Shown here piece by piece: positions 1-64,000 of a stretch of 64,000 bases of DNA (within the stretch, counting starts at the first letter, position 1; each line of letters starts with the position of its first letter). The DNA comes from Halobacteriales archaeon QH_7_65_31 (GTDB lineage: Archaea > Halobacteriota > Halobacteria > Halobacteriales > Haloarculaceae), in NCBI GenBank assembly GCA_003021785.1, contig PXQU01000013.1, positions 186,001 to 250,000 of the forward strand. The letters run 5' to 3'. Under the pieces are notes generated by a model, which did no database searches, was not told the DNA's origin, and saw nothing but the letters and a program-made list of their open reading frames with translations. Both the position numbers and the translations under genes were made by a program.

Positions 1-920
1 GGCGAATCGAACTCGAGGTCCTCGCCACGGTCGACCGCGGCGACACGATCTCCGAACTCGCGACGAAGCTCGACCACAGCGAGAGCTACCTCTCTCGTGC
101 TGTCGCCGACCTCGTGGAAAAAGGGCTCATCTACACGGAACGCGACGGCCGGCGAAAACGAGTCGTCCCGTCTGATGCTCTCGCCGTCGAACTCTATCAG
201 GACCTCGTCCGCCAGCACTCCCACATCGAGTTCCCCGAGCTACTGACCGGCAAGGCACTCGAGGTACTCTACTATCTTGACCAGCCGCGAACCGTCGCCG
301 AGATTGCCGACCGGAGCGACAACTACCGCAATACGATTAACCGTGTCCTCAAGCGATTCCGCAACCGTGGACTCGTCGGGACGGACGACGGCCGCTACGA
401 GTTCAACGCCGACTTCGACCGCCTCCACGAGTTCGCCCGTGAACTCGCACACCATCTACATCGCCACCGTCTCGAAGCCGTTGCCCCGAAGGGCACGATT
501 CTCTGGGAGGACTACGACGAATTCCTCGCCCAGGCCGAGACGGAGATCGACGCAAACGAGTTCCATGAAACTGGACTCGCTCAATTCGCGGCCTTCGACC
601 TCCAGTTCCTCCTCACTGACCACCGCTACTACCGCTACTCCGAGGATCTTGACGAGGTCTCGCCGGCGGAACTCTGCTGTCACACGCTGTTAATCGACGA
701 CGGCAGCCGCCACCGTTCGTACTGTCTCCTCCTGCTCAGCCACGTCGACGTCGACGAGGAGGACCTCCGAGCGCAGGCGGCGACGTATGGACTCGAAGAC
801 GAAATCGACGCCTTGCTCCGCTACCTCGAGACGCACGGCGAGATCGGCGACGACCGGCTCCCAGAGTGGGACGAGTTTCAAGAGTTGGCAGCCGGCTACG
901 AAGTGCCACTCCCATCATGA
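1..920 (+). CDS. Two-winged-helix regulatory protein, 5' end outside the window
   Basis: The frame is open from position 3, so the real start lies left of the window and the GTG at 114 is internal. About 305 codons are visible. Two helix-turn-helix units can be read: one near the visible start (ELATKLDHSESYLSRAV, followed by a wing with RDGRRKRVV) and one about 90 residues later (VAEIADRSDNYRNTINRVL, followed by RNRGLVGTDDGRYEF). The C-terminal 170 residues are acidic with no motif I recognise. The stop overlaps the next start (ATGA at 917-920), so the two are translationally coupled. A DNA-binding partner fused to a downstream nucleotidyltransferase gene is the arrangement of AbiE-type modules, but the family assignment is an inference. 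Confidence 0.8.
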   Translation, partial: RIELEVLATVDRGDTISELATKLDHSESYLSRAVADLVEKGLIYTERDGRRKRVVPSDALAVELYQDLVRQHSHIEFPELLTGKALEVLYYLDQPRTVAEIADRSDNYRNTINRVLKRFRNRGLVGTDDGRYEFNADFDRLHEFARELAHHLHRHRLEAVAPKGTILWEDYDEFLAQAETEIDANEFHETGLAQFAAFDLQFLLTDHRYYRYSEDLDEVSPAELCCHTLLIDDGSRHRSYCLLLLSHVDVDEEDLRAQAATYGLEDEIDALLRYLETHGEIGDDRLPEWDEFQELAAGYEVPLPS

Positions 921-1720
921 GACCAACATTCGGACGTGAGTACATCGAGAACGAATTCCAGCGAATCGGAGACGGGCTTTCTGAACCGCTCACCGTCTAC
1001 CTGATCGGTGGTGGGGCGATGTCGCTGCGCGACCTCAAGGGGGCGACGAAAGATATCGACCTGGTCGTCCCAGATGGCGACGCGTACGGCCAGCTGTGGG
1101 CCGTCCTGATGGACCTCGGGTATGCGGAGGTTCAATCACTGGATCCAGATTACCGGGCGCTAGGGGCGACGAGCTGCGTCGAGAACGACGATGGGTGTCG
1201 CCTCGATATCTTCAACCAGCAGATCGCGAACAAGCTCGTGCTCACCGACGGTATGCAAGAGCGCAGCGAGCCGTTCCTCGATACGGATCGACTGACGGTC
1301 CGGCTGGTCAGTAACGAGGATATCTTTCTGTTCAAGACAATCGCAGGCCGCGACGACGACATCGAGGACATGAATATGCTCGTGCAGGCCGGATCCGATT
1401 ACGACGTCGTCCGAGAAGAACTCGAAGCCCGGATCGACCGCCTAGGGGACGACCAGTTCGCCACGTTCGCGAACAAAGCATTGGTTGAACTCGGGGAACG
1501 GTACGGGGTGACCACGCCGATCGAGAACCGCGTTCAGGAGCTGACGAAAAGGTACTACCGGGGGCTCGAAGTCCTCCAAGCACTTGACGAGCCGATGGCC
1601 GTTGACGAACTGGCTGCGGAACTGGAGCTGGATGACGAAGAGGTTCGGGAGCAGATGGCGTATCTCTCAACGTTCGACCGGGTCCATCGGGATGGCGACA
1701 CAGTCCGTCCTGTGGAGTAG
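917..1720 (+). CDS. DUF6036-like nucleotidyltransferase with C-terminal winged helix
   Basis: The protein has 267 residues counted from the ATG at 917, which overlaps the upstream stop; a longer frame starting at 866 would run back into the upstream gene and is not preferred. Residues about 26-50 hold the nucleotidyltransferase core GGGAMSLRDLKGATKDIDLVV in shortened form: GG, the S-x-K turn, and the DID metal-binding pair. A third acidic residue follows in RLDIFNQQ (about residue 94). The C-terminal 60 residues (LDEPMAVDELAAELELDDEEV) look like a small winged helix. Such minimal nucleotidyltransferases act as toxins in AbiEii/MenT-like modules. The coupling to a wHTH gene supports that idea, but toxicity is not shown by sequence. 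Confidence 0.8.
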   Translation: MRPTFGREYIENEFQRIGDGLSEPLTVYLIGGGAMSLRDLKGATKDIDLVVPDGDAYGQLWAVLMDLGYAEVQSLDPDYRALGATSCVENDDGCRLDIFNQQIANKLVLTDGMQERSEPFLDTDRLTVRLVSNEDIFLFKTIAGRDDDIEDMNMLVQAGSDYDVVREELEARIDRLGDDQFATFANKALVELGERYGVTTPIENRVQELTKRYYRGLEVLQALDEPMAVDELAAELELDDEEVREQMAYLSTFDRVHRDGDTVRPVE

Positions 1721-1741
1721 CTCAATCGCTGCCCTACGGGG

Positions 1742-1920
1742 AGGCGGCCGTCTGGTCGGGGGACACGGCCCCGTTTGATCTCGTGATCGACGCGACGCAG
1801 ATGCTTGCAGCCACCTTCGGGTGAGCGCTGCTGCCAGTCGGGACAGGTACATGACTCGTCGATGACCCTGACTTCGCACCGACTTCCGGACACGAACTGA
1901 ACCTCGTCGCGACCGGCTTC
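1742..1920 (-). pseudogene. SWIM zinc-finger protein remnant
   Basis: On the minus strand the frame reads EVRVIDESCTCPDWQQR, then EGGCKHLRRVDHEIKRGRV. This is a textbook SWIM signature (C-x-C, then C-x-H) of the kind found in small haloarchaeal SWIM proteins. There is no start codon at a sensible distance upstream, because the neighbouring fumC gene begins at 1957 on the other strand. Downstream the frame runs without homology into the 3' end of the nucleotidyltransferase gene. I read it as a truncated gene copy of about 60 codons. It could still be expressed from a non-ATG start, but nothing supports that. Confidence 0.55.
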
Positions 1921-1956
1921 CGATGGCTTTTCTTCTCGACCGCGCGATCTCGGCGT

Positions 1957-3363
1957 ATGAGCGACGACTACCGAACCGAAGCGGACAGTCTCGGAGAGAT
2001 GCAGGTCCCGGCCGACGCCTACTGGGGGGCACAGACCCAGCGCGCCGTCGAGAACTTCCCCATCTCGGGGATCACCTTCTCGCGGCGGTTCATCCGCGCG
2101 CTCGGTATCGTCAAGAAAGCGGCTGCACTCGCGAACAACGACCTCGGTCTCGTGGACGACGAGAAGGCCGACGCCATCGTCGCGGCCGCGGACGAGGTCA
2201 TCGCCGGCGACCACGACGGGGAGTTTCCCGTCGACGTGTTCCAGACTGGCTCCGGAACATCCTCGAACATGAACGCCAACGAGGTCATCGCGAACCGGGC
2301 GGCCGAGATACTCGGCGAGGGGATCGGCGACCGCATCGTCCACCCGAACGATCACGTCAACTACGGTCAGTCGAGCAACGACGTGATTCCGACGGCGATG
2401 CACGTCGCCGCCCTCGAAGCCGCCGACAAGGACGTGCTCCCGGCGCTCGAAACGCTCGCCGCAGAGCTCGCCGCGAAGGAGAGCGAGTTCGACGATGTCG
2501 TCAAGACGGGCCGTACCCATCTTCAGGACGCCACGCCGGTCCGGCTCGGTCAGGAGTTCGGCGGCTACCGGACCCAGATCGAGAAGGGAATCGCACGCGT
2601 GGAATCGACCCGCGACCATCTCGCCGAGCTCGCGCTCGGTGGGACCGCCGTGGGGACGGGACTCAACACCCATCCGGAGTTTCCGGAACGAGCCGCCGAG
2701 TACATCGCCGACGAGACCGGACTCCCGTTCCGCGAGACCGACGACCACTTCGAGGCGCAGGCAGCTCACGACGCGATGGCAGAGGCGCACGGCGCGCTCG
2801 CCGTCGTCGCCGGCTCGATGAACAAGATCGCGAACGACCTCCGGCTGCTCGCGTCCGGCCCGCGTAACGGATTCGGCGAACTCGACCAGCCGGAGAACCA
2901 GCCCGGCTCCTCGATCATGCCCGGCAAGATCAACCCCGTCGTCGCCGAGGCGGTCAATCAGGTGCACAAACAGGTCGTCGGTAACGACGCCGCCGTGTCG
3001 GCCGGCGCGGCCGAGGGACAGGTGGACCTGAATCTCTACAAGCCGGTGCTCGCGCACAACTATCTCGAATCGGCGGAGATGCTCGCGAACGCGGCCGAGA
3101 CGTTCGGCGAGCGGTTCGTCGCAAAGCTGGCGGCCGACGAGGACCACATGAGCGAGCGCGTCGAGCAGTCGATGGCGCTCGCGACCGCGCTGAACCCGGC
3201 CATCGGCTACGACAAGGCCTCGAAGGTCGCAAAACAGGCGCTCGCCGAAGACAAGACGATCCGCGAGGTCGTCCTCGACGAGGGGTATCTCACCGAGGCG
3301 GAAGCCGACGACGTGCTCGACCCTGAGGCGATGACCCACCGCGTCATTCTCGGCCAAGACTGA
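1957..3363 (+). CDS. fumC: Fumarate hydratase, class II
   Basis: A 468-residue protein, the normal length for class II fumarase, which interconverts fumarate and malate in the citric acid cycle. It contains GSGTSSNMN near residue 98, HPNDHVNYGQSSND near 128 and the superfamily signature GSSIMPGKINP at about 318-328, which carries the catalytic serine loop. The C-terminal FumC domain (ALNPAIGYDKASKVAK) is complete. It is monocistronic, between the SWIM remnant and gatE, with 45 bases to the next start. The ATG at 1957 follows TCGGCGT and has no Shine-Dalgarno sequence, as usual in haloarchaea. Confidence 0.97.
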   Translation: MSDDYRTEADSLGEMQVPADAYWGAQTQRAVENFPISGITFSRRFIRALGIVKKAAALANNDLGLVDDEKADAIVAAADEVIAGDHDGEFPVDVFQTGSGTSSNMNANEVIANRAAEILGEGIGDRIVHPNDHVNYGQSSNDVIPTAMHVAALEAADKDVLPALETLAAELAAKESEFDDVVKTGRTHLQDATPVRLGQEFGGYRTQIEKGIARVESTRDHLAELALGGTAVGTGLNTHPEFPERAAEYIADETGLPFRETDDHFEAQAAHDAMAEAHGALAVVAGSMNKIANDLRLLASGPRNGFGELDQPENQPGSSIMPGKINPVVAEAVNQVHKQVVGNDAAVSAGAAEGQVDLNLYKPVLAHNYLESAEMLANAAETFGERFVAKLAADEDHMSERVEQSMALATALNPAIGYDKASKVAKQALAEDKTIREVVLDEGYLTEAEADDVLDPEAMTHRVILGQD

Positions 3364-3408
3364 CGCCGACTGGATGGTTTTTTGCCGGGCGCTCCCCCAG
3401 CCTCGGTA

Positions 3409-5271
3409 ATGAGTACACAGGAGTACGACTACGACGAGCTGGGACTCCTCGCCGGGCTGGAGATTCACCAGCAGCTCGACACCGCGACGAAGCTGTTCTG
3501 TAACTGCCCGACACACCGCCGGGAGCCGGTGGAGTCGGCTCGCTCCTTCACGCGGTATCTCCATCCGACACCCTCCGAACTCGGGGAAATAGACGACGCG
3601 GCCCTCGAAGAGTCACGCGTCGACAGAGCGTTCACCTATCTCGGCTACGACTCGACGTGTCTGGTCGAAGCGGACGAGGAGCCGCCGCGCCGGCTCGACG
3701 ACGAGGCGCTGGAGACGACACTCGAGATCGCGAGCCTCCTCGACGCGACGACGGTCGACGGGATGCACGTGATGCGGAAGATCGTCGTCGACGGCTCGAA
3801 CACGTCGGGATTCCAGCGTTCTGCGCTCGTCGCCACGGAAGGAGAGATTCAGACCGACGAGGGACCGGTCGGGATCGAAGACCTACTGCTCGAAGAGGAG
3901 TCCGCGGCTCGTATCGCGGAGACCGACGACAGTGTCACGTTCGGACTCGATCGGCTCGGTATCCCGCTGGTCGAGATCGGGACGAAGCCGGACATCCGTT
4001 CGCCGGCACAGGCGCGTGACGCCGCCGCCCGCATCGGTATGCTGCTCCGCTCGACGGGGAAGGTGAAACGCGGTCTCGGGACGATTCGTCAGGACGTGAA
4101 CGTCTCTATCGCGGACGGGGCACGCGTCGAACTCAAAGGCGTCCAGTCGCTCGACGACATCGAGGCGATCGTCCGCGAGGAAGTGGGCCGACAGGTCACG
4201 CTCCTCGATATCGCGGCCGAGCTCGACGCGCGCGACGCGTCCGTCGCCGAGCCACGGAACGTAACGGACGTGTTCACAGACACCGACTCCGGTGTCATCG
4301 CAGGTGCAGCATCCGTGCAGGCCGTCCGACTCGACGGGTTCGACGGGCTGGTCGGCCGGGAGATCCAGCCCGATCGCCGACTCGGGACCGAGCTGTCCGA
4401 CCACGCGAAACGTCAGGGCGCGGGCGGGATCTTCCACACCGACGAGCTGCCGGCGTACGGCGTCACCGACGAGGAGGTCGATACCCTCCGTGCGGCCGTC
4501 GACGCCGACGACGAGGATGCAGTCGCACTCGTCGCTGCCGACGATGACGTGGCCGCGCGAGCGATCGCCGCTGTCGCCGACCGCGCACGCACGGCGACTG
4601 AGGGCGTCCCCGAGGAGACGCGCGACGCGCTACAGGACGGGACCTCGCGGTATCTCCGCCCGCTCCCGGGCGCCGCGCGGATGTACCCGGAGACGGACGT
4701 TCCGGAGATCCGTCCCGAGCCGGGCGACATCGAGCCGCCGGAGCTGTTGACCGAGCGTGTCGAGCGGTATCAGTCCGACGACGGACTGGGGGAGGCCTTG
4801 GCAGAACAGGTCGCGTTCGGCCAGTTCATGCCGCTGTACGAGCGAGCGGTCCGCGAGGGGGTCGATCCGACGTTCGCTGCGACGACGCTCGAATCCACGC
4901 TGACGGAGCTTCGCCGCGACGACGTGTCCGTCGAGCTGCTTGACGACGCTCAGCTGCTCGCCGTGATGCAGTTAGTCGAGAGCGGCGATCTCGCACAGGA
5001 GGGTGTCAACGAGGTACTGACGACGCTGGCGGACGATCCCGATCTCTCGGCAGAAGCGGCGGTCAAGGCGGCCGGCCTCTCGGGCGTCAGCGAGGACGAG
5101 GTTCGTGAGGCGGTCGTCGAGGTCGTCGAGCGCAACGCCGAGCAGGTCGAAGCGGAGGGGATGGCGGCCTTCTCCGGGCTGATGGGCGAGGCGATGGGCG
5201 CGCTCCGGGGGAAGGCCGACGGCGAAGTCGTCTCCGCCGCCCTGCGCGAGGAGATACAGAAGCGGAGCTAA
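3409..5271 (+). CDS. gatE: Glutamyl-tRNA(Gln) amidotransferase subunit E
   Basis: A 620-residue protein that forms, with GatD, the archaeal enzyme converting Glu-tRNA(Gln) to Gln-tRNA(Gln). The N-terminal kinase half starts DELGLLAGLEIHQQLDT and has the zinc-site pattern LFCNCPTH near residue 35. The GatB/GatE signature LDRLGIPLVEIGT is at about residue 180. An insert of AspRS type follows, and the C-terminal tail of about 150 residues is YqeY-like and ends GLMGEAMGALRGKADGEVV. The ATG at 3409 is chosen over an in-frame upstream start at 3382 because family members begin just before the conserved YDELGLLAG. gatD is not in the window. The stop overlaps that of the convergent trmJ-like gene. 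Confidence 0.96.
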   Translation: MSTQEYDYDELGLLAGLEIHQQLDTATKLFCNCPTHRREPVESARSFTRYLHPTPSELGEIDDAALEESRVDRAFTYLGYDSTCLVEADEEPPRRLDDEALETTLEIASLLDATTVDGMHVMRKIVVDGSNTSGFQRSALVATEGEIQTDEGPVGIEDLLLEEESAARIAETDDSVTFGLDRLGIPLVEIGTKPDIRSPAQARDAAARIGMLLRSTGKVKRGLGTIRQDVNVSIADGARVELKGVQSLDDIEAIVREEVGRQVTLLDIAAELDARDASVAEPRNVTDVFTDTDSGVIAGAASVQAVRLDGFDGLVGREIQPDRRLGTELSDHAKRQGAGGIFHTDELPAYGVTDEEVDTLRAAVDADDEDAVALVAADDDVAARAIAAVADRARTATEGVPEETRDALQDGTSRYLRPLPGAARMYPETDVPEIRPEPGDIEPPELLTERVERYQSDDGLGEALAEQVAFGQFMPLYERAVREGVDPTFAATTLESTLTELRRDDVSVELLDDAQLLAVMQLVESGDLAQEGVNEVLTTLADDPDLSAEAAVKAAGLSGVSEDEVREAVVEVVERNAEQVEAEGMAAFSGLMGEAMGALRGKADGEVVSAALREEIQKRS

Positions 5272-6002
5272 CGCTCCTCTGTGTCCGTGGCCGGCGGGAC
5301 GGCGTACTCGCCGGCTCGCCGGAGGATCCCGCGGAGCGTGCGCGCCTCCCGCGGCGTCGGATGCGCGCGTCCGACCACGCGTCGGAACAGCCGTCCCGCC
5401 TTCTCTCGTTTTCCGTCGGGATGGTTGATAGCCTCCAACAGTGCACCGAACTGCTCGTTCAGCCCCGCTATTTCGGACTCGTCGGCCCGCTCGATTGCGT
5501 CGGGATGCTGATACGAGTCGACGGTCAGCTCCCGGAGTTCATACAGGACGACCGTGGCGGCCTGTCCGAGGTTGAGAACCGGATACTCGTCGCTGGCGGG
5601 GATCGAGACCACCTCGTCCATCACGGCGAGCTCGTCGTTCAGGAGCCCGACGCGCTCGCGACCGAACACGATGCAGGTGTCCGTCTTCACGTCTCGAAGC
5701 GAGTCTCGAAGCTCCGCCGGCGTCCGGTACGGATACCGGACGTGACTGCGAGCGTCCTCGTTGGTGACGGCCGTCGTCCCGACGGTGTGGAACCGCTCGG
5801 TGAGCGTTTCGAGGGTCGTCTCCGTCGCGTTCGGCAACACGTCTTCGCGCGCGTGACCGGCGAAGCCGTAGGCGTCCCCCTCGGGGTCGAGCTCGGGCGG
5901 ATCGACGAGATACAGCTCCGACAGTCCGAAGTTCTTCATCGCACGGGCGATGGTTCCGACGTTCCCGGGGGTCTTCGCGCCGACGACTGCGACGGCGATC
6001 AT
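5268..6002 (-). CDS. trmJ: TrmJ-type SPOUT RNA 2'-O-methyltransferase
   Basis: A 244-residue member of the TrmH/SpoU group with the three SPOUT motifs: PGNVGTIARAMKNFG near residue 12, IVFGRERVGL near 111 and LNLGQAATVVLYEL near 142. The length and the C-terminal extension fit archaeal TrmJ, which methylates the ribose of the cytidine at position 32 of tRNA. The last 70 residues, rich in Arg and Ala, are the usual dimerising helical tail. The start overlaps the stop of the upstream zinc-motif gene by the ATGA arrangement, so the two form one minus-strand operon. The substrate is inferred from the family. Confidence 0.88.
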   Translation of the reverse strand: MIAVAVVGAKTPGNVGTIARAMKNFGLSELYLVDPPELDPEGDAYGFAGHAREDVLPNATETTLETLTERFHTVGTTAVTNEDARSHVRYPYRTPAELRDSLRDVKTDTCIVFGRERVGLLNDELAVMDEVVSIPASDEYPVLNLGQAATVVLYELRELTVDSYQHPDAIERADESEIAGLNEQFGALLEAINHPDGKREKAGRLFRRVVGRAHPTPREARTLRGILRRAGEYAVPPATDTEER

Positions 6003-6586
6003 CCGTCCAGATCACCGAGCCCGGGGTCGTCGATCTCGATCCCGTCGTCGCTGTCGTCGTCGCCGAAGTTCAACTCCGAGAGATCGACGTCCAGTGCGTC
6101 GAGCTCCTCGTCGTCCATCCGTTCGAGCTCCTCCTCCAGCGTCGGCATGTCACCCTGCTGTGGCTTCGGAACCGCCTCGGGTTCGGTGTTGACGTACTCC
6201 ATCCCGCCGTAGTCTTCCGGCGCGCGGTTCCCGTCGTCGAACCACTCGTAGAACGCGTCCTCGAACTCGGTCGGTCGATCCGCGAGCTCCCGCCCGCCCG
6301 CCTCGCGGAACCAGTAGAGGAACTCGGGTTCGTGGTCGGCACACAGCAACACCTCGTGGAGCGGTTCGCCGTAGATGACGCGGGCGACGTTACACTGCTG
6401 GACGTTTGCCCGGCCGTGTTCGAGCCAGCAGGCGTCACACGGCTGCCCGGCTGCGACGGAGAGCCGGATGATACGCGTCCGTGTCTCGTTGCTCATCTTG
6501 CGGAGCGGGCGCATCGCGCCGTGCTCGTCGAACACCTCGTCCTCGTCGAACCGCCAGCCGCGCAGCGCGATCGAGACCTTGCTCAT
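5999..6586 (-). CDS. Conserved haloarchaeal protein with Cys pairs, upstream of trmJ
   Basis: A 195-residue protein starting MSKVSIALRGWRFDEDEVF. I use the ATG at 6586 rather than the extended frame from 6649, because the N-terminus is then the conserved one. CDACWLEHG near residue 52, a cysteine near 66 and CADHEPEFLYWF near 82 are the plausible metal-binding residues. The last 60 residues are extremely acidic (EEELERMDDEELDALDVDL) and probably disordered. It overlaps trmJ by four bases. I recognise it only as a conserved haloarchaeal neighbour of trmJ. No function can be assigned; a zinc-dependent RNA-related role is a guess from context. Confidence 0.8.
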   Translation of the reverse strand: MSKVSIALRGWRFDEDEVFDEHGAMRPLRKMSNETRTRIIRLSVAAGQPCDACWLEHGRANVQQCNVARVIYGEPLHEVLLCADHEPEFLYWFREAGGRELADRPTEFEDAFYEWFDDGNRAPEDYGGMEYVNTEPEAVPKPQQGDMPTLEEELERMDDEELDALDVDLSELNFGDDDSDDGIEIDDPGLGDLDG

Positions 6587-6779
6587 ACACAACGGTCGAG
6601 ACGCGAGGGCAAAAACAGCGCGAAGCTTCATATACGGAGCCGAGTCCATGCCTGCTGTGACGTAGCTGTCGCTCCGGCGGTCACGATGACCGCGTGGAAC
6701 AGCCGCCGGAGGGTCGTATCGGTTCCACCTGTTTGCCCGACTTCCTGAGGTTTATCGCCCGTCCGCTCCAGCTTCGAGT

Positions 6780-7907
6780 ATGCGAACAGTGGACGCGGCA
6801 GGGCTACAGATCGGTGACGACCAACCGACCCGCATCATGGGGGTGCTCAACGTCTCGAAGGAGTCGCCGTACGACCCGAGCGTGTTCGACGACCCGGGCG
6901 AAGCCGCGACCTACGTCGACGAGCAGCTCATCGACGAGGGGGCCGATATCGTCGATATCGGTCTCGAATCCGCGAACAAGCGGTTCGAAGTGCTCGACGC
7001 GGAGGGGGAGCTCGACCGGCTCGACACCGCGCTCGAAACGCTCGATTCCGTCTCCGGTGACGCCGTCTTCTCCATCGAGACGCGCTATCACGAGGTGGCC
7101 GAAGCCGCGCTCGACGGCGGCTTCGACATGGTGAACGACATCTGTGGCTTCGCCGATCCGAAGATGCCGGAGGTGTGTCGCGAGTACGACGTCGCCGTCG
7201 GCAAGATGGCGTCACCGCCGGATCTCGAACGACCCGGCGCGATCGAGGACGTAGACGACATCTACGACGCGCTCACACGAAACGGGCTGACGGACAAGAC
7301 GATCGTCGATCCGGCCTTCGGCGGCTGGTCGGAGGCGAAGACGGTCGAAGACGACCGCGAGACGTTCGAGCGACTGCGCGAGTTCCGCGGCTACGGTCTC
7401 CCGATACTCGTCTCGATCAACCGGAAGAACTTCCTTCGTAGTCTCGCCGGCCGCGACACCGACGGGGCGTTGCCGGTATCGCTCGCAGCGACGGCGATGG
7501 CGATCGAACGCGGTGCACACGTCGTCCGAACCCACGACGTAGCTGAGACCGTTGACGCCGCTCGCATCGGTGACCGGTTCACGCCTGACCGCACTCGCGA
7601 CGAGACTGTCGGCGTCGAGGAGCTGGACGTGCAGACGCCCGGCGACGCGAGTCGTCACCTCGACCGCATCGACGCCGACGGCGACCCCGAAACGGCCGTC
7701 ACGCGCGTCTTCGAGTTCACGGATCTCGACGCCGCCGAGCGCGACGCGCTCGCGTCACTGGAGACGACAGTTCCCGGGATCGAGATCGCCCGCGGCGAGA
7801 CCGGCGTGCTCGTCTTCGGAACCGCCGCCGCGCTTCGGGCCGCGAGCCGCGAGGCCGACGGTCGTCTCAGCACTCGGCTGAACGCCGTACACGGGGGGTC
7901 CGAGTGA
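6780..7907 (+). CDS. folP: Dihydropteroate synthase with C-terminal extension
   Basis: A 375-residue protein. Residues 1-265 are a DHPS barrel that joins p-aminobenzoate to the pterin pyrophosphate: GVLNVSKESPYD near residue 20 (the pterin/diphosphate loop), VDIGLES near 57, NDICGFAD near 120 and SINRKNFL near 213 with the Lys/Asn pair. About 110 residues follow (VGVEELDVQTPGDASRHL onward) that are not part of ordinary DHPS. They are acidic and have no motif I know. The neighbour downstream is mptE, which supplies the pterin pyrophosphate, so the two are functionally consecutive steps. The ATG at 6780 directly precedes the conserved N-terminus. Confidence 0.9.
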   Translation: MRTVDAAGLQIGDDQPTRIMGVLNVSKESPYDPSVFDDPGEAATYVDEQLIDEGADIVDIGLESANKRFEVLDAEGELDRLDTALETLDSVSGDAVFSIETRYHEVAEAALDGGFDMVNDICGFADPKMPEVCREYDVAVGKMASPPDLERPGAIEDVDDIYDALTRNGLTDKTIVDPAFGGWSEAKTVEDDRETFERLREFRGYGLPILVSINRKNFLRSLAGRDTDGALPVSLAATAMAIERGAHVVRTHDVAETVDAARIGDRFTPDRTRDETVGVEELDVQTPGDASRHLDRIDADGDPETAVTRVFEFTDLDAAERDALASLETTVPGIEIARGETGVLVFGTAAALRAASREADGRLSTRLNAVHGGSE

Positions 7908-7935
7908 GCACCCTCGGTGAGCCGCCAAGAGAAAG

Positions 7936-7941
7936 CTTATA
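7936..7941 (+). promoter_or_regulatory. TATA-like element before mptE
   Basis: CTTATA within AAAGCTTATACC. It lies about 95 bases before the mptE start. With the usual 25-base spacing the transcript would begin near 7965, giving an unusually long leader of about 65 bases that is mostly occupied by the hairpin at 7971-8012. Confidence 0.4.
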
Positions 7942-7970
7942 CCAACCCCGTGAGTATCGCCGGATGGCAG

Positions 7971-8012
7971 CCCAGGGGTCACGCCGGGTAGGGGTACCTT
8001 GTGACCACTGGG
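7971..8012 (+). ncRNA. Long hairpin in the mptE leader
   Basis: CCCAGGGGTCAC at 7971-7982 faces GTGACCACTGGG at 8001-8012, an inverted repeat of 12 positions with one mismatch around an 18-base loop that contains GGGTAGGGG and GGTACC. It sits between the inferred transcription start and the mptE ATG at 8032, so it would be a structured 5' leader. It lacks the ACA box of H/ACA guides and does not match a tRNA. A leader regulatory element is the simplest reading, but an operator for a DNA-binding protein is also possible. Confidence 0.45.
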
Positions 8013-8031
8013 CCAGCGGTCCGTTCTTTGG

Positions 8032-8715
8032 ATGATGCGCTACGACACCTGGCGACCGGTCTACGAGTCGATTCTCGATAGCCTCGGCTACGAGGCCGAC
8101 GGCGACGAGCGCGCACGCGACGAACTCGCCGTACGCTGTGAGCCGTTCGATCACCGGACGCTGGCACACGTTCGCGGTGCGACCGTCGCGATCTGTGGCG
8201 GAGCAGACTCGCTCGGCGACGAACTCGCCGTCGCCCGCCGGGCAGACGTGGTCGTCGCTGCCAGCGTCGCCGCCGACACCCTCCGTGAAGCACGCGTCGG
8301 TGTCGATCTCATGGTGACCGATCTGGACAAGAACCCCGACACCGCGCGATATCTCACCCGCGAGAGCGTCCCCGTGGCGGCCCACGCTCACGGCGATAAC
8401 ATCGATCTCGTTCGGCGTGAGCTACCGGGATTCGACGATGCGTTCGTCCTGCCGACGGTCCAGTGTGCACCGACCGGTCCGACCGAGAACTTCGGCGGGT
8501 TCACCGACGGTGACCGCGCCGCGTTCATCGCCGACGCGTTCGGCGCGGAGGAGCTTCGCTTTGCCGGATGGGAGTTCGATGATCCGACGGTCTCGCCCGA
8601 GAAGCGGCAGAAGCTGGACTGGGCAGCGCGACTGCTCTACTGGCTCGAACAGCGTCGCGACGAGCAGTTCGACGTGCTCGACGGTCGTCGCGCCGACGTG
8701 ACGCTTCCATCGTGA
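8032..8715 (+). CDS. mptE: 6-hydroxymethyl-7,8-dihydropterin pyrophosphokinase
   Basis: A 227-residue DUF115-type protein, the archaeal replacement for FolK, which activates hydroxymethyl-dihydropterin for folate or methanopterin synthesis. Family motifs visible are ICGGADSLGDEL near residue 56, MVTDLDKNP near 95 with the metal-binding DLD, and VAAHAHGDNIDL near 118. Two adjacent ATG codons (8032 and 8035) are possible; the first is used. It follows folP at 124 bases on the same strand but has its own likely promoter and a structured leader. The ending RADVTLPS is clean and the stop is 26 bases from the convergent ligase gene. Confidence 0.92.
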   Translation: MMRYDTWRPVYESILDSLGYEADGDERARDELAVRCEPFDHRTLAHVRGATVAICGGADSLGDELAVARRADVVVAASVAADTLREARVGVDLMVTDLDKNPDTARYLTRESVPVAAHAHGDNIDLVRRELPGFDDAFVLPTVQCAPTGPTENFGGFTDGDRAAFIADAFGAEELRFAGWEFDDPTVSPEKRQKLDWAARLLYWLEQRRDEQFDVLDGRRADVTLPS

Positions 8716-8741
8716 GCCTCACAACCGCGGTAGGAGCGTCG

Positions 8742-10289
8742 TTACTCCTCGCGAAGCTCGAACTTCTGTACCTTCCCGGTAGTGGTGCGCGGTAGCTCGT
8801 CGACGAACTCCACCTCGCGCGGATGTTTGTACGGTGCGAGGTTGTCGAGACAGTACTGCTGGATCTCGTCGCCCGTCACGTCGGCGTCCGGCGTCGGCAC
8901 GATGAACGTCTTCACCGTCTCGTTGCGCCGCTCGTCCGGAATCCCGACGACGGCCGCATCGGCCACGTCCGGATGCTCGAAGAGCAGCTCTTCGACCTCG
9001 CGTGGATAGACGTTGTAGCCGCCCGTGACGATCATATGTTTCTCGCGATCGACGACGTAGAAGAACCCGTCCTCGTCGTGGTAGCCGAGATCGCCGGTGT
9101 GGAACCAGCGCGTGCCGTCCTGCTCGGTGAACGCCTCCTCGTTCGCCTCCGGGAGCCCGTAGTACCCCTGCATCACGTTCGGCCCGTTGATGACGAGCTC
9201 GCCGATCACGTCGTCCAGCTCTGTCTCGTCGTCGACGGGACCGCGCTCGACGGGCGACAGCTCCGCGAAGTCGTGATCGACGATCTTCGACTCTATGCCC
9301 GCAAGCGGCTTCCCGATCGAGCCGGGGCGACGGTCGCCCGGTCGGTTCGCGTGCGTGACCGGCGCGGTCTCCGTCAGCCCGTACCCTTCGAACAGATCGA
9401 CGTCGAACAGCGACTCGAACCGCTGCATCACCTCGATGGGAAGCGAGTCACCGCCGGAGTTGGCGAACTCGACCGACGAGAGGTCGTACTCGGCCGCGCC
9501 CGGCGTGTTGACGACGTCGTTGAACATCGCCGGTACACCGTGCATATGGGTGATGGCCTCGCCCTCGACGAGATTGAGCGCCGCCTCGGCGTCCCACTCC
9601 GGCATCGGCCAGTAGGAGCCGCCCTCGAACAGCGTCGCGATCATCGTGACCGTCATGCCGTAGATATGGAACAGCGGGAGCACGCCGAGGAACTTGTTCT
9701 CGACGTCGATCCCGTCGTGAATCTCCGCCGAGGCACGGGCATCGAACGCGAGATTGCGATGCGTCAGCAGGACGCCTTTCGGCTGGCCGGTCGTCCCCGA
9801 CGTGTACGGCTGGACCGCCACGTCGTCGTCGGCACGCTCCTGTACGGGAAGCGTCTCCTCAGCGAGGAAGGCGTCGAACTCCGTCGTCCCGTCGCTCGCA
9901 CCACCGACGGAGACGACCGTCTCTACGTCGGTGTCGTCCTGTACCTCCTTCACCTCGGAAGCGAGGTCAGCGAGCGCGACGACCGCCTTCGCACCGGAGT
10001 CAGAGAGCAGATGTCGGATCTCTCGCGAGCGGTACTGCGGGTTCATCGGGACGACGATACCGCCGGCGCGAAGCGTTCCGACGAAGCCGGTGACGTACTG
10101 CGGGACGTTCGGGAGATACAAGGCGACGCGATCGCCTGACCCGACACCGGCGTCCGCGAGCGCCTGCGCGAACTGCCCGGTCTGTGCCCAGAACTGTTCG
10201 TAGCTGAACTCGTTGCCGTCGTAGCCGAGCGCGGTCGTATCCGGATACTCGCCGACGGTCGTTTCGATATCCGCGACTAAGTTACTCAT
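8742..10289 (-). CDS. AMP-forming long-chain acyl-CoA ligase
   Basis: A 515-residue ANL-superfamily enzyme that adenylates a carboxylate and transfers it to CoA. Motifs in order: YTSGTTGQPKGVLLTH near residue 163 (phosphate loop), EGYGLTE near 301, WFHTGDLGYHDEDGF near 390 and DREKHMIVTGGYNVYPREVE shortened as HMIVTGGYNVYP near 410. The catalytic lysine is in TTGKVQKFELRE at the very end. It resembles haloarchaeal FadD-type ligases; chain length preference cannot be read. No cofactor gene is adjacent, but an acyl-CoA dehydrogenase, MaoC protein and thiolase elsewhere in the window fit a fatty-acid or branched-acid route. Confidence 0.92.
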   Translation of the reverse strand: MSNLVADIETTVGEYPDTTALGYDGNEFSYEQFWAQTGQFAQALADAGVGSGDRVALYLPNVPQYVTGFVGTLRAGGIVVPMNPQYRSREIRHLLSDSGAKAVVALADLASEVKEVQDDTDVETVVSVGGASDGTTEFDAFLAEETLPVQERADDDVAVQPYTSGTTGQPKGVLLTHRNLAFDARASAEIHDGIDVENKFLGVLPLFHIYGMTVTMIATLFEGGSYWPMPEWDAEAALNLVEGEAITHMHGVPAMFNDVVNTPGAAEYDLSSVEFANSGGDSLPIEVMQRFESLFDVDLFEGYGLTETAPVTHANRPGDRRPGSIGKPLAGIESKIVDHDFAELSPVERGPVDDETELDDVIGELVINGPNVMQGYYGLPEANEEAFTEQDGTRWFHTGDLGYHDEDGFFYVVDREKHMIVTGGYNVYPREVEELLFEHPDVADAAVVGIPDERRNETVKTFIVPTPDADVTGDEIQQYCLDNLAPYKHPREVEFVDELPRTTTGKVQKFELREE

Positions 10290-10652
10290 CTGTGTCTCAC
10301 TCAGTTCCGGCCATTGAAAAGCTTGCTATACTCGCGACCGATGGTAGCTGACGCGAGAGAACAGACAGAGCTGTTAGCTCATCTTGCGAGTGTGATTACC
10401 CGAACGCACCGACAGCTGCCGCTGGATTCTGGGTGGGTGTTCGATCCCGGCTTCTGAACGAAATCGATATCTGACTGCTCTATCGGACGGAGTCCGGTCC
10501 GCTCGGTTGAGTGAAACACTAACTTTGGCATATCCTCATATCCACCTCGTCGCAGACGCTTCGTGGTGACATACTACTCATCTACGATACATCTATTACG
10601 CGAGCCTGTTAACTGGTAACTTGTCACGGCAAACGACGTGACGGTTGATACT
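10290..10652. other. Intergenic region between ligase and SDR genes
   Basis: About 360 bases between divergent genes. It holds a 38-codon frame on the plus strand (10341-10457) for which I see no homology or promoter, and the inverted repeat GTTAAC-TG-GTAAC near 10607. TATA-like AT stretches occur at 10525-10545 (CTAACTTTGGCATATCC). Otherwise I see nothing. Confidence 0.4.
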
Positions 10653-11408
10653 ATGAACGGAATAGAAGACGGAGTCGCGGTCGTCACCGGTGGTGGATCG
10701 GGAATCGGTCGACAGTCGTCGCTTCGGTTCGCCGAGGCGGGAGCGAAGGTCGTCGTTGCCGATGTCGACGAAGACGGCGGCAACGAGACGGTCGAGCGGA
10801 TCGTGCGTGACGGCGGGGAAGCCACGTTCGTCACGACAGACGTCACCGACTCTGACGACGTAGCCGCGATGGTACAGACGGCACTCGACGAGTACGGTGG
10901 CCTCGATTTCGCACACAACAACGCCGGCATCGCAGACGAAGGCGTTCGTCTCGCCGAGTACGATGAGGCGGAGTGGGACCGGATGATCGACATCAACTTG
11001 AAAGGAGTCTGGCGGTGTCTGAAAGCCGAGATACCAGAGATGGTCGAACGCGGCGGCGGAGCTATCGTCAACACCTCGTCAATCGCCGGCGTGAGCGCGA
11101 ACGGGGGCGCACATTACGCCGCCAGTAAACACGGCGTTATCGGACTAACCCGACGTGCGACGGTCGATTATGCCGACGATGGTATCCGCTTCAACGCTGT
11201 CTGTCCGGGTGTCATCGACACGCCGATGGTCCAACAGGCGGGTGAGGACAACGCCGAAGAGATGGACCGCATCACTGCGGGCATCCCTGCAGGACGCCTC
11301 GGTGACCCAGCGGAGATAGCCGACGCCGTCGTCTGGCTCTGTTCCGAGGATTCTTCGTACGTGATGGGACAGCCAATCGTTATCGACGGCGGATTGCTGG
11401 TGCAGTAG
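10653..11408 (+). CDS. Short-chain dehydrogenase/reductase (classical SDR)
   Basis: A 251-residue NAD(P)-dependent SDR. The Rossmann motif TGGGSGIGR is near residue 12, NNAGIAD near 88, the catalytic serine in NTSSIAG near 138 and YAASKHG near 151. The C-terminal MGQPIVIDGGLLV is the usual end. VVVADVDEDGG after strand beta-2 has an Asp-rich tip, which favours NAD over NADP. Two starts are possible: GTG at 10638 and the ATG at 10653 preferred here. The substrate cannot be inferred; similar proteins are loosely called glucose dehydrogenase or 3-oxoacyl reductase. It is a single gene with a clear gap on each side. Confidence 0.9.
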   Translation: MNGIEDGVAVVTGGGSGIGRQSSLRFAEAGAKVVVADVDEDGGNETVERIVRDGGEATFVTTDVTDSDDVAAMVQTALDEYGGLDFAHNNAGIADEGVRLAEYDEAEWDRMIDINLKGVWRCLKAEIPEMVERGGGAIVNTSSIAGVSANGGAHYAASKHGVIGLTRRATVDYADDGIRFNAVCPGVIDTPMVQQAGEDNAEEMDRITAGIPAGRLGDPAEIADAVVWLCSEDSSYVMGQPIVIDGGLLVQ

Positions 11409-11513
11409 AAAGATAATCATCAGCTATCTGCCATATAACCCCCTCCCCGTGCGTAGATTTATTTCGATCGATCCGTCCCCTCACGTATAAACGAACAAAA
11501 GTAACAAAGATGT

Positions 11514-11651
11514 ATGCCCAAAGATGTGCAACTACAGGTCAGCGAAGAACAGCACAAATGGCTAACCGAACTGAAAGACGAGCGAGGATACACGTGGAAA
11601 GGGTTGCTGTTGGAAGGGGCGGAGTGCCTCGACACCGACAGAACACAGTAG
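11514..11651 (+). CDS. 45-residue IS200/IS605-associated small protein
   Basis: Starts MPKDVQLQVSEEQHKWL and ends CLDTDRTQ. The pattern of a short basic-hydrophobic strand followed by two helices resembles ribbon-helix-helix proteins. Proteins of this size and style accompany haloarchaeal IS200/IS605-type elements. The mobile link is supported by the hairpin end immediately downstream (11668-11705), which resembles the right end of the tnpB element at 31.5 kb. It lies between SDR and dehydrogenase genes in an AT-richer patch. No transposase is left, so it is probably a passenger of a decayed element. Confidence 0.5.
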   Translation: MPKDVQLQVSEEQHKWLTELKDERGYTWKGLLLEGAECLDTDRTQ

Positions 11652-11667
11652 CTGGACAGATGGCTAC

Positions 11668-11705
11668 GTGTCGCACTCCTCCCCGCCCCAAGCAGCGGGG
11701 GTTCC
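11668..11705. mobile_element. IS200/IS605-type end remnant
   Basis: The segment GTCGCACTCCTCCCCGCCCC followed by AAGCAGCGGGGGTTCC parallels the element end at 31458-31488 (GACATTCTCCCCGCCCTGAAGGGCGAGGATTCC in parts): the same CTCCCCGCCC arm, short loop, and G-rich arm ending in ATTCC or GTTCC. The downstream tail GCTTGG can also pair with CCAAGC. It lies only 14 bases before the next gene start, so it may contribute to that gene's leader. The tnpB that should adjoin it is missing. Confidence 0.5.
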
Positions 11706-11718
11706 TGCTTGGTAAAAG

Positions 11719-13149
11719 ATGAGCCACGACTGCGGCTTTCTCACCGATCTGCTCGACGACGGACAGGTCGCGTTCACCGACGCGACACGGGAGTCACACG
11801 CCGTCGACTGGGGCACACGGGAGAGCGACCACGCCACCGCGCCTGACGCAGTCGCTTTCCCCGAGTCGACCGCCGACGTCGCCACCGTCCTCGCGGCCGC
11901 GCACGAACGCGAGGTCCCGGTAACGCCGTATGCAGCCGGGACCTCGATGGAGGGGAACGCGGTCCCGTCGTTCGCGGGCATCAGTCTCGATCTCACCCGG
12001 ATGGATACGGTCCACGAGGTTCGCCCGGCGGATCTCCAGATCGACGTCGGGCCGGGCGTTCTCGGCTCCGCCGTCAACGAGGCGGTCGCCGACGACGGGC
12101 TGTTCTTTCCACCGCTTCCCTCTTCGGGCGATCTCTCGACGGTGGGCGGGATGATCGCTAACGACGCCTCGGGGATGCAGACCGTCAAGTACGGCGAGGT
12201 GAGCGACTGGCTGCTGGAGGTAGAGGCCGTCACCGCGACGGGCGAGGTGTTCACCGCCGGCTCGAAGGCGAAGAAGACCAGCGCCGGCTACAACCTCGCC
12301 GACCTGCTCGTCGGGTCGGAAGGGACGCTCGCGGTCGTGACGCGGGCCACGCTCGAACTCGCCGGGCGTCCAGCGCAGATTCGCGGGGGGCGTGCCGTCT
12401 TCCCGTCGCTCGATGCCGCGACCGACGCCGTCGCCGACGCGATCCAGTCGGGTCTCGACGTCGCGAGGATCGAACTCGTCGACGAGACGGCCACTGCGAT
12501 GGCAAACGCGTACCAGGGACTCGATCTCCCCGATTCGGCCATGTTGTTCGTCGAGTTTCACGCGAACCACGGTATCGACGAGGAGATCGCCTTCTGTCGG
12601 TCGCTGTTCGAGAGCCACGGTGTCGATCAGTTCGACACGGCGGGCGACGAGGAGATGGACGCCCTCTGGGAGGCACGCGAGGAGATGGCGTTCGCCGTCA
12701 GCAGCTACGACCCGGACCTCTCCCCCGTTCACCCCGGTGATATCACGGTCCCCGTCTCGAAGTTGGGAAAGATCATTCGCTACGCGAAACAGCGCGGTGC
12801 TGACGAATCGCTGCTCGTCCCCTGTTTCGGGCACGCCGGCGACGGCAACGTTCACTACTCCGTGCTTGCAGACCCTGACGACCCGGAGCAGTCGGCCGTC
12901 GCCGAGACGGTCTACTCGGACATCGTCGCCCGCGCCATCGAGATGGGCGGAACGGCGACCGGCGAACACGGCGTCGGACTCGGTAAGCGGGAGTACCTCG
13001 AACGGGAACACGGAGCCGTCGCCGTCCAGCTGATGCGGCAGGTGAAGCGGGCGTTTGACCCGTCCGATATCCTCAACCCTGGGAAGCTGTTCCCAGAGAC
13101 GAGCAAGGAAGGTGGCCGTGTCACGCTCGACCTGCCGACCGAGGACTGA
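11719..13149 (+). CDS. FAD-linked D-2-hydroxyacid (lactate/glycolate) dehydrogenase
   Basis: A 476-residue flavoprotein of the GlcD/DLD family. The PCMH-type FAD domain (about 35-215) has PYAAGTSMEGNAVP near residue 76, DLSTVGGMIANDASGM near 140 and GSEGTLAVVT near 198. The C-terminal FAD-oxidase domain contains CFGHAGDGNVHYS near 373 and ends TGEHGVGLGKREYL and NPGKLFP. It oxidises D-lactate, glycolate or a related 2-hydroxyacid and passes electrons to the respiratory chain. The next gene, an HpcH/HpaI aldolase 38 bases downstream on the same strand, also handles 2-oxo acids, so they may form a catabolic pair. Confidence 0.92.
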   Translation: MSHDCGFLTDLLDDGQVAFTDATRESHAVDWGTRESDHATAPDAVAFPESTADVATVLAAAHEREVPVTPYAAGTSMEGNAVPSFAGISLDLTRMDTVHEVRPADLQIDVGPGVLGSAVNEAVADDGLFFPPLPSSGDLSTVGGMIANDASGMQTVKYGEVSDWLLEVEAVTATGEVFTAGSKAKKTSAGYNLADLLVGSEGTLAVVTRATLELAGRPAQIRGGRAVFPSLDAATDAVADAIQSGLDVARIELVDETATAMANAYQGLDLPDSAMLFVEFHANHGIDEEIAFCRSLFESHGVDQFDTAGDEEMDALWEAREEMAFAVSSYDPDLSPVHPGDITVPVSKLGKIIRYAKQRGADESLLVPCFGHAGDGNVHYSVLADPDDPEQSAVAETVYSDIVARAIEMGGTATGEHGVGLGKREYLEREHGAVAVQLMRQVKRAFDPSDILNPGKLFPETSKEGGRVTLDLPTED

Positions 13150-13187
13150 GCAGGAGTACTTTTGTCCCTCGCCCTTGCCCAGCGAGT

Positions 13188-13934
13188 ATGTTCTCCGACA
13201 CCGAGCCGGCCGTCGGCGCGTGGGTCTCTCTCGCCGACCCGGCTGTTGCCGAGATGGTCGCCCCCGAGGCCGATTTCGTCATGCTCGATACCGAGCACGC
13301 GCCGAACAGCACCGCCGTGATCGCGAATCAGCTCCGTGCGATCGAGGCGGCCGATGGGGAGACGGTCCCCTTTGCTCGTGCGCTCGACAACGACGCCGGG
13401 GCGATAAAGCGACTGCTCGATGCCGGGGCAGCGGGGATCATGATCCCGATGGTCGAGTCCGCGAGCGAGGCACGCGAGGCAGTCGATGCGGCGCGGTATC
13501 CCCCGGCGGGGAGCCGCGGTGTCGCCGGCACGCGTGCGTCCGCGTACGGCCGCGATCTCGGTGAGTACGTCGCGACCGCGAACGACGAGCTCCGGCTCGT
13601 CGTCCAGATCGAGACGCGGGCCGGTCTCGACAGTACCGAGGAGATCGCCGCCGTCGACGGCGTCGATGCACTGTTCGTCGGCCCGGCGGATCTCTCTGCG
13701 AATCTCGGTGTGTTCGGCCAGTTCGACGGCGAGCCGTTCCGCGAGGCCGTCGAGACGGTGCTCGACGCCGGTGAGACGACGGACACACCGGTCGGGACCC
13801 TCGCCACGAGCCCCGAGGGCGTCGATCGCTACTGCGAGTGGGGGTTCGACTATCTCGTCGCCGGCACGGACGCCGGCCACATCCAGCGCGGCGCGACGGC
13901 GATGCGCGAGCGCGCACGAGCGCAGTTCGAGTAG
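13188..13934 (+). CDS. HpcH/HpaI-family 2-oxo-acid aldolase
   Basis: A 248-residue class II (metal-dependent) aldolase of the 2-dehydro-3-deoxyglucarate / 2,4-dihydroxyhept-2-enedioate group. Visible family features are GAWVSLADPAVAEM near the start, DFVMLDTEHAPN near residue 30 (the catalytic His), AGAAGIMIPMVESASEA near 82, VVQIETRAGL near 140 with the metal-binding Glu, and VDALFVGPADLSANLG near 161 with the metal-binding Asp. It would cleave a 2-oxo acid to pyruvate plus an aldehyde. Substrate is unknown. Located directly after the 2-hydroxyacid dehydrogenase. Confidence 0.92.
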   Translation: MFSDTEPAVGAWVSLADPAVAEMVAPEADFVMLDTEHAPNSTAVIANQLRAIEAADGETVPFARALDNDAGAIKRLLDAGAAGIMIPMVESASEAREAVDAARYPPAGSRGVAGTRASAYGRDLGEYVATANDELRLVVQIETRAGLDSTEEIAAVDGVDALFVGPADLSANLGVFGQFDGEPFREAVETVLDAGETTDTPVGTLATSPEGVDRYCEWGFDYLVAGTDAGHIQRGATAMRERARAQFE

Positions 13935-13970
13935 TCCGACGGTTCCGAACGGTCCCGTCGTTCGATCGGC

Positions 13971-15692
13971 TCAGTCGTGCACCAGAGCGTCGATGACATC
14001 GACACCCGGGGTGGCCAACGCCTCGTCGAGGGTCGCCCCGAGTTCGTCGAGCGTCTCGACGAGATGGCCGCGTGCGCCGTGGCTCTCGGCGTTCGTCGGG
14101 ATATCGACGTGCGGATCGAAGTCCATGCCGACGAACTCGTGGTCGTCGTCGCTCCCGCCGAACATGCTGTTGGTGTTATCTTTCAGAATGCGGTAGTTCC
14201 GGTTGTCCACGACGAGCACCGTCAGATCGAGGTCGTGTCGGACGGCCGTGTAGATGCTCTGTGGATAGTAGAGATACGAGCCGTCACCGATGTGTCCGAG
14301 CACGTCCCGCGGCTCGTCCCGAAGCGATTCGGCGGCCGCGGCCCCAATCGCAGCGGGGAGTCCGTAACCCAGCCCGCCGCCCTTGTTCGAGACGTAGCTC
14401 TCCGGTTCGAGCGGATAGTGGGTGAGCAGTGCGTACTTTGCGGTGATCCCCTCGTCCACGATTCGCGGATCGGCGTCGCTCTCGATGATCGTCTCGACGA
14501 CCTCACGTTTCGAGGCCCGTGGGTCGTCCTCGGGCGCATCTCCCTCGCCCATCGAATCCATCGCGGCGGCCATCGACTCCTTCATCGCGGCGACGTGCGA
14601 GAGCCGCGCCTGCAGGGTTCCCTCGTCCAGCCGCTCGGCGACGCGGGTCGCAACTGCGTCCATGATGCGACCGGGATCACCGATGAGCGCCGCGTCGGCC
14701 GGGTCGTTCTTCCCCACCTGCCACGCGTCGTTAGAGAGATGGATCGTCGCCGCGTCCTCGGGCACGAGCGGCTCCTCGTGGCGCAACAGCGTCGTGTTCG
14801 TCGAGCAGCCGGCGAAGACGATGGTATCGGTGTTCTGTAACGTCGCCGCCAGCGTCTCGCGCGGCGGCAGATACGAGAGCCACTGGTCGTGGCTCGTCGG
14901 GAAGGCGACCTCTGAGCCGAGCATCTCGCCGTGGACGCGTGCGCCGGTCGCCTCGGCCAGTTCGACCGCGGCGTCGATCGCGTCGGTTCCCGACCGGGCG
15001 ACGTGGTCGCCGACGACGAGGAGGGGGTTGTCCGCTTCCACGAGCAGGTCGGCTGCCTCGCGAATCTGTCGCGGGTCGCCGCTCCCGGCGTCGGGAATCG
15101 GACCAAGTGGCTCGGGACGGTCGTCGGTTTCGGCCATCATCACGTCGACCGGCAGTCCCAAGAAGACGGGACCGGTCGGCGGCGTGAGCGCCGTTCGGAA
15201 CGCCCGCCGGACCATCATCGCGAGCGCGTCGACGGAGCTGACCTCCGCCGAGTACTTGCAGAACTGATCAGTAAGCGTCTCCAGATCGCCCGTCAGAATC
15301 GGCTCCTCGTGACGGAAATCGCGTTCGTGGTTGCCGGCCGTCAGGACGAGCGGTGCGCCCGCCATCGACGCGCCGTAGAGATTCCCGATACCGTGAGCGA
15401 GTCCGGGGGTGATATGGAGATTCGCGACGCCGGCAGGCGTGATATCGGCGTCGTGGTCGGCGTGATAGCGGCGCGTCTGTGCGAAGCCGGCGGCCGCGCC
15501 GACGGCCACGTCTTCATGGAGTCCGAGCACGTACTCAATATCCGTCTCGGGGAGCGCCTCCATCACGGGAAGCTCCGTCGTCCCGGGGTTGCCGAACAGA
15601 TACGGAACGTCATACGTTTCGAGCGCATCGACGAACAGATCCGCGCCGGTGTACGTGTCTGGCATGTGAAACGCTGCTGGGTCCATCGGCAA
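13971..15692 (-). CDS. Thiamine-diphosphate enzyme (benzoylformate decarboxylase / acetolactate synthase type)
   Basis: A 573-residue ThDP enzyme with the three usual domains. The pyrimidine-binding domain has the catalytic glutamate in YVLGLHEDVAVGAAAGFAQ near residue 58 and the GNPGTTELPVME loop near 34. The central domain is near 200-330. The pyrophosphate domain contains GGGLGYGLPAAIGAA and the metal-binding GDGSYLYYPQ plus NRNYRILK, matching GDG-x(24-27)-N. HITPGLAHGIGNLYGA near 94 is typical of benzoylformate-decarboxylase-like proteins. Several starts are possible (15692, 15686, 15665); the last begins MPDTYTGADLF. Convergent to the aldolase gene with 36 bases between. Confidence 0.88.
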   Translation of the reverse strand: MPMDPAAFHMPDTYTGADLFVDALETYDVPYLFGNPGTTELPVMEALPETDIEYVLGLHEDVAVGAAAGFAQTRRYHADHDADITPAGVANLHITPGLAHGIGNLYGASMAGAPLVLTAGNHERDFRHEEPILTGDLETLTDQFCKYSAEVSSVDALAMMVRRAFRTALTPPTGPVFLGLPVDVMMAETDDRPEPLGPIPDAGSGDPRQIREAADLLVEADNPLLVVGDHVARSGTDAIDAAVELAEATGARVHGEMLGSEVAFPTSHDQWLSYLPPRETLAATLQNTDTIVFAGCSTNTTLLRHEEPLVPEDAATIHLSNDAWQVGKNDPADAALIGDPGRIMDAVATRVAERLDEGTLQARLSHVAAMKESMAAAMDSMGEGDAPEDDPRASKREVVETIIESDADPRIVDEGITAKYALLTHYPLEPESYVSNKGGGLGYGLPAAIGAAAAESLRDEPRDVLGHIGDGSYLYYPQSIYTAVRHDLDLTVLVVDNRNYRILKDNTNSMFGGSDDDHEFVGMDFDPHVDIPTNAESHGARGHLVETLDELGATLDEALATPGVDVIDALVHD

Positions 15693-15746
15693 ATAGCTGC
15701 CGGCAGACGGTAGCCGAACGGCGGTCGTCCGGCGGACGACGGTACG

Positions 15747-17150
15747 CTACTCCGGTCGGTACGTGCGACTGATCGCCAGCCACGCGCCCGAGCGAACCCG
15801 CCAGCTGTTGATGAGCGCCGGAACGGTCGTCTCTGCGACGAGCGCGATCAACAGTCCACTCGCCGCGAGCGTCGTCTTCGTCCCCAGAAACGCGATCGGA
15901 AGCGCGACGAGATACAGCCCGACCAGCGTCGCGGCGAACGGAATCCGCGTATCTCCGGCTCCGCGGAGCGTGCCCGTGACGGAGCCGTCGATCCCGAGCG
16001 GAACCGAGCTTACTGCCCCGGCGGCGACGAACGGGACCGTCTGTGCGACGGCGCTCGTATCGACGAATATCCCGGCGATCGGTCGGGCAGCGAGCAGGAC
16101 GACTCCGCCGGCGAGCAGGTAGACGACAAGCGAGAGCTTCGTCACCTCGCGACTGTACGCGGTCGCGAGCCGCTCGCGTCCACCGCCGAGCGCCTGCCCG
16201 ACGAGCGTCGAGACGGCGATGGAAAAGCCCCACGTGAAGCTGTTGAGCAACATTCGTATCTGTCTGGCAATCCCGAGCGCCGCGAGGATGACGGGACCGA
16301 AAGCCGCCGCGATCGCCAGCAGCGGGAAGACGACGAGACCCTGTGCCGTACGTCGGGCGACGAGCGGCACGGAGACGGAGAGCAGCTGTCTGACCAGCGT
16401 TCGCTCGATCGGAACGAGGGTCCCGACCGGGAGCGGACTCGCACCGCGACCCAGATACGCCCGCCCGCTGAGCCCCCACGCGAAGATGAGCGTCACGAGC
16501 AGGGTCGAGACCGTCGTTCCGAGCCCCGCCCCGTAGACGCCGAGATCGGCGACGAAGACGAGCGTCGCGCTCAGCGCGATGTTGAGCACCGCACCGGTCG
16601 CGCGAATCGCCATCGGCGTCGTCGTGTCGCCGACCGCGGCGTACGTGCGGGACGCGACCAGATTGACCGCTTCGAAGAGCAGCCCCGGCGCGAGGACGGC
16701 GAGATACGTCGCGCCGTAGGTCGTCGCGTTCTGTCCACCGTCGATGAGCCCGATGAGCGGCACGCTCGCACGGTTGTACACCGCGACCAGCGGGAGCGCG
16801 AGCACCACCGCGGCGAGGAGACTCAGCTGGACGACGGCGGTCGCCCGGTCGCGCTCATCGCCGCCGTAGTTCTGTGAGACGAGCGTGAGCGTCCCGCCGG
16901 CGAGCCCGATAAACGCAAACTTCCCGACCGCCCAGAAGCCGTTCGCGACGGTGATCCCGGCGACGGCGTTCGTCCCGACGGCGATTCCGACGACGGCGAG
17001 ATCGACGGTTCGCTTCGACATGATCGCGAAGCCGGTCACGATGCGCGGCCACGAGAGATTGAACACGTCGTGCAGTCGCTCCTCGTCGATGATGCCTGTC
17101 CGGTCGAGTAGTCCAGCGATAAACGCCAACACCGCCCCACGTCGTGACAC
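15747..17150 (-). CDS. MATE-family efflux transporter
   Basis: A 467-residue polytopic membrane protein with about 12 hydrophobic segments arranged as two similar halves: first half from NLSWPRIVTGFAIMSKRTVDL, second half from RQLLSVSVPLVARRTAQGL. LRGAGDTRIPF near residue 400 and SRTYAAVGDTTTP near 165 are the repeated A-x-G-D-T loops typical of MATE proteins. It would export cationic compounds using a Na+ or H+ gradient. It is alone on the minus strand between the ThDP enzyme and msrA, with no regulator adjacent. Confidence 0.9.
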   Translation of the reverse strand: MSRRGAVLAFIAGLLDRTGIIDEERLHDVFNLSWPRIVTGFAIMSKRTVDLAVVGIAVGTNAVAGITVANGFWAVGKFAFIGLAGGTLTLVSQNYGGDERDRATAVVQLSLLAAVVLALPLVAVYNRASVPLIGLIDGGQNATTYGATYLAVLAPGLLFEAVNLVASRTYAAVGDTTTPMAIRATGAVLNIALSATLVFVADLGVYGAGLGTTVSTLLVTLIFAWGLSGRAYLGRGASPLPVGTLVPIERTLVRQLLSVSVPLVARRTAQGLVVFPLLAIAAAFGPVILAALGIARQIRMLLNSFTWGFSIAVSTLVGQALGGGRERLATAYSREVTKLSLVVYLLAGGVVLLAARPIAGIFVDTSAVAQTVPFVAAGAVSSVPLGIDGSVTGTLRGAGDTRIPFAATLVGLYLVALPIAFLGTKTTLAASGLLIALVAETTVPALINSWRVRSGAWLAISRTYRPE

Positions 17151-17228
17151 GTCTGATCCTCGATTGGGAGCCAGTTAGCCCTTTGTGATGGGCGTGAGGT
17201 TCAAACCGCCACGGACCCTCGTTCGCGT

Positions 17229-17783
17229 ATGAGCGAGCTACAGACGGCGACGTTCGGCGGCGGCTGTTTCTGGTGTACCGACGCCGCCTTCGACGAGCTG
17301 GCGGGCGTCGAGCAGACGACGGCCGGCTACGCGGGCGGTCACGTCGAGGATCCCAGCTACGAGGCGGTCTGTCGGGAGACGACCGGCCACGCCGAGGTGA
17401 CGCGTGTCACCTACGACTCTGAGAGGATCAGCTACGACGAGCTGTTGCGCGTCTTCTTCACGATTCACGACCCGACGACGCTGAACCGACAGGGACCGGA
17501 CGTCGGCGAGCAGTACCGATCGGCGATCTTCTACGAGAGCGAGGGGCAACGCGAGGTCACGACCGCGTTCATCGAGGGACTCGAACGGGAAGGCGTCTAC
17601 GAAGACGAGATCGTCACGGAGCTGGAGCCGCTCGAAACGTTCTACGAGGCCGGGACGTACCATCAGAACTACTACGAGAAGAATCCGGGCGACGCGTACT
17701 GTCAGTTCAACGCCGATCCGAAGATCGAGAAGGTGCGCGAGCAGTTCGCCGAACAGGTGGCTACCGCGCCCGCCGACGACTGA
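17229..17783 (+). CDS. msrA: Peptide methionine (S)-S-oxide reductase
   Basis: A 184-residue MsrA that repairs methionine-S-sulfoxide in proteins. The catalytic signature TFGGGCFWCTDAAF is at residues 8-21 with the nucleophilic Cys in GCFWC. Y-x-G-G-H (YAGGHVEDPSYEAV) and the HNPGDA-like stretch NYYEKNPGDAYCQ near the C-terminus complete the family pattern; the cysteine in that last stretch may be the resolving residue. The ATG at 17229 starts just before the conserved core. Single gene, divergent from the MATE exporter. Confidence 0.96.
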   Translation: MSELQTATFGGGCFWCTDAAFDELAGVEQTTAGYAGGHVEDPSYEAVCRETTGHAEVTRVTYDSERISYDELLRVFFTIHDPTTLNRQGPDVGEQYRSAIFYESEGQREVTTAFIEGLEREGVYEDEIVTELEPLETFYEAGTYHQNYYEKNPGDAYCQFNADPKIEKVREQFAEQVATAPADD

Positions 17784-17855
17784 GTCGGGGCGCGAGCGCC
17801 GTTGTCGTCGCCCCGACTGGCGTGCCCGCGACGGGTACGAACAGCTCGCGGCTCG

Positions 17856-18641
17856 TCATACGTCTGCGCCTTCGTCGATATCCGGGACGCCCTTCGTCAC
17901 GATGGTCTCACCGACGATGTACGAGGAGGCGTCGCTACTGAGGAACTGGACGATATCGGCCATCTCCTCGGGAGTGCCGATCTGCCGGTCGACGCTGTCG
18001 CGGTCGACGTCGTCCGCGGCGATCCCCATCTGGGACTCGACGCCGGGGGTCGCGACGAGACCGGGGGCGATACAGTTGACTCGGATGTCGTGAGGGGCGT
18101 ACTCGACCGAGAGCGTCGTCGTGAAGTTGACGACGGCGGCCTTCGCCGCGCCGTAGTGGCTCATATACGGTGCGCCACGCGTGCCGGCGATCGAAGCGAA
18201 GTTGATTATCCGCCCCCCGTCGTCCTGCTCCTGCATCCGTTCGCCGGCCGCCTGTGCGCAGTGAAAGGTCCCGTGGAGGTTGATATCCACGATGGTCTTC
18301 CAGCCGTTCTCGGAGATCTCGTCGAAACGCTCCATGAACGACGCACCGGCGTTGTTGACGAGCGTATCGATACGGCCGAACGCCTCGACGGTCGCGTCCA
18401 TGAGCGCCTCGACGGCATCGCGGTCCCGTACGTCACACTCGACGGCGATGGCCTCCCCCGATACGTCCGAATCGTTGATCCCCTCGGCGACGGCGTCTAT
18501 CTTCTCCTGTGAGCGCGAGGAGACGACGACCTTCGCACCGCCCGCTGCGAGCTGCTCTGCGGTCGTCTTCCCGATTCCCTGACTCGATCCCGTAATCACT
18601 ACCACGTCATCCTTGACGCTGAATTGTTTGTTTTGTATCAT
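17856..18641 (-). CDS. Short-chain dehydrogenase/reductase (FabG-like)
   Basis: A 261-residue classical SDR. TGSSQGIGKTTAEQL is near residue 14, NNAGASFMERF near 95, FASIAGTRGAPYMSHYGAAK shortened as SHYGAAK near 160 for the Tyr/Lys pair, and SYIVGETIVTKG near the end. VVVSSRSQEK after beta-2 has an Arg that favours NADP(H). The ATG at 18641 is chosen; the longer frame to 18851 crosses the divergent promoter of the next gene. The end DIDEGADV is unusual but short. Substrate unknown; related proteins reduce 3-oxoacyl groups or sugars. Confidence 0.9.
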   Translation of the reverse strand: MIQNKQFSVKDDVVVITGSSQGIGKTTAEQLAAGGAKVVVSSRSQEKIDAVAEGINDSDVSGEAIAVECDVRDRDAVEALMDATVEAFGRIDTLVNNAGASFMERFDEISENGWKTIVDINLHGTFHCAQAAGERMQEQDDGGRIINFASIAGTRGAPYMSHYGAAKAAVVNFTTTLSVEYAPHDIRVNCIAPGLVATPGVESQMGIAADDVDRDSVDRQIGTPEEMADIVQFLSSDASSYIVGETIVTKGVPDIDEGADV

Positions 18642-18742
18642 ATTTACAGTCGTAAGCTCGTTTGCCGACGGCGTTCCGAGCGTAAATAAACACACCGACG
18701 AGCGTAGCCGTTGTTCGAGATTCGGCGCTACTGAGAGCCGAA

Positions 18743-18750
18743 CGTTTATC
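18743..18750 (+). promoter_or_regulatory. TATA element of the broken MBL-hydrolase gene
   Basis: CGTTTATC lies about 27 bases before the ATG at 18774, the spacing of a leaderless haloarchaeal gene. It indicates that the damaged gene still has a normal promoter. Confidence 0.45.
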
Positions 18751-18773
18751 CGGGCGGACTGTACGGTTCGGGT

Positions 18774-19668
18774 ATGCACGACCAACGGACAGAGTCGATC
18801 CACCGTGTCGAGTTCCCAGTGGACTGGCCGCCGGGACACGTCGCCTGTCACCTGCTCGGCGGTGCAGAGCCGATCCTCGTCGACGCCGGGATTCCGACGG
18901 ACGACTCGGCGGCGACGCCCGCACGTCGATCACATCGGGCAGGTACAGACGGTGCTCGATGCGGGCAATCCGACCGTTCACGCGCCCGCGACCGTCCGCG
19001 AGCGGCTCACACAGGACGCGACCGCACTCGGTCATCGCGTCCGTGAGAACGTCACGACCGCAGGGCTCACGGGAGACGCAGCCGACGCCGAGGTCGAGTC
19101 GGCCGTCGAATCCCTCGAACGGAACCGTCGGCTCCTCCCGCCGGAGACCGTCGACGAATGGCTCACGCCGGGGGCGGTCTCGTTCGGCTCCATCTCCGCG
19201 ACGGCTGTCCACACCCCCGGCCATCAGGCGGACCATCTGGCGTATCTCCTCGACTGCGACGGCGACACCGTTCTGTTGTCGGGGGATACCGCGATGGAAC
19301 CGTTCCGCGCGGTCGTCCTCCACGACGGGATGGACGACGGCCACGCCGAGGCGTTCGAGGCCAGTTTCACCGCGCTCGACCGACTCGAACAGTACGATCC
19401 CGACCGCGTCTTCGCCGGGCACGGCGAGCCGCACAGCCAGTTTCACGAGATCCTCGCGCGTGACCGCCGCCGGCTCGACAGACGGCTGGACGCGATCGAA
19501 GAGCTTGTCACCGACGGATTCAGTACCGTCCCCGAAGTCGCGACGGAGCTGGCACGCGGGCGGGACCCGCGGTATATGTACGCCGAGACGATGAGCGGAC
19601 TCGCACATCTCGACGGAACGGATCGAATCGAGTCAGAGCTGGTGGACGGGGTCCGGCGATACGAATGA
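18774..19668 (+). pseudogene. MBL-fold hydrolase with internal deletion and frameshift
   Basis: The gene starts normally (MHDQRTESIHRVEFPVDW, then GAEPILVDAGIPTDD) in one frame and continues from about 18915 in the next frame as PHVDHIGQVQTVLDAG through to the end. In intact metallo-beta-lactamase hydrolases roughly 25-30 residues separate the VDAG strand from the T-H-x-H-x-D-H metal motif. Here they are missing and the first metal-binding His with them. The downstream half is intact: HTPGHQADHLAYL, LLSGDTAMEP and FAGHGEPH. The stop still overlaps the start of the HAD gene (ATGA at 19665). Either an out-of-frame deletion or a sequence error of about 80-90 bases at 18900-18920. Confidence 0.8.
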
Positions 19669-20348
19669 CTCGCTACGACGCGGTCTTCTTCGATCTCGGT
19701 GGCGTCGTCGCCAACCTCGCGAGCATTCGCGAGGGGTACGCGCTGTTTATCGAACGTCTCCGGGCCGACCACGAGCTTCCCGACGATGCACTCGACCAGT
19801 GGACATCCGCCCTCGGGACCTACTTCAGGAACCGCGACGGGAACGAGTACAAGACCGCTCGCGAGGGGTATCGCGTCGCGACAGCGGCGCTGTTCGACGG
19901 CTCGCCTCCCCCCGAGCACGAGTGGCGCGACATCTTCGAGACGGCGACGAACGAGACCGCCCGGACCGAAGACGGCGCGATAGCGACCATCGAGACGCTC
20001 GGAGCACTGGATATTCACCTCGGCGTCATCAGCGATATCGACACCGACGCGGCCTACGAGCTGCTCGAACGCAACGGTATCGACGACTGCTTCGACAGCG
20101 TCACGACGAGTGAGGCGGTCGGCTACACGAAACCGGACGGCCGTATGTACGAAACTGCCATCGATACGTGGGGTGGCGAGCCGGCTGCTGCCCTGATGAT
20201 CGGCGACCGCTACGACCACGATATCGCCGGAGCGGTCGCCGCTGGACTGGATGCCGTCGCGTACGGTCCAGCGGCTCGTGGTCCCGACGCGACGTACGAG
20301 ATCGATCACCTCTCGGAGCTGCCCGCGATCGTCCGTGGCGACGCGTAG
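19665..20348 (+). CDS. HAD-superfamily hydrolase
   Basis: A 227-residue HAD-IA type protein. Motif I is VFFDLGGVV near residue 7: the nucleophile Asp is present and the second position is Gly, as in the YihX/epoxide-hydrolase-like subgroup. Motif II is LGVISDID near 118, motif III lysine in VGYTKPDGRMY near 146, and motif IV is MIGDRYDHDIAGA near 171 with the metal-binding Asp pair. It probably dephosphorylates a small phosphorylated metabolite. It is translationally coupled to the damaged MBL-hydrolase gene upstream, suggesting the two once worked together. Confidence 0.88.
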   Translation: MTRYDAVFFDLGGVVANLASIREGYALFIERLRADHELPDDALDQWTSALGTYFRNRDGNEYKTAREGYRVATAALFDGSPPPEHEWRDIFETATNETARTEDGAIATIETLGALDIHLGVISDIDTDAAYELLERNGIDDCFDSVTTSEAVGYTKPDGRMYETAIDTWGGEPAAALMIGDRYDHDIAGAVAAGLDAVAYGPAARGPDATYEIDHLSELPAIVRGDA

Positions 20349-20594
20349 CTTTTTATCAGAACACGCGGCCACAGCCCCCGTGCGTCGCTGAACCGCCCGG
20401 AGTGTCCCCGACGAATGCGTGACACACCGCTCCGGTGCTGGCCGGTGTCACCTGTTCGCTATGCCAGTCCAGCAACGGCGTTCTCGATCGGCTCACGCGA
20501 TCCGCGCTCGCGGAACGGCTCTGTGGCCGCTCGTCCACTGCAAGAGCACCGATCGTGCCCCTGAGATTATGTGCTACCCCGTCCAACGACCGGT

Positions 20595-20873
20595 ATGAGC
20601 GAGCGCGTGCTTTACCGACTCGAAGGGTGTCCGTTCTGTGAACTCGTCGTCGACGAACTCGACGAGCTCGGCCTCGACTACGACTCCGTCTGGACGGAAG
20701 GCGTCCACTCGAAGCGTAACGAGGTCAAGGCGGTCTCCGGCCAGCGAGCCGTTCCCGTTCTCATCGACCCGGAGCACGGCGTCACGATGGCAGAGTCCTC
20801 GAACATCGTCGAGTACCTTCACACTACGTACGGCACGGCGGAGTCCCCGGACGAGGTGGATATCTCCCTGTAA
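20595..20873 (+). CDS. Glutaredoxin-like / GST N-terminal domain protein
   Basis: A 92-residue thioredoxin-fold protein, start MSERVLYRLEGCPFCELVV. The redox site CPFC is at residues 12-15, the cis-proline is in RAVPVLID near 58 and AESSNIVEYLHTTYG near 70 is the glutathione-binding-type Glu-Ser-x-x-Ile motif. The ATG at 20595 is used; a longer frame from 20571 adds eight unconserved residues. Haloarchaea use gamma-glutamylcysteine as thiol, so the actual partner is uncertain. Alone on the plus strand. Confidence 0.88.
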   Translation: MSERVLYRLEGCPFCELVVDELDELGLDYDSVWTEGVHSKRNEVKAVSGQRAVPVLIDPEHGVTMAESSNIVEYLHTTYGTAESPDEVDISL

Positions 20874-20970
20874 TCACGTGAGCGCGGGTCCAGCCGACCG
20901 GTTCTCACCCGACCCGTACATTTTCGTTCTTGCGGTCGGAACCTCCGGCTAACAATGTTAGGTGTTCGAC

Positions 20971-22044
20971 GTGAGTGAGGGAACGTACTTCGAGCGCATC
21001 GTGAACACGGAGCAGCTCGCCGCGTTCCTCGAAGCCGAACTCGGCTCTGTGGAGGAGTACGAGGTCACCCACCATCAGGAAGGCCACTCCAACGAGACGC
21101 TGTTCGTCACGTGGGGGGAGATGCAGCTCGTCATCCGGCGGCCGCCACCGGGCGAGACCGCCGACACCGCCCACGACGTGCTCCGCGAGTACCGCGTCAT
21201 CGACGCGCTTCAGGACACTGCGGTTCGAGTGCCGAAGACGTACGTCGCCTCCGACGATCACGGCATCATGGGATCTGACTTCTACGTGATGGAGCGCGTC
21301 GACGGCGACGTGCTCCGCGAGGGCGAGCCGGAGCGGTTCCGGCGTCCCGAGGCACGCAACCAGATCGGCTACGAGCTGGTCGAGAACCTCGCGCGCATCC
21401 ATCAGGTATCGTACGACGCCGTCGGTCTCGAACACGGCGACTTCGGCTACCCGCCGGGATTCACCGAACGACAGGTGGATCGCTGGTCCGAACAGCTGAT
21501 GTGGGCCTTCGACGTGACCGCCGACGAGCGCGAGGTCCCCGAGCTGTACGACGTGATGTCGTGGCTGAAGGAGAACGTCCCGGAGGACCCGCCGGCCACG
21601 CTCGTCCACGGCGACTACAAGCTCGACAACGTGATGTACGGCCCGGACTCGGAGCCCGGAATCGTCGCCGTCGTGGACTGGGAGATGTCGACGCTCGGTG
21701 ACCCGCTCACCGATCTCGGCTGGATGCTCTCTTACTGGTGGGATCCGAAAGACCCCGACCCGCCGCGCGGTGACGACACTGCCAACGAGTTCATGGCGAC
21801 CGAGGAGTATCCGACGCGTCGCGATCTCGTCGACCGGTACGAGTCGCTCACCGGGTTCTCGTACGACGACGACCGCTTCTACCGCGCGCTCGCCGTCTAC
21901 AAGCTCGCCGGACTCGGAGAGATGTTCTTCCGCCGCTATCTCGAAGGGAACAGCGACGACGAGATGTATCCGCAGATGCGGGAGGGCGTCCCGAATCTCG
22001 CCGCGCGTGCGCTCCGCATCATCGAGGGCGACGAGCCGCTGTAG
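20971..22044 (+). CDS. Aminoglycoside-phosphotransferase-fold kinase (ACAD10/11-type)
   Basis: About 357 residues. The kinase-like core has EGHSNETLFVTWG near residue 30 (nucleotide-binding Ser loop), VIRRPPPG near 55 with the Lys/Arg, the catalytic Brenner motif LVHGDYKLDNVMYG near 212 and the metal-binding Asp in VVDWEMSTLGDPLTDL near 232. Proteins of this subgroup phosphorylate 4-hydroxy acyl-CoAs or related molecules and usually work with an acyl-CoA dehydrogenase; one lies at 59.4 kb but not adjacent. GTG at 20971 (VSEGTYFERIV) is preferred to the GTG at 20962 three codons upstream. Confidence 0.87.
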   Translation: MSEGTYFERIVNTEQLAAFLEAELGSVEEYEVTHHQEGHSNETLFVTWGEMQLVIRRPPPGETADTAHDVLREYRVIDALQDTAVRVPKTYVASDDHGIMGSDFYVMERVDGDVLREGEPERFRRPEARNQIGYELVENLARIHQVSYDAVGLEHGDFGYPPGFTERQVDRWSEQLMWAFDVTADEREVPELYDVMSWLKENVPEDPPATLVHGDYKLDNVMYGPDSEPGIVAVVDWEMSTLGDPLTDLGWMLSYWWDPKDPDPPRGDDTANEFMATEEYPTRRDLVDRYESLTGFSYDDDRFYRALAVYKLAGLGEMFFRRYLEGNSDDEMYPQMREGVPNLAARALRIIEGDEPL

Positions 22045-22165
22045 CCCGAGGCTTACAGCCCTCGGCGCGGATACAGGGGAGGGGAGATCCCGGCACAGGT
22101 TCCGGTAGCGACTGGTTCCAGTGACCCACGACCCTTTTGTCGGTTCTCGCGCTCTCCTCGTGTAG

Positions 22166-23365
22166 ATGACCGCGGACAACCAGACGCGCTCGACGGGGAT
22201 CGAGCCGCTGATGTTCGTCGGCGGCCTGTGGTTCGTCGCGAAGCTCGCCCGCTACAGCTTCCCCGCCCTGTTTCCCACGCTCGAAACCTCACTGTCCGTG
22301 TCGAGCAGCCAGCTCGGCGTCGCCTACACCGCGATGATGCTGCTCTACTCGCTGGTGCAGTTTCCCAGCGGTGCGCTCGCCGACGCGCTGGAGGATGTCC
22401 GCGTGATCGCCGTCGGCGGCGCGACGGCAGCCGCCGGGGCGATCGGGCTCCTCCTCTCACCGTCGTACCCCGTCCTCGTCGTCGGTATGCTACTCGTCGG
22501 ACTCGGAACGGGCGTCCACAAGACCGTCTCCATCGGGCTGCTCTCGCGTCTTTATCGGAGCCGGACGGGTCGCGCGCTCGGCGTCTTCGACACGCTCGGC
22601 ACGGTCGGCGGCATCGTCGCCCCGCCGGCGGTCGTGTTCGCGCTCGCCTCGATCGGATGGCAGGTACTGCTCGCGGTCGTCGGGGTTGTCGGAATAACAC
22701 TCACGGCTGGACTCCTCGCTCGGGTCCCGCGCGCCGATCGCGAGGAGACTCCGGTGTCGATCCGGCGACTTCGCGATCAGTTGGCCGTTCGCCCGTATCT
22801 CGGCCCGTTTCGCGACCGCGGCTTCCTCCTGTTCGTCGCCGTGACACTGTGTTTCTCGTTCGCGTACAACGGTGTCGTCGCCTTTCTCCCCTCGTATCTC
22901 GTGGAGCGGGGACTCACTGACTCGACGGCCGCGTTCCTCTACAGCGGCCTGTTCGCCGTCAGCGTCGTGCAGGTGGTAACGGGGAGCCTCTCTGACCGAC
23001 TCGGTCGGCTCCCGCTCGTCGCCGCGGTGCTCGCGATCGCGACGCTCTCGCTCGCCGGGCTGGTCGTCGCGGACGGGACCGCGCTCGCGCTCGGTGTCGC
23101 GACGGTCGGGCTCGGAATCGGGAGTCACGGCTTCCGTCCCGTGCGGGCGGCGTATCTCTCGAACGTGATCCCGGACGAGATCGCCGGCGGCGGGCTGGGA
23201 CTCGTCCGCACGCTGTTGATGGGTGTCGGCGCGACCGCACCGGCGATCGTCGGTCTCGTCGCCGACAGCGCCAGCTTCCGGGTTGCGTTCGCCGGTTTAG
23301 CCATCGTGATGGGCGGGGCCATCGTCTTCACGGCGTTGAGCGTGCTCGCTGACACGGCAGCGTAG
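22166..23365 (+). CDS. Major facilitator superfamily transporter
   Basis: A 399-residue membrane protein with about 12 hydrophobic segments. The loop between segments 2 and 3 is the MFS signature region LVQFPSGALADALEDVRV near residue 72, and LSRLYRSRTGRALGVFDTLG near 128 (shortened: YRSRTGRALG) is the loop 4-5 region. The middle cytoplasmic loop (RVPRADREETPVSIRRL) is charged. GSLSDRLGRLP near 275 is the second-half repeat of the signature. Substrate cannot be inferred. Start ATG 22166; monocistronic. Confidence 0.87.
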   Translation: MTADNQTRSTGIEPLMFVGGLWFVAKLARYSFPALFPTLETSLSVSSSQLGVAYTAMMLLYSLVQFPSGALADALEDVRVIAVGGATAAAGAIGLLLSPSYPVLVVGMLLVGLGTGVHKTVSIGLLSRLYRSRTGRALGVFDTLGTVGGIVAPPAVVFALASIGWQVLLAVVGVVGITLTAGLLARVPRADREETPVSIRRLRDQLAVRPYLGPFRDRGFLLFVAVTLCFSFAYNGVVAFLPSYLVERGLTDSTAAFLYSGLFAVSVVQVVTGSLSDRLGRLPLVAAVLAIATLSLAGLVVADGTALALGVATVGLGIGSHGFRPVRAAYLSNVIPDEIAGGGLGLVRTLLMGVGATAPAIVGLVADSASFRVAFAGLAIVMGGAIVFTALSVLADTAA

Positions 23366-23472
23366 CTCGTATCGGAACCGTGAGGTAGCCCGGTTCGTGC
23401 CGTCGCGTTTACCGACGGGATGGCCGGGGAGTCCTACCGCATAGCTATACGCCTTCGCCCGTAGGGTGAGGT

Positions 23473-25101
23473 ATGAATCCGCTCGCGACCGTCTCGCGGC
23501 TTCTTCTCGTCGTAACAGTGCTCCTCTCCGTCGGTGTTGTCCTCCGAGTCGCCCGCCCGAAAGGGAGTTGGGGCCGGAGACTCCGATCGCGGCTCCTCCT
23601 CGGCGTGCCGTGGGGGACGCTTCTGACGATCCTCCTCGTCCTCGCCGTCTACCTGTTCGTTCAGGGCGGTCTCGGTCACTGGTATCGGCCCGTCGTGATC
23701 CCGTTCCGCTCGTGGTCGTACTTCTATCCGCTGGGCGTGCTCACCGCCGGGCTCTCCCACGCCGGACCGGGACATCTCCTCGGCAATCTGTTCGGGACTG
23801 TCGTCTTCGGCACGCTCGCGGAGTACGCGTGGGGGCACTTCCCGACGGAACGGGGATCGTCGTCGTTCGGCTCGTGGCGGAGGAACCCCTTCGCCCGACT
23901 CCTCGCTGTCCCGGCGGTGGCGGTCCTGCTCGCGGTCGTGACTGGAGCCTTCGCGCTCGGACCCGTCATCGGTTTCTCGGGGGTCGTCTTCGCCTTCGCC
24001 GGCTTCGCGCTCGTCCGTTATCCGGTCGCCACGCTCGTGTTCGTCGTCGCCGGTGATCTGGTCAATCTCGGCTACAGCGCGCTCCGGTCGCCCGTGTTCA
24101 CGGCAAGCGGCTCGACTCGCTACGTGACGCCGGGCTGGTCGGACATCGCCGTACAGGGCCACGCGCTCGGTATCTTCGTCGGTATCGGCCTCGCCATCGT
24201 GCTGTTTCGCCGGCGCGGCGAACTCCCCTCGCCGGGACGCATCTGGCTCGGAACGCTGGGCTACGCCGCCGCACAGGGGCTGTGGGCGCTGTATCTCTTC
24301 GAGGGAGCCGACACCTACACGCTCTTTCGGGCGATCGGGGTCGCTGCGGTGTTCGCACTCGCCGCGCTCGTGACGCTCGCGGCGAAGAGCTCGACGCGCT
24401 CGCTCCTCCCTCGATTCGACGTGACACGTCGGCAGGCCGCGATGACGGCGTTCGTTGTCGTCCTCGCTCTCGTCGCCGGTATCGCCGTCCCGTACAACCT
24501 GCTCGTCGTGGACAGCAGTTCGACGCCGACCGAGAGCGTCGAGGTGCACGACTACACCGTCTTCTACGGAGAGGACGTCCTCGATCAGTACGTCGGCGCG
24601 TACGATCTCCCGATCTACGACGCCTCGGGGGTGGCGACGAGCGGCGTCATCATCGCCAGCGAGGAGCGACAGGTGTTCCAGACGGTGATACCGGCGGGGC
24701 GACTCGCCACCGAGCGGCGACAGACCGTCCGAGTGGGCGGCGTCGGCTGGCGGGAGACGGTTCGCGTCACGCGAAGCCAGTGGAGCGTCGTCGGGAACCG
24801 ATCCGTCTACACCGTCCGACTGCGTCACGGACAGGAGTCGAGTCTCGCGTACGTCTCGGAGCCGTCGCGCGCGACACCGACCATCGACGGGCGGAACGTC
24901 ACGCTCGATGCCACCAGCGACGGGTTCGCTCTCACCGTCACGCGTGCCGGGACACGGCTCGGAGACGCGGCGCTCCCAGCGACGAACGCGACGACGACGG
25001 TCGGCGGTCTCACCGTCGAGAACGACGACGGAACGCTCGTCGCGATCAGCGGCGAGACACGGGTTCCGATCGCCAGCCGCGCAGACAGCCGCGACGGCTA
25101 A
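23473..25101 (+). CDS. Rhomboid-family intramembrane protease with C-terminal ectodomain
   Basis: A 542-residue protein. The first 340 residues are membrane segments with the rhomboid catalytic features: HLLGNL near residue 101 (oxyanion His/Asn), the serine in VIGFSGVVFAFAGF near 165 (G-x-S-G) and the catalytic His in VQGHALGIFVGI near 230. One more membrane helix (MTAFVVVLALVAGIAVPY) leads to about 190 residues that are beta-rich, mostly extracytoplasmic in style (VEVHDYTVFYGEDVL onward) and of unknown fold. Intramembrane serine protease activity is inferred from the conserved dyad. The stop overlaps the convergent methyltransferase stop by four bases. Confidence 0.88.
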   Translation: MNPLATVSRLLLVVTVLLSVGVVLRVARPKGSWGRRLRSRLLLGVPWGTLLTILLVLAVYLFVQGGLGHWYRPVVIPFRSWSYFYPLGVLTAGLSHAGPGHLLGNLFGTVVFGTLAEYAWGHFPTERGSSSFGSWRRNPFARLLAVPAVAVLLAVVTGAFALGPVIGFSGVVFAFAGFALVRYPVATLVFVVAGDLVNLGYSALRSPVFTASGSTRYVTPGWSDIAVQGHALGIFVGIGLAIVLFRRRGELPSPGRIWLGTLGYAAAQGLWALYLFEGADTYTLFRAIGVAAVFALAALVTLAAKSSTRSLLPRFDVTRRQAAMTAFVVVLALVAGIAVPYNLLVVDSSSTPTESVEVHDYTVFYGEDVLDQYVGAYDLPIYDASGVATSGVIIASEERQVFQTVIPAGRLATERRQTVRVGGVGWRETVRVTRSQWSVVGNRSVYTVRLRHGQESSLAYVSEPSRATPTIDGRNVTLDATSDGFALTVTRAGTRLGDAALPATNATTTVGGLTVENDDGTLVAISGETRVPIASRADSRDG

Positions 25102-25718
25102 TCCCAGCGAATCCGGAACAGCTCGGTGTCGAGCGTGCGCACCGCGTCCCGGTGGTGGTCGTACTGACGTGGTACGTCGAACTCGGCGGCGAACGCGTGC
25201 GTCACCTCACCGCCCTCGTCCCCGGCGAACGACTCGACGAACGCGCGACTCCCCGCGTTGTGGATCGAGTAGGAGACACGCGCGAGCTCGCTGGCGGCTC
25301 TCAAGAAGTCGCGGTCGGCGTGTTCGTTTCCCTCTCGCGCACCGAACGGCGGGTTCATCACGACGGTCGCGTCCGAACAGTCGAGCGGTGGTCTGGTCGC
25401 GTCTCCGCGAAGCCACGCGATACCGCCCTGTGCGCCGACACGCTCCTCGTTCGCCCGGGCCGTCGCGAGTGCTGCCGAGTCGAGTTCGATACCGACCGAC
25501 AGTCGTGCCCCGGCGAGCGCGCTCGCGACGGTTAACATTCCCGTGCCACAGCCGAGATCGATGACCGTTCGGCCGGCGATATCGCCGTTGAGCGTGGCGA
25601 CGTGGATGAGGTGAGCGGTGATATCCGGCGGTGTTCGGTACTGCTCCAGATCGAGCCGCGGCTCCTCGAACCCGGCGAGCTCGGCGAGCAGCCGTTCGAG
25701 CTGGCGACGGTCAGCCAC
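25098..25718 (-). CDS. METTL5-like rRNA adenine-N6 methyltransferase
   Basis: A 206-residue class I SAM methyltransferase. Motif I is VIDLGCGTGMLTVAS near residue 52 and the catalytic N6-adenine motif NPPFGAREGN is near 122, with HADRDFLRAA just after. Length and order match archaeal homologues of METTL5, which in eukaryotes makes the m6A near the 3' end of 18S rRNA, so a 16S rRNA target is likely by family. The start MADRRQLERLLAEL is the conserved N-terminus. Convergent with the rhomboid gene. Confidence 0.88.
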   Translation of the reverse strand: MADRRQLERLLAELAGFEEPRLDLEQYRTPPDITAHLIHVATLNGDIAGRTVIDLGCGTGMLTVASALAGARLSVGIELDSAALATARANEERVGAQGGIAWLRGDATRPPLDCSDATVVMNPPFGAREGNEHADRDFLRAASELARVSYSIHNAGSRAFVESFAGDEGGEVTHAFAAEFDVPRQYDHHRDAVRTLDTELFRIRWD

Positions 25719-25836
25719 CGCAGGTCACTCTGTCGCTGTCCATACCACCTTTCACGTCGTCCGGCACAAAGAGCCACACCCATCGCCGGCGGATCACGCC
25801 ACGCGACAGTCACGATAGTACCTGCTCAACAGCCGC

Positions 25837-26883
25837 TTACCACGTCCCGTGGAAGGTGTCGAAGGACAGCTCGTCGAGGGGCTTCTCGCCGATGGCGATC
25901 TCGTACTCGCCGGGTGTCAACATCGGCTGTTTGAACTGCGGGCCGTCGTCGGTCGTGATGCGCGGACAGCCGGTGTTGACGTACGCGTCGAAGCCGAACT
26001 GCGTGAGCCGATCCGGCGTCACTTCGTCCATCGTCAGCATGTAGGCGCTCTCGTTGCTCTCGACGATATCGTTGGCCACCTCCCAGCGGCCCTGCCCGAT
26101 CTTCGTACAGAAGACGACGCCCCACGTGTCGGCGTCCATCGCGCGGTGAACCGCGCCGTACCGCTGTTTCAGGAACTTATCAGTGTCTGCGATGGTGACG
26201 ACGTTGTTGACGGGGTCGGCGATGACGACGGTCTTGTCGGGGTGTTCCATCGCCAGTCCGAGCGGGTGGAACTTCCCGCCGCCGACGTACAGCACCTGCT
26301 CGGCGTCGATATCGGCGGAGGCGTAGTTACAGCCGAGCACCTGCCCCTCGTTCGTGAGTCGGTCGTCACCGCGGCGCGTGTGGACGGTGTAGCCGCGCGC
26401 CTCTAACCACTCGCGCATCTCGTCGAACTTGTTCATGTGCTGGGCCGTCGTGACGAGTCCGACGTCGGAGCGGTCTGCGGGATCGGCAAGCTTCGCAAGT
26501 GAGTCCTCCATGATCGGCGTCACTTCGACGTTCGAGAACAGCGGGACGTAGATGATCTTCTCCGACTGCTTCATCGGAGAGTGACCGAAATGGACGAACA
26601 CGTCGGTTCGGCGCATCATGTAGGTGTCCAGATCACAGGCTCCGTAGCAGGGCTTCCCGGAGATCATGACCGTCGTCTCCTCCGGGAGAAGCCCACGCAG
26701 ATCGTCGGCGACGTGTGGGGCACGTCGTTTCAGTCCTTCCGGGAACTGGAGCCCGATCTTCTGTGCGTCGCGCTTCTCGGCAGCCTCGACGATGCGGTCG
26801 AGCTCGTAATCCCACGTTCGCTCGTGTTTGAGTGTCATCCCCGTGTTCCGGAGATCCCCCTCTGTGCGCGGCTCTTGGCTCAT
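25837..26883 (-). CDS. dph2: Diphthamide synthesis enzyme (2-(3-amino-3-carboxypropyl)histidine synthase)
   Basis: A 348-residue archaeal Dph2, the radical enzyme that transfers the aminocarboxypropyl group of SAM to the target histidine of elongation factor 2. The three cluster-binding cysteines are present: GKPCYGACD near residue 77, VLGCNYAS near 183 and NTGCPRI near 305. The N-terminal KIGLQFPEGLKRRAP near 42 and KKFHPLG-like GGGKFHPLGLA near 201 are also conserved. It ends FDTFHGTW. Divergent from the YlbF-like gene with 84 bases between the starts. Eukaryotic Dph1/Dph2 heterodimers are replaced in archaea by a homodimer of this protein. Confidence 0.95.
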   Translation of the reverse strand: MSQEPRTEGDLRNTGMTLKHERTWDYELDRIVEAAEKRDAQKIGLQFPEGLKRRAPHVADDLRGLLPEETTVMISGKPCYGACDLDTYMMRRTDVFVHFGHSPMKQSEKIIYVPLFSNVEVTPIMEDSLAKLADPADRSDVGLVTTAQHMNKFDEMREWLEARGYTVHTRRGDDRLTNEGQVLGCNYASADIDAEQVLYVGGGKFHPLGLAMEHPDKTVVIADPVNNVVTIADTDKFLKQRYGAVHRAMDADTWGVVFCTKIGQGRWEVANDIVESNESAYMLTMDEVTPDRLTQFGFDAYVNTGCPRITTDDGPQFKQPMLTPGEYEIAIGEKPLDELSFDTFHGTW

Positions 26884-26967
26884 TACATCGTATACCGACC
26901 CGAGGCGTAAAACGAGCGCGCTTTTACCGTTCGGCAGACCTAAACCGCCTCACCTCGATCATAACGT

Positions 26968-27402
26968 ATGAGCACTGAACCCACAGACGTCGATGGGGAC
27001 GCAGATACGAGTGCGAGCGCAGACGCCGAAATGCCGGCAGCAGCGCGCGCGACCGAACTCGCGAGCGATCTCGGTGCGGCGGTCCAGCGTCTCGGCTCCT
27101 ACGAGCGATTCACAGCGGCGAAGGAGGCCGTCGAGAGCGACGAGGAGGCACAAGCGAAGATTCAGGAGTTCGAGCAGCTCCGCGAGGAGTTCATGATGGC
27201 GCGACAGAGCGGTGACGCCTCCAACGAGGACCTCCGCGAACTGCAGGCCGCACAGGAACGGCTCAACGAGCTGCCCGTGATGGCCGAGTATCTCGACGCG
27301 CAAGAGCAGATGGAGACGGAGCTACAGGAACTGAACAAGATGATCTCGGCCCCCCTGTCGGTCGACTTCGGCGAGAAAGCTGGCGGCTGCTGTCAGGACT
27401 GA
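26968..27402 (+). CDS. YlbF/YmcA-like helical protein
   Basis: A 144-residue acidic, largely helical protein. Residues 30-125 match the Com_YlbF pattern: LASDLGAAVQRLGSYERF, EAVESDEEAQAKIQEFEQL, and DLRELQAAQERLNELPVMAEYL. In bacteria such proteins assist RNase Y or competence; in haloarchaea the role is unknown. The first 25 residues are disordered and acidic. The C-terminal KAGGCCQD has an unusual Cys pair that could bind metal or be modified. Start ATG 26968, likely leaderless. Alone on the plus strand. Confidence 0.8.
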   Translation: MSTEPTDVDGDADTSASADAEMPAAARATELASDLGAAVQRLGSYERFTAAKEAVESDEEAQAKIQEFEQLREEFMMARQSGDASNEDLRELQAAQERLNELPVMAEYLDAQEQMETELQELNKMISAPLSVDFGEKAGGCCQD

Positions 27403-27604
27403 TCCGACTGCTTGCGACGCTTACAACCGACACAGCGGCCCGTTACTTTCTGAATTCGTCCGTTCGTACTTCACTCTCTAACGCTGATACCCCGGAGTGT
27501 GATCCTCCGAATTGATATCGCGGTATGTGGTTTACGTATTTGCCAAGCGACGGAAGCGATAGCGGAGCTACCACATATTTCACTCTGATTCGGACGGGAT
27601 CCGC

Positions 27605-28630
27605 TCAGAGGAGCGAGTATATCTGCGCCTCGTACGTCTCTCTGACCCGGTCCCCCCAGTTGTGGGTGTAGGTATCGATGATATCGTCCGCCACGTCGCC
27701 GCGGAGGTATTTGACGATGCCTCGGTCCCCGGTGCGGTCGCGGAGATGCGTCGTGAAGAAGTGCCGGAAGTAGTGGGGAGTGACGTTCTCTTCCGGCCCG
27801 CCGCCCGCCCGATACCAGCCGCGGTCGGCGGCGTGCGTCTGGACTCGCTGCCCCACCATCCCGATCGTAAGCCGCCGGCCCCACTCGCTCGTTGAGCAGA
27901 ACAGCGGCTCACCAGCGGCCAACGTCTCCGGACGAACCGCGAGCCACCGTTTGAGAACCCGTTTCAGCTCACCGTCGACGGGGACGACGGTCGCACGCCG
28001 GCGCTTGTTCGATTCGATCCGCTCCTCGCCGTTCACGACGGTCCCGCGAGACGGCTTCGATGAGATGTACAGCGAGTCCGGTCGTCCGTCCAGCGCACCG
28101 CGATGCGGCGTATCGAACGTCTCCCGTACCTCTGTGTCGTCGAGATAGAGGTCTCGGAGATCGAGGTTACAGAGCTCGCCGACGCGCATTCCGGTCTTGA
28201 GTAGCCCGACGACGACGGCCTGATCCAGTGGGTGTTCGATAGCGGCGACGAACTCACGCATCGCGGGAAGCATGATCTCGCGACGAGCGGGATCGGCGTC
28301 GATCGACTCCTCCATCTCTTCTAACACAAGCGTCATCGGATTCTGCTCGAAGACGCCAACCTGCGTCATGTAGCCGTAAAACCGGTGGAGATAGGACGCG
28401 TAGGAAGCGACCGTCGATGGGGCACGACCTTCCCGGAGCGTATGGACCCACGCCATGCAGCCGCGCTGTGAGGCGTCGGTGAGTGAGCCGCCTCGTTCCT
28501 GCCGGATGAAGCTCTCGAACTCCCGAAGCACCCGCTCGTACGCCTCACGCGTCCGCTCGGTCTTCCCGTGATAGGTGAGGTCTTCGAGGAAGTAGTCGAC
28601 TGGGTCCTCGATCGGAGCGGTTTCACTCAT
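27605..28630 (-). CDS. Tyrosine recombinase (XerC/D-like, archaeal)
   Basis: A 341-residue site-specific recombinase. The SAM-like N-terminal DNA-binding domain (about 10-110) has TREAYERVLREFESFI. In the catalytic domain, the first Arg is in LLKTGMRVGELCNLDL near 167, the H-x-x-R box is HYFRHFFTTHL near 291 and the nucleophilic Tyr is in IDTYTHNW near 325. It is coupled to an upstream small gene by an eight-base overlap. Integrases of this type also persist on haloarchaeal chromosomes without a provirus. I see no attachment repeats here, so a chromosome or replicon-resolution role is as likely as element mobility. Confidence 0.88.
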   Translation of the reverse strand: MSETAPIEDPVDYFLEDLTYHGKTERTREAYERVLREFESFIRQERGGSLTDASQRGCMAWVHTLREGRAPSTVASYASYLHRFYGYMTQVGVFEQNPMTLVLEEMEESIDADPARREIMLPAMREFVAAIEHPLDQAVVVGLLKTGMRVGELCNLDLRDLYLDDTEVRETFDTPHRGALDGRPDSLYISSKPSRGTVVNGEERIESNKRRRATVVPVDGELKRVLKRWLAVRPETLAAGEPLFCSTSEWGRRLTIGMVGQRVQTHAADRGWYRAGGGPEENVTPHYFRHFFTTHLRDRTGDRGIVKYLRGDVADDIIDTYTHNWGDRVRETYEAQIYSLL

Positions 28631-29045
28631 CGGTAGTAAGCGTGTATCCGCCGTGGCGGCCGCTGTAGTGGACGCGGTTCTCCTGTTGGAGCGTTTCGAG
28701 CGTGCTCTCCAGTCGGTCCTCCACGTCGTCGGTCACGCCGGCGAGCAGCTCGTCCCACGAACGATGACTCTCCGCGTCGAGAAGCGAGACGAGTTGCGTT
28801 TCGAGTCCCTGAACGGTAGGGGTTGTCTCCGTGGAACTGCCTTCATCGGTGCTACTCGACGTTCGATCGCTCTCGCCCTCGAAATCGAAGCTTCTACGGC
28901 CCGCTTGTACCATCGTCCGGACGAACTCCGCCTGACTCATTCCCAGCCGCTCAGCGTCTGCTTTCCACGTCTCTTTCTGATAGCGAGGAACGTACGTGCG
29001 CACGCCGACCCGGTCTGTGTCGTCTCGTTGGCTCTCACTGGACAT
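28623..29045 (-). CDS. RHH-like small protein upstream of the recombinase (DUF5805-like)
   Basis: A 140-residue protein. The N-terminal 55 residues, VRTYVPRYQKETWKADAERL then GMSQAEFVRTMVQAGRR, have the strand-helix-helix layout of ribbon-helix-helix DNA-binding proteins. A Ser/Thr/Glu linker follows, then about 60 residues resembling a winged helix (SWDELLAGVTDDVEDRLES, RVHYSGRHGGYTL). I take the ATG at 29045: a good TATA (GGTATATTG, 29073-29081 minus strand) lies about 30 bases upstream, and the longer frame to 29462 crosses it. The stop overlaps the recombinase start, so this is probably its regulator or DNA-targeting partner. Confidence 0.8.
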   Translation of the reverse strand: MSSESQRDDTDRVGVRTYVPRYQKETWKADAERLGMSQAEFVRTMVQAGRRSFDFEGESDRTSSSTDEGSSTETTPTVQGLETQLVSLLDAESHRSWDELLAGVTDDVEDRLESTLETLQQENRVHYSGRHGGYTLTTDE

Positions 29046-29072
29046 ATCGTTGAGGACGGCGTCCAGCAACTT

Positions 29073-29081
29073 CAATATACC
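29073..29081 (-). promoter_or_regulatory. TATA box of the recombinase operon
   Basis: GGTATATTG on the minus strand, about 30 bases before the ATG at 29045, giving a leaderless or near-leaderless message. Confidence 0.5.
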
Positions 29082-29251
29082 CCAGACATCTGGATAAGTG
29101 GAGTTATCCGAGCAAATGCGACGAGTTGTCCTCGGCGATAAGACGAATATCCCACTATCTGTAGATGTATTAGTGGTGTTTATCTTACTTAGTTGGATAA
29201 AATATTGGCCCGCAAAATTCAGATTCATAGATAGGATAGATTTCGGCGCAC

Positions 29252-29261
29252 CTAAATAATT
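29252..29261 (+). promoter_or_regulatory. TATA box of the glycosyltransferase gene
   Basis: CTAAATAATT is centred about 25 bases before the ATG at 29281, as expected for a leaderless haloarchaeal transcript. It also argues for the ATG at 29281 over the in-frame upstream start at 29260. Confidence 0.5.
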
Positions 29262-29280
29262 GAGCGCGCCAGTACACGGT

Positions 29281-29964
29281 ATGACCGAGTACACCTTCGA
29301 CGACCTGAGCGTCGTGATGGGGACGTACAACGAGGCCGAAGCGGTCGGAACGGTGCTGGACGATATCGAGCGGGTGACCGACGGGCGGGCCGAGATCGTC
29401 TGCGTCGACGGAAGCGACGACGAGACGCCGGAGATTGCACGCGAACACGGTGCTCGCGTCATCGAACAGGAGCCGCGTGGTTACGGCTACGCCGTCACGG
29501 AAGCACTCGAAACTGCTTCTCGGCCTGTAATTATCACCACCGACTGTGACGACACCTACCCGATGGACGCGATACCGCGATTCCTCGATCGTATCAACGA
29601 CAGCTACGATGTCGTCTCGGGCGATCGACTGTATCGCGGGGGCGATGCGATGCCGACAACGAATCTCGTCGGTAACGAGCTGTTCGCGCTCGTCGCGTCG
29701 GTACTGATGCGAAGCCGCGTCCACGATACCACGACCGGGATGCGCGCCTACCGACGGGAGGTGATCCGCAACATCGAATGGACGGAAAACACCGGCCTCT
29801 CGGCGGAGCTCCTGTTGCGCCCGCTCGGCCGCGGCTACGACGTGCACGAGGAGCCGATCACGTACGCCGAGCGCACGGGCGAGACGAAGCTCGATCCGCT
29901 CGCCGGCGGCTACGCCATTGCGAAGTCTATCCTGAAGGTGTCTCTCCGAGAGCAGCTCCGATAG
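29281..29964 (+). CDS. Family 2 glycosyltransferase (dolichyl-phosphate hexosyltransferase type)
   Basis: A 227-residue soluble GT-A glycosyltransferase. VVMGTYNEAEAVGTVLDDI is at residue 10 (nucleotide binding), VCVDGSDDETPEIAREHG near 42, the metal-binding D-x-D region ITTDCDDTYPMDAI near 84, and TTTGMRAYRREVI with ENTGLSAELLLR near 150-175 forms the acceptor site. This is the layout of polyprenyl-phosphate mannose or glucose synthases such as the haloarchaeal AglJ/AglD relatives, which load sugars on dolichol phosphate for N-glycosylation. No other glycosylation genes are adjacent, so the sugar is unknown. Confidence 0.87.
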   Translation: MTEYTFDDLSVVMGTYNEAEAVGTVLDDIERVTDGRAEIVCVDGSDDETPEIAREHGARVIEQEPRGYGYAVTEALETASRPVIITTDCDDTYPMDAIPRFLDRINDSYDVVSGDRLYRGGDAMPTTNLVGNELFALVASVLMRSRVHDTTTGMRAYRREVIRNIEWTENTGLSAELLLRPLGRGYDVHEEPITYAERTGETKLDPLAGGYAIAKSILKVSLREQLR

Positions 29965-30206
29965 AGTCCTCGTTCAGAACCACTCTATGACGGGGTATTT
30001 GTCGTAGCTCAGATAATTGCCCGATGACTGCTCCTCCTGTGCAGTGTGTTTTAGGAAACTCGTAAACCATATGCTGAGATATAGAAACTGAGGTCGGTGG
30101 GTCGCGTTTCCACCGGCAGAGAGGGAGAACAGCCGCTAGGTACAGAGCCCGTAGATAGCATATCGCGCATAGGTGGGTCGGCAGGGCTGAGCTGCGTAGA
30201 GGGTGG

Positions 30207-30434
30207 TCACCCGTCGGAAGCCAGTTCGTCCCGAACTGCGGTGGCGACCTCGCGCTGGATCGTCTCTTCGAGGCGTTTGCCACTCCATCCCAACTCGAGC
30301 GCATCGCCTCCGTGGCGGGGGATAACGTGAACGTGGGCGTGTGGTACGTCCCGCTCTGCCGTGACGCCGTTTTCCTGAACGATGGCGAAGCCATCAAGTC
30401 GGTAGGCGGATTCGATGTCGAACCGCTCCGGCGT
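30207..30434 (-). pseudogene. HIT-family hydrolase fragment, N-terminus missing
   Basis: The minus-strand frame reads SAYRLDGFAIVQENGVTAER, then DVPHAHVHVIPRHGGDALEL. The histidine triad (HAHVHVIP) and the preceding N-G loop are the C-terminal half of a HIT protein. The first 60 or so residues that normally carry the C-x-x-C and the F-L-D-x-x-P region are absent: upstream, the MBL-hydrolase gene ends at 30509. An open frame extends to a GTG at 30503 but that part has no HIT similarity. It is most likely a remnant left by deletion. Confidence 0.65.
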
Positions 30435-30508
30435 ATGGACACCGACGACAGCGAGACGCTCCCTGCGGAGCTGACCGAGCTCGGCGTGCTGTCGTGACCT
30501 CACTCCGG

Positions 30509-31345
30509 CTACAGCGCGACTCGATCACCGATCTCCGCGATTTCGAGCGTGCGTGGCGCGTCGTACGAGCGAACGTGTGGCCACAACGCCGCCGGATCGG
30601 CCGTCAGGTTTCGCCAGATGTCCCAGTGTGTTGGGAGGAGCCGGTCCGTTCTCGTCTGTGCGGCCGCGGTCGTGATCTCGTTCTCGTCGGCGTACCACGT
30701 CTTCAGCTCACGTCCCGCCTCCGTTCGGAGCTTCCCCGACGACCCGAACGCCAGCGCCGCGAGGTCGACGTCGTACCGCTCACCGACCCACTCGAAGCCC
30801 TCGCCCGGGCGAGCGTCGCCGCCGTGGAAGAAGGTCCCCGTCTCGTGTTCGATCACATAGGAGACCGGATGGGTCGCATCGGGGTCGTTGGCCGGTTCCA
30901 CGTGGACCGTGAACGCGCCGAGTTCGACCGCGTCACCCTCCGCGACCTCGGTGAACTGGTCGTCACTGATTCCCTCGGTGTCGGTCCACGACTCCTCGTC
31001 GGTGACGGCGAGTGAGTCGTCCGGTCCGTAGTAGGTCGCGTCTGTATCTGCCAGTATCGGCCGCTGTGTCTCGCCGTGGACGTGGTCGCTGTGTTCGTGC
31101 GTGGCGAAGATCGCGTCGCACTCGCGCACGTCCGCCGGATCGAACGGAACCGGTATCATCCGGCTGGTGCGCGGTGGGTCACCGTTGCCGCAGTACGGGT
31201 CGATGAAGACGGTCGTCCTGTCGTCGGCCTTCAGGACGAATCCGTTACAGCCCAGATACCACAGCGCGACCCCGCCGGGATTCGCAGACTCCACGTCTCG
31301 AAGCAGCCAGTCGCCCCAGTCTGAGCCGGGAAACTCGTGTGCCAT
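30509..31345 (-). CDS. MBL-fold metallohydrolase (UlaG-like)
   Basis: A 278-residue metallo-beta-lactamase-fold hydrolase. The metal motif T-H-x-H-x-D-H is IFATHEHSDHVHG near residue 80; FHGGDARPGEGF near 180 and LLPTHWDIWRN near 246 supply the remaining metal ligands. WYLGCNGFVLKADDRT and VFIDPYCGNGDPPR at the N-terminus are typical of the UlaG-like (L-ascorbate-6-phosphate lactonase) branch, so a lactone or phosphodiester substrate is possible. The gene is intact. The HIT fragment lies just downstream on the same strand. Confidence 0.87.
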   Translation of the reverse strand: MAHEFPGSDWGDWLLRDVESANPGGVALWYLGCNGFVLKADDRTTVFIDPYCGNGDPPRTSRMIPVPFDPADVRECDAIFATHEHSDHVHGETQRPILADTDATYYGPDDSLAVTDEESWTDTEGISDDQFTEVAEGDAVELGAFTVHVEPANDPDATHPVSYVIEHETGTFFHGGDARPGEGFEWVGERYDVDLAALAFGSSGKLRTEAGRELKTWYADENEITTAAAQTRTDRLLPTHWDIWRNLTADPAALWPHVRSYDAPRTLEIAEIGDRVAL

Positions 31346-31454
31346 ACCGCACTGTCACGGGCAACCGTCACAAAGCCGTTGCTCTGCTGTGAGCGATGCG
31401 AGGAAAGGCGTGTTGGGAGTGAGAGGATTTCAAACTGTGTCTGATGTAGAACTG

Positions 31455-31620
31455 TTGACATTCTCCCCGCCCTGAAGGGCGAGGATTCCAGAGTGTTGGG
31501 ATATTAGGGTTCGCAACCTACCTGTTCCCTCGGGTGGAACGACCCAGAGGTTTGATTGAACAGATAGGCTACTGACCGTGCCAAACGACCGTTACTCATA
31601 TCCTCAGTAGGAGGATTCTG
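31455..31620 (-). ncRNA. Predicted omega (right-end) RNA of the tnpB element
   Basis: In TnpB systems the guide RNA scaffold overlaps the 3' end of tnpB and runs through the right-end hairpin into flanking DNA. By position it should cover about 31455-31620 on the minus strand, with the guide read from the flank just left of about 31455 (starting near CAGTTCTACATCAGACAC on the minus strand). The hairpin is visible. The exact boundary and expression are inference from characterised TnpB elements. Confidence 0.4.
31465..31484. repeat. Right-end hairpin of the tnpB element
   Basis: CCCCGCCC-TGAA-GGGCGAGG, an eight-pair stem with one mismatch around a four-base loop. It lies 20 bases beyond the tnpB stop (31504), the position of the guide-RNA scaffold end in TnpB systems. 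Confidence 0.7.
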
Positions 31621-32772
31621 AGTTATCTTTCTGCGAATATTTACCGCTCCATTCACGTCCGCGTTCATCGTCGCTTCGCACGACTCACACGTGTACAAGC
31701 CACGCTCCACTCGATTCGCGTCACGCTTCCGTCCACAGCACGAACACGTCTTCGACGTATCGCGCTCACTGGTTCGGTCTACGAGGATGCCATGTTCCTC
31801 GGCCTTGTATTCAAGCAACGTGGTGAAGCGGTCGAACTCCCATCCGTGGAGTTTCTTGTTTCCACGCTTACCCCAATTCCGAGACTCGCCGTTCTCGTCC
31901 TCACGAATCTCGCTCAAGTCACCGATGGCGATGCGACCGACCTCGTGGTCGATGCACTGCTCTACGACGTGCTTGGCGAGGGTGTGCAGGAAGTGGTCTT
32001 TCCGACGCGAGAGCGTCTGTCGAGCGCGAATTGCACGGCGTGATGGGCCGTTTTCACCCTCGGTGTCGTACTCGTCGCGGGTGAGGTAGTGCTTGTCTTG
32101 CTTCAGGACGTTCCCCGGATACAACTCGGCGTCACCATCATCGTAGGCGATGGCGAGGTAGTTCTTGATGCCGAGATCGATACCTGCCGTGTTGTCGCCG
32201 GGTGCGTCCTCAACGGGGATTTCGACCTTGCAAACGAGGTGGAGTTCCCAGCGGTCGCCGTTCCACACGGCCCGCACTTGCTGGATGTTCTCCACGGTCA
32301 CATCCGGGCGAATTTCGTACTCTGCGAGGATGAAGTCCGAGCGGTGGTTTTTCAGATTAAATCCTTTGCTCAGACGAAGTTTGTTGTGCTTGGAATCGTG
32401 TTTGATTCCGTTCTGCTTCCACGTCACGGTGGAGCGTGGATGGTCGTCGCCGTGTTTACGGTAGCCAGGTGGGTTGGCGGCCTCGTCTCCGCGTTGGCGT
32501 GCTTTGTACCAACTGGTGAACGACTCAGCAAGCTCTTCGAGAACTCGCTGACTTGACTGAGAATGAAGGTCACTGTATCGTTCGTGTTGCTTAAGTTCGG
32601 ATTTGAGTTCGCCGTCGTCGGGGATTTCCCCGCCGTTGTCCCATCGGCCTTGCGTGTAGTATCGGGCGACGTTCCACAGTTTCGACGCGGAGAACCCGCA
32701 CTGGTCGAGGTCGTCACTCACTTGAGAGTGATTGACAATTTTCGCTCGATAGGTGCGGGTTGTCTCCAGCAT
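31504..32772 (-). CDS. tnpB: RNA-guided endonuclease TnpB
   Basis: A 422-residue protein from the ATG at 32772 (MLETTRTYRAKI); the frame extends 20 codons further upstream but without TnpB similarity. The RuvC-like triad is complete: Asp in TAGIDLGIKNYLA, Glu in IAIGDLSEIRE and Asp in NADVNGAVNIRRK. The zinc ribbon between the last two is CSCCGRKR with YTCESC. The N-terminal OrfB helix-turn-helix and wedge regions look full length. It is thus expected to be an active, guide-RNA-dependent nuclease that cuts the vacated donor site. No TnpA accompanies it. Confidence 0.92.
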   Translation of the reverse strand: MLETTRTYRAKIVNHSQVSDDLDQCGFSASKLWNVARYYTQGRWDNGGEIPDDGELKSELKQHERYSDLHSQSSQRVLEELAESFTSWYKARQRGDEAANPPGYRKHGDDHPRSTVTWKQNGIKHDSKHNKLRLSKGFNLKNHRSDFILAEYEIRPDVTVENIQQVRAVWNGDRWELHLVCKVEIPVEDAPGDNTAGIDLGIKNYLAIAYDDGDAELYPGNVLKQDKHYLTRDEYDTEGENGPSRRAIRARQTLSRRKDHFLHTLAKHVVEQCIDHEVGRIAIGDLSEIREDENGESRNWGKRGNKKLHGWEFDRFTTLLEYKAEEHGILVDRTSERDTSKTCSCCGRKRDANRVERGLYTCESCEATMNADVNGAVNIRRKITQNPPTEDMSNGRLARSVAYLFNQTSGSFHPREQVGCEP

Positions 32773-32886
32773 CGGACTGTGTTCATAATCAGTTATGAGA
32801 GATTGTATATTAAAAAATAACGACCAAGGCATGGAATATCCAGCAGTGCCATCGACCGTGGACTGTGTAGGAGGTGTCGGCTGTAT

Positions 32887-32906
32887 CCCCGCCCTGAAGG
32901 GCGGGG
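32887..32906. repeat. Left-end hairpin of the tnpB element
   Basis: CCCCGCCC-TGAA-GGGCGGGG, a perfect eight-pair stem with four-base loop, 115 bases upstream of the tnpB start. It matches the right-end hairpin except for one base. Confidence 0.7.
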
Positions 32907-33004
32907 TTTTAGCCTTGTTATTTCTAGAAACTCAGTGAATGGTGTCCTCCAAACGTTGGTGACTACGTCTTGTTTTCCCATCTATAATATAGGATCTAGT
33001 ACAC

Positions 33005-33022
33005 TTATTATTATTATTATTA
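33005..33022 (+). repeat. Six-unit TTA microsatellite
   Basis: Six consecutive TTA units just upstream (in plus coordinates) of the broken membrane-protein stop. Such a run is unusual in a genome of this GC content. Confidence 0.8.
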
Positions 33023-33039
33023 TAGTTTCCTATTCTACA

Positions 33040-33313
33040 TTACTTATAAACATATAACACAGATGAAGAAACGATAATAGAAAGAACTCCGCTTGCGATA
33101 CTCAATACACTCAGAAACATCGGAGCTATGTAGGATGCACAGTCTCCGGTAGGGCTACAATCAGTTGCGGCAAATGCGAACAACCCCGGCGGTCTCAAGG
33201 TCCCATACGAACCAATCAATACCAGTCCGATTCCGGCTGCTAGCGCAACACGCCACTTTCGTCCCAGAGAAATAGTGTTCTCTTTCTCTAAACGATTCGA
33301 AAAACGTACTCAC
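33040..33313 (-). pseudogene. Small two-helix membrane protein, probably frameshifted
   Basis: On the minus strand, codons 33309-33043 are open for 89 residues with clear protein character: KWRVALAAGIGLVLIGSYG, then a loop with DCSPTGDCASY (two cysteines), then APMFLSVLSIASGVLSIIV and a short end VLYVYK. Two membrane helices flank an extracytoplasmic loop. No start codon exists at the beginning of this frame, but a GTG at 33313 opens the neighbouring frame (STFFESFRERE), so a one-base indel near 33270-33290 would restore a 90-residue gene. Too broken for ordinary ORF listing; family unknown. Confidence 0.5.
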
Positions 33314-33944
33314 GTAGGGTGCGAGGCCGGGCAGTCACCAGTACGCGCTTGGTGATTTCGACACACTGTCGACGAACCCGACTGCATCGTGGCGACGGTG
33401 TACCGAAACACTCCAAGATTCGTTCGACGAGTACGAGGCGAATCCCGTGGATAGGCGACCAGACACGCTGTCTGCTGTTGGCTGCGTGTGTACGCTGATA
33501 GATTCCCTTGATCCGCCCGACTGCGCGGGGATTCTTCTCTCGGTTTGAATCTCTAGATTGGAGGTGACTTCTCGTCGATTACTCACGGTGGATTTTATTT
33601 CCGACATTCAGAGTAGTGTGAGATTCACCTTCCGAGCCTGTGAGGCTGCGCTTACACCGAGAGTAACAGCTTATGCCGCACACGTTTGACCGAACCCGCG
33701 ATCAGGGATACTTCGGATCACAGGCAGTTCCTATCGCAGTACCGACTACACCTGTGGGGTTCAGAGAGTAGTAGAGTCACCTGAAAAGCCAGCACGTCTC
33801 GAACAGCGTGGCTATCTCCCCGTGTCCACGCGTTCACCTGAAACGGTGTCACGTGGTGTCCGTAGGGATCAACACCACAGCTGAGGCTTCCGTGCATCTC
33901 CGACGAGCGGTCGATGCGACAGCGACCGGGATGACGGACAGCGG

Positions 33945-35108
33945 CTACTCCGAGTCGGCGGTTCGATCCGCGTCGCTCGGGAACCACGCGAGATCGTGAC
34001 CGACATCGAGTTCGACGCGGAGCGGTTCATTGAGCGGGATCTCGGTGTCGTGGTTGTGCATACAGCCGACGGTGTCACCGGAGTCGAGTTCAACCCGATA
34101 GAGCACGGTCGGGCCGAGAAACCGCCGGTGGACGGCCCGCCCGTTCGCCTCCGCTTCCCTCGCAGGCCGGGCGACCACGTCGTCGGGACGGAGCATGACG
34201 TCGACCCGGGTTCCGTCGTACTGCGTCGCGAGTCCGTCCACGCTCGCCCGGCTGATCGGCCCGAGTCCGCTCTCGACGGTATCGCCGTCCACCCGGCCCG
34301 AGACGAAGCTCGCGTGACCGAGGAAGGAGGCGACGAACCGCGAGCGCGGCTGTTGGAAGACGCGCTCCGGCGTGTCGACCTGTTCGAGCTGACCGTCGTA
34401 CATGACGGCCACCCGGTCGGAGATCGACATCGCCTCCTCCTGATCGTGGGTAACCGACACCGCGGTAACGCCCGTCTCCTTGAGAATGCGCCGCACCTCC
34501 TCGCGCATCTCGACCCGGAGCCGCACGTCGAGATTCGAGAACGGCTCGTCCAGCAGAAGCACGTCCGGCTCCGGCGCGAGCGAACGGGCGAGCGCGACCC
34601 GCTGGCGCTCCCCGCCCGAGAGATCGGTCGGCGAGCGGTCGCCGTAGCCGGTGAGTCCGACGAGATCGAGGAGCATCTCGACCCGCTCCGTGTCCGAGCC
34701 GTCGAGTCCGAACGCGATGTTTTCTGCGACGGTGAGATGCGGGAACAGCGCGAACTCCTGAAACACGAGCCCGACATCGCGGTTCTCCGGACTGGTGAAC
34801 CCGTCGATGCCGGCGACGGTCGTATCGCCGACGCGAATCCGGCCCTCGGAGGGCGATTCGAGCCCGGCGATCATCCGGAGCGTCGTCGTCTTCCCGCAGC
34901 CCGACGGCCCGAGCAGCGTGAGTAGCTCACCGTCGCGAACCGTGAGATCGAGCCCGGAGACCGCCGTCGCCCCGCCGAATCGCTTCGTCACGTTCTGGAG
35001 CCGCAACACCGCATCACCCGTCTGCCGCTCGTCGGTCCGAGTGTCTTGCTCGAACCGCGGCGAGCTATCGGTCGCCGGCTGTCGGAACTGCTGTATCTCG
35101 TTGCTCAT
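33945..35108 (-). CDS. Iron(III)-type ABC transporter ATP-binding protein
   Basis: A 387-residue ATPase. Walker A is LLGPSGCGKTTTLRMIAG near residue 71, the Q-loop is LVFQEFALFPHL, the signature is LSGGERQRVALARSLA near 165, Walker B is DVLLLDEPFSNLD near 186 and the switch His is in VSVTHDQEEAMS. A TOBE-like C-terminal domain follows (VMLRPDDVVARPAREAEANG). This is the FbpC/PotA layout. It is the last gene of a leftward operon that also encodes the binding protein and permease, overlapping the preceding gene by ATGA. The DtxR-type boxes at the head of the operon argue for iron rather than thiamine or polyamine as substrate. Confidence 0.92.
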   Translation of the reverse strand: MSNEIQQFRQPATDSSPRFEQDTRTDERQTGDAVLRLQNVTKRFGGATAVSGLDLTVRDGELLTLLGPSGCGKTTTLRMIAGLESPSEGRIRVGDTTVAGIDGFTSPENRDVGLVFQEFALFPHLTVAENIAFGLDGSDTERVEMLLDLVGLTGYGDRSPTDLSGGERQRVALARSLAPEPDVLLLDEPFSNLDVRLRVEMREEVRRILKETGVTAVSVTHDQEEAMSISDRVAVMYDGQLEQVDTPERVFQQPRSRFVASFLGHASFVSGRVDGDTVESGLGPISRASVDGLATQYDGTRVDVMLRPDDVVARPAREAEANGRAVHRRFLGPTVLYRVELDSGDTVGCMHNHDTEIPLNEPLRVELDVGHDLAWFPSDADRTADSE

Positions 35109-35641
35109 GGCTGTGGTTGTGGTCTCCTCTGGTAGCTCTCCGTTCCGCCGGGGTGGCCCATCGGGTTCTCGATACCGACCAGCTCACCGCCCGTCGGCGT
35201 CGAGTAGAGCGCGAACAACAGGTCGTTGACGAGGTAGTAGCGCACGCGCTCGGTGTCCGAGCCGTCGGGATCGGCGTCGGCGGTATCGACACCCATCCGT
35301 TCGAGCGTCGCGGCCTGTCGCTCGCGAGACAGCTCGCGAAACGGCCTGTCCTCCAGCGTTTCTGTGTACGTGTTCAGATACTCGATCGCCGAGCTGACCT
35401 CGCTCGCGCGATCCGGTCGGGCAGCGGCACGCGTCTGCGTGAACTGCCGGACGAACGACTCGACGCCGTCGACACCGGAGGGGTAGACCACTCTGGCGAC
35501 GGCTACGAGCGTCGCGAGGTCGGTCTCGTCGAGTTCGGACGACTCCTCGCCGTCCTGTACCGATCGGAGACCGACGCCGGCCCCGACACCGATCCCGGCG
35601 GCTCCGAGCGCCTTCGCGAGGTCACGGCGGCTGAGCTTCAT
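35105..35641 (-). CDS. Tat-exported gluconate-2-dehydrogenase-subunit-3-like protein
   Basis: A 178-residue protein beginning MKLSRRDLAKALGAAGIGVG, a twin-arginine signal. I use the ATG at 35641, not the TTG two codons upstream. After the signal, TDLATLVAVARVVYPSGVDGV, FVRQFTQTRAAARP and ATLERMG match the gluconate_2-dh3 family, small subunits that accompany membrane-bound sugar dehydrogenases. Its usual partner, a GMC oxidoreductase, is not in the window. Instead it is locked between a membrane protein and the iron ABC ATPase in one operon, with an ATGA overlap to the latter. Its job here is unclear; periplasmic redox linked to iron uptake is speculation. Confidence 0.8.
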   Translation of the reverse strand: MKLSRRDLAKALGAAGIGVGAGVGLRSVQDGEESSELDETDLATLVAVARVVYPSGVDGVESFVRQFTQTRAAARPDRASEVSSAIEYLNTYTETLEDRPFRELSRERQAATLERMGVDTADADPDGSDTERVRYYLVNDLLFALYSTPTGGELVGIENPMGHPGGTESYQRRPQPQP

Positions 35642-35668
35642 CTGCAACTCGATTAGGGGAGCCGAAAG

Positions 35669-37696
35669 TTACGTGTTTGGGTCTGCCGCGAGCTCCGTCT
35701 CCACGAAGATACCGTCCGGCCCGTGACCGGGAACGTACGCCGCCGCGCCGTCACAGGCACGGGCGTCGCGACACCACTCCAGCTCCGGTGAGAGCGCGCG
35801 TGTCTCCCCGTCCAGTCGCTCGACGGGCATCTCGATGCGGTAGGTGAACCCCGTGCCGCCCGGGTAGTCGATGAACGCCGTCGCGACCACCGGGCCGTCC
35901 GCCGGGCGAGCAACCGAGTCAGTCGTTCCGTTCTCACCGACGAGCGTGAGGCTCTCGTCAGTCACGTCGACGGAGAAATCAACGGAGCCGTCCGTCGGGG
36001 TCGTCCCGTAGTAGGCGCTGGTGTCGTTCGCGCCCGAGAGCCGGACGGTGACGCTCGTCGCACCGGAGGGGACCCCGACCGTCGCGTTAAGCCGGAGTCG
36101 CTCGCCGCTCGCGACGGTGACCGGCTGGAGCCGTGCGGTCTCCGGTGAGCCGTCGGGCGGGTTCCAGAAGCCGCGGAACGCGTATCGGTAGAGATCGCGC
36201 TCGGGGTACTCGTCGGCGACGGCGAAGGGGCGGTCACGGAGCGCGTAGACGGTCTCACCGTCGAAGCCGGGCTCGTTTCGAAGCGGCTGGAACGGGTGGT
36301 TGAGCCAGTCGCCGTACGTATCGGGCAGGAGCACGACCGCGTCCGTCGGCGGGTTCTCGACCGGCTCGTACGCGTCCTCGTAGGTGTCCGTGATCTCGGC
36401 GTTGCGACCGAGGCGTTCATCCAGCGAGCCGGCGGTGATTCCGGCGAACGCGCCGCCGGAGACGAGGAGACCGACGACGAGGACGACGCGCGCGCGACGA
36501 GCGGAGAGTCGGTCGTCTGCTACGTCGCGAAGCCAGCGACCGGCGTAGAGCGCGCCGACGGCCGCGAACGCCGCCGTCGGAACCAGCAGATCGAAGTGGT
36601 AGTACGGGCCGTGCGTCGCGATGAGCCCGTCGCCCGCTCTGTCGAGCACACCGAGGATGTTGTAGTTCCCCCAGAAGTAGGCGTTACCGACGCCGACCGA
36701 GACGAACAGCCCGGCGAGCGTGAGCGCACGCGGCGACGAGCGACGACGGAGCACGACGGCGACACCGCCCGCGGCGAGGGCAGTACCGAACAGCCCGCCG
36801 GCCACCCAGTCGGTGTAGAGCGCAGTGAGAACCGTCCGCGAGACTTCGAGGGCGAGCCGCGGCGTGTAGACGAGCTCGTGATCGAGCAGTCGCCGCTGGC
36901 CGAAGCCGAGACCGTCCAGCGGTGCGAACGCCTGATACGGGAACGTGAGCGGTGACCCGGTCACCACGGCGTTGTACGCGAGCGCGAGGACAACCCCGGC
37001 GACGCCGAGCGCGGCCGTCGTCGCCTGTCGCGGGAGCGCGCCGCGTGGATCACGGTACAGCGTCCACAGCGCGTGTGCGATGAACGGAACGGCGAACAGG
37101 ACCGCGGTGAACGGTCGCGCGAAGAAAGCCAGTCCGATACTCCCTCCCGCGAGGGCCGCACACCGGCGACTGCCGGTGCGGTCGGCACGCAGATAGCCGT
37201 ACGCGAACCCGAGATTCAACAGCGTCGTCGGCGCGTACGGGAGAAAGACGGACGCATCGACGACGAACAGCGGGGAGAACCCGACGAAGACAGCCGCGAG
37301 CAGTCCGGTCCGAGCGTCGAACACCTCACGGACTGTCGCCGCGGTGAGGGCGAGCACTCCGCCGCCGATTCCGGCGAGCGCGAGCCGGTAGCCGCCGAGC
37401 AGCTCGCCGACGGCGAACATCGCTGCCGGCACGGGGGCGTACTTCGGGTAGAGCCCTCGGCTCCCCTCGACGAAGAACCACGGGCGGAACGACCCGTCTA
37501 TCGGCGGCTGGAGCCACAGCTTCCCGTCTAACAGCATCGCGGCCTGCTGGAGATACACCCCTTCGTCGTGGTTCAGTGAGTAGTACGGAAACACCGCGTT
37601 GCTGACCAGCCAGATCCCGACTGCGCCCGAGACGGCGACTACAGCGGTCGCGACGAGGACCGGGCGGTCACGGAGTCGCCGTCTCGGGCCCCACAT
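35669..37696 (-). CDS. Polytopic membrane protein, GT39/ArnT-like glycosyltransferase
   Basis: A 675-residue protein with about ten membrane helices in the first 400 residues and a beta-rich C-terminal domain of about 230 residues. Just after the first helix is YYSLNHDEGVYLQQAAML: the D-E pair in the first outer loop is the catalytic acid region of GT-C glycosyltransferases of the PMT/ArnT clan. The ectodomain includes QPVTVASGERLRLNATVGV and ends ETELAADPNT. Its start shares one base with the permease stop, so it belongs to the iron operon. A lipid-linked sugar transfer to an exported protein or lipid is the family role; the target is unknown. Confidence 0.75.
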   Translation of the reverse strand: MWGPRRRLRDRPVLVATAVVAVSGAVGIWLVSNAVFPYYSLNHDEGVYLQQAAMLLDGKLWLQPPIDGSFRPWFFVEGSRGLYPKYAPVPAAMFAVGELLGGYRLALAGIGGGVLALTAATVREVFDARTGLLAAVFVGFSPLFVVDASVFLPYAPTTLLNLGFAYGYLRADRTGSRRCAALAGGSIGLAFFARPFTAVLFAVPFIAHALWTLYRDPRGALPRQATTAALGVAGVVLALAYNAVVTGSPLTFPYQAFAPLDGLGFGQRRLLDHELVYTPRLALEVSRTVLTALYTDWVAGGLFGTALAAGGVAVVLRRRSSPRALTLAGLFVSVGVGNAYFWGNYNILGVLDRAGDGLIATHGPYYHFDLLVPTAAFAAVGALYAGRWLRDVADDRLSARRARVVLVVGLLVSGGAFAGITAGSLDERLGRNAEITDTYEDAYEPVENPPTDAVVLLPDTYGDWLNHPFQPLRNEPGFDGETVYALRDRPFAVADEYPERDLYRYAFRGFWNPPDGSPETARLQPVTVASGERLRLNATVGVPSGATSVTVRLSGANDTSAYYGTTPTDGSVDFSVDVTDESLTLVGENGTTDSVARPADGPVVATAFIDYPGGTGFTYRIEMPVERLDGETRALSPELEWCRDARACDGAAAYVPGHGPDGIFVETELAADPNT

Positions 37697-39315
37697 CAGC
37701 CTCGCTGCTCCTGATGGAGGATGACACCCATCGAGAGCGCGGAGATCGCGACGAGCACGAGCGCGGGGACGGCGGCCTGTCCGTACGCGCCGGTCTCGCG
37801 CACCGCCCAGATATGGGTGACGAGCGTCTCGAAGCCGAGCGGGCGAAGCAGTAGCGTGGCCGGCAGCTCCTTCATCGTCGTGAGGAAGACGAGCGCCGCG
37901 CCCGTCGCGACACCCGGGACGATGAGCGGGAGCGTCACGGCCCGAAACGTCTGGAGCCGCGACCGACCGAGGGTCCGAGCGGCCTCGTGGAGCCGACTAT
38001 CCACCTGGAGGACAGAGGTCCGTACCGACCCGACCGCTTGCGAGGAGAACCGGACGACGTACGCGAAGACGAGCAGCGCGATTCCGTAGCGCCGGTAGAC
38101 GACCGGTGCGACGTCGAGCGTGAACCACAACAGCGCGAGCGCGAGGACGATCCCCGGCGTCGCGTAGCCGACGTACGGCGCACGCTCCGCCAGCCGGGCG
38201 AGCCGCGAGTCAGCGTTCGCACCCCGGAGTCCGATTGGGAGGGCGACCGCGAGCGAGCCGACGGCGGCCAGCGTCGCGACCTGCACGGAGTTGACCGCGA
38301 ACGACCACTCGAACGCCATCCCTTCGGAAGCGAGACCGGTCCCCGGTCGGAACAGCCACGCCGTGAAGATCCCGAGCGGGAGTCCGACCGCGAGCAGTCC
38401 GATTGCGGCCGGCAACGCCATCGCCGGGTAGCGGAACACGCCGAGATCGAAGCCGAACGCGCCGCGGCTCCCGCGGCTCTCGTAGGCCCCCTCGTCGTCG
38501 GCCCCGATACGTGATTCGAGCAGGAGGATGACGCCCGTGACCGCGAGCAGTTGGAGCGAGAGCAGCGCCGCGTACCCCTGTTGGAAGGCGTCGAACCGAC
38601 CGTAGATGAACTGCGTGAACACCTCGACTCGCATGAACGCGGGCGTCCCGAAGTCGGCGAGCGCGTACAGCGCGACCAACAGCGCGCCGGCCGCGATTCC
38701 CGGGGCGATCTGCGGGAGCGTCACCCGGCGAAACGCCTCGAACCGACCGGCGTTGAGCGTCCGCGCCGCCTCCACGAGCGAGGCGTCGAGCGATAACAGC
38801 GAGGCGCGCGTCGTCAGGAAGACGTACGGGTAGGTGTATATCGTGAGGACGAACACCGCGCCCCAGAAGCCGAACACCGAGGGGATCCGCTCGACACCGA
38901 GGGGAGCGAGCAGGTCGGCGAACGCCCCTCTGGGACCGAACGCCGAGATGAACGCGAACGCCCCCAGATAGCTTGGGACGGCCAGCGGGAGCGCGGCGGC
39001 GACGGTCCAGAACCGCTTGAACGGGAGATTCGACTGGACGGTCAACACGGCAAGCGGGACGCCGACGAGGACGCTCGCACCAGTCACGGCCGTCACGAGA
39101 GCGACGCTCCGCCCGAGCACCGCCAGCGTCGTCCCCGAGGTGAGCAGCGTCGGAATCTGCTCGCCGAGCGTCGCAGTCTCGATGCCCAGCCACGCGAGCG
39201 GGACGACGAGCACGAGCGCGAGGAGCACCGCGGTAGCGGTGACTGCCCGACCGCTGGTATCACCGGAGCCGTCGAAGCGGTCGGTGACCGCTGTCGGCCA
39301 GTCGGACAGCGTCAT
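37696..39315 (-). CDS. Iron(III)-type ABC transporter permease (FbpB-like, fused double unit)
   Basis: A 539-residue permease with 12 predicted membrane helices in two homologous halves. Each half has the EAA loop that contacts the ATPase: SLVEAARTLNAGRFEAFRRV near residue 190 (shortened LVEAARTLNAGRFEAF) and LHEAARTLGRSRLQTFRAV near 450. This internal duplication is characteristic of FbpB/ThiP-type importers. It overlaps the binding-protein gene upstream by four bases (ATGA at 39312-39315) and the membrane-protein gene downstream by one base, so all are co-translated. Confidence 0.93.
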   Translation of the reverse strand: MTLSDWPTAVTDRFDGSGDTSGRAVTATAVLLALVLVVPLAWLGIETATLGEQIPTLLTSGTTLAVLGRSVALVTAVTGASVLVGVPLAVLTVQSNLPFKRFWTVAAALPLAVPSYLGAFAFISAFGPRGAFADLLAPLGVERIPSVFGFWGAVFVLTIYTYPYVFLTTRASLLSLDASLVEAARTLNAGRFEAFRRVTLPQIAPGIAAGALLVALYALADFGTPAFMRVEVFTQFIYGRFDAFQQGYAALLSLQLLAVTGVILLLESRIGADDEGAYESRGSRGAFGFDLGVFRYPAMALPAAIGLLAVGLPLGIFTAWLFRPGTGLASEGMAFEWSFAVNSVQVATLAAVGSLAVALPIGLRGANADSRLARLAERAPYVGYATPGIVLALALLWFTLDVAPVVYRRYGIALLVFAYVVRFSSQAVGSVRTSVLQVDSRLHEAARTLGRSRLQTFRAVTLPLIVPGVATGAALVFLTTMKELPATLLLRPLGFETLVTHIWAVRETGAYGQAAVPALVLVAISALSMGVILHQEQRG

Positions 39316-40469
39316 CCCGAGACGCCGGCCTCCTCCATCAGTTCGAGCGTCGCAGCGATGTCGGAGAGCTTCGAGAGGTCGATCTCCGGCGGGTTCAGCT
39401 CGCTGATCGGCGGCAGATCACCGACCGGCTCGACCCCGTCGATCATCGGGTACGCGAAGCTCCGGGTGGCGAAGAACTCCTGTGCCTCCGCCGTGAGCAG
39501 ATGGCGGATGAACAGATCCGCGAGGTCGGCGTTGTCCGTCCCCTGAATGCGTGTCGCGCCGGCGACATCGACGAGCGCGCCGGCGTCGCCCTCCGTGAAC
39601 GCGAGATCGATCGGCGCGTCCGGACGCTGGTTCTTGACGCGCAGGGCGTAGTAGTGGTTCGCGAAGCCGGCCGCGAGCGCGCCGTCTGCTACCTGCTGGG
39701 AGACGACGTACTCGTTGCCGTACCGCTCCGTCCCGGCCTCGCGCATATCGACGAGCCACTGCCGAGCCGCGTCCTCGCCCCGACGCAGTCGCATCGCCGT
39801 AATGAACGATTTGAACGCGCCGTACGTCGGGGCCCAGCCCATCGTCCCTTGGAGCGCGGGCGTCTCCGGGAACTCGGCCACCGCGTTCGGAATATCGCTC
39901 TCGGACAGCTCGTTCGTGTTGTACGGAACGGCGCGCGCCCGACCCGCGACCCCGACCCACGAGCCGTCCGGCCCGATGAACGAGTCAGGCACTGAACCGG
40001 TCACCGTATCGGGAAGGGGTTCGTTGGCGTCCTCCTGAGTGACGTACGCCAGCGAACTGGCGTCGATCGACCAGAACACGTCAGCGCGCGAGGCCCCGCT
40101 CTCGACCTCGTCGACGATAGTCTGTGCGAGCGTAGAGGAGGTGTTCCTCGTCGGCAACACGGTGAACTCCGGGTACGCCCGTTCGAGAATATCGACGAAC
40201 TCGCGGTAGATCCCGCCTTCGCCGCCGCCGAGATACAGGCTCAGCTCCCCCGAGAGATCCGGCAGCTCGGTGATCGAGGGTCCCGCCGGCTGCGGGCGAC
40301 CTTCGACGAGCGATCCTGAGCCGCGAAGCCGGGTGAGCGCCGGAACCTCGACCTGCTGTGCGGGACTCTCATCGTCGTCACTGCCGAGCAGACCGTTACA
40401 GCCCGCGAGACCGGCGGCCACTGCCGTCCCGATTCCGGCGAGGTATCGGCGTCGCGTCGCGTCGTTCAT
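39312..40469 (-). CDS. Tat lipoprotein iron-type ABC substrate-binding protein
   Basis: A 385-residue protein if read from the ATG at 40469: MNDATRRRYLAGIGTAVAAG with a twin-arginine signal and lipobox LAGCNGLL, then an acidic linker. The mature part, YLGGGEGGIYREFVDILERA, VLPTRNTSSTLAQTIVDE, ADVFWSIDASSLAYV and RARAVPYNTNEL, is the type of FbpA-like extracellular iron-binding proteins. The frame is open for another 389 codons upstream through a glycosyltransferase domain. A signal peptide is useless in the middle of a protein, so independent initiation at 40469 (or 40523) is the natural reading. First transporter gene of the operon. Confidence 0.9.
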   Translation of the reverse strand: MNDATRRRYLAGIGTAVAAGLAGCNGLLGSDDDESPAQQVEVPALTRLRGSGSLVEGRPQPAGPSITELPDLSGELSLYLGGGEGGIYREFVDILERAYPEFTVLPTRNTSSTLAQTIVDEVESGASRADVFWSIDASSLAYVTQEDANEPLPDTVTGSVPDSFIGPDGSWVGVAGRARAVPYNTNELSESDIPNAVAEFPETPALQGTMGWAPTYGAFKSFITAMRLRRGEDAARQWLVDMREAGTERYGNEYVVSQQVADGALAAGFANHYYALRVKNQRPDAPIDLAFTEGDAGALVDVAGATRIQGTDNADLADLFIRHLLTAEAQEFFATRSFAYPMIDGVEPVGDLPPISELNPPEIDLSKLSDIAATLELMEEAGVSG

Positions 40470-41636
40470 ATCTGGTTTCGGGGACCCTAAATCGGAAAAC
40501 CGTGTCGGTTCTCGCTCAGTCATCGGCGGCCACCTTCGGGGCGGCCAGTCGCGCATATGCTCACCGACGAAGGTGAGGAACTCGCCGTTCGTCCACTCGT
40601 ACTCCGTGGTCGCGAGGCGATCGGCCATCGCAGCGAAGGCCTCACGGTAGCTCTCGGCGTCCCTACCGACGGCATCGATCTCCTCCCAGACGTGCTCGTT
40701 CAGTTCGAGCGCCGGGACCTCGTTGGTGAGATCGTCGAAGGTCGATCGGGGGGCCTTGTTGTGCTCGCACAGCGGCGTCCCCGTCAGGACGCTGTCACCG
40801 AGGATATCGGCTGCGCGCTTCAGGAAGACGCCCGACCAGATGTCGTCGAACCGACCCACGTCCCACTCGTTGTCGTCCATCGGCAGCTGGTAGAACGCCG
40901 GGATGACGCGCCGTCGGAAGGCGAGATTCATCGAGCAGACGGTGAGATAGTTGCCCGGTGCAGCAACGAAGTCCTCGCCGTAGTCGTCGGTGTCGAGTCG
41001 GGTCTGTGCCAGCCCTTCGAGATCGCCGTCCATCAGGATGCGAACGGCGTCGAGGTCCGGGACGTTCGTCCACAGCCCCTGTGAGGCGACGACCTCGCCC
41101 TCGTTCAGGTCGGTTATCGACTCCGTGACCGTCTCGTCCATCGCGGCGTACGGGTAGCCCCGCGGATAGAGACCGTGCTCGTCGGCGTTCTGATAGAGGA
41201 CGTTCACCCACTGCTCGTCGGAGCTGACCTCCCGGATCTCCCCGGAGCGGTCGAGATTCGCGTAGTGGCCGCCGAAGAAATCCGTCTCGTGCGGGAGCGT
41301 GTCGTCGTCGATGAAGAAGCCGAACTCGAACTCGCCCGCCCACATGTACAGCAGGCCGAAGGAGGTCTCGGCGTGAGAGGCCGCCGGAACGACGTGCCCG
41401 TACTCGCTCATGCCGTGGTCGTCGTACCACTGCTCGCGGTCGCTGCCGTCGAAGACAGCCCCCTCCACGTCGAGATCGTCGAGCATTCGTTCCATCGCGT
41501 CGGTGTCACAGAACTCCTCCGTGACGAGGAGGAAGAAGAGCCGGTCGGCGTGGCCGTGTTCGCGGGCGTTCGCGACGTACTCGCGGACGCACTCGTGTTC
41601 CCGGACCGTCGGAACGATAACGCAGGTGTCCGTCAT
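40470..41636 (-). CDS. GT75-like (reversibly glycosylated polypeptide) glycosyltransferase, in frame with the binding protein
   Basis: The first 389 codons of a 774-codon frame. TCVIVPTVREHECVREYV at the start, YGHVVPAASHAETSFGLLYM near residue 85 and the metal-binding D-x-D in FGFFIDDDTLPHETDFFG near 112 match the haloarchaeal alpha-1,4-glucan-protein synthase / UDP-arabinopyranose mutase group. The fold ends at about LTFVGEHMRDW. The frame then continues PPRRWPPMTEREPTRF into the binding-protein signal peptide. In the adjacent frame a TGA occurs at 40516-40518, so a small indel near 40545 could have removed the natural stop. Head of the iron-box-controlled operon. Confidence 0.8.
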
Positions 41637-41649
41637 ATTCGTTCCGTAG

Positions 41650-41665
41650 TTTAGGCTATCCTAAA
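41650..41665. promoter_or_regulatory. DtxR-type iron box 1
   Basis: TTTAGG-CTAT-CCTAAA, a perfect six-base-arm palindrome. It lies 14-29 bases upstream of the ATG at 41636, over the position of that operon's TATA box, where a metal-loaded DtxR/SirR-family repressor would block transcription. The sequence matches the TTAGG/CCTAA arms of DtxR-family sites. Confidence 0.8.
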
Positions 41666-41677
41666 GCGTGTCGATGT

Positions 41678-41691
41678 TTAGGTGTGCCTAA
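41678..41691. promoter_or_regulatory. DtxR-type iron box 2
   Basis: TTAGG-TGTG-CCTAA, the second copy, centred 27 bases from box 1 and 36-49 bases upstream of the divergent MFS start at 41727. Its position fits control of the rightward promoter, so both directions would respond to iron. Confidence 0.8.
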
Positions 41692-41726
41692 CATCTCCGA
41701 ACGGACGGGTTCAAAGGTCGGGGGTG

Positions 41727-42814
41727 ATGCGTTCGACTGTGCCCGAGGAACGACTCGTCGGCGGCTACAGCGGTCGCCTGCTGCTCGCGGTCTCCGTCGG
41801 CTGGGCCTTCATTCAGGCCGGTCGGCTCGTCGTCTCGCCGCTGCTCCCCGAGATCAGCGCGCAGTTCGCGCTCTCGCCCGGACGACGCTGCTCGTCGCCG
41901 GACTGTGTGCGGTGTCGGTCGGCTTCCTCGTCTTCGCCGGCGCACCCACCTACGTCGTCGTCCTACTCGGTGCAGTGCTGATCGGCTTCGGCGCGGGGCT
42001 GTATCCGACACCCGCCCGCGGGCTGGTCTCTGATCTCTACGTCGAACGCCGGGGGCAGGCGTTCGGACTCCACACCGCATCGGGCGATGCCGGCGGTGTC
42101 ATCGCCGCCGGACTCGCCGCCGCGATCCTCGCCGTCGCCTCGTGGCGCGGGGCGTTCCTCCCGGTCGTCGTCGTGCTCGTCGCCGTCGCGCTCGCCCTTC
42201 ACGTGTGGAGCCGCGAGGGGTATCACGTCGAGTCGGTCGAGCTGGATATCGCGGCGACGGCACGGCGACTGCTCGGGGACGGGTCGATGCGACGGCTGCT
42301 CGCGGCGTACGCGCTGTACGCGTTCACGTGGCAGGCAGCGACGGGGCTGTTACCGACGTTTCTCCAGCGGTCGAAGTCCTTCTCGCCGGCGGTCGCGACC
42401 GCGAGCTTCGGGGCGCTGTTCGTCGTCGGTGCGGTGGTGAAGCCGATCGCCGGTGGGCTGGGCGACCGGTTCCGACGCGATCGACTCGCGCCCGCCGCGC
42501 TGCTGCTCGCGGCCGTCGCGCTGAGCGGGATCGTTCTCGCGTCGGGCGAGCGTTCCGTCACAATCGGGGTGGTAGCGTTCGCGGTCGGACTGATGGCGTA
42601 TCCGCCGGTGATGCAGGCGTATCTGATGGACACCTTCCCGACCGAGAGCATGGGCGGTGATCTGGGCGGGATGCGATCCGTCTACATCGGACTCGGCTCG
42701 CTCGGCCCGACGGTCGTTGGCTTCGTCGCCGGACGGGCGAGCTACAGGGTCGCATTCGCCGGGCTGGTCGGCTGTCTGCTCGTCGCCGTCGCGCTCGTTC
42801 TCGTCGGGGAGTAG
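41727..42814 (+). pseudogene. MFS exporter with internal deletion and frameshift
   Basis: Begins MRSTVPEERLVGGYSGRLLL and runs through helix 1 (VSVGWAFIQAGRLVVSPLLP, then EISAQFALSPG) in one frame; from about 41880 the protein continues in the next frame as RTTLLVAGLCAVSVGFLVF. Helix 2 and the G-R-x-S-D-R loop that normally link these parts, about 30 residues, are missing. The remaining helices are intact to the end (FVAGRASYRVAFAGL). Its promoter region holds the iron boxes, so the ancestral protein may have exported a siderophore or metal chelate. Either a pseudogene or a sequence/assembly error. Confidence 0.8.
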
Positions 42815-42855
42815 CCGACCCGAAACGTTAGGACGGCTCCGCGAGAGAGCCGGGT

Positions 42856-44010
42856 ATGACCGACGTAGCGATTATCGGCGCGTCGATGACGCAGTTCGGG
42901 GAGCGAGAGGGGTGGGTTAGTGACCTGCTCGCCGAGGCCGCACTCGACTGTCTCGACGACACCGGGGTTCGCGCGGAGGCGCTCGATCACCTCTACGTCT
43001 CGAACATGGCGAGCGGCGAGTTCGAAGGCCAGACGGGGGTCCCGAACGCCCTCGCACACGACATCGGCGCGCTCGGAGCCTACACACAGCGCGTCGATCA
43101 GACCTCCGCGTCGGGCGGGGCAGGTATCTACGCGGCGTGGCAGTCCGTCGCCTCGGGCGCGAGCGAGATGACACTGCTCGTCGGCGGCGAGAAGATGACC
43201 CATCGGACGACCGGCGAGACGACGGACGTGATCGCCTCGCTCACCCACCCGCACGAGTACAAACACGGCGTCACGCTCCCCTCCTTTGCAGGGCTGACGG
43301 CGCGCGCGTATCTCGACCGGTACGACGCCCCGCGGGAGGCGCTCGCCGAGGTCGCGGTCAAGAACCATCACAACGGCGTCGACAACCCGCATGCGCAGTT
43401 CCGGAAAGAGATCGACCGCGAGACGGCACTCGACTCACCGCTCGTGGCCGACCCGCTCCGGCTGTACGACTTCTGTCCCATCACCGACGGCTCCGCCGCG
43501 CTGCTCGTCTGTCCGGTCGACGTGGCTCGCGAGTACACCGACACCTACGTCCGGGTCGCGGGCGTCGCCGGCGCGACCGACACGCACGTAGTCCACGAGC
43601 GGCGAGACCCGACGACGATGGACGCCGTGGTAAAATCCGGCGAGCGCGCCTTCGAGCAGGCGGGAATCACGCCCGACGATGTCGACGTGGCCGAGCTTCA
43701 CGATATGTTCACGATACTGGAGTTCCTCCAGTACGAGGACCTCGGCTTCGCGGAGAAGGGGGCCGCGTGGGAGGACACGATGGACGGCGTGACCGCTCGC
43801 GACGGTGACCTGCCCGTCAACACCTCCGGCGGGCTGAAATCGAAGGGCCACCCCCTCGGCGCATCAGGAGTCGCACAGGGGTACGAGATATACACACAGC
43901 TGGCCGGCGAAGCGGGACCACGGCAGGTAGACGCCGACACCGGGGTCGCGTGTAACGTCGGCGGCTTCGGGAACTGCGTGACGACGACCGTCTTCGAGGT
44001 GGACGGATGA
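42856..44010 (+). CDS. Archaeal thiolase-family acetyl-CoA acyltransferase
   Basis: A 384-residue thiolase-fold protein. The start VAIIGASMTQFGEREGW and the C-terminal catalytic His in GGLKSKGHPLGASGVAQGYE are conserved, and NVGGFGNCV is the last family loop with a Cys. The position of the nucleophilic cysteine near residue 87 reads VDQTSASGGAG, with Ser-Ala-Ser in place of the usual Cys-Ala-Ser. AELHDMFTILEFLQYEDLG near 278 is the SCP2-type acyl-binding loop. It overlaps the DUF35 gene by four bases; such pairs make acetoacetyl-CoA complexes with HMG-CoA synthase in archaea. Whether this paralogue condenses or only binds acyl-CoA is open. Confidence 0.88.
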   Translation: MTDVAIIGASMTQFGEREGWVSDLLAEAALDCLDDTGVRAEALDHLYVSNMASGEFEGQTGVPNALAHDIGALGAYTQRVDQTSASGGAGIYAAWQSVASGASEMTLLVGGEKMTHRTTGETTDVIASLTHPHEYKHGVTLPSFAGLTARAYLDRYDAPREALAEVAVKNHHNGVDNPHAQFRKEIDRETALDSPLVADPLRLYDFCPITDGSAALLVCPVDVAREYTDTYVRVAGVAGATDTHVVHERRDPTTMDAVVKSGERAFEQAGITPDDVDVAELHDMFTILEFLQYEDLGFAEKGAAWEDTMDGVTARDGDLPVNTSGGLKSKGHPLGASGVAQGYEIYTQLAGEAGPRQVDADTGVACNVGGFGNCVTTTVFEVDG

Positions 44011-44363
44011 GCCTCGACGCCGGCCGGTGCGAGGACGGCCATCTGAGCTGTCCACCACATCCGCGCTGTCCGACGTGTGGCGAGCCACAGACGGAGACGG
44101 TAGAGCTCTCGGACGAGCCGGCGACCGTCGTGACGTGGACCACCTCGCACGCGACGCCGCCGGGGGTTCGCGAGCCGAACACGCTGGCTATCGTCGAGTT
44201 CGACTCCTACGACGTGCGACTGCTCGGACAGGTGACGGGCGAGGACATCGCGGTCGGTGATCGGGTGGAGCCGGTGTACGCCGAGGCGCTGCGCGAGCCG
44301 GACGCGGGGATCCGCGAGCCGGCGAGCCAGTCGTGGGACGGCTATCGGTTCTCACCGCTGTAG
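44007..44363 (+). CDS. DUF35 zinc-ribbon/OB-fold protein, thiolase partner
   Basis: A 118-residue protein. A rubredoxin-like zinc ribbon at the N-terminus has CPPHPRCPTCGEPQTE and the OB-fold follows (VVTWTTSHATPPGVREP, LAIVEFDSYDVRLLGQV, VGDRVEPVYAEA). DUF35 proteins bridge thiolase and partner enzymes and channel the acyl-CoA. Start ATG 44007 overlaps the thiolase stop. The 3' end overlaps the convergent gene by 22 bases. Confidence 0.9.
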   Translation: MSLDAGRCEDGHLSCPPHPRCPTCGEPQTETVELSDEPATVVTWTTSHATPPGVREPNTLAIVEFDSYDVRLLGQVTGEDIAVGDRVEPVYAEALREPDAGIREPASQSWDGYRFSPL

Positions 44364-44935
44364 TCGTCGAAGACGGTCCGTTCGTCGGCCACCTCGTCGC
44401 GGATCGTCGCTATTTCCCCGTCAATATCGACGGCGTCGGTCTCGCCGTCGTCTGTCGTCGCATCGGTGACCGGAATCCGCGTTCCGGCCTCCTCCGTGAC
44501 AGGTGCGTCGTCGCTGTCGGTCGCCGCCGGTTCGGGAGCTGAGACGCGTCCATCGACGCGATCACGGATCTCAGCCCGGAGATCGCGCAGCTCCTGTAGC
44601 AGCTCGCGAGCCTCGGGGTCGGTCGGATCACCGCGAACGGCGGCGGCCACGTCCTCGACAGCCCGGTCGGCGGTCTCGGCAACGGCAGTGCGTCGAGCGC
44701 GCGCCTCGGCCGCCGTCTCCTCTGTCCCTTGGAGCAGTCGAATCGCCCCCGCGAGCGCCTCCAGCGCGCGGATGTTCGCCTCCAGCGTCGTGATCGCGGT
44801 CGGGATGGCGTACCGCTCGGTGAACGTGAGGAGACCGCTGTCGGCGTCGGTTCGGTCCCGAAGCGCTCGCAGTCGGTCGGCGAGCTCCGTCACGGCCCGC
44901 GAGAGGTCGTCCTCGGCGTCGCTCATACCGGACAT
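44342..44935 (-). CDS. Conserved haloarchaeal coiled-coil protein
   Basis: A 197-residue (194 if the ATG at 44926 is used) acidic, helical protein. LSRAVTELADRLRALRD and TLEANIRALEALAGAIRLLQ are amphipathic; RELLQELRDLRAEIRDRV is a second coiled-coil. The C-terminal 70 residues are acidic and low complexity, ending FDDYSGENR. No enzyme motif and no membrane helix. I recognise only the haloarchaeal style. It overlaps the 3' end of the DUF35 gene on the other strand and has 86 bases to the next divergent gene. Confidence 0.75.
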   Translation of the reverse strand: MSGMSDAEDDLSRAVTELADRLRALRDRTDADSGLLTFTERYAIPTAITTLEANIRALEALAGAIRLLQGTEETAAEARARRTAVAETADRAVEDVAAAVRGDPTDPEARELLQELRDLRAEIRDRVDGRVSAPEPAATDSDDAPVTEEAGTRIPVTDATTDDGETDAVDIDGEIATIRDEVADERTVFDDYSGENR

Positions 44936-44987
44936 TACGCGAGGAGCACCAAAGGTCCCGCTGTTGTACCGCCCGATCGAGAGATAT

Positions 44988-44994
44988 CTTTATA
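44988..44994 (+). promoter_or_regulatory. TATA box of the DUF7504-like gene
   Basis: CTTTATA is 28-34 bases before the ATG at 45022, so the message should be essentially leaderless. Confidence 0.5.
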
Positions 44995-45021
44995 CCGGCG
45001 TCGGCGTACTAAGACGTACGA

Positions 45022-45675
45022 ATGGGTTCTGAGACGGCAGCGAGCACCGAGCGAGTTCGGTTCACGAGGAGCCTCGCTCGGCTCAAAGACGAGGGGTGTG
45101 CGATTCTCGTCGTCGGGGAGCCGCCGGAGTCCGTCCGAGCCACGGCCTGCGCTCGACTGTCGGGCGATGACGATATCCCACACGAGCGGGTGTTCGTCCG
45201 GACGGACGACGCTGCCGTCACAGAGCCGATAGACACCGACGGCACAGAGATCAGATATCGTCCGCTCACGAGAGACAGCGCGGCGACCGTCTCTGACGCC
45301 GGATCGGAGGGTTTTCCGGCGACGACGCTCGCCGAGCTGACCGAACGGCTCTCGCGAGAGGCGACGCGGGCGACCGCGACGATCGATCGCTTCGACGAGG
45401 CCGGGCTGCGAGTCTGTTTCGACTCGCTCCCCGAGCTTCGGGCTCAGTACACCGAACAGGAGCTGTTTCAGTTCCTCCACGGCGCGATCGCCGAGATCAA
45501 AGCGGTCGACGGGATGGGACACTTCCATCTCCCCCTCCCGGTCGACGACGCGTTCGTGGCGACGCTGCGACCGCTGTTCGACGCCGTGGTCGATCTCCGC
45601 GCGGGCGAGTCCGGTCCCGGCCAGCGCTGGTGGCTGGCAGAGACAGAGACTTGGACCGAGTGGTTCTCACTGTGA
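45022..45675 (+). CDS. DUF7504-like haloarchaeal protein (degenerate RecA/KaiC-like)
   Basis: A 217-residue protein. FTRSLARLKDEGCAILVVGE near residue 14 resembles the first strand of a P-loop fold without Walker lysine, and GLRVCFDSLPELRAQYTEQEL with LFQFLHGAIAEIKAVDGMG resembles the Walker B and switch regions of KaiC-like proteins. I believe this is the haloarchaeal family called DUF7504, whose members sit near signalling genes. The role is unknown. A good TATA box argues for expression. The 3' end overlaps the convergent nitrilase by nine bases. Confidence 0.75.
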   Translation: MGSETAASTERVRFTRSLARLKDEGCAILVVGEPPESVRATACARLSGDDDIPHERVFVRTDDAAVTEPIDTDGTEIRYRPLTRDSAATVSDAGSEGFPATTLAELTERLSREATRATATIDRFDEAGLRVCFDSLPELRAQYTEQELFQFLHGAIAEIKAVDGMGHFHLPLPVDDAFVATLRPLFDAVVDLRAGESGPGQRWWLAETETWTEWFSL

Positions 45676-46440
45676 GTCGATCGGGAGATCGACGAGCGCG
45701 CGCTGTGACGCCAGTACGTCGCCGTCGAGCGTCCTGACCATGGTGTCTGGCTCGTGGGCAAGCTCGCCGGCGACGACGCCGTCCGGGCGGACGATCAGCG
45801 AGCGACCGGCGTACTCACTCACGCGAGCGTCGTCGATGTTCCGCCGTCCCGTCCGACCGACGGCGACGACCCATCGGACGCCGTCGAGGGCACGAGCGCG
45901 GGCGAGCAGTCGCCAGTTCGCGGCGTGGGTCGCCGGCCACGCCCCCGGGACGAACAGCGCGTCTACGCCGGCATCGAGAAGCGCGGCGCTCTCGTGGACG
46001 AAGTTCAGATCGTAACAGGTGAGTAGCCCAGTCCGGCCAGCAGCCGTCTCGACGACGACGCGTTCGTCACCGGGTGTCAACCACTCCGACTCGCCGCCCC
46101 AGAGATGGCGTTTCCGATACGGTGTTACTGTCCCGTCGGAAGCGACGTACGCCAGCGTGTTGTGATACCGCTCGCCTCGCTGCTCGACACAGCCCGCGAC
46201 GACCGCGGTGTCCGTGTCGCGAGCGTGAGCGCGAACGCGGTCTATCACCGGTCCGTCGAGATCGAGCGCGACCGATTCGATCCGCTCGTCGGCGACGAAC
46301 CCCGTCAGCGCGTACTCGGGAAAGACGGCGATATCGACGGCGTCGTCGAGGGCGGCGAGCCGGTCGATGACCGTCGCGGCGTTCGTCTCGGGGGCGAGGT
46401 CGGTCACCTCGATCTGGCAGGCGGCGACGGTCGGGTCCAT
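45667..46440 (-). CDS. Carbon-nitrogen hydrolase (nitrilase superfamily)
   Basis: A 257-residue enzyme with the complete Glu-Lys-Cys triad: Glu in VFPEYALTGFV near residue 41, Lys in PYRKRHLWGGE near 109 and Cys in LLTCYDLNFVHE near 142. The start VAACQIEVTDLAPE is typical. It hydrolyses an amide or nitrile; omega-amidase- and carbamoylase-like relatives are common in haloarchaea and cannot be told apart here. Convergent with the DUF7504-like gene and divergent from the small membrane-protein gene. Confidence 0.92.
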   Translation of the reverse strand: MDPTVAACQIEVTDLAPETNAATVIDRLAALDDAVDIAVFPEYALTGFVADERIESVALDLDGPVIDRVRAHARDTDTAVVAGCVEQRGERYHNTLAYVASDGTVTPYRKRHLWGGESEWLTPGDERVVVETAAGRTGLLTCYDLNFVHESAALLDAGVDALFVPGAWPATHAANWRLLARARALDGVRWVVAVGRTGRRNIDDARVSEYAGRSLIVRPDGVVAGELAHEPDTMVRTLDGDVLASQRALVDLPIDSQ

Positions 46441-46507
46441 GTGTCGGCTGTCGGCGGTGACAGCTTAATTCCCCTGAAGTTATGTCGCGGGTAGCCGTGT
46501 GTCTGGC

Positions 46508-46714
46508 ATGGCTGAACTGTACGAATTAGCGTGGGCCGGGCTGCGGTGGAGCTACGACGAGTACGGTCTGAGGGGTGCAGCGGCGTTTCTCGTCGTCGGA
46601 CTGCTCGCGTACTACGTCGCGATGGAGCGGTTCCGCGAGACGTTCGAGGACATCGACGTCGACGCTGACGCGGTCGCGACTGCGCTGCCGGATAGCGTGA
46701 CGGAGTCGGCTTAA
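46508..46714 (+). CDS. Small single-helix membrane protein
   Basis: A 68-residue protein with one central membrane helix (AAAFLVVGLLAYYVAME) and an acidic C-terminal tail (EDIDVDADAVATALPD). The ATG at 46508 is used; an in-frame GTG at 46499 adds three residues. I do not recognise a family. It overlaps the convergent gene by four bases at the stop. Confidence 0.65.
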   Translation: MAELYELAWAGLRWSYDEYGLRGAAAFLVVGLLAYYVAMERFRETFEDIDVDADAVATALPDSVTESA

Positions 46715-47076
46715 CGCGCCAGTACCATTCCGTCGTAGCCGTCGAACCGTTTCTCGTCGGTGACGGCGCGGCGCGCCCGTGCGTCGTGAACCGACTTCAC
46801 CGCTTGTAGCTCGCTTTCCGACAGCGAGAGCTGCTGGCCGAACTCGGTCCACACGGACGACTCGACGGCCAGTAGATAGGCGTCGTCGGTGCGCGCGACG
46901 AGCGGGTCGTACGGGAGGAACCGCCGCCACTCCATCACTAGCTCGTCGATACCGGGGACCGCGGCGGCGTGGTCGTGGTGCTCTGTGAGACATGCACGTA
47001 ATCTGGCGGGGCCGATGTCGAACGCTTCGGCGGTTTGTTCGATACGCTCGTCGTCGAAGGGCGCGAGCGGGTCCAT
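46711..47076 (-). CDS. Conserved haloarchaeal protein of unknown function
   Basis: A 121-residue helical protein: IEQTAEAFDIGPARLRACL, then WRRFLPYDPLVARTDDAYLL, then VWTEFGQQLSLSESELQAV. No metal motif, signal or membrane helix. The Trp/Arg-rich middle is well ordered and suggests a folded domain. Convergent with the small membrane protein, divergent from the MaoC gene with 79 bases between starts. Function unknown. Confidence 0.75.
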   Translation of the reverse strand: MDPLAPFDDERIEQTAEAFDIGPARLRACLTEHHDHAAAVPGIDELVMEWRRFLPYDPLVARTDDAYLLAVESSVWTEFGQQLSLSESELQAVKSVHDARARRAVTDEKRFDGYDGMVLAR

Positions 47077-47155
47077 ACGACTCCTCGGTCGTCGGTCGGA
47101 TTGTGCGTTTCGTCGCTGCCGACACCGTTAGGTGCGTGACACCGGAGAGCCGTGT

Positions 47156-47593
47156 ATGCAGTACTTCGAGGACATGGCGGTCGGGGACGTGCGCGAGTTC
47201 GGCGAGTACACGATGACCCGCGAGGAGATTTTGGAGTTCGCACAGCAGTACGACCCACAGCCGTTTCACACGGACGAGGAGGTCGCCAAGGAGTCACAGT
47301 TCGGTGGACTCATCGCGTCGGGCTGGCACACCGCCTCGGCGTGTATGCGGATGCTCGTCGATAACCACCTGTCGGAGTCAGCCAGTGCCGGCGCGCGTGG
47401 CGTACAAGAGCTGAAGTGGATTCGACCGGTTCGTCCCGGCGACACGCTCACCTGCAAATCAGAGGTCATCGACACGGAGGCCGGTGAGGGACCCGTCGGG
47501 ACCGTCACGAGTCGGCTAACCGGGTTCGTGGACGGGGAGCCGGTCGTCGAGTGGACGGCGGATGCGATGTTCGAGAAGCGAGCGGCTGAGTGA
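47156..47593 (+). CDS. MaoC-like (R)-hydratase / hot-dog dehydratase
   Basis: A 145-residue hot-dog protein. The catalytic hydratase motif is ILEFAQQYDPQPFHTDEE near residue 25, with the Asp and His of the (R)-specific enoyl-CoA hydratases, and the helix ASGWHTASACMRML follows. It hydrates trans-2-enoyl-CoA to (R)-3-hydroxyacyl-CoA or dehydrates the reverse. The ATG at 47156 is used because family members start MQYFEDM; an in-frame start at 47132 adds eight residues. The 3' end is followed by a diverged duplicate of itself. Confidence 0.9.
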   Translation: MQYFEDMAVGDVREFGEYTMTREEILEFAQQYDPQPFHTDEEVAKESQFGGLIASGWHTASACMRMLVDNHLSESASAGARGVQELKWIRPVRPGDTLTCKSEVIDTEAGEGPVGTVTSRLTGFVDGEPVVEWTADAMFEKRAAE

Positions 47594-47697
47594 AACGAAG
47601 CCGCGGGCCTCGGAGCGGGAGGAGCGAAGCGACGACACGCGGAGAAGCGAGCGGCCGAGCAGTAGCGAGGCCGCGGGACCCGACGCGGGAAGAGAGC
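47572..47697 (+). repeat. Diverged tandem duplication of the MaoC gene 3' end
   Basis: The stretch from GAGAAGCGAGCGGCTGAG at 47574 through GCCGCGGGCCTCGGAGCGGG is repeated at 47642 as GAGAAGCGAGCGGCCGAG through GCCGCGGGACCCGACGCGGG. The first copy contains the MaoC stop codon, the second a TAG at the equivalent place. About 68 bases per unit, imperfect. It lies in the 144-base gap before the MazG-like gene. Confidence 0.6.
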
Positions 47698-47737
47698 GAA
47701 TCGAAAGCTTCGGTACTCGGGGGGTTCCAGACGCGGT

Positions 47738-48039
47738 ATGGACAAGCAGGCCCGCGTTGCGAGCTTCGTCGACGAACACGACCTGACGTGTCCACCGGCG
47801 TATCGGCTCCTCGATCTCTCGGCGGAGGTGGGTGAGCTCGCGGCGAATGGACCGACTCCAGCGGCTACGGAGCGAATCCGGACGCGCTCTCGGTGAACGA
47901 GGACGAACTCGGTGATGCGCTGTTCGCGCTCCTCGCGCTGTGTGAGGCGTTAGACGTCGAGGCGAGCGCGGCGCTCGACACCGCCCTCGGTAAGTACGAG
48001 CGCCGACTGGCCGACCGCGGAGACGCCGGGAGCCAGTAG
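47738..48039 (+). pseudogene. MazG-like pyrophosphohydrolase with a one-base frameshift
   Basis: Starts MDKQARVASFVDEHDLTCPP then AYRLLDLSAEVGELAANG, the first helix with the metal-binding E-x-x-E (AEVGEL). After about 47855 the frame is lost; the next frame continues DSSGYGANPDALSV, NEDELGDALFALLALCEALD with the second metal motif (E-x-x-D), and KYERRLADRGDAGSQ to the TAG at 48037. Insertion of one G in the GGACC at about 47851 restores a 100-residue protein. Such enzymes hydrolyse aberrant NTPs. A sequencing error in a G run is as likely as real decay. Confidence 0.75.
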
Positions 48040-48070
48040 CTACAAGAGAGCAGCCACAGGACACCCGCGT

Positions 48071-48544
48071 ATGCACGAACGCGCCAAGGAGTTCCGGGAG
48101 ATCGCTCGCGACCGCTACGAGTTCGATCCCGACATCGAGGAGTTCTCCGCGGGGACGGAGACGGCCGCTGCTGCCGCCGAAGCGATCGGCTGTACCGTCG
48201 GACAGATCGCCTCGTCTCTCGTCGTCGAGACCGACGACGGACTCGCCGTTATCGTGACCAGCGGCGCGAACCGCATCGACATGGACCGGGCGGCGAGCGC
48301 GCTCGGTGTGGATACCATCGCGATGGCCGACGCAGCCGAGGTTCGCGAGGTCGTCGGCTGGTCGATCGGCGGGATTCCGCCGTTCTGTCACGAGACGGAT
48401 CTGCCGACGCTGCTGGACGAATCTCTGTTCGAGTACGAACAGATATGGGCCGCTGCGGGGACGCCACAGGCGGTCTTCCGGCTCACGCCGGAGACGCTGG
48501 CCCGGCTCACCGACGGGCAGCAGGCCGTGATCGCCGAGGAGTAA
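48071..48544 (+). CDS. YbaK/ProX-type aminoacyl-tRNA deacylase
   Basis: A 157-residue protein. TAAAAAEAIGCTVGQIASSL near residue 30 (shortened), VIVTSGANRIDMDRAASALG near 58 and VGWSIGGIPPFCHET near 95 match the YbaK fold; IGGIPPF is the G-G-x-P loop that lines the catalytic pocket, and the conserved Lys is replaced by Ser/Gln in VGQIASS. It removes mischarged amino acids (Cys or Ala from tRNA-Pro) in trans. Start ATG 48071 follows the MazG-like stop at 31 bases, same strand. Confidence 0.88.
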   Translation: MHERAKEFREIARDRYEFDPDIEEFSAGTETAAAAAEAIGCTVGQIASSLVVETDDGLAVIVTSGANRIDMDRAASALGVDTIAMADAAEVREVVGWSIGGIPPFCHETDLPTLLDESLFEYEQIWAAAGTPQAVFRLTPETLARLTDGQQAVIAEE

Positions 48545-48691
48545 ACGACGAGCACGCTTCTCGATAGGCCGCGGCGAGGAAGTAGTGCCAGCTCGCGGGC
48601 GGAAGATACTGACGCGGCAGAGCCGCGCCAGCCCGGCTCGACGGCGACCGTCGATTAGCCTATTTGCCGAGATCGAACCCGCGAACCGGTA

Positions 48692-48701
48692 CTGGTATAT
48701 A
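48692..48701 (+). promoter_or_regulatory. TATA box of the FilR1-type regulator
   Basis: GGTATATAAT, one of the best TATA matches in the window. Transcription would start near 48722, leaving a leader of about 48 bases before the ATG at 48770. Confidence 0.55.
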
Positions 48702-48769
48702 ATTGCTTCGTCTATTGAATATGTGTTCAGTACCGGACGTCGCGTGTCTCGCAGTTGGATCGAGAGTCG

Positions 48770-49561
48770 ATGGCGCTGACGACCGAGATACTCCCGTTGC
48801 TCGCGCGCCGGGAGCGACTGCTCGAACAGATACACGGCGGCGCGCAGTCAAAGATGGAGCTTGCCGAGACGCTCGCCGTCTCCCGATCGACGATCGATCG
48901 GTCGGTACGAACGCTGACGACGGCGGGCGTGCTCGAACAGCGACAGACCGGATACGGACTCACGCTCACCGGACGGCTACTCTACGAGCAGTACCGTTCG
49001 TTCAGCGAGTGTGTCGAGTCGCTCGCGGCGGCCCAGCAGCTGCTCTCGTCGCTGCCTGCGGGCACGGAGCTGCCGCCGGAGGCTGTCGTCGGATCGTCGG
49101 TGACGTATCCCGAGTCGACCGCGCCGTATCGCCCGATGGAACGGTATATCGAGATGATCCGTCGTGCAGACGAGGTCGATCTCCTCGCGACGGCCATCGC
49201 GCCGCGGTTCATCGACGTGTACCGATCGCAGGTGTTGACCGACGGTCTCGAAGTGCGGGCCGGACTGGGGCCGTCGGTCGCTGAACGAATCGTCACAGAC
49301 TACGGGGAGACGGTGACGGAGCTGATCGCAGCCGGTGGGCTGACGATCCGAGAGCTCACACAGCAGCCGCCGTTCTCGTTCTCGGTGATTCGGACTGGGG
49401 AGACGGCGTACCTGTCGCTGCTCGTCTACGGAACGGAGGGATCCAACGGCTATCTCGTCAACGATCGACCGGCCGCGGCGACGTTCGCGACCGAGCTGTT
49501 CGACAGCTACTGGTCGGAGGCGACGACACTTCCGGTCGGTGATCCTCGTATCTCGTCGTGA
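48770..49561 (+). CDS. Winged-helix regulator with FilR1-like ligand domain
   Basis: A 263-residue protein. The N-terminal winged helix has ILPLLARRERLLEQIHGG, ELAETLAVSRSTIDRSVRTL and GVLEQRQTGYGLTLTGRLL. The C-terminal half (residues 105-255) is a FilR1-type domain: YRPMERYIEMIRRADEVDLL, FIDVYRSQVLTDGLEVRAGL and FSVIRTGETAYLSLLVYG. Many haloarchaeal regulators have this arrangement. The ATG at 48770 is preferred to a TTG at 48755. It has its own strong TATA box and no obvious target operon beside it. Confidence 0.85.
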   Translation: MALTTEILPLLARRERLLEQIHGGAQSKMELAETLAVSRSTIDRSVRTLTTAGVLEQRQTGYGLTLTGRLLYEQYRSFSECVESLAAAQQLLSSLPAGTELPPEAVVGSSVTYPESTAPYRPMERYIEMIRRADEVDLLATAIAPRFIDVYRSQVLTDGLEVRAGLGPSVAERIVTDYGETVTELIAAGGLTIRELTQQPPFSFSVIRTGETAYLSLLVYGTEGSNGYLVNDRPAAATFATELFDSYWSEATTLPVGDPRISS

Positions 49562-49616
49562 GACGGCCGTCAGACGCGTCGGCAAGGTTAAGGAAACGGC
49601 CCCAGTCTCTGCCGGT

Positions 49617-49910
49617 ATGGATGAGGACGTTCCGCAAGAGATCACATCGCTCGTCGGTCGTGAGGTGTACTCGAACAACGGCGTGTTCGTCGGTCAGGTC
49701 GAGGATCTTCAGCTCGATCTCGACACCCAGACCGTCACCGGGCTCGCCCTCGGCTCGCTGAACCGCGATCTGTTTCGGGGACGGGCAGCGGGCGCGAACG
49801 GGGTCATCATCCCGTACCGATGGGTCCGCTCGGTCGGTGACGTGATCTTGGTCAACGATATCATTGAGCGGATGAAGAGCACGGACGACGATACCACGGC
49901 GGTCGCGTGA
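49617..49910 (+). CDS. PRC-barrel domain protein
   Basis: A 97-residue protein, start MDEDVPQEITSLVGREVYSN. The PRC-barrel strands GVFVGQVEDLQLDLDTQTV, GLALGSLNRDLF and GVIIPYRWVRSVGDVILV are complete. Archaeal PRC-barrel proteins have been linked to cell division (CdpB family) and RNA processing; the short single-domain form and its PYRWVRSVGD loop fit CdpB-like proteins, but I cannot separate the paralogues. The ATG at 49617 excludes an N-terminal extension present in the longer frame. Three bases separate its stop from the convergent TrkA-N/DHH gene. Confidence 0.85.
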   Translation: MDEDVPQEITSLVGREVYSNNGVFVGQVEDLQLDLDTQTVTGLALGSLNRDLFRGRAAGANGVIIPYRWVRSVGDVILVNDIIERMKSTDDDTTAVA

Positions 49911-49912
49911 GC

Positions 49913-51343
49913 TCAGGCTCCGTTCGTCGACTCACCGCTGGATGACTCGACACCCATCGCCGCGAACAGCTTCGTCTTCACCGCTTCACGCACGAGCGAG
50001 AGCAGCGTCTCGCGATTTTCCTCGGTCGTCTCGATTCCGGTGAAGATGCCGAGTGGAATCTCGACAGTCGCGTCCGTCGAGTGACCGACCACGTCGCCGC
50101 TGTCACCGAGGGCGTCGGTAAGCACGGAGCCGATATCCATCCGGATGTCCTTCGAGCGCGCGGCGAGGTAGATCGTCTCATCGGCGATCGCGAACACCGC
50201 CGTCGTCGTGATCCCTTCCAGATTCAGGAGATGCTGTGCGGCTTCCGAGAGCGCCTCTCGATTTCGGATGAAGCCGGCGTTCGAGACGAGGTGGCTCCCT
50301 TTCACGTCGCGGTTGCGGATCGCCTCGGCAAGTACGTCGAGCGTCTCGGGACTCATCGACGGCGACTCCACCTGTTCGAGCGTGTCGTGGTTCGCGAACG
50401 GGTAGAGATACGCGGCTGCCGTCAGATCCGCGGGCGTCGTGTCTCGCTTGAAATCCAGCGTCTCGGCACGAATCCCGTACAGCAGTGCCGTCGCAACGTC
50501 CTCGGAGAGATTCAGATCGAACTCCTGTATGTACTTGGTGAGGATGGTCGACGTCGAGGAGACGTTCGGCCGTACGTCGGTGAACGTCGTGTCGTACTCG
50601 GTCTCCGGCTCGAAGTGATCGATGAAGATATCGACGCTTTCGTCGACAGCCGGCGCGGACGCCTTCGCGTGATCGACGAGTGCGAGCGTGTCGTAGCTGT
50701 CGAGTCCGACCTCCGACAGCGACACGAGATCGATCCCGAAGAGGTTGACGAACGCGCGGTTCTCCTGATGGCCGATCTCGCCGTCGTAGAGGATATCCGC
50801 GTCGGCGCCGCGCGCCTCGGCGATCGCCTTCAGCGCGATCGCACTCGCGATCGAGTCCGGATCCGGCGAACGGTGTGTCTGGATCGCCATCTGCTGATCC
50901 GTCGCGCCGATGACTCTGGCGAGCTGCTCGGCCTTGTACTCCAGCTCGCCGGTCTCCAGCGCGCGTAGCGCCGAGTCAGCGATCACCGCCGACGGGTTGA
51001 TCACCGTATCGACACCGAGCTCGGTGAGCTCGTCGGCAGTGACGGGGTCGGATGCACGAACGACGATGAAGTGGTCCGTCCCGTGCTCGCGGATGTTCTC
51101 GACGGCGGCGCGGTTGGCGTCCACGTCCGACGAGAGGACGAGCAGCACGTCCCTATCGATGACCGTCTCGACAGCTTCCGGGTTCGAGATGTCGCCGACG
51201 CGGGCGTTGAGGTCCTGATCGCGGAGTGCCTCGACGCGCCCCTGATCGCGATCGAGAATGAGGACGTCCTTCTCCTCGGCGACCAGCGATTCTGCGACGG
51301 CGTGGCCGACGCTCCCACAGCCTAAGATCGCGTAGGTAGACAT
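49913..51343 (-). CDS. TrkA-N / DHH-family phosphoesterase fusion
   Basis: About 476 residues from the ATG at 51343; a start at 51370 would add nine. The N-terminal Rossmann domain has YAILGCGSVGHAVAESL and ILDRDQGRVEALRD near 35, the RCK/TrkA-N nucleotide-binding pattern. The DHH part has HRSPDPDSIASAIALKAIAE near 165, TLALVDHAKAS, DIFIDHFEPET and the DHHA1 domain later with FAIADETIYLAARSKD, then RMDIGSVLTDALGDSGDVVGH near 425. Haloarchaea keep several such proteins, thought to hydrolyse cyclic or linear dinucleotides or nanoRNA. The usual D-x-D and DHH residues appear as DPD and DHF. Confidence 0.85.
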   Translation of the reverse strand: MSTYAILGCGSVGHAVAESLVAEEKDVLILDRDQGRVEALRDQDLNARVGDISNPEAVETVIDRDVLLVLSSDVDANRAAVENIREHGTDHFIVVRASDPVTADELTELGVDTVINPSAVIADSALRALETGELEYKAEQLARVIGATDQQMAIQTHRSPDPDSIASAIALKAIAEARGADADILYDGEIGHQENRAFVNLFGIDLVSLSEVGLDSYDTLALVDHAKASAPAVDESVDIFIDHFEPETEYDTTFTDVRPNVSSTSTILTKYIQEFDLNLSEDVATALLYGIRAETLDFKRDTTPADLTAAAYLYPFANHDTLEQVESPSMSPETLDVLAEAIRNRDVKGSHLVSNAGFIRNREALSEAAQHLLNLEGITTTAVFAIADETIYLAARSKDIRMDIGSVLTDALGDSGDVVGHSTDATVEIPLGIFTGIETTEENRETLLSLVREAVKTKLFAAMGVESSSGESTNGA

Positions 51344-51498
51344 CGACGCCATCGAGATACCCGTGCTCATATCCGAGTTCTGTCGGCCTCTTACTTAACT
51401 TTCCACCTCTGTCGGAGCGTCTCGAAAATCGAGTGACTGCGCGGCTATGTACCGAAACGCAAGGTATATCCCCGGGCCGTCGCTACAGTGGTACGTCG

Positions 51499-51572
51499 GG
51501 GCCGATAGCTCAGCCCGGCAGAGCGACTGGCTCTTAACCAGTCGGTCAAGGGTTCAAATCCCTTTCGGCCCG
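51499..51572 (+). tRNA. tRNA-Lys (anticodon CUU)
   Basis: Acceptor arms GGGCCGA (51499-51505) and TCGGCCC (51565-51571) pair over seven positions, with G as discriminator at 51572 and no encoded CCA. The anticodon stem ACTGG/CCAGT encloses CTCTTAA, anticodon CTT, so it decodes AAG as lysine. The T-loop GGTTCAAATCC and the D-arm AGCTC...GAGC are normal. No intron. A TATA-like GGTATATCC lies at 51463-51471. The gene marks the left side of the accessory island, a common integration site for archaeal elements. Confidence 0.95.
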
Positions 51573-51643
51573 GCAGGGGGTCGTCGAAGGAACAGATACC
51601 GAATCAGTGCGGTCGGCATCGTAGTGTGTCGGTTTTTTCAGTT

Positions 51644-51650
51644 GGAGGTG
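51644..51650 (+). promoter_or_regulatory. Shine-Dalgarno site of the zinc-ribbon gene
   Basis: GGAGGTG, seven bases before the GTG at 51658. The same heptamer recurs at 52307 and 52954 and as GGAGGT at 53468, each 6-8 bases before a start, marking one translational style for this operon. Confidence 0.75.
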
Positions 51651-51657
51651 TCGGTGC

Positions 51658-51777
51658 GTGACGATCTCGCTCGAAGACTGCTCCTGTGGAACCCCGAAGC
51701 GACGCGTCACCGCCGACGGCTCGGCCTACTGTGGCCGCTGTGGTGGCTCGCTCGGCGGCATGGAGGGGTCGCGATGA
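51658..51777 (+). CDS. 39-residue zinc-ribbon microprotein
   Basis: Starts GTG (VTISLEDCSCGTPKRRV) and continues TADGSAYCGRCGGSLGGM to EGSR. The four cysteines form C-x-C...C-x-x-C, a one-domain zinc ribbon. The start is supported by a perfect GGAGGTG seven bases upstream, and the stop overlaps the ATG of the next gene (ATGA, 51774-51777). Shorter than usual gene-calling limits. First gene of the five-gene island operon; it probably acts as an adaptor or DNA/RNA-binding peptide, which is inference. Confidence 0.75.
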   Translation: MTISLEDCSCGTPKRRVTADGSAYCGRCGGSLGGMEGSR

Positions 51778-52331
51778 GCTGCGACCGCTGTGGTTCTCGC
51801 ACGCCCTGGAACACGCTCTGCAAGCAGTGCGCGCTTCGAGAGCGTCACACGCCAGCGCGAGACGCCGACGCCGACACAGCGGCAACTGACGATCCGAACG
51901 AGTATCGCTGCTGTGCGTGCGAGACGGAATATCTCGATGACGGGTTGAGCGGCTGTCCGAACTGCGGCTCGAAACGCCGCCAGTACATCGGTGAACTGGC
52001 GACTGACGGCGGTCGGTGCGTGGCCGGGACTGATCATTTCGATACTCACTGTAGCCGGTGTGGGGGCGAGTATCCTAATAAACGCGAAAACGCGCTCTGC
52101 GAGTCCTGTGTGAAGTACATCCAGATGTCCAAGCTCATGGACGGTGTCCCGTGTGACCGGTGCAACGGTAGCGGTTGGATCTACGGGACAATCTGCGACA
52201 TCCGACGAGCGATGAACCGCCACGACACATGCTGCCCGGAATGTCACGGGAGCGGCCATGTTGCTTGGGAGCCGGACCCCGACGACGTTCATCCCGACCT
52301 CCGAACGGAGGTGAAGGCACGTGTTGAGTGA
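51774..52331 (+). CDS. Multi-zinc-ribbon protein with DnaJ-type CxxCxGxG repeats
   Basis: A 185-residue cysteine-rich protein. Zinc-binding pairs in order: CDRCG and CKQC (residues 3-25), CCACETEYLDDGLSGCPNCG near 50, CSRCGGEYPNKRENALCESC near 92, and two DnaJ-like knuckles CDRCNGSGW near 127 and CPECHGSGH near 152. The start ATG 51774 overlaps the microprotein stop and is preceded by GGAGGGG. The stop lies inside the next gene (overlap 52321-52331). I expect a structural or nucleic-acid-binding protein; no catalytic residues are visible. Confidence 0.85.
   Translation: MSCDRCGSRTPWNTLCKQCALRERHTPARDADADTAATDDPNEYRCCACETEYLDDGLSGCPNCGSKRRQYIGELATDGGRCVAGTDHFDTHCSRCGGEYPNKRENALCESCVKYIQMSKLMDGVPCDRCNGSGWIYGTICDIRRAMNRHDTCCPECHGSGHVAWEPDPDDVHPDLRTEVKARVE
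52307..52313 (+). promoter_or_regulatory. Shine-Dalgarno site of the DUF6884 gene
   Basis: GGAGGTG seven bases before the GTG at 52321, inside the end of the upstream gene. It selects GTG 52321 over the adjacent TTG at 52324. Confidence 0.7.
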
Positions 52332-52974
52332 CGACACTGGGCGCTGTCTCGATTGCGGCCACCGGCTCCCGCCGAGCGGTGGTATCGAGAGCGCGGTTAC
52401 TCAAGAGGATGGTCGGTACTGCTACGACTGCGTTGATACCCCTCGACTCGCCCTCGTCGGGTGTGGCTCCGTGAAGCAGGACCTCGACGACGGGGAGACT
52501 GTCCCGGCAAAGAACCTCTACACGTCGCCGTACTTCTCGCTGAAGCGGGAGTACGCTGAGAAGTGCTGTGACGAGTGGAAGATACTCTCCGCGAAACACG
52601 GCCTGCTCGATCCCGAAACAGAGATCGAGAGCTACGATGCCTCACTGACCCCGCGCTCGGACAGTTACATCGGCGACTACGAGACCGGCGTATGGGCCGT
52701 CGAGACCGCACAGTCGCTCTATGTGTGGACTTCAACAAAGATTCCGTACACGCACTACGTGGTGCTCGCCGGCGAGGACTACATCGGCCACCGCCACATC
52801 GAGGACAAACTCGACAGTCTTCGACACGTCGCGTTCCCGTTCCGCCGAGACGCTCTCGGCGGGATCGGGGATCAGCAGCGTTGGCTCCGCGAGGAGATCG
52901 ACAGCTACCACCCACCCGGACAGGCCGGTCTTGACCACTACGCCGTCGCTGACGGAGGTGAACAGGATGAGTGA
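52321..52974 (+). CDS. DUF6884-family protein with N-terminal zinc knuckle
   Basis: A 217-residue protein. An N-terminal knuckle CLDCGHRLPPSGG with YCYDC binds zinc. The DUF6884 core follows: LALVGCGSVKQDLD near residue 42, NLYTSPYFSLKREYAEKCCD near 67 (shortened YTSPYFSLKREYAEK), WKILSAKHGLLDPETEIESY near 85 and YVVLAGEDYIGH near 145. The G-C-G-S-x-K start and A-K-H-G-L motif suggest a base- or nucleoside-handling Rossmann-like fold, which is inference. Start selected by a Shine-Dalgarno site. Common in haloarchaeal plasmids and proviruses. Confidence 0.85.
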   Translation: MLSDDTGRCLDCGHRLPPSGGIESAVTQEDGRYCYDCVDTPRLALVGCGSVKQDLDDGETVPAKNLYTSPYFSLKREYAEKCCDEWKILSAKHGLLDPETEIESYDASLTPRSDSYIGDYETGVWAVETAQSLYVWTSTKIPYTHYVVLAGEDYIGHRHIEDKLDSLRHVAFPFRRDALGGIGDQQRWLREEIDSYHPPGQAGLDHYAVADGGEQDE

Positions 52975-53485
52975 CGAGCGGGACGCTCCTCTTCGAACGA
53001 CCTACTTCGGCGGCCTCGGCTCCCTCATCAAGCCAACCGACGACAATCTCGTGCTCGCGGTCGTCCGGAACCCTCACGAGTTCGTTAACGACGTTGCCGA
53101 CCGCACCGTTCCGGCGGTCGCCCCGCCGACCAACCTCCTCGATGCCTACAAACGCGTCGAAGAGGCCGCCGAATCCGACGATCTCCCGAATCCCAGCGGT
53201 GTCGCATGGCGCTCCGTCGGCTTCGGCCGACGATATCGCGAGCATCTCGAACAGCCCGGTCAGCAACAGGTCATCGAGACGCTTCGTGATAAGGCGCGCG
53301 AGACGCGCGTGTGGCTCGTCTGCTACGAGAAGAACCCGCAGTGGTGTCACCGGCGGCTGCTCGCCGACGAGCTCGCCACGGACGATCTTGCTGTCGCACA
53401 TCACCCCGAGCCGTCCACGGAGATCGACGCGGAGAGCGGCCGGCGGGACGCGAGACTCACCGAGTTCGGAGGTACAGAACAGTGA
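52967..53485 (+). CDS. DUF488-family protein
   Basis: A 172-residue protein, start MSDERDAPLRTTYFGGLGSL, preceded by GGAGGTG at 52954-52960. TTYFGGLGSLIKP and the later VWLVCYEKNPQWCHRRLLAD near 125 (shortened CYEKNPQWCHRRLLA) are the DUF488 hallmarks, with the conserved Cys, Glu, Cys-His and Arg residues that would form an active or metal site. Function unknown. It overlaps the DUF6884 gene by eight bases and the next gene by four, so stoichiometric co-expression is expected. Confidence 0.85.
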   Translation: MSDERDAPLRTTYFGGLGSLIKPTDDNLVLAVVRNPHEFVNDVADRTVPAVAPPTNLLDAYKRVEEAAESDDLPNPSGVAWRSVGFGRRYREHLEQPGQQQVIETLRDKARETRVWLVCYEKNPQWCHRRLLADELATDDLAVAHHPEPSTEIDAESGRRDARLTEFGGTEQ

Positions 53486-55143
53486 GCGACCACGTCGAGA
53501 CGCACGCTCACGAATTACAGGGCAATCTGCTCTACACCCAGCACAACGATGCTCCCTACTGGGCGATGCGCTCGCTCTATAATGCGTTCGACGGAGGATC
53601 GTACTCAACGTTCGTCGAAGTTGACGGTGAAGAGTGGAAAATAGAGCTGTCATACCAGCGGTCAGGGGTCGCTCCGCGACCCAGTGACGATGTCCGACGA
53701 CTCTACGAATACCGGCTGAAAGCCGACGGTGCGAATCGAAGAACAATATCTGGCCGGATGCAGCCTCGCTTCGAGACCATGCACAAGTTCGACAACGACG
53801 CCGTTGAGACGGTCACCGACGAACTTGGTAACCCGGTCAAGATTCAGTCTGTCCCAAGCGACCTCGGTGCTGGGGTCAATTGGAGATTCGACGGCGTGGC
53901 GAACATCGAGCCGACCGACCTGCCGCGACTGCTCTCGCTCATCATGACTGCGACCGCTGATTCTCTCGGTCACCAGTGGGACTCGCAGTTCTTCCGAGGT
54001 CGTCCACATCGTTACTCGTGTGTCACCGACTACGAGCGGTACGTGCGGCTCCGACGCGACTGCACGAGTCAGCTCATCGACCCAACGGGCGCGTTCTCAC
54101 GCATCCGCGAGCTGCTCGCTGACCAGCAGGGAACGAAGATGGATATCTCGATTGATAACACGGGGAAAAACAAGCAGATCGAGGGCTACAATCACCAGTA
54201 TCGGCTCAACGAGTACTGCGCGAATCAGCTACTACCCGGTGGGCAGAACGGCAAGCAACTGAAGCACTACCACCCGGAGTACGTCCACGAAGACGCAACA
54301 GACCCGCTTTACCATCCGAAGTTCGGCGTTCTGTTCAAGAAAGCGTGGAACAACGGTAGATCGATTCCGTGGCGCGACCTCGACGAACTCACCCACGAGT
54401 TAGAAGAAACTATAATGAACGTCCTCTCGTGGTCTGGCCTTCCCGTGAAGGCTGGCTCTCCGACGTTCGTCTCCGACGACTGCTTTGACGCCGACGCGAG
54501 AAGCGATCTCGATATCGGCTGGTACGACGATCCCACGCCGGATATCGAGAGCAGTCAGGAATCACTCTTCGTTCGTAAGATCACCGAGCTGACCGGCGGC
54601 GAGGAGGACGTACTCCGCCAGCTGACGACAGACGGCGGCTCGGCCGAGTACGACGACCTCGCTGACGATGCTGGGGTCTCGATCTCAACACTCTACCGCG
54701 CGCTCGACCGCGTCGATGAACTCGTGGATTCCGACAACGGCACGGTCTCGTTCATCTCCGAGCACGCTCACAAGATGTTCCGCCGCGTCCTCAAGCGGGC
54801 TGAGCGGACCATCAGCACGGCTGCGAAGGCCGCTGGTCGCGTGCTCGATATGGACCCCCGCCGCATCGAAGAGCAGGGAAGCGCGTTCCAAGCGTGGCTC
54901 AACGAGTACGCTGTCGATGTGGTCGAGTCCAGTAGCGACCAAGTGAAGATCAAGATTGGGGCGATGCTCTCCCGGTTCAAATCAACCGCTGAACCTACGC
55001 TCGAAGACGTGATACACTATGGTCGAATCTGCTGGAACCGCTCCGGACGCGGCGATGTGCTCGATTGGCACTTCGTCACGGTCACGGCGGAGATCGACGG
55101 CTCGGTTGAGACGTTCAACGCGGGGTCGGTTCTCCCCGACTGA
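53482..55143 (+). CDS. Large island protein with C-terminal winged helix (DUF7845-like)
   Basis: A 553-residue protein from the GTG at 53482 (Shine-Dalgarno GGAGGT at 53468). The N-terminus HVETHAHELQGNLLYTQHND and YWAMRSLYNAFDGGSY is recurrent in haloarchaeal mobile elements; I associate it with DUF7845. Residues 395-455 are a winged helix: EEDVLRQLTTDGGSAEYDDL, GVSISTLYRALDRVDELV. The rest, including QYRLNEYCANQLLPGGQNGK and SRFKSTAEPTLEDVIHYGRI, has no catalytic motif I know. A replication-initiation or partition-like role would fit its place next to the hairpin-rich region, but that is inference. Confidence 0.75.
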   Translation: MSDHVETHAHELQGNLLYTQHNDAPYWAMRSLYNAFDGGSYSTFVEVDGEEWKIELSYQRSGVAPRPSDDVRRLYEYRLKADGANRRTISGRMQPRFETMHKFDNDAVETVTDELGNPVKIQSVPSDLGAGVNWRFDGVANIEPTDLPRLLSLIMTATADSLGHQWDSQFFRGRPHRYSCVTDYERYVRLRRDCTSQLIDPTGAFSRIRELLADQQGTKMDISIDNTGKNKQIEGYNHQYRLNEYCANQLLPGGQNGKQLKHYHPEYVHEDATDPLYHPKFGVLFKKAWNNGRSIPWRDLDELTHELEETIMNVLSWSGLPVKAGSPTFVSDDCFDADARSDLDIGWYDDPTPDIESSQESLFVRKITELTGGEEDVLRQLTTDGGSAEYDDLADDAGVSISTLYRALDRVDELVDSDNGTVSFISEHAHKMFRRVLKRAERTISTAAKAAGRVLDMDPRRIEEQGSAFQAWLNEYAVDVVESSSDQVKIKIGAMLSRFKSTAEPTLEDVIHYGRICWNRSGRGDVLDWHFVTVTAEIDGSVETFNAGSVLPD

Positions 55144-55553
55144 GACGGCCCTGGTGAGAGGCATCACTATCCAGCGCGGGTTTTCCTGTTCCTAATCGGT
55201 CGCTTCAGACCTTCTGCGCACTGTTTCTTATTTCGCCGTGTCGAACCCCCGTTTCAGTTGGAGTCTCGCGTAGTTCCGCGAGGCCCAGAGTCCGGTGTTC
55301 GGCGCGGTGCTGTTCCCGGCAAATGGGAACACCCCCTTAGCAAGTGTGGCTAAGGCCACCAGTAGGTAATCTAAACAGCCCCGCCCCCGCGGCGCGCAAA
55401 AAATTCCACTCGAAGAAACAGGGGGTCAGTCACGGGCGAGCGCGCGTCTACGGCTGCACGTCCGCTTCCGCGTCCGTGTTCGTACCGACACGTATCCGCG
55501 GATGTGGAGACGTGTGCCGGCTCGAACACCCATATCCTACTCGCTGATCCTCT
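55144..55553. other. Hairpin-rich noncoding region of the island
   Basis: Four inverted repeats lie close together: CTCGCG/CGCGAG (55265-55282), TGTTCCC/GGGAACA (55311-55331), CCTTAGC/GCTAAGG (55335-55355) and CGTGT/ACACG (55475-55492). A GC-rich stretch follows the third (CCCCGCCCCCGCGGCGCGC) and then an A-run. It separates the rightward operon from the leftward genes, so it could hold transcription terminators for both, or a replication origin for the element. I see no ORF with coding character. Confidence 0.55.
55265..55355. repeat. Three consecutive hairpins
   Basis: Stems of six, seven and seven perfect pairs with loops of six, seven and seven bases, within 91 bases. The second and third are only three bases apart and could stack. 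Equal loop sizes make coincidence less likely. Confidence 0.6.
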
Positions 55554-56186
55554 TCAGGGAAAATCGACCTGTTCAACGACATCAACTGGCGGCTCCATCA
55601 CGACTTCCCAAGTCGGTGTATCAGAACCGGCTTCTCCCTTCCAGTATTGTCTTGCATTTGCAAGACCAGATCCAATATGAGATAGTTGAATAAGATCCAT
55701 ATCATGGAGTTCATACTTATTACATCTTAGTTTGAAAACAGCCTGATTTTCATCTCGGTGCTCTGTAATAAATTGTTCTGCATCTTCTAGACTGGGCCAC
55801 GCATAGTAACTCTGGAATCGAGACTGTGCTTCTTCAAACTCGGCCCTTCTTATAAGTTCAAATATCCACTCATATTGTACTTGATACGGGAGCGTTTTCT
55901 GCTTCCCTCTGGCTCCCTCCTCAGTATCAATAAAATCGAACACCCCGCTCATCGCTTCCCATCCCTCATTGAGCAAAGCTCCATCATCCACTATTAGCGC
56001 TGACTGTGCATACCGTGCGCCGTGCCTCGATAGTCCATTTGGATACTCCTTTTTCAATATCTCCTCGTTCGAATCTGGTGACCCTGTTATCACACGATTC
56101 TTGATTCGAGGCGGCCACTCAAGCTCCATCGATTCACCTGCTTCCAGTTCTCCGTGTTTATCGACGTGATAGAAGGTTTCAGTCAT
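55554..56186 (-). CDS. DUF2441-like protein, possible ADP-ribosyltransferase-fold
   Basis: A 210-residue protein. TFYHVDKHGELEAGESMELE at the start, NGLSRHGARYAQSALIVDDG near 50 and EYEWIFELIRRAEFEEAQSR near 106 (shortened) follow the pattern of DUF2441-type proteins: an F-Y-H-V strand, an S-R-H-G turn, and a helix pair. Some such proteins have an ADP-ribosyltransferase-like fold; that link is uncertain. Low GC relative to neighbours indicates foreign origin. Two bases separate its start from the stop of the lipoprotein gene upstream, so they are co-transcribed. Confidence 0.7.
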   Translation of the reverse strand: MTETFYHVDKHGELEAGESMELEWPPRIKNRVITGSPDSNEEILKKEYPNGLSRHGARYAQSALIVDDGALLNEGWEAMSGVFDFIDTEEGARGKQKTLPYQVQYEWIFELIRRAEFEEAQSRFQSYYAWPSLEDAEQFITEHRDENQAVFKLRCNKYELHDMDLIQLSHIGSGLANARQYWKGEAGSDTPTWEVVMEPPVDVVEQVDFP

Positions 56187-56188
56187 AG

Positions 56189-57826
56189 TTATAGGTCGGT
56201 ATATGATTCAATCGATGCCTCCCAGTTCGCCTTCACGTGGATCGTCCCGGAGAACTCGCGCTCTAACTGTGCGCGGAAGTCACGAACAGAGGAATCAGCG
56301 GGAATATCGAACACGATCCAGCCAGATTCAGATTCGCCGGGGTGCATCCCAAACGATCCCGCATACTTCGGTCCACTCACTGGGTCAGCGATATTGTACG
56401 CACTGACTGGACTGTACGATTGCCCGTCAACGACGCCGCTGAAGAACTGTGGTGCGTACGCTCCCTGATTCTCGTCTCCGATATTGCGAGCCGTCACGTT
56501 GATGAATGCGAACGTTCCATCGGCTTCGTAGGTCGGAGACCCATATTCTTCCGTCGTATACGTATCACTGAACGTGGTCAACTCTACGGTGTATGCGACA
56601 TCATCGGGCGAGACGTACGAGTCGCCGAATGCTCGCTGTGCTGCGGTGAAGCTAACCGTCGGTGTGGTGGTAGAAGGCAAGAATCGGTACTCTGAGTCTC
56701 CGATATACGGTTCGCTTGTCGTGACAGAAACATTGGCACTCTCTCCAGCAGGGATGCGTTGATCGATCTTCTGCACCGGTAGCCACTGTTGGTCGCCAGC
56801 GTTTCGGCGCTGTACGAGGCCTCTGAATTCACCATCGGCGTCGCCGATATTCTGTACCGTCGCTGTGAGTTCGCCTTCTGTTCCAATCTGAAGCGAGTCT
56901 GGTATCTGAAGCGTTTCGAATGTGAACTCTGGGAGTGCTGGTGGTTTTGTCTCAATCCACGCAACCTCCGGCTCACTTGATGCAGATGCATCCCATGAGA
57001 GCCGTATGTTGTCACTTATACTCTCAGTTTCAACATCGAAGACTATCCAGCCGCGCACACTGCTATTCGGTGATACGGTGTTACCTGCAATCGTTGTTCC
57101 ATAGATGAACGAATTGAACGTCTTGTCCGGCAGCTCGTCGTTAATCGGGTTCGTGTCGCCCAACGACAGCGTTTCAGCATCCAGATAGATATTCTCGTCC
57201 GTCTGATTCTCAACCTGCAGATCGACGGCAAGAAGCGTCGAATCCATATCAGCGTGGAACAACCCCGTAAGCGTCTCATCCGAGAGCGCCGGGGAGTAGT
57301 TATAAAAGAACGATGGCTGATACCCGCGAACCGATGCCGAAATATCGATATCACCACCGGCGAACTCAGCAGAGTTCCCGAACGTAGTCGTGAGTGTCTC
57401 TACGGCGAGTTCGTGTTCCACAGCATAATCTGTAATCCGGAACGTCAGCGACTGGGCCGCCTCGAAGGACAGTGGTCCGATCTCTGTCGATTTCGACTCG
57501 CCACGAGGAATCTCTGAAATCTGAATACCTTGGTCGATAGACGCGAACCCGTCGCCGACGGTGAGCGTCGCAGTGAAATCGCCTGCTCGACCACCTGTAT
57601 TCGTCGCTTGGATGTTGAGCGAGAAGTCCTCGCCGATAGTGACGGATTCCGGGCCGTTGATTTCCACTCGCTCGAAGTATGGTGGACCATCAGCGGCCGT
57701 GACGACCGTATCCGTGTTGGATTCCCCGCTGCTACCCTCTCCGTCTGTGCCTTCATTGGTGTTACAACCAGCGAAACCCGCCAATGCCGCGGCTCCGAGT
57801 GTTGATATATAGGCGCGTCTGTCCAT
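56189..57826 (-). CDS. Tat lipoprotein with CARDB and two DUF4352-like domains
   Basis: A 545-residue secreted lipoprotein. MDRRAYISTLGAAALAGFAG then CNTNEG gives a twin-arginine signal and lipobox. Two beta-rich units follow, each ending in a similar strand: SVRGWIVFDVETESISDNIR near 260 and ESGWIVFDIPADSSVRDFRA near 505, the W-I-V-F-D-V repeat of DUF4352-like domains. CARDB-like strands lie between them (ELTATVQNIGDADGEFRGLV). The protein is probably anchored outside the cell. GC content is clearly below the window average. Same operon as the DUF2441-like gene. Confidence 0.85.
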   Translation of the reverse strand: MDRRAYISTLGAAALAGFAGCNTNEGTDGEGSSGESNTDTVVTAADGPPYFERVEINGPESVTIGEDFSLNIQATNTGGRAGDFTATLTVGDGFASIDQGIQISEIPRGESKSTEIGPLSFEAAQSLTFRITDYAVEHELAVETLTTTFGNSAEFAGGDIDISASVRGYQPSFFYNYSPALSDETLTGLFHADMDSTLLAVDLQVENQTDENIYLDAETLSLGDTNPINDELPDKTFNSFIYGTTIAGNTVSPNSSVRGWIVFDVETESISDNIRLSWDASASSEPEVAWIETKPPALPEFTFETLQIPDSLQIGTEGELTATVQNIGDADGEFRGLVQRRNAGDQQWLPVQKIDQRIPAGESANVSVTTSEPYIGDSEYRFLPSTTTPTVSFTAAQRAFGDSYVSPDDVAYTVELTTFSDTYTTEEYGSPTYEADGTFAFINVTARNIGDENQGAYAPQFFSGVVDGQSYSPVSAYNIADPVSGPKYAGSFGMHPGESESGWIVFDIPADSSVRDFRAQLEREFSGTIHVKANWEASIESYTDL

Positions 57827-57900
57827 GCAATCTTCTGTAGAGCTTATATAATCAAGCTTCCGGGACTTCGCGTACAGAAATAGACCACAAAACGCCGCAT

Positions 57901-58006
57901 TCAGGCATCGGAGTCGTCGGTTTCCTGCTCCAACAGGTCGCGGACCCGGTCGAAGTGGCGACTAATGTGCTCTGGAAACCGGTTTAACCTTCCCTCGGAA
58001 ACGGGA
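57901..58006 (-). other. Possible small-gene fragment
   Basis: The minus-strand frame reads GRLNRFPEHISRHFDRVRD then LLEQETDDSDA to a TGA at 57901-57903: an amphipathic helix with acidic tail, as in real haloarchaeal proteins. There is no start codon of its own; the frame runs back under the preceding small gene. It may be the C-terminus of that gene separated by a frameshift, or a coupled microgene. Confidence 0.25.
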
Positions 58007-58192
58007 TTACTCGCCGCCGTCGGCCACAGGCTCGCCAGCACGGTCGTTGAGGTACTCTTCGGCGTCGTAGTCCTCAGACTCGCCACTAAGGTCTTCAGCA
58101 AGCGCCTCGCGGATCTTCCCGCGCTGTTCATCCATCTCCTCGCAGAGCGCCTCGATCTCTTCCTCGCTCACTGGTTCCTGATTTCGTGCCAT
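58007..58192 (-). CDS. Small acidic helical protein, tandem paralogue A
   Basis: A 61-residue protein, MARNQEPVSEEEIEALCEEM and so on, ending EPVADGGE. An AGGAGA ribosome site lies eight bases upstream. The paralogue at 58252-58428 has the same start pattern (M-A-x..P-[VM]-[ST]-EEEIE, later EALA-[ED]) and an almost identical leader. Function unknown; size and charge resemble small regulatory proteins of haloarchaeal viruses. Confidence 0.65.
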   Translation of the reverse strand: MARNQEPVSEEEIEALCEEMDEQRGKIREALAEDLSGESEDYDAEEYLNDRAGEPVADGGE

Positions 58193-58251
58193 TTCTCGAA
58201 TCTCCTTGCTTTTTGTTGGTAATGCAATTTTCTTTATTCAGGGAACCGTAG

Positions 58252-58428
58252 TCAGGTATCCGGAGCGGGGAACTCGTAGTCGTCGGGATCGACCTCGAAT
58301 TCTTCAGGCTCGCGGCCAGTCTCGTCCGCGAGAGCTTCGACCATTCGCTCACCGAGTTCATCGGCAGCCTCGGCTACGTCTTCGATTTCTTCCTCGGTCA
58401 TCGGTCGGTCTCGTTCACGTTGTGCCAT
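58252..58428 (-). CDS. Small acidic helical protein, tandem paralogue B
   Basis: A 58-residue protein, MAQRERDRPMTEEEIEDVAE, then EALADETGREPEEFEVDP, ending FPAPDT. AGGAGA is eight bases before the ATG, as for paralogue A; the leader AGGAGATTCGAAAC differs from that of A (AGGAGATTCGAGAA) at two bases. It overlaps the 3' end of the upstream gene by 31 bases. Too short for usual gene calling but well supported by the paralogy. Confidence 0.65.
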   Translation of the reverse strand: MAQRERDRPMTEEEIEDVAEAADELGERMVEALADETGREPEEFEVDPDDYEFPAPDT

Positions 58429-58778
58429 GTTTCGAATCTCCTGATGAGCCGGTCAGCGTGCTCGCGGATGTATGTCGTACAGTAGCGCGGTGCGCGGTTT
58501 AACTCCACCGGCGGGAAGTCGTCTTTCACGCGGTGCTTCTGGCCGTCACGGTAGATGTCCATGTGGAGCCCGTCTTCCGTGATGTCGTGGCCGAACTCCG
58601 TATCGGGGTTGTGGTCAAACCGAACGACCTCAAGCCACTGATCGTCAAGCCAGTATTCCAGTTGGATGAAGAACTGCTCTACGTCGCCCTTGTGCGTCGA
58701 GAGCCCGGCGCGTATCTGCGCGCGCCGATTAATGATCGTCGTGAACTCTCGGTCGTACCCCTCTGGCTCGTCCGTCAT
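58398..58778 (-). CDS. DUF7718-like island protein
   Basis: A 126-residue protein. FTTIINRRAQIRAGLSTHKG, VEQFFIQLEYWLDDQWLEVV and RFDHNPDTEFGHDITEDG (then LHMDIYRDGQKHR) form an alternating strand pattern. I recognise it as a protein repeatedly found in haloarchaeal mobile regions beside the next gene, under a DUF label I believe to be DUF7718. Function unknown. Its start overlaps the upstream stop (ATGA at 58775-58778). Confidence 0.7.
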   Translation of the reverse strand: MTDEPEGYDREFTTIINRRAQIRAGLSTHKGDVEQFFIQLEYWLDDQWLEVVRFDHNPDTEFGHDITEDGLHMDIYRDGQKHRVKDDFPPVELNRAPRYCTTYIREHADRLIRRFETWHNVNETDR

Positions 58779-58975
58779 TCTTCGTCACACACGACCTCTC
58801 GAAGCTCCTCAAGCAAGTCGGGGCGATGCTTTTCAAGCGTTGTAACATCCTGTTCTATCTGCTGAATTCGGTTTCGGACTCGTGAAACTGACTGATACCG
58901 CTTGTCGTCAGGCACGTCCGCTTCGCCAGTGATTCGCTTACGATCTGTCTCTGTCAAGATTGCGGTGACGCTCAT
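58775..58975 (-). CDS. Small helical partner of the DUF7718-like protein
   Basis: A 66-residue protein from the ATG at 58975 (MSVTAILTETDRKRITGEAD, then RYQSVSRVRNRIQQIEQD and LLEELREVVCDEE); a longer frame reaches 59008. Two helices, a coiled-coil-like middle. It is the head of the leftward mini-operon and is regularly found beside the DUF7718-like protein in haloarchaeal islands. The region upstream holds three copies of the half-site TGGGCT. Confidence 0.65.
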   Translation of the reverse strand: MSVTAILTETDRKRITGEADVPDDKRYQSVSRVRNRIQQIEQDVTTLEKHRPDLLEELREVVCDEE

Positions 58976-59007
58976 ACGCTGGTTTTCGGGGGCCATACAC
59001 ATGGACA

Positions 59008-59062
59008 TTGGGCTACAGCGTTATTAGGTTAGTTCATAGCCACACATTAGCCCACAGCCCAA
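59008..59062. promoter_or_regulatory. Half-site cluster TGGGCT upstream of the leftward mini-operon
   Basis: TTGGGCTA at 59008-59015 is repeated inverted as TTAGCCCA at 59047-59054 and AGCCCAA at 59056-59062. Three half-sites in 55 bases in front of a set of small island genes suggest an operator for an element-encoded regulator. No regulator can be named. Confidence 0.4.
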
Positions 59063-59436
59063 CCTTTACACTGCTAGCTATGCGATACTGATACAAGCGC
59101 GGCACGCTTCAGGAAGTGAGGCCGGTGTCACAAGCACCGACCCTGCGCTGGCGAAACCAGCATATCCACGAAGACGCCACCGGCACAAGAATCCGCCGGC
59201 ACGACAGCATCGCTCGTCGAGCATCGAACCCGAAGCAAGTACGGCTATCCCTACAGCTACTACTCCTGCCTCGCGTGTGGCCGCAGGGAGTACGAGCGAA
59301 GCGATCTCGTCGGGTATTGTAGCCCATGAACCGTCGGACCCTCCGCTCGACTATCGGCACGGTTACGATAACTCCCGAGTAGCGAAAGCTACGGCCCGAG
59401 CAGCGACAGGCAAATCGAAAGCCGGCTATCGGGCGT
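59063..59436. other. Right margin of the island, no intact gene
   Basis: Contains the zinc-knuckle remnant ending at 59329 and a perfect GNRA hairpin, GTAGC-GAAA-GCTAC, at 59379-59392. No copy of the tRNA-Lys 3' end is present, so the right attachment site is not visible. The acyl-CoA dehydrogenase gene ends at 59437. Confidence 0.45.
59118..59329 (+). pseudogene. Zinc-knuckle protein remnant
   Basis: The plus-strand frame ends EHRTRSKYGYPYSYYS, then CLACGRREYERSDLVGYCSP: a C-x-x-C knuckle with a third cysteine, aromatic-rich, with protein-like character only in the last 45 codons. No start codon in frame downstream of the TGA near 59116. The upstream part probably was another frame before an indel. 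I do not recognise the family. Confidence 0.35.
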
Positions 59437-60570
59437 TCAGGCCGTCTCGTCGAGCGCGGGATCGAACTGTACGACGTTCTGCATATCGCTGTCGTCCACG
59501 TCCTCGAAGGCGTGGCGGGCGATCGTACGGCGATGCACTTCGTCTGCGCCGTCGACGATACGGAACGGTCGGACGGCCTCGTAAAAATGCGCGACGGGGA
59601 GGTCCTTGCCGATACCGTTTCCACCCAGACACTGGACGGCGAGGTCCATGATCTCGTTCGTCACGTTCGCGGTGAACATCTTGGCCATCGCGACCTCGAT
59701 TCGGGCGTCGCTCTCGTCGAGCTCGCGGGCAGCGTGACGCACCATCGTCCGCGCGCCGTGAAGCTCGGTCTCCGCGGTCGCGATACGGTGGCGTAGCGCC
59801 CGGCCACCGCCGAGGCGAAGCTGTGCGAGCCGGAACCCCTTGTTCTCATCGCCCAGCAGGTTCTCCTCGGGGACACGGACGTTGTCGAACTTGATCTCGG
59901 CGTGCCCGAGTGACACGTCGACAATGCCGTGGCCGCCGAGATGCGGGATATTGCGGACGACATCGACGCCGTCGGTGTCCGTCGGCACGAGAATGATAGA
60001 GGTTCCCTCGTACGGATGGGCGTCGAGATCAGTCCGGGCCATCACGAGCAGGAAATCGGCGTTGTAGCCGTCCGACGACCACCACTTGTGGCCGTTGATG
60101 ACGTACTCGTCCCCGTCCTTGATAGCGGTCGTGCGGAGCATCTTCGGATCGGAGCCGCCGCCGTCCGTCGGCTCCGTCATCGAAAACGCGGACTGCAGCT
60201 CACCCTGCACGAGCGGGCGGAGATACTCCTCTTTCTGGGCCTCGGTCCCCGCCATTTCGAGGGTGTGCATGTTCCCCTCCTGTGGTGCGTTCGCGCGGAT
60301 GGAAAGCGCACCCCACAGCGAGCGACCGACCTGCTCGAAGGAGGGAAGCATATCGCTGAACTCCAGCCCCTGACCGCCGTACTCCTCTGAGACCTGTGGT
60401 GCAAACAGGTCGCGCTCTTTCGCCATCTCCCAGCATTCGTGGAGCTCCTTCTCAGAGATGAGCTCGCCGGTACGGAGCGCCTCCCGCTCGCGAGGGAGCA
60501 CGACCTCCTCCATGAAATCCTCGACACGGCCGGCGACTTCCTTGGCTTTCGCAGAGTCGTGATACTCCAT
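59437..60570 (-). CDS. Acyl-CoA dehydrogenase (ACAD11-like)
   Basis: A 377-residue flavoprotein from the ATG at 60570 (MEYHDSAKAKEVAGRVEDF); a GTG at 60582 would add four residues. EEYGGQGLEFSDMLPSFEQV near residue 66, the FAD loop SAFSMTEPTDGGGSDP near 130, HKWWSSDGYNADFLLVMART near 158 and QCLGGNGIGKDLPVAHFYEA then RPFRIVDGADEVHRRTIAR near 325-350 are complete. It resembles ACAD10/11 enzymes that act on long or 4-hydroxy acyl-CoAs and pair with phosphotransferases like the one at 20971-22044. A TATA-like CATATAGAG lies near 60670. Confidence 0.92.
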   Translation of the reverse strand: MEYHDSAKAKEVAGRVEDFMEEVVLPREREALRTGELISEKELHECWEMAKERDLFAPQVSEEYGGQGLEFSDMLPSFEQVGRSLWGALSIRANAPQEGNMHTLEMAGTEAQKEEYLRPLVQGELQSAFSMTEPTDGGGSDPKMLRTTAIKDGDEYVINGHKWWSSDGYNADFLLVMARTDLDAHPYEGTSIILVPTDTDGVDVVRNIPHLGGHGIVDVSLGHAEIKFDNVRVPEENLLGDENKGFRLAQLRLGGGRALRHRIATAETELHGARTMVRHAARELDESDARIEVAMAKMFTANVTNEIMDLAVQCLGGNGIGKDLPVAHFYEAVRPFRIVDGADEVHRRTIARHAFEDVDDSDMQNVVQFDPALDETA

Positions 60571-60738
60571 ATCACAGTTCACGACCGGAACTATGTAAAA
60601 CTGTATCCGTTCGCTCGCAACTGCAAGCGGAACCGCGACCGCAGGTTTACGCTGTAGTCGAATTCTCTCTATATGGTTTCAGCTGTTGAGTGGCAGTGGT
60701 GTACAGCAGACAGCTGTTCGACAGTCACCGCCATCACG

Positions 60739-62217
60739 TCACTCCTGTGGGGAGTAGTTCGGTGCTTCGTCGGTGATCATCACGTCGTGTGGATGGCCCT
60801 CGGTCTGTCCGGCCGAAGAGACTCGGACGAACTCTGCTCGCTCCTTGAAGCCGGGGATCGTCTCCGCGCCCACGTAGCCCATCCCCGAGCGCATCCCGCC
60901 GACGAGCTGGTGGAGTTCCGATTCCAGTGACCCTTTGTACGGCGTGGCGGCTTCGACGCCTTCGGGGACGAACTCCTCGTCTTCTTCCGTCTCTTTGAGA
61001 TAGCGATCACCGCCCCCCTCGCTCATCGCCCCGACACTGCCCATCCCACGATACTGTTTGTACTTCTTCCCCTGCATCGTGATGACGCGACCCGGGGCCT
61101 CGTCCGTGCCGGCGAAGTAGGAGCCGAGCATGACAGCATCAGCACCGGCGGCGATCGCCTTGATCGCGTCACCGGAGTAGCGAATCCCACCGTCTGCGAT
61201 GACCGGCACGTCCTCACGCACCGCGACGTCGGCCACCTCGGCGACGGCGGTGATCTGTGGCATCCCTGCTCCGGAGACGACGCGAGTCGTACAGATGGAG
61301 CCGGGACCGATCCCGACTTTCAGGCCGTCGGCGAAGTCGACGGCCGCCTCTGCCGCCTCGCGCGTGCCGACGTTCCCGACGACCACGTCGGCAGTGACGT
61401 CGGCCGTGATCTCTCGTGCGGAGTCGAGCACGTCGAGGTTGTGCGCGTGTGCGCAGTCGATGAAGACGATATCGACGCCGGCAGCATCGACGGCAGTCGC
61501 ACGATCCGTCTCGAACGGACCGACAGCGGCCCCGACGCGGAGCTTCCCCTCGTCGTCGCGGGCGGCGTTGTCGTACTCACGGCGTGAGAGGATTCCGCTC
61601 ATCGTGACGAGTCCCGTCAGTCGGCTCTCGTCGTCAACGACGGGGACCCGCTCGATCTTGTGCTCGTACATGAGTTCGAGCGCGTCACGCGCCTCGATTC
61701 CCTCGCCCGCAGTGATGACCTCGTCGGTCATCGCCTCGCGCACGGAGTCGTCTTCCGCGATACCGATGTACGGACGAATATCAGTCCCGGAGATGATCCC
61801 GAGCACCTCGTCGTCGCCGTTGACGACCGGCGCACCGGAGACGCCGGCACGCCCCATCAGCCGGTCGACCTCCTCGACCGTCATCTCGGGGGACGCGGTG
61901 ACCACGTCCCGGATGATAAGCTCGTCGGCGCGTTTCACCTCGGCGACCGCCTCGGCGCTCTCCTCGATGCTCATGTTCCGGTGGATGACGCCGAGTCCGC
62001 CCTGTCGCGCAATCTCCGTCGCAAGAGGCGCCTCGCTCACCGTGTCCATCGCCGCTGACAGCACGGGGACGTTCAGCTCGACGTTCCGGGAGACTCGGGT
62101 GCTGGTGTCTGCCGCGTCCGGCTCGACGCGCGACTCCTTCGGACGAAGTAGCACGTCGTCGAAGGTCAGCGCCTCTGGTACGGTGAGCTTCTGCGAGAAT
62201 CTGTTGTCTTCTACCAT
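60739..62217 (-). CDS. guaB: Inosine-5'-monophosphate dehydrogenase
   Basis: A 492-residue enzyme that oxidises IMP to XMP, the first step to GMP. Start MVEDNRFSQKLTVPEALTF, with the ATG at 62217; the longer frame is not conserved. The catalytic cysteine is in KVGIGPGSICTTRVVSG near residue 298. Two CBS domains lie between residues about 95 and 215 (SPEMTVEEVDRLM, GIISGTDIRPYI; RVPVVDDESRLTGLVT). GKKYKQYRGMGSVGAMSEGG near 388 (shortened YRGMGSVGAM) is the flap with the catalytic Arg/Tyr region. Divergent from the Tat lipoprotein gene. Confidence 0.96.
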   Translation of the reverse strand: MVEDNRFSQKLTVPEALTFDDVLLRPKESRVEPDAADTSTRVSRNVELNVPVLSAAMDTVSEAPLATEIARQGGLGVIHRNMSIEESAEAVAEVKRADELIIRDVVTASPEMTVEEVDRLMGRAGVSGAPVVNGDDEVLGIISGTDIRPYIGIAEDDSVREAMTDEVITAGEGIEARDALELMYEHKIERVPVVDDESRLTGLVTMSGILSRREYDNAARDDEGKLRVGAAVGPFETDRATAVDAAGVDIVFIDCAHAHNLDVLDSAREITADVTADVVVGNVGTREAAEAAVDFADGLKVGIGPGSICTTRVVSGAGMPQITAVAEVADVAVREDVPVIADGGIRYSGDAIKAIAAGADAVMLGSYFAGTDEAPGRVITMQGKKYKQYRGMGSVGAMSEGGGDRYLKETEEDEEFVPEGVEAATPYKGSLESELHQLVGGMRSGMGYVGAETIPGFKERAEFVRVSSAGQTEGHPHDVMITDEAPNYSPQE

Positions 62218-62386
62218 GTAAACGGTGCACGGCCACGTCTGAAAAGCATTCCGAGAGATACGATACCAGACCCGTGTGAACATATATCACGTAGTGCGAT
62301 TCGATAGCGCGTCCGGGGTCGCAGGCTCGTTCGCCGCCGGTTCGCGCGTCCGAACTGTTAAGCCCGTAGCGTTGACATCCGGGGCT

Positions 62387-63496
62387 ATGCAACGAAGACG
62401 GTTCCTGCAGGCCGCTGGGGCTGCAGGTCTGGGTGTGACGGCCGGTTGCTCGTCGGTCAGCGAAGCGATACCGGAGACGGGGCCGGCGGCCGACTTCCCG
62501 TTCCCGCCGGGCTGGGGACCCGACGGCGTGCAGAAGCCGAAGGTCGCGTTCCGCTACCACGACAGGGCGCTCGCCGACAAGCCGTTCACGGCGACGTTCG
62601 AGATACCCGGACTCGGCGACGACGGCGGCGTCATCGACAGCGCCGGAACTGGCGAACGGCGTCAGTCGGTCGTCGATAACCCCGAGTCGTACTACACCGA
62701 GCTCTACCGGGAGCCCGGCGTCAAGTACGCGGGCGTCTCAGCGGACGCCGACGACCGGTTCTCTCACCTCACGGTCGGCGACTGGGAGACCGGCTCCCGG
62801 TTCCCGGACGCGCTGCGGAAGGGCGTCGGCATCGTGTTCAAGCGCGCGCTCTCCCTGCCGTTCGGCGCCGGGAGCTTCGAGGTCCGCGACGAGGACGAGG
62901 ACCCGCGGGTGGGCGTGTTCACGGTGGACAGCATCCCCGACGACAAGAACTGGACCGGTCTTGAGGAACTCCGCATCGAAATCGGCGCCGCCGGCGCCAT
63001 CCGCGACATCGAAGCCCGGTTCACGCCGAACAGCGCTACCCAAGACGCCGATCAGATGGTGTATAGCTACGACCTCACGCTCGGCGAGTCGCCACCCGAC
63101 GAGCGCGTACAGCGGCCCGAGAGACTGACGAAACTCCCGACGTTCGGGGTGGATTTCCAGCAGGACAACCGCGTCATGGCCGTGACGAACACCGGCGGCA
63201 GCCCGGTCGGAGGCGAGGACACCGGGATGGAGGCGTTCGGTATCGGCCCGGACGAAAGACGCACTGATGTCGACTTGGAACCGGTCGGGACGCTTCCCGC
63301 GGGCGAGACAGCGTACGTCGCCGGTGGCGACGACGGCCTGCAGATGACCGCATCACCCCCCGAGAGCGTCGACGGACGGCCGCCGCTCGCTGGCGAGCTC
63401 GCGGTGCGATTCCACTACTACCACGAGCGCGAGGACGAGGTCGGCGGCCCCTACGAGGTCCAGTACTCAACGGACTGCGACGGCCTGAACTGCTGA
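62387..63496 (+). CDS. Secreted Tat lipoprotein of unknown function
   Basis: A 369-residue protein. MQRRRFLQAAGAAGLGVTAG then CSS gives a twin-arginine signal with lipobox; the ATG at 62387 fits it, while the longer frame does not. The mature protein is beta-rich and acidic with no catalytic motif: FPPGWGPDGVQKPKVAFRYH, FDVRDEDEDPRVGVFTVDSI-like strands, NRVMAVTNTGGSPVGGED. The C-terminus DCDGLNC has two cysteines that could form a disulfide. Family unknown; haloarchaeal surface lipoprotein by style. Confidence 0.8.
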   Translation: MQRRRFLQAAGAAGLGVTAGCSSVSEAIPETGPAADFPFPPGWGPDGVQKPKVAFRYHDRALADKPFTATFEIPGLGDDGGVIDSAGTGERRQSVVDNPESYYTELYREPGVKYAGVSADADDRFSHLTVGDWETGSRFPDALRKGVGIVFKRALSLPFGAGSFEVRDEDEDPRVGVFTVDSIPDDKNWTGLEELRIEIGAAGAIRDIEARFTPNSATQDADQMVYSYDLTLGESPPDERVQRPERLTKLPTFGVDFQQDNRVMAVTNTGGSPVGGEDTGMEAFGIGPDERRTDVDLEPVGTLPAGETAYVAGGDDGLQMTASPPESVDGRPPLAGELAVRFHYYHEREDEVGGPYEVQYSTDCDGLNC

Positions 63497-63548
63497 CCGC
63501 GTCCGCCTGAGTGACCAGCGAGAGCCGCTTCATCACTCAGTTCCACGC

Positions 63549-63556
63549 AATACTTA
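63549..63556 (+). promoter_or_regulatory. TATA box of the small protein gene
   Basis: CTTATATG, 26-33 bases before the ATG at 63582. It supports the shorter start, because an ATG at 63558 would fall before the transcription start. Confidence 0.55.
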
Positions 63557-63581
63557 TATGAGATACGCCGTAGCTTCGCGT

Positions 63582-63773
63582 ATGGACGCCGCATGTTCCA
63601 ACGTGGCCCGTGTTGCCGGAACGAGTACACACTCCGTAGACACGACAGCGACAAAGCTCACGTTCGGAACAGCGGCCTGGTTCGCGTTCGACTGGCTCGG
63701 TCTCGCTCGGCAGCGACTGGGCTATCGCGACGCTGACCACCCACCGGCGACGGGGTATCGCCCGCAGCCCTGA
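63582..63773 (+). CDS. Small protein with one membrane-like segment
   Basis: A 63-residue protein, start MDAACSNVARVAGTSTHSVD, central stretch LTFGTAAWFAFDWLGLARQR that could be a short membrane or amphipathic helix, and a Pro-rich end HPPATGYRPQP. I do not recognise it. The stop is directly followed by the ATG of the next gene (63774), so the two are co-translated. Confidence 0.55.
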   Translation: MDAACSNVARVAGTSTHSVDTTATKLTFGTAAWFAFDWLGLARQRLGYRDADHPPATGYRPQP

Positions 63774-64000
63774 ATGAGCGTCTCGAAACACCCGATCGCG
63801 GTTCGTCTCGAGCAGCAGGTCGGCGAGGGGACCCGACTGCTCGCGACAGTGATGTGTCTCCCGCTCGTCGACGGCATCTTTCCGGCCCTCGTGCTCGCGG
63901 GCGGGCTCTCGACCGCGCTCGGGATTCTGGAAGTCGGACTGCTCGTCTTCGGCGGGTCGGCGACGCTGGCGGTCGTCCTCGCCGAGATGGAGGGGACGCG
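63774..64000 (+). CDS. DUF5794-like membrane protein, 3' end outside the window
   Basis: The first 75 codons are visible: MSVSKHPIAVRLEQQVGEGT, then RLLATVMCLPLVDGIFPALV, then LAGGLSTALGILEVGLLVFG and ATLAVVLAEMEGT. At least two membrane helices. I believe this matches the haloarchaeal family DUF5794, whose function is unknown. It immediately follows the small-protein gene. Confidence 0.7.
   Translation, partial: MSVSKHPIAVRLEQQVGEGTRLLATVMCLPLVDGIFPALVLAGGLSTALGILEVGLLVFGGSATLAVVLAEMEGT

Follow-up and report, generated by a model that had tools for sequence, protein, structure and literature searches.

A five-gene operon inserted at a tRNA-Lys gene

Within the 64,000-nt stretch of DNA that we analysed (the window; contig PXQU01000013.1 of Halobacteriales archaeon QH_7_65_31), five open reading frames lie on the + strand at 51658-55143, with neighbouring frames overlapping by 4-11 nt. 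Gene 1 (51658-51777) encodes a 39-residue CxxC protein and gene 2 (51774-52331) a 185-residue protein with several CxxC pairs. They are followed by gene 3 (52321-52974, 217 residues), which matches DUF6884 (6.5e-24 in Pfam), carries a CxxC pair at its N-terminus and is predicted to adopt a YaaA/DpdC-like fold; by gene 4 (52967-53485, 172 residues), which matches DUF488 (1.3e-11) and the 'active' subclade DUF488-N3a (1.2e-14; 55.0 bits, cut-off 27); and by gene 5 (53482-55143, 553 residues), which combines a DUF7845 match (4e-87; 293 bits, cut-off 27) with a wHTH domain. The Pfam searches thus recovered the DUF6884, DUF488 and large wHTH proteins named in an earlier reading of the DNA letters (the original prediction). 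That reading had also named two zinc-ribbon proteins: genes 1 and 2 are both CxxC-rich, and the CxxC pairs make such an identity plausible, but their Pfam zinc-ribbon matches stay below the cut-offs, including that of gene 1 to a SprT-type zinc ribbon (5.5e-4).

Every frame is led by a Shine-Dalgarno site on the + strand: GGAGGTG at 51644-51650 for gene 1, and sites at 51762-51768, 52307-52313, 52954-52960 and 53468-53474 for genes 2 to 5. GGAGG stands 7-9 nt before the start codon in 5/5 genes of the cassette, confirming the overlapping, Shine-Dalgarno-led arrangement first proposed, and occurs at -20 to -1 in 1/53 other called genes of the window (1.9% of random 20-mers contain it), where the comparison with leaderless host genes is one of gene calls from a simple script and not of mapped transcripts. 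Because internal operon genes led by Shine-Dalgarno sites are expected in haloarchaea, the pattern taken alone does not point to a special system. The five-gene observation is more than chance.

Upstream lies a tRNA-Lys(CTT) gene (51499-51572, + strand; ARAGORN and Rfam), whose 3' end forms the left border of an insertion of about 7.86 kb (51573-59430). When the corresponding loci of sister genomes were compared with the window by BLAST, three of them (G004, G002 and G003) lacked this insertion, and homology to the other members of the genus, five genomes in all, stops exactly at 51572, the 3' end of the tRNA. At the empty site an acyl-CoA dehydrogenase gene follows the tRNA after 0.37 kb (G004) or 0.19 kb (G002), and an IMPDH gene after 0.5 kb in G003; the acyl-CoA dehydrogenase gene of the window (59430-60688) begins 7.86 kb after the tRNA. 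A TTTTTT run between the tRNA and gene 1 (51633-51638, + strand) is probably the tRNA terminator. Since in two congeners (loci L103 and L105) the tRNA is closely followed by additional copies of its tail, we regard tRNA-Lys as an integration hot spot. A tRNA gene on the same strand was found within 4 kb upstream in 19/33 Rep loci (see below for Rep).

The initiator gene and its downstream origin

Work published in 2026 identified the DUF7845 proteins as Rep-Arvir, initiators of rolling-circle replication with a distant relationship to bacterial Rep_trans, and demonstrated the initiator function experimentally in the archaeal virus SNJ2 (PMC13107129). Gene 5 matches phrog_3288 over nearly its full length (4e-129), and tblastn retrieved 21 records of the phage collection, namely pleolipoviruses (such as HRPV-3, HGPV-1, HHPV3, HHPV4, SNJ2), Harhisp1 and virus LSV-48N, along with matches to pL6-family plasmids of Haloquadratum; the closest relative found (G126) is 45% identical. 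Gene 5 has in common with this family (PF25227, phrog_3288; HRPV-3 ORF9, pL6 plasmid F3, LSV-48N) a catalytic tyrosine, an N-terminal glutamate and a wHTH with a DGG motif. When the proteins were aligned, the catalytic Y283 of SNJ2 ORF19 corresponded to Y263 of gene 5, in a column invariant across 31 sequences, E25 to E11, and D408-G409-G410 of the wHTH to D384-G385-G386. By contrast, the essential E303 of SNJ2 is replaced by glycine (G282), as it is in HRPV3 and HGPV1, an exception already reported by the SNJ2 authors (PMC13107129). Searching the sequences of solved structures with Rep gave no real match. Judged by the alignment, gene 5 is a member of the Rep-Arvir family of rolling-circle initiators.

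Directly after the rep stop codon lies a conserved element, GGCCCTGGTGAGAGGCATCACTATCC (55147-55172, + strand), that is identical to SNJ2 at 23/26 positions. It is followed by an inverted repeat, TGTTCCC-N7-GGGAACA (55311-55331, + strand), which by analogy takes the place of the proposed Rep binding site of SNJ2, and by an origin core, GTGTGGCTAAGGCCA (55344-55358, + strand), a 15-mer identical to that of SNJ2 which starts 201 nt downstream of gene 5 and is present in a single copy in the genome when up to one mismatch is allowed. The arms of the origin hairpin are GTGGC (55346-55350) and GCCAC (55355-55359) on the + strand. In SNJ2 the hairpin that serves as origin lies 176-197 nt beyond orf19 and is likewise preceded by an inverted repeat (PMC13107129), and in most relatives the core was found 170-200 nt after rep. 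By its sequence, the region downstream of gene 5 is a bipartite Rep-Arvir-type origin with a predicted hairpin.

Alignment of the origins of 26 relatives revealed compensatory changes in the hairpin, among them G-C to C-G, and further indicated that the hairpin loop can pair with CTTA just upstream, which in the window would correspond to an alternative pairing of 55336-55341 with 55349-55354 (+ strand). Of the cells in the origin pairing 94.9% pair, a figure favoured by the choice of the aligned rows as good matches to one motif; 24 double-sided changes were counted (7.8 ± 1.8 in shuffles), and slid versions of the pairing reach at most 50%. No description of a second pairing of this kind was found in the main text of the SNJ2 paper (PMC13107129).

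Replication, one of the options offered in the original prediction, is therefore supported by a Rep-Arvir gene and an SNJ2-type origin, while the notion of an undescribed system does not hold: the large protein is Rep-Arvir, and this type of operon has already been dissected in SNJ2 (PMC13107129). Nor did we find homology to structural virus genes in the cassette, the orthology being to virus replication genes instead. Scans of viral contigs, made with short patterns and one alignment for these distant proteins, found no relatives.

A DUF488 clade accompanies Rep

We fetched 80 neighbourhoods and called their genes with a modified score. Among the 32 loci that harbour a DUF488 of the clade found in the window (the window itself left out), a co-oriented Rep gene or fragment lies downstream in 31, mostly as the next or second next gene, and in two of the 31 as a fragment only; with the three loci that had seeded the search profile set aside, the count is 28/29 independent loci. 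The Rep-linked clade is separated from chromosomal haloarchaeal DUF488 proteins with 100/100 support, and none of the chromosomal-type DUF488 genes found lies within 20 kb of any Rep that was found. Gene 4 keeps the C..E.....CHR core of DUF488-N3a, has the invariant residues W81, C119 and C127-H128-R129, and differs from chromosomal haloarchaeal members in belonging to the Rep-linked clade. Its predicted model (pLDDT 89) gave nothing at E <= 0.001 against the PDB, and a sequence search of solved structures yielded no real match. DUF488 of this clade is a near-constant upstream partner of Rep at these loci.

SNJ2 (Natrinema virus SNJ2, NC_074646) is among these loci: its gp21 (ORF21) is 54% identical to gene 4 and occupies the same position upstream of Rep, the order gp22-gp21(DUF488)-gp20-gp19(Rep) matching that of the window. 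Both operons overlap internally and end in Rep-Arvir, contain small CxxC proteins, start at the integration site and have an origin hairpin some 180-200 nt beyond rep. They differ in that the place of DUF6884 in the window is occupied in SNJ2 by the putative endonuclease ORF22, and in that the window has no integrase or structural genes and a single tRNA tail.

DUF6884 in Rep operons

Gene 3 carries the CxxxK and LSAxxG motifs named for the DUF6884 family (PMC11701544) as CGSVK and LSAKHG. Its model best matches, among solved structures, E. coli YaaA (5caj; probability 0.99, E 0.018, TM 0.39), and the DUF6884 profile retrieved only YaaA from the solved-structure sequences (E 0.32). As Pfam assigns the DUF6884 domain to DpdC (PMC11888242) and gene 3 gives weak matches to DpdC (2.9e-7), we considered a DpdC-like enzyme for 7-deazaguanine modification of the element's DNA. 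However, gene 3 departs from the DUF6884/YaaA/DpdC superfamily, with which it shares both motifs and the YaaA fold match, by an extra N-terminal CxxC pair, by its place in a replication operon and by the lack of Dpd partners: neither DpdA nor DpdB is encoded near the cassette, the genome (about 90% complete) yielded no paralogue of DpdA, and its only two genes of the TGT family sit side by side on a different contig, an arrangement that host archaeosine genes would be expected to show. For lack of DpdA we rejected the Dpd pathway, which we consider very improbable.

A DUF6884 of the window type precedes Rep in 4/5 genomes, that is in the window, Halapricum hydrolyticum (G054), G121 and Natronomonas sp. 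LN261 (G046), and not in G247. This DUF6884 variant of the Rep operon is new here, as are the DUF488-Rep partnership and the putative second pairing at the origin. The original prediction had asked whether DUF6884-DUF488 pairs recur or are never seen together elsewhere; DUF6884, DUF488 and Rep follow each other in the order of the window, in one operon, in two other genomes (G279 and G162; loci L201 and L206), DUF488 with Rep recurs as counted above, and order and partners recur widely, so that the refuting outcome named there, pairs that never recur, did not occur. That DUF6884 and DUF488 occur as a pair at just two other loci was counted against the main reading.

State of the integrated element

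No integrase was detected in the insertion and no integrase relic at its right end, a second tRNA tail is absent from the window (the best att candidate has 9 mismatches of 24), and 55.15-59.43 kb matched none of the spike, VP3 and NTPase clusters of related proviruses. On these grounds we do not class the element as a betapleolipovirus provirus. The missing integrase, spike and packaging NTPase indicate a stranded or plasmid-like replicon instead of a complete provirus, and together with the single tRNA tail they make current activity doubtful. The window thus seems to hold a replicon that kept Rep and origin and lost its integrase, and this copy of the element is probably stranded; the plasmid collection contained no recent autonomous plasmid with this DUF488.

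With integrase, att repeat and structural genes all missing from what we found, the whole island could be a decayed remnant that has no present function, to which we give a little under an even chance. All five frames are nevertheless open, and Rep, the active-site residues and the origin are intact; a remnant would moreover concern present activity and be compatible with our assignment of the genes. The SNJ2 replication operon (orf25-orf19) has its start at the attachment site and becomes joined to the integrase gene orf1 upon excision, a promoter inside that gene driving the operon only once the genome has circularised (PMC13107129). Because the operon of the window likewise starts at the tRNA, with the T6 run before its first Shine-Dalgarno site, the integrated cassette is, by analogy, probably silent and without a promoter.

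A probable replication operon with accessory factors

On the basis of these observations we read the cassette as the replication operon of an integrated SNJ2-like element, of betapleolipovirus or plasmid type, in which Rep nicks its own downstream origin and genes 1-4 are accessory (probability about 0.88). The single machine first proposed is, on this reading, a replication operon with recurrent order and partners. Rep-Arvir would bind close to the hairpin origin, some 200 nt past its own gene, and nick inside it, and from this nick the excised circle would replicate as a rolling circle. The mRNA that encodes Rep would also supply the accessory factors, namely the two small CxxC proteins and the DUF6884 and DUF488 enzymes, and the two enzymes may process or modify the replicon DNA and so aid its amplification and upkeep; while the element is integrated, the operon, starting directly at the tRNA, would stay silent for want of a promoter. 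We infer these roles in the window from family membership, catalytic residues, origin, insertion and recurrent gene order, all of which were observed.

A nonsense mutation in each of orf19-26 abolishes amplification of the SNJ2 genome, and SNJ2 Rep and origin alone replicate a plasmid that is unstable and is lost without the accessory proteins (PMC13107129). The nonsense data could include polar effects. From the plasmid loss the SNJ2 authors proposed a stability or addiction role for the accessory genes (PMC13107129), and a toxin-antitoxin-like module would explain why a plasmid with Rep alone replicates and then disappears. Yet genes 1-4 match no toxin or antitoxin family, and the conserved residues retained in DUF488 and DUF6884 look like those of enzymes, so that an addiction module appears distinctly unlikely. 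Because each SNJ2 operon gene is needed and Rep with the origin nonetheless replicates an unstable plasmid, a role in DNA processing or modification is favoured over addiction or defence, and we read DUF6884 and DUF488 as probable accessory factors of this kind, with modest confidence about their chemistry.

Possibly interchangeable partners in Rep operons

The common order in related loci is a CxxC protein, a putative endonuclease (SNJ2 ORF22 family), DUF488, a small CxxC protein, Rep and then convergent virus genes, one of which encodes an NTPase 79% identical to that of SNJ2. A probable DNA methyltransferase of the cytosine-C5, N4/N6 or Dam type is encoded in 14/62 distinct Rep operons, a count that is not a frequency in nature, because the sample was partly selected for DUF488 and DUF6884, and in which part of the calls rest on a DPPY-like motif alone; in LSV-48N the methyltransferase gene lies between DUF488 and Rep. 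The exchange between DUF6884 and several DNA methyltransferases across these operons points to a link between DNA modification and rolling-circle replication of archaeal elements. For the base- or nucleotide-handling role of DUF6884 and DUF488 raised in the original prediction, the methyltransferases in this slot speak in favour and the missing DpdA paralogue speaks against. We tentatively propose that archaeal rolling-circle replicons have in the Rep-linked DUF488 an enzyme of their own, which would be the first role for DUF488, that this enzyme works on newly made replicon DNA together with DNA-modifying partners that can replace one another (DUF6884 or a DNA methyltransferase), and that pairing of the origin loop with CTTA switches between two exclusive hairpins. 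The 2026 SNJ2 study showed that no gene of the replication operon is dispensable and left most of these genes unnamed, and its main text mentions neither DUF488 nor DUF6884 (PMC13107129). With ORF21 recognised as a DUF488 of a clade almost never found without Rep, a widespread family gains a role in the amplification of replicons that lends itself to testing.

The methyltransferases in the same slot, in LSV-48N as in the other operons, would also suit a defence or DNA-modification cassette in which genes 1-4 guard the element or its host against invaders or restriction and Rep is merely a gene of the carrier, as would matches of DUF6884 and DUF488 to the PADLOC families PDC-M57A, PDC-M19A and PDC-M45. 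These PDC families are candidates only, however, and nonsense mutation of SNJ2 ORF21, the DUF488 gene, stops genome amplification (PMC13107129), leaving defence an unlikely primary role. The Rep-linked DUF488 genes were moreover nearly always found with Rep (31/32) and not in defence islands.

Within the insertion that follows tRNA-Lys(CTT), two genes of lower G+C lie on the minus strand (window positions 55554-57826): one encodes a phrog_5663/DUF2441-like protein of 210 aa, the other a lipoprotein-like product of 545 aa (DUF4352, CARDB). At the right end of the insertion (58007-59008), also on the minus strand, two short acidic proteins are encoded together with a DUF7718 protein and a member of phrog_26393, and relatives of the phrog_26393 gene are found in three neighbourhoods from other genomes (L082, L216 and L219).

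In two genomes of the same genus, additional copies of the tRNA-Lys 3' tail closely follow the tRNA, at 4717 and 4849 (reverse complement) in L103 and at 7851, 7952 and 8084 in L105, and are remains of earlier integrations. Another recurrent insertion place of Rep operons is the position after IMPDH and a DUF5794 gene, an arrangement seen in five loci from other families (L037, L043, L073, L190 and L224).

Elsewhere (L031, L040, L045, L211 and L214), the Rep operon is faced by a module with a large signal-peptide protein (500-1150 aa), and this combination possibly represents an undescribed virus type. In several of these loci the module includes two more conserved proteins and an ATPase of ~441 aa (weak phrog_22963), for which a search of the phage collection returned no match.

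Four DUF7845 (Rep) genes with identical scores are present on contig C4 of genome G078 (3014, 17091, 31168 and 54977), the first three at ~14-kb spacing, reflecting either an element in tandem copies or an assembly effect. Within the window itself, an integrase-family match (PF00589, 5e-9; 27659-28036, minus strand) lies where the G+C content drops (28-34 kb) and probably belongs to another integrated element.
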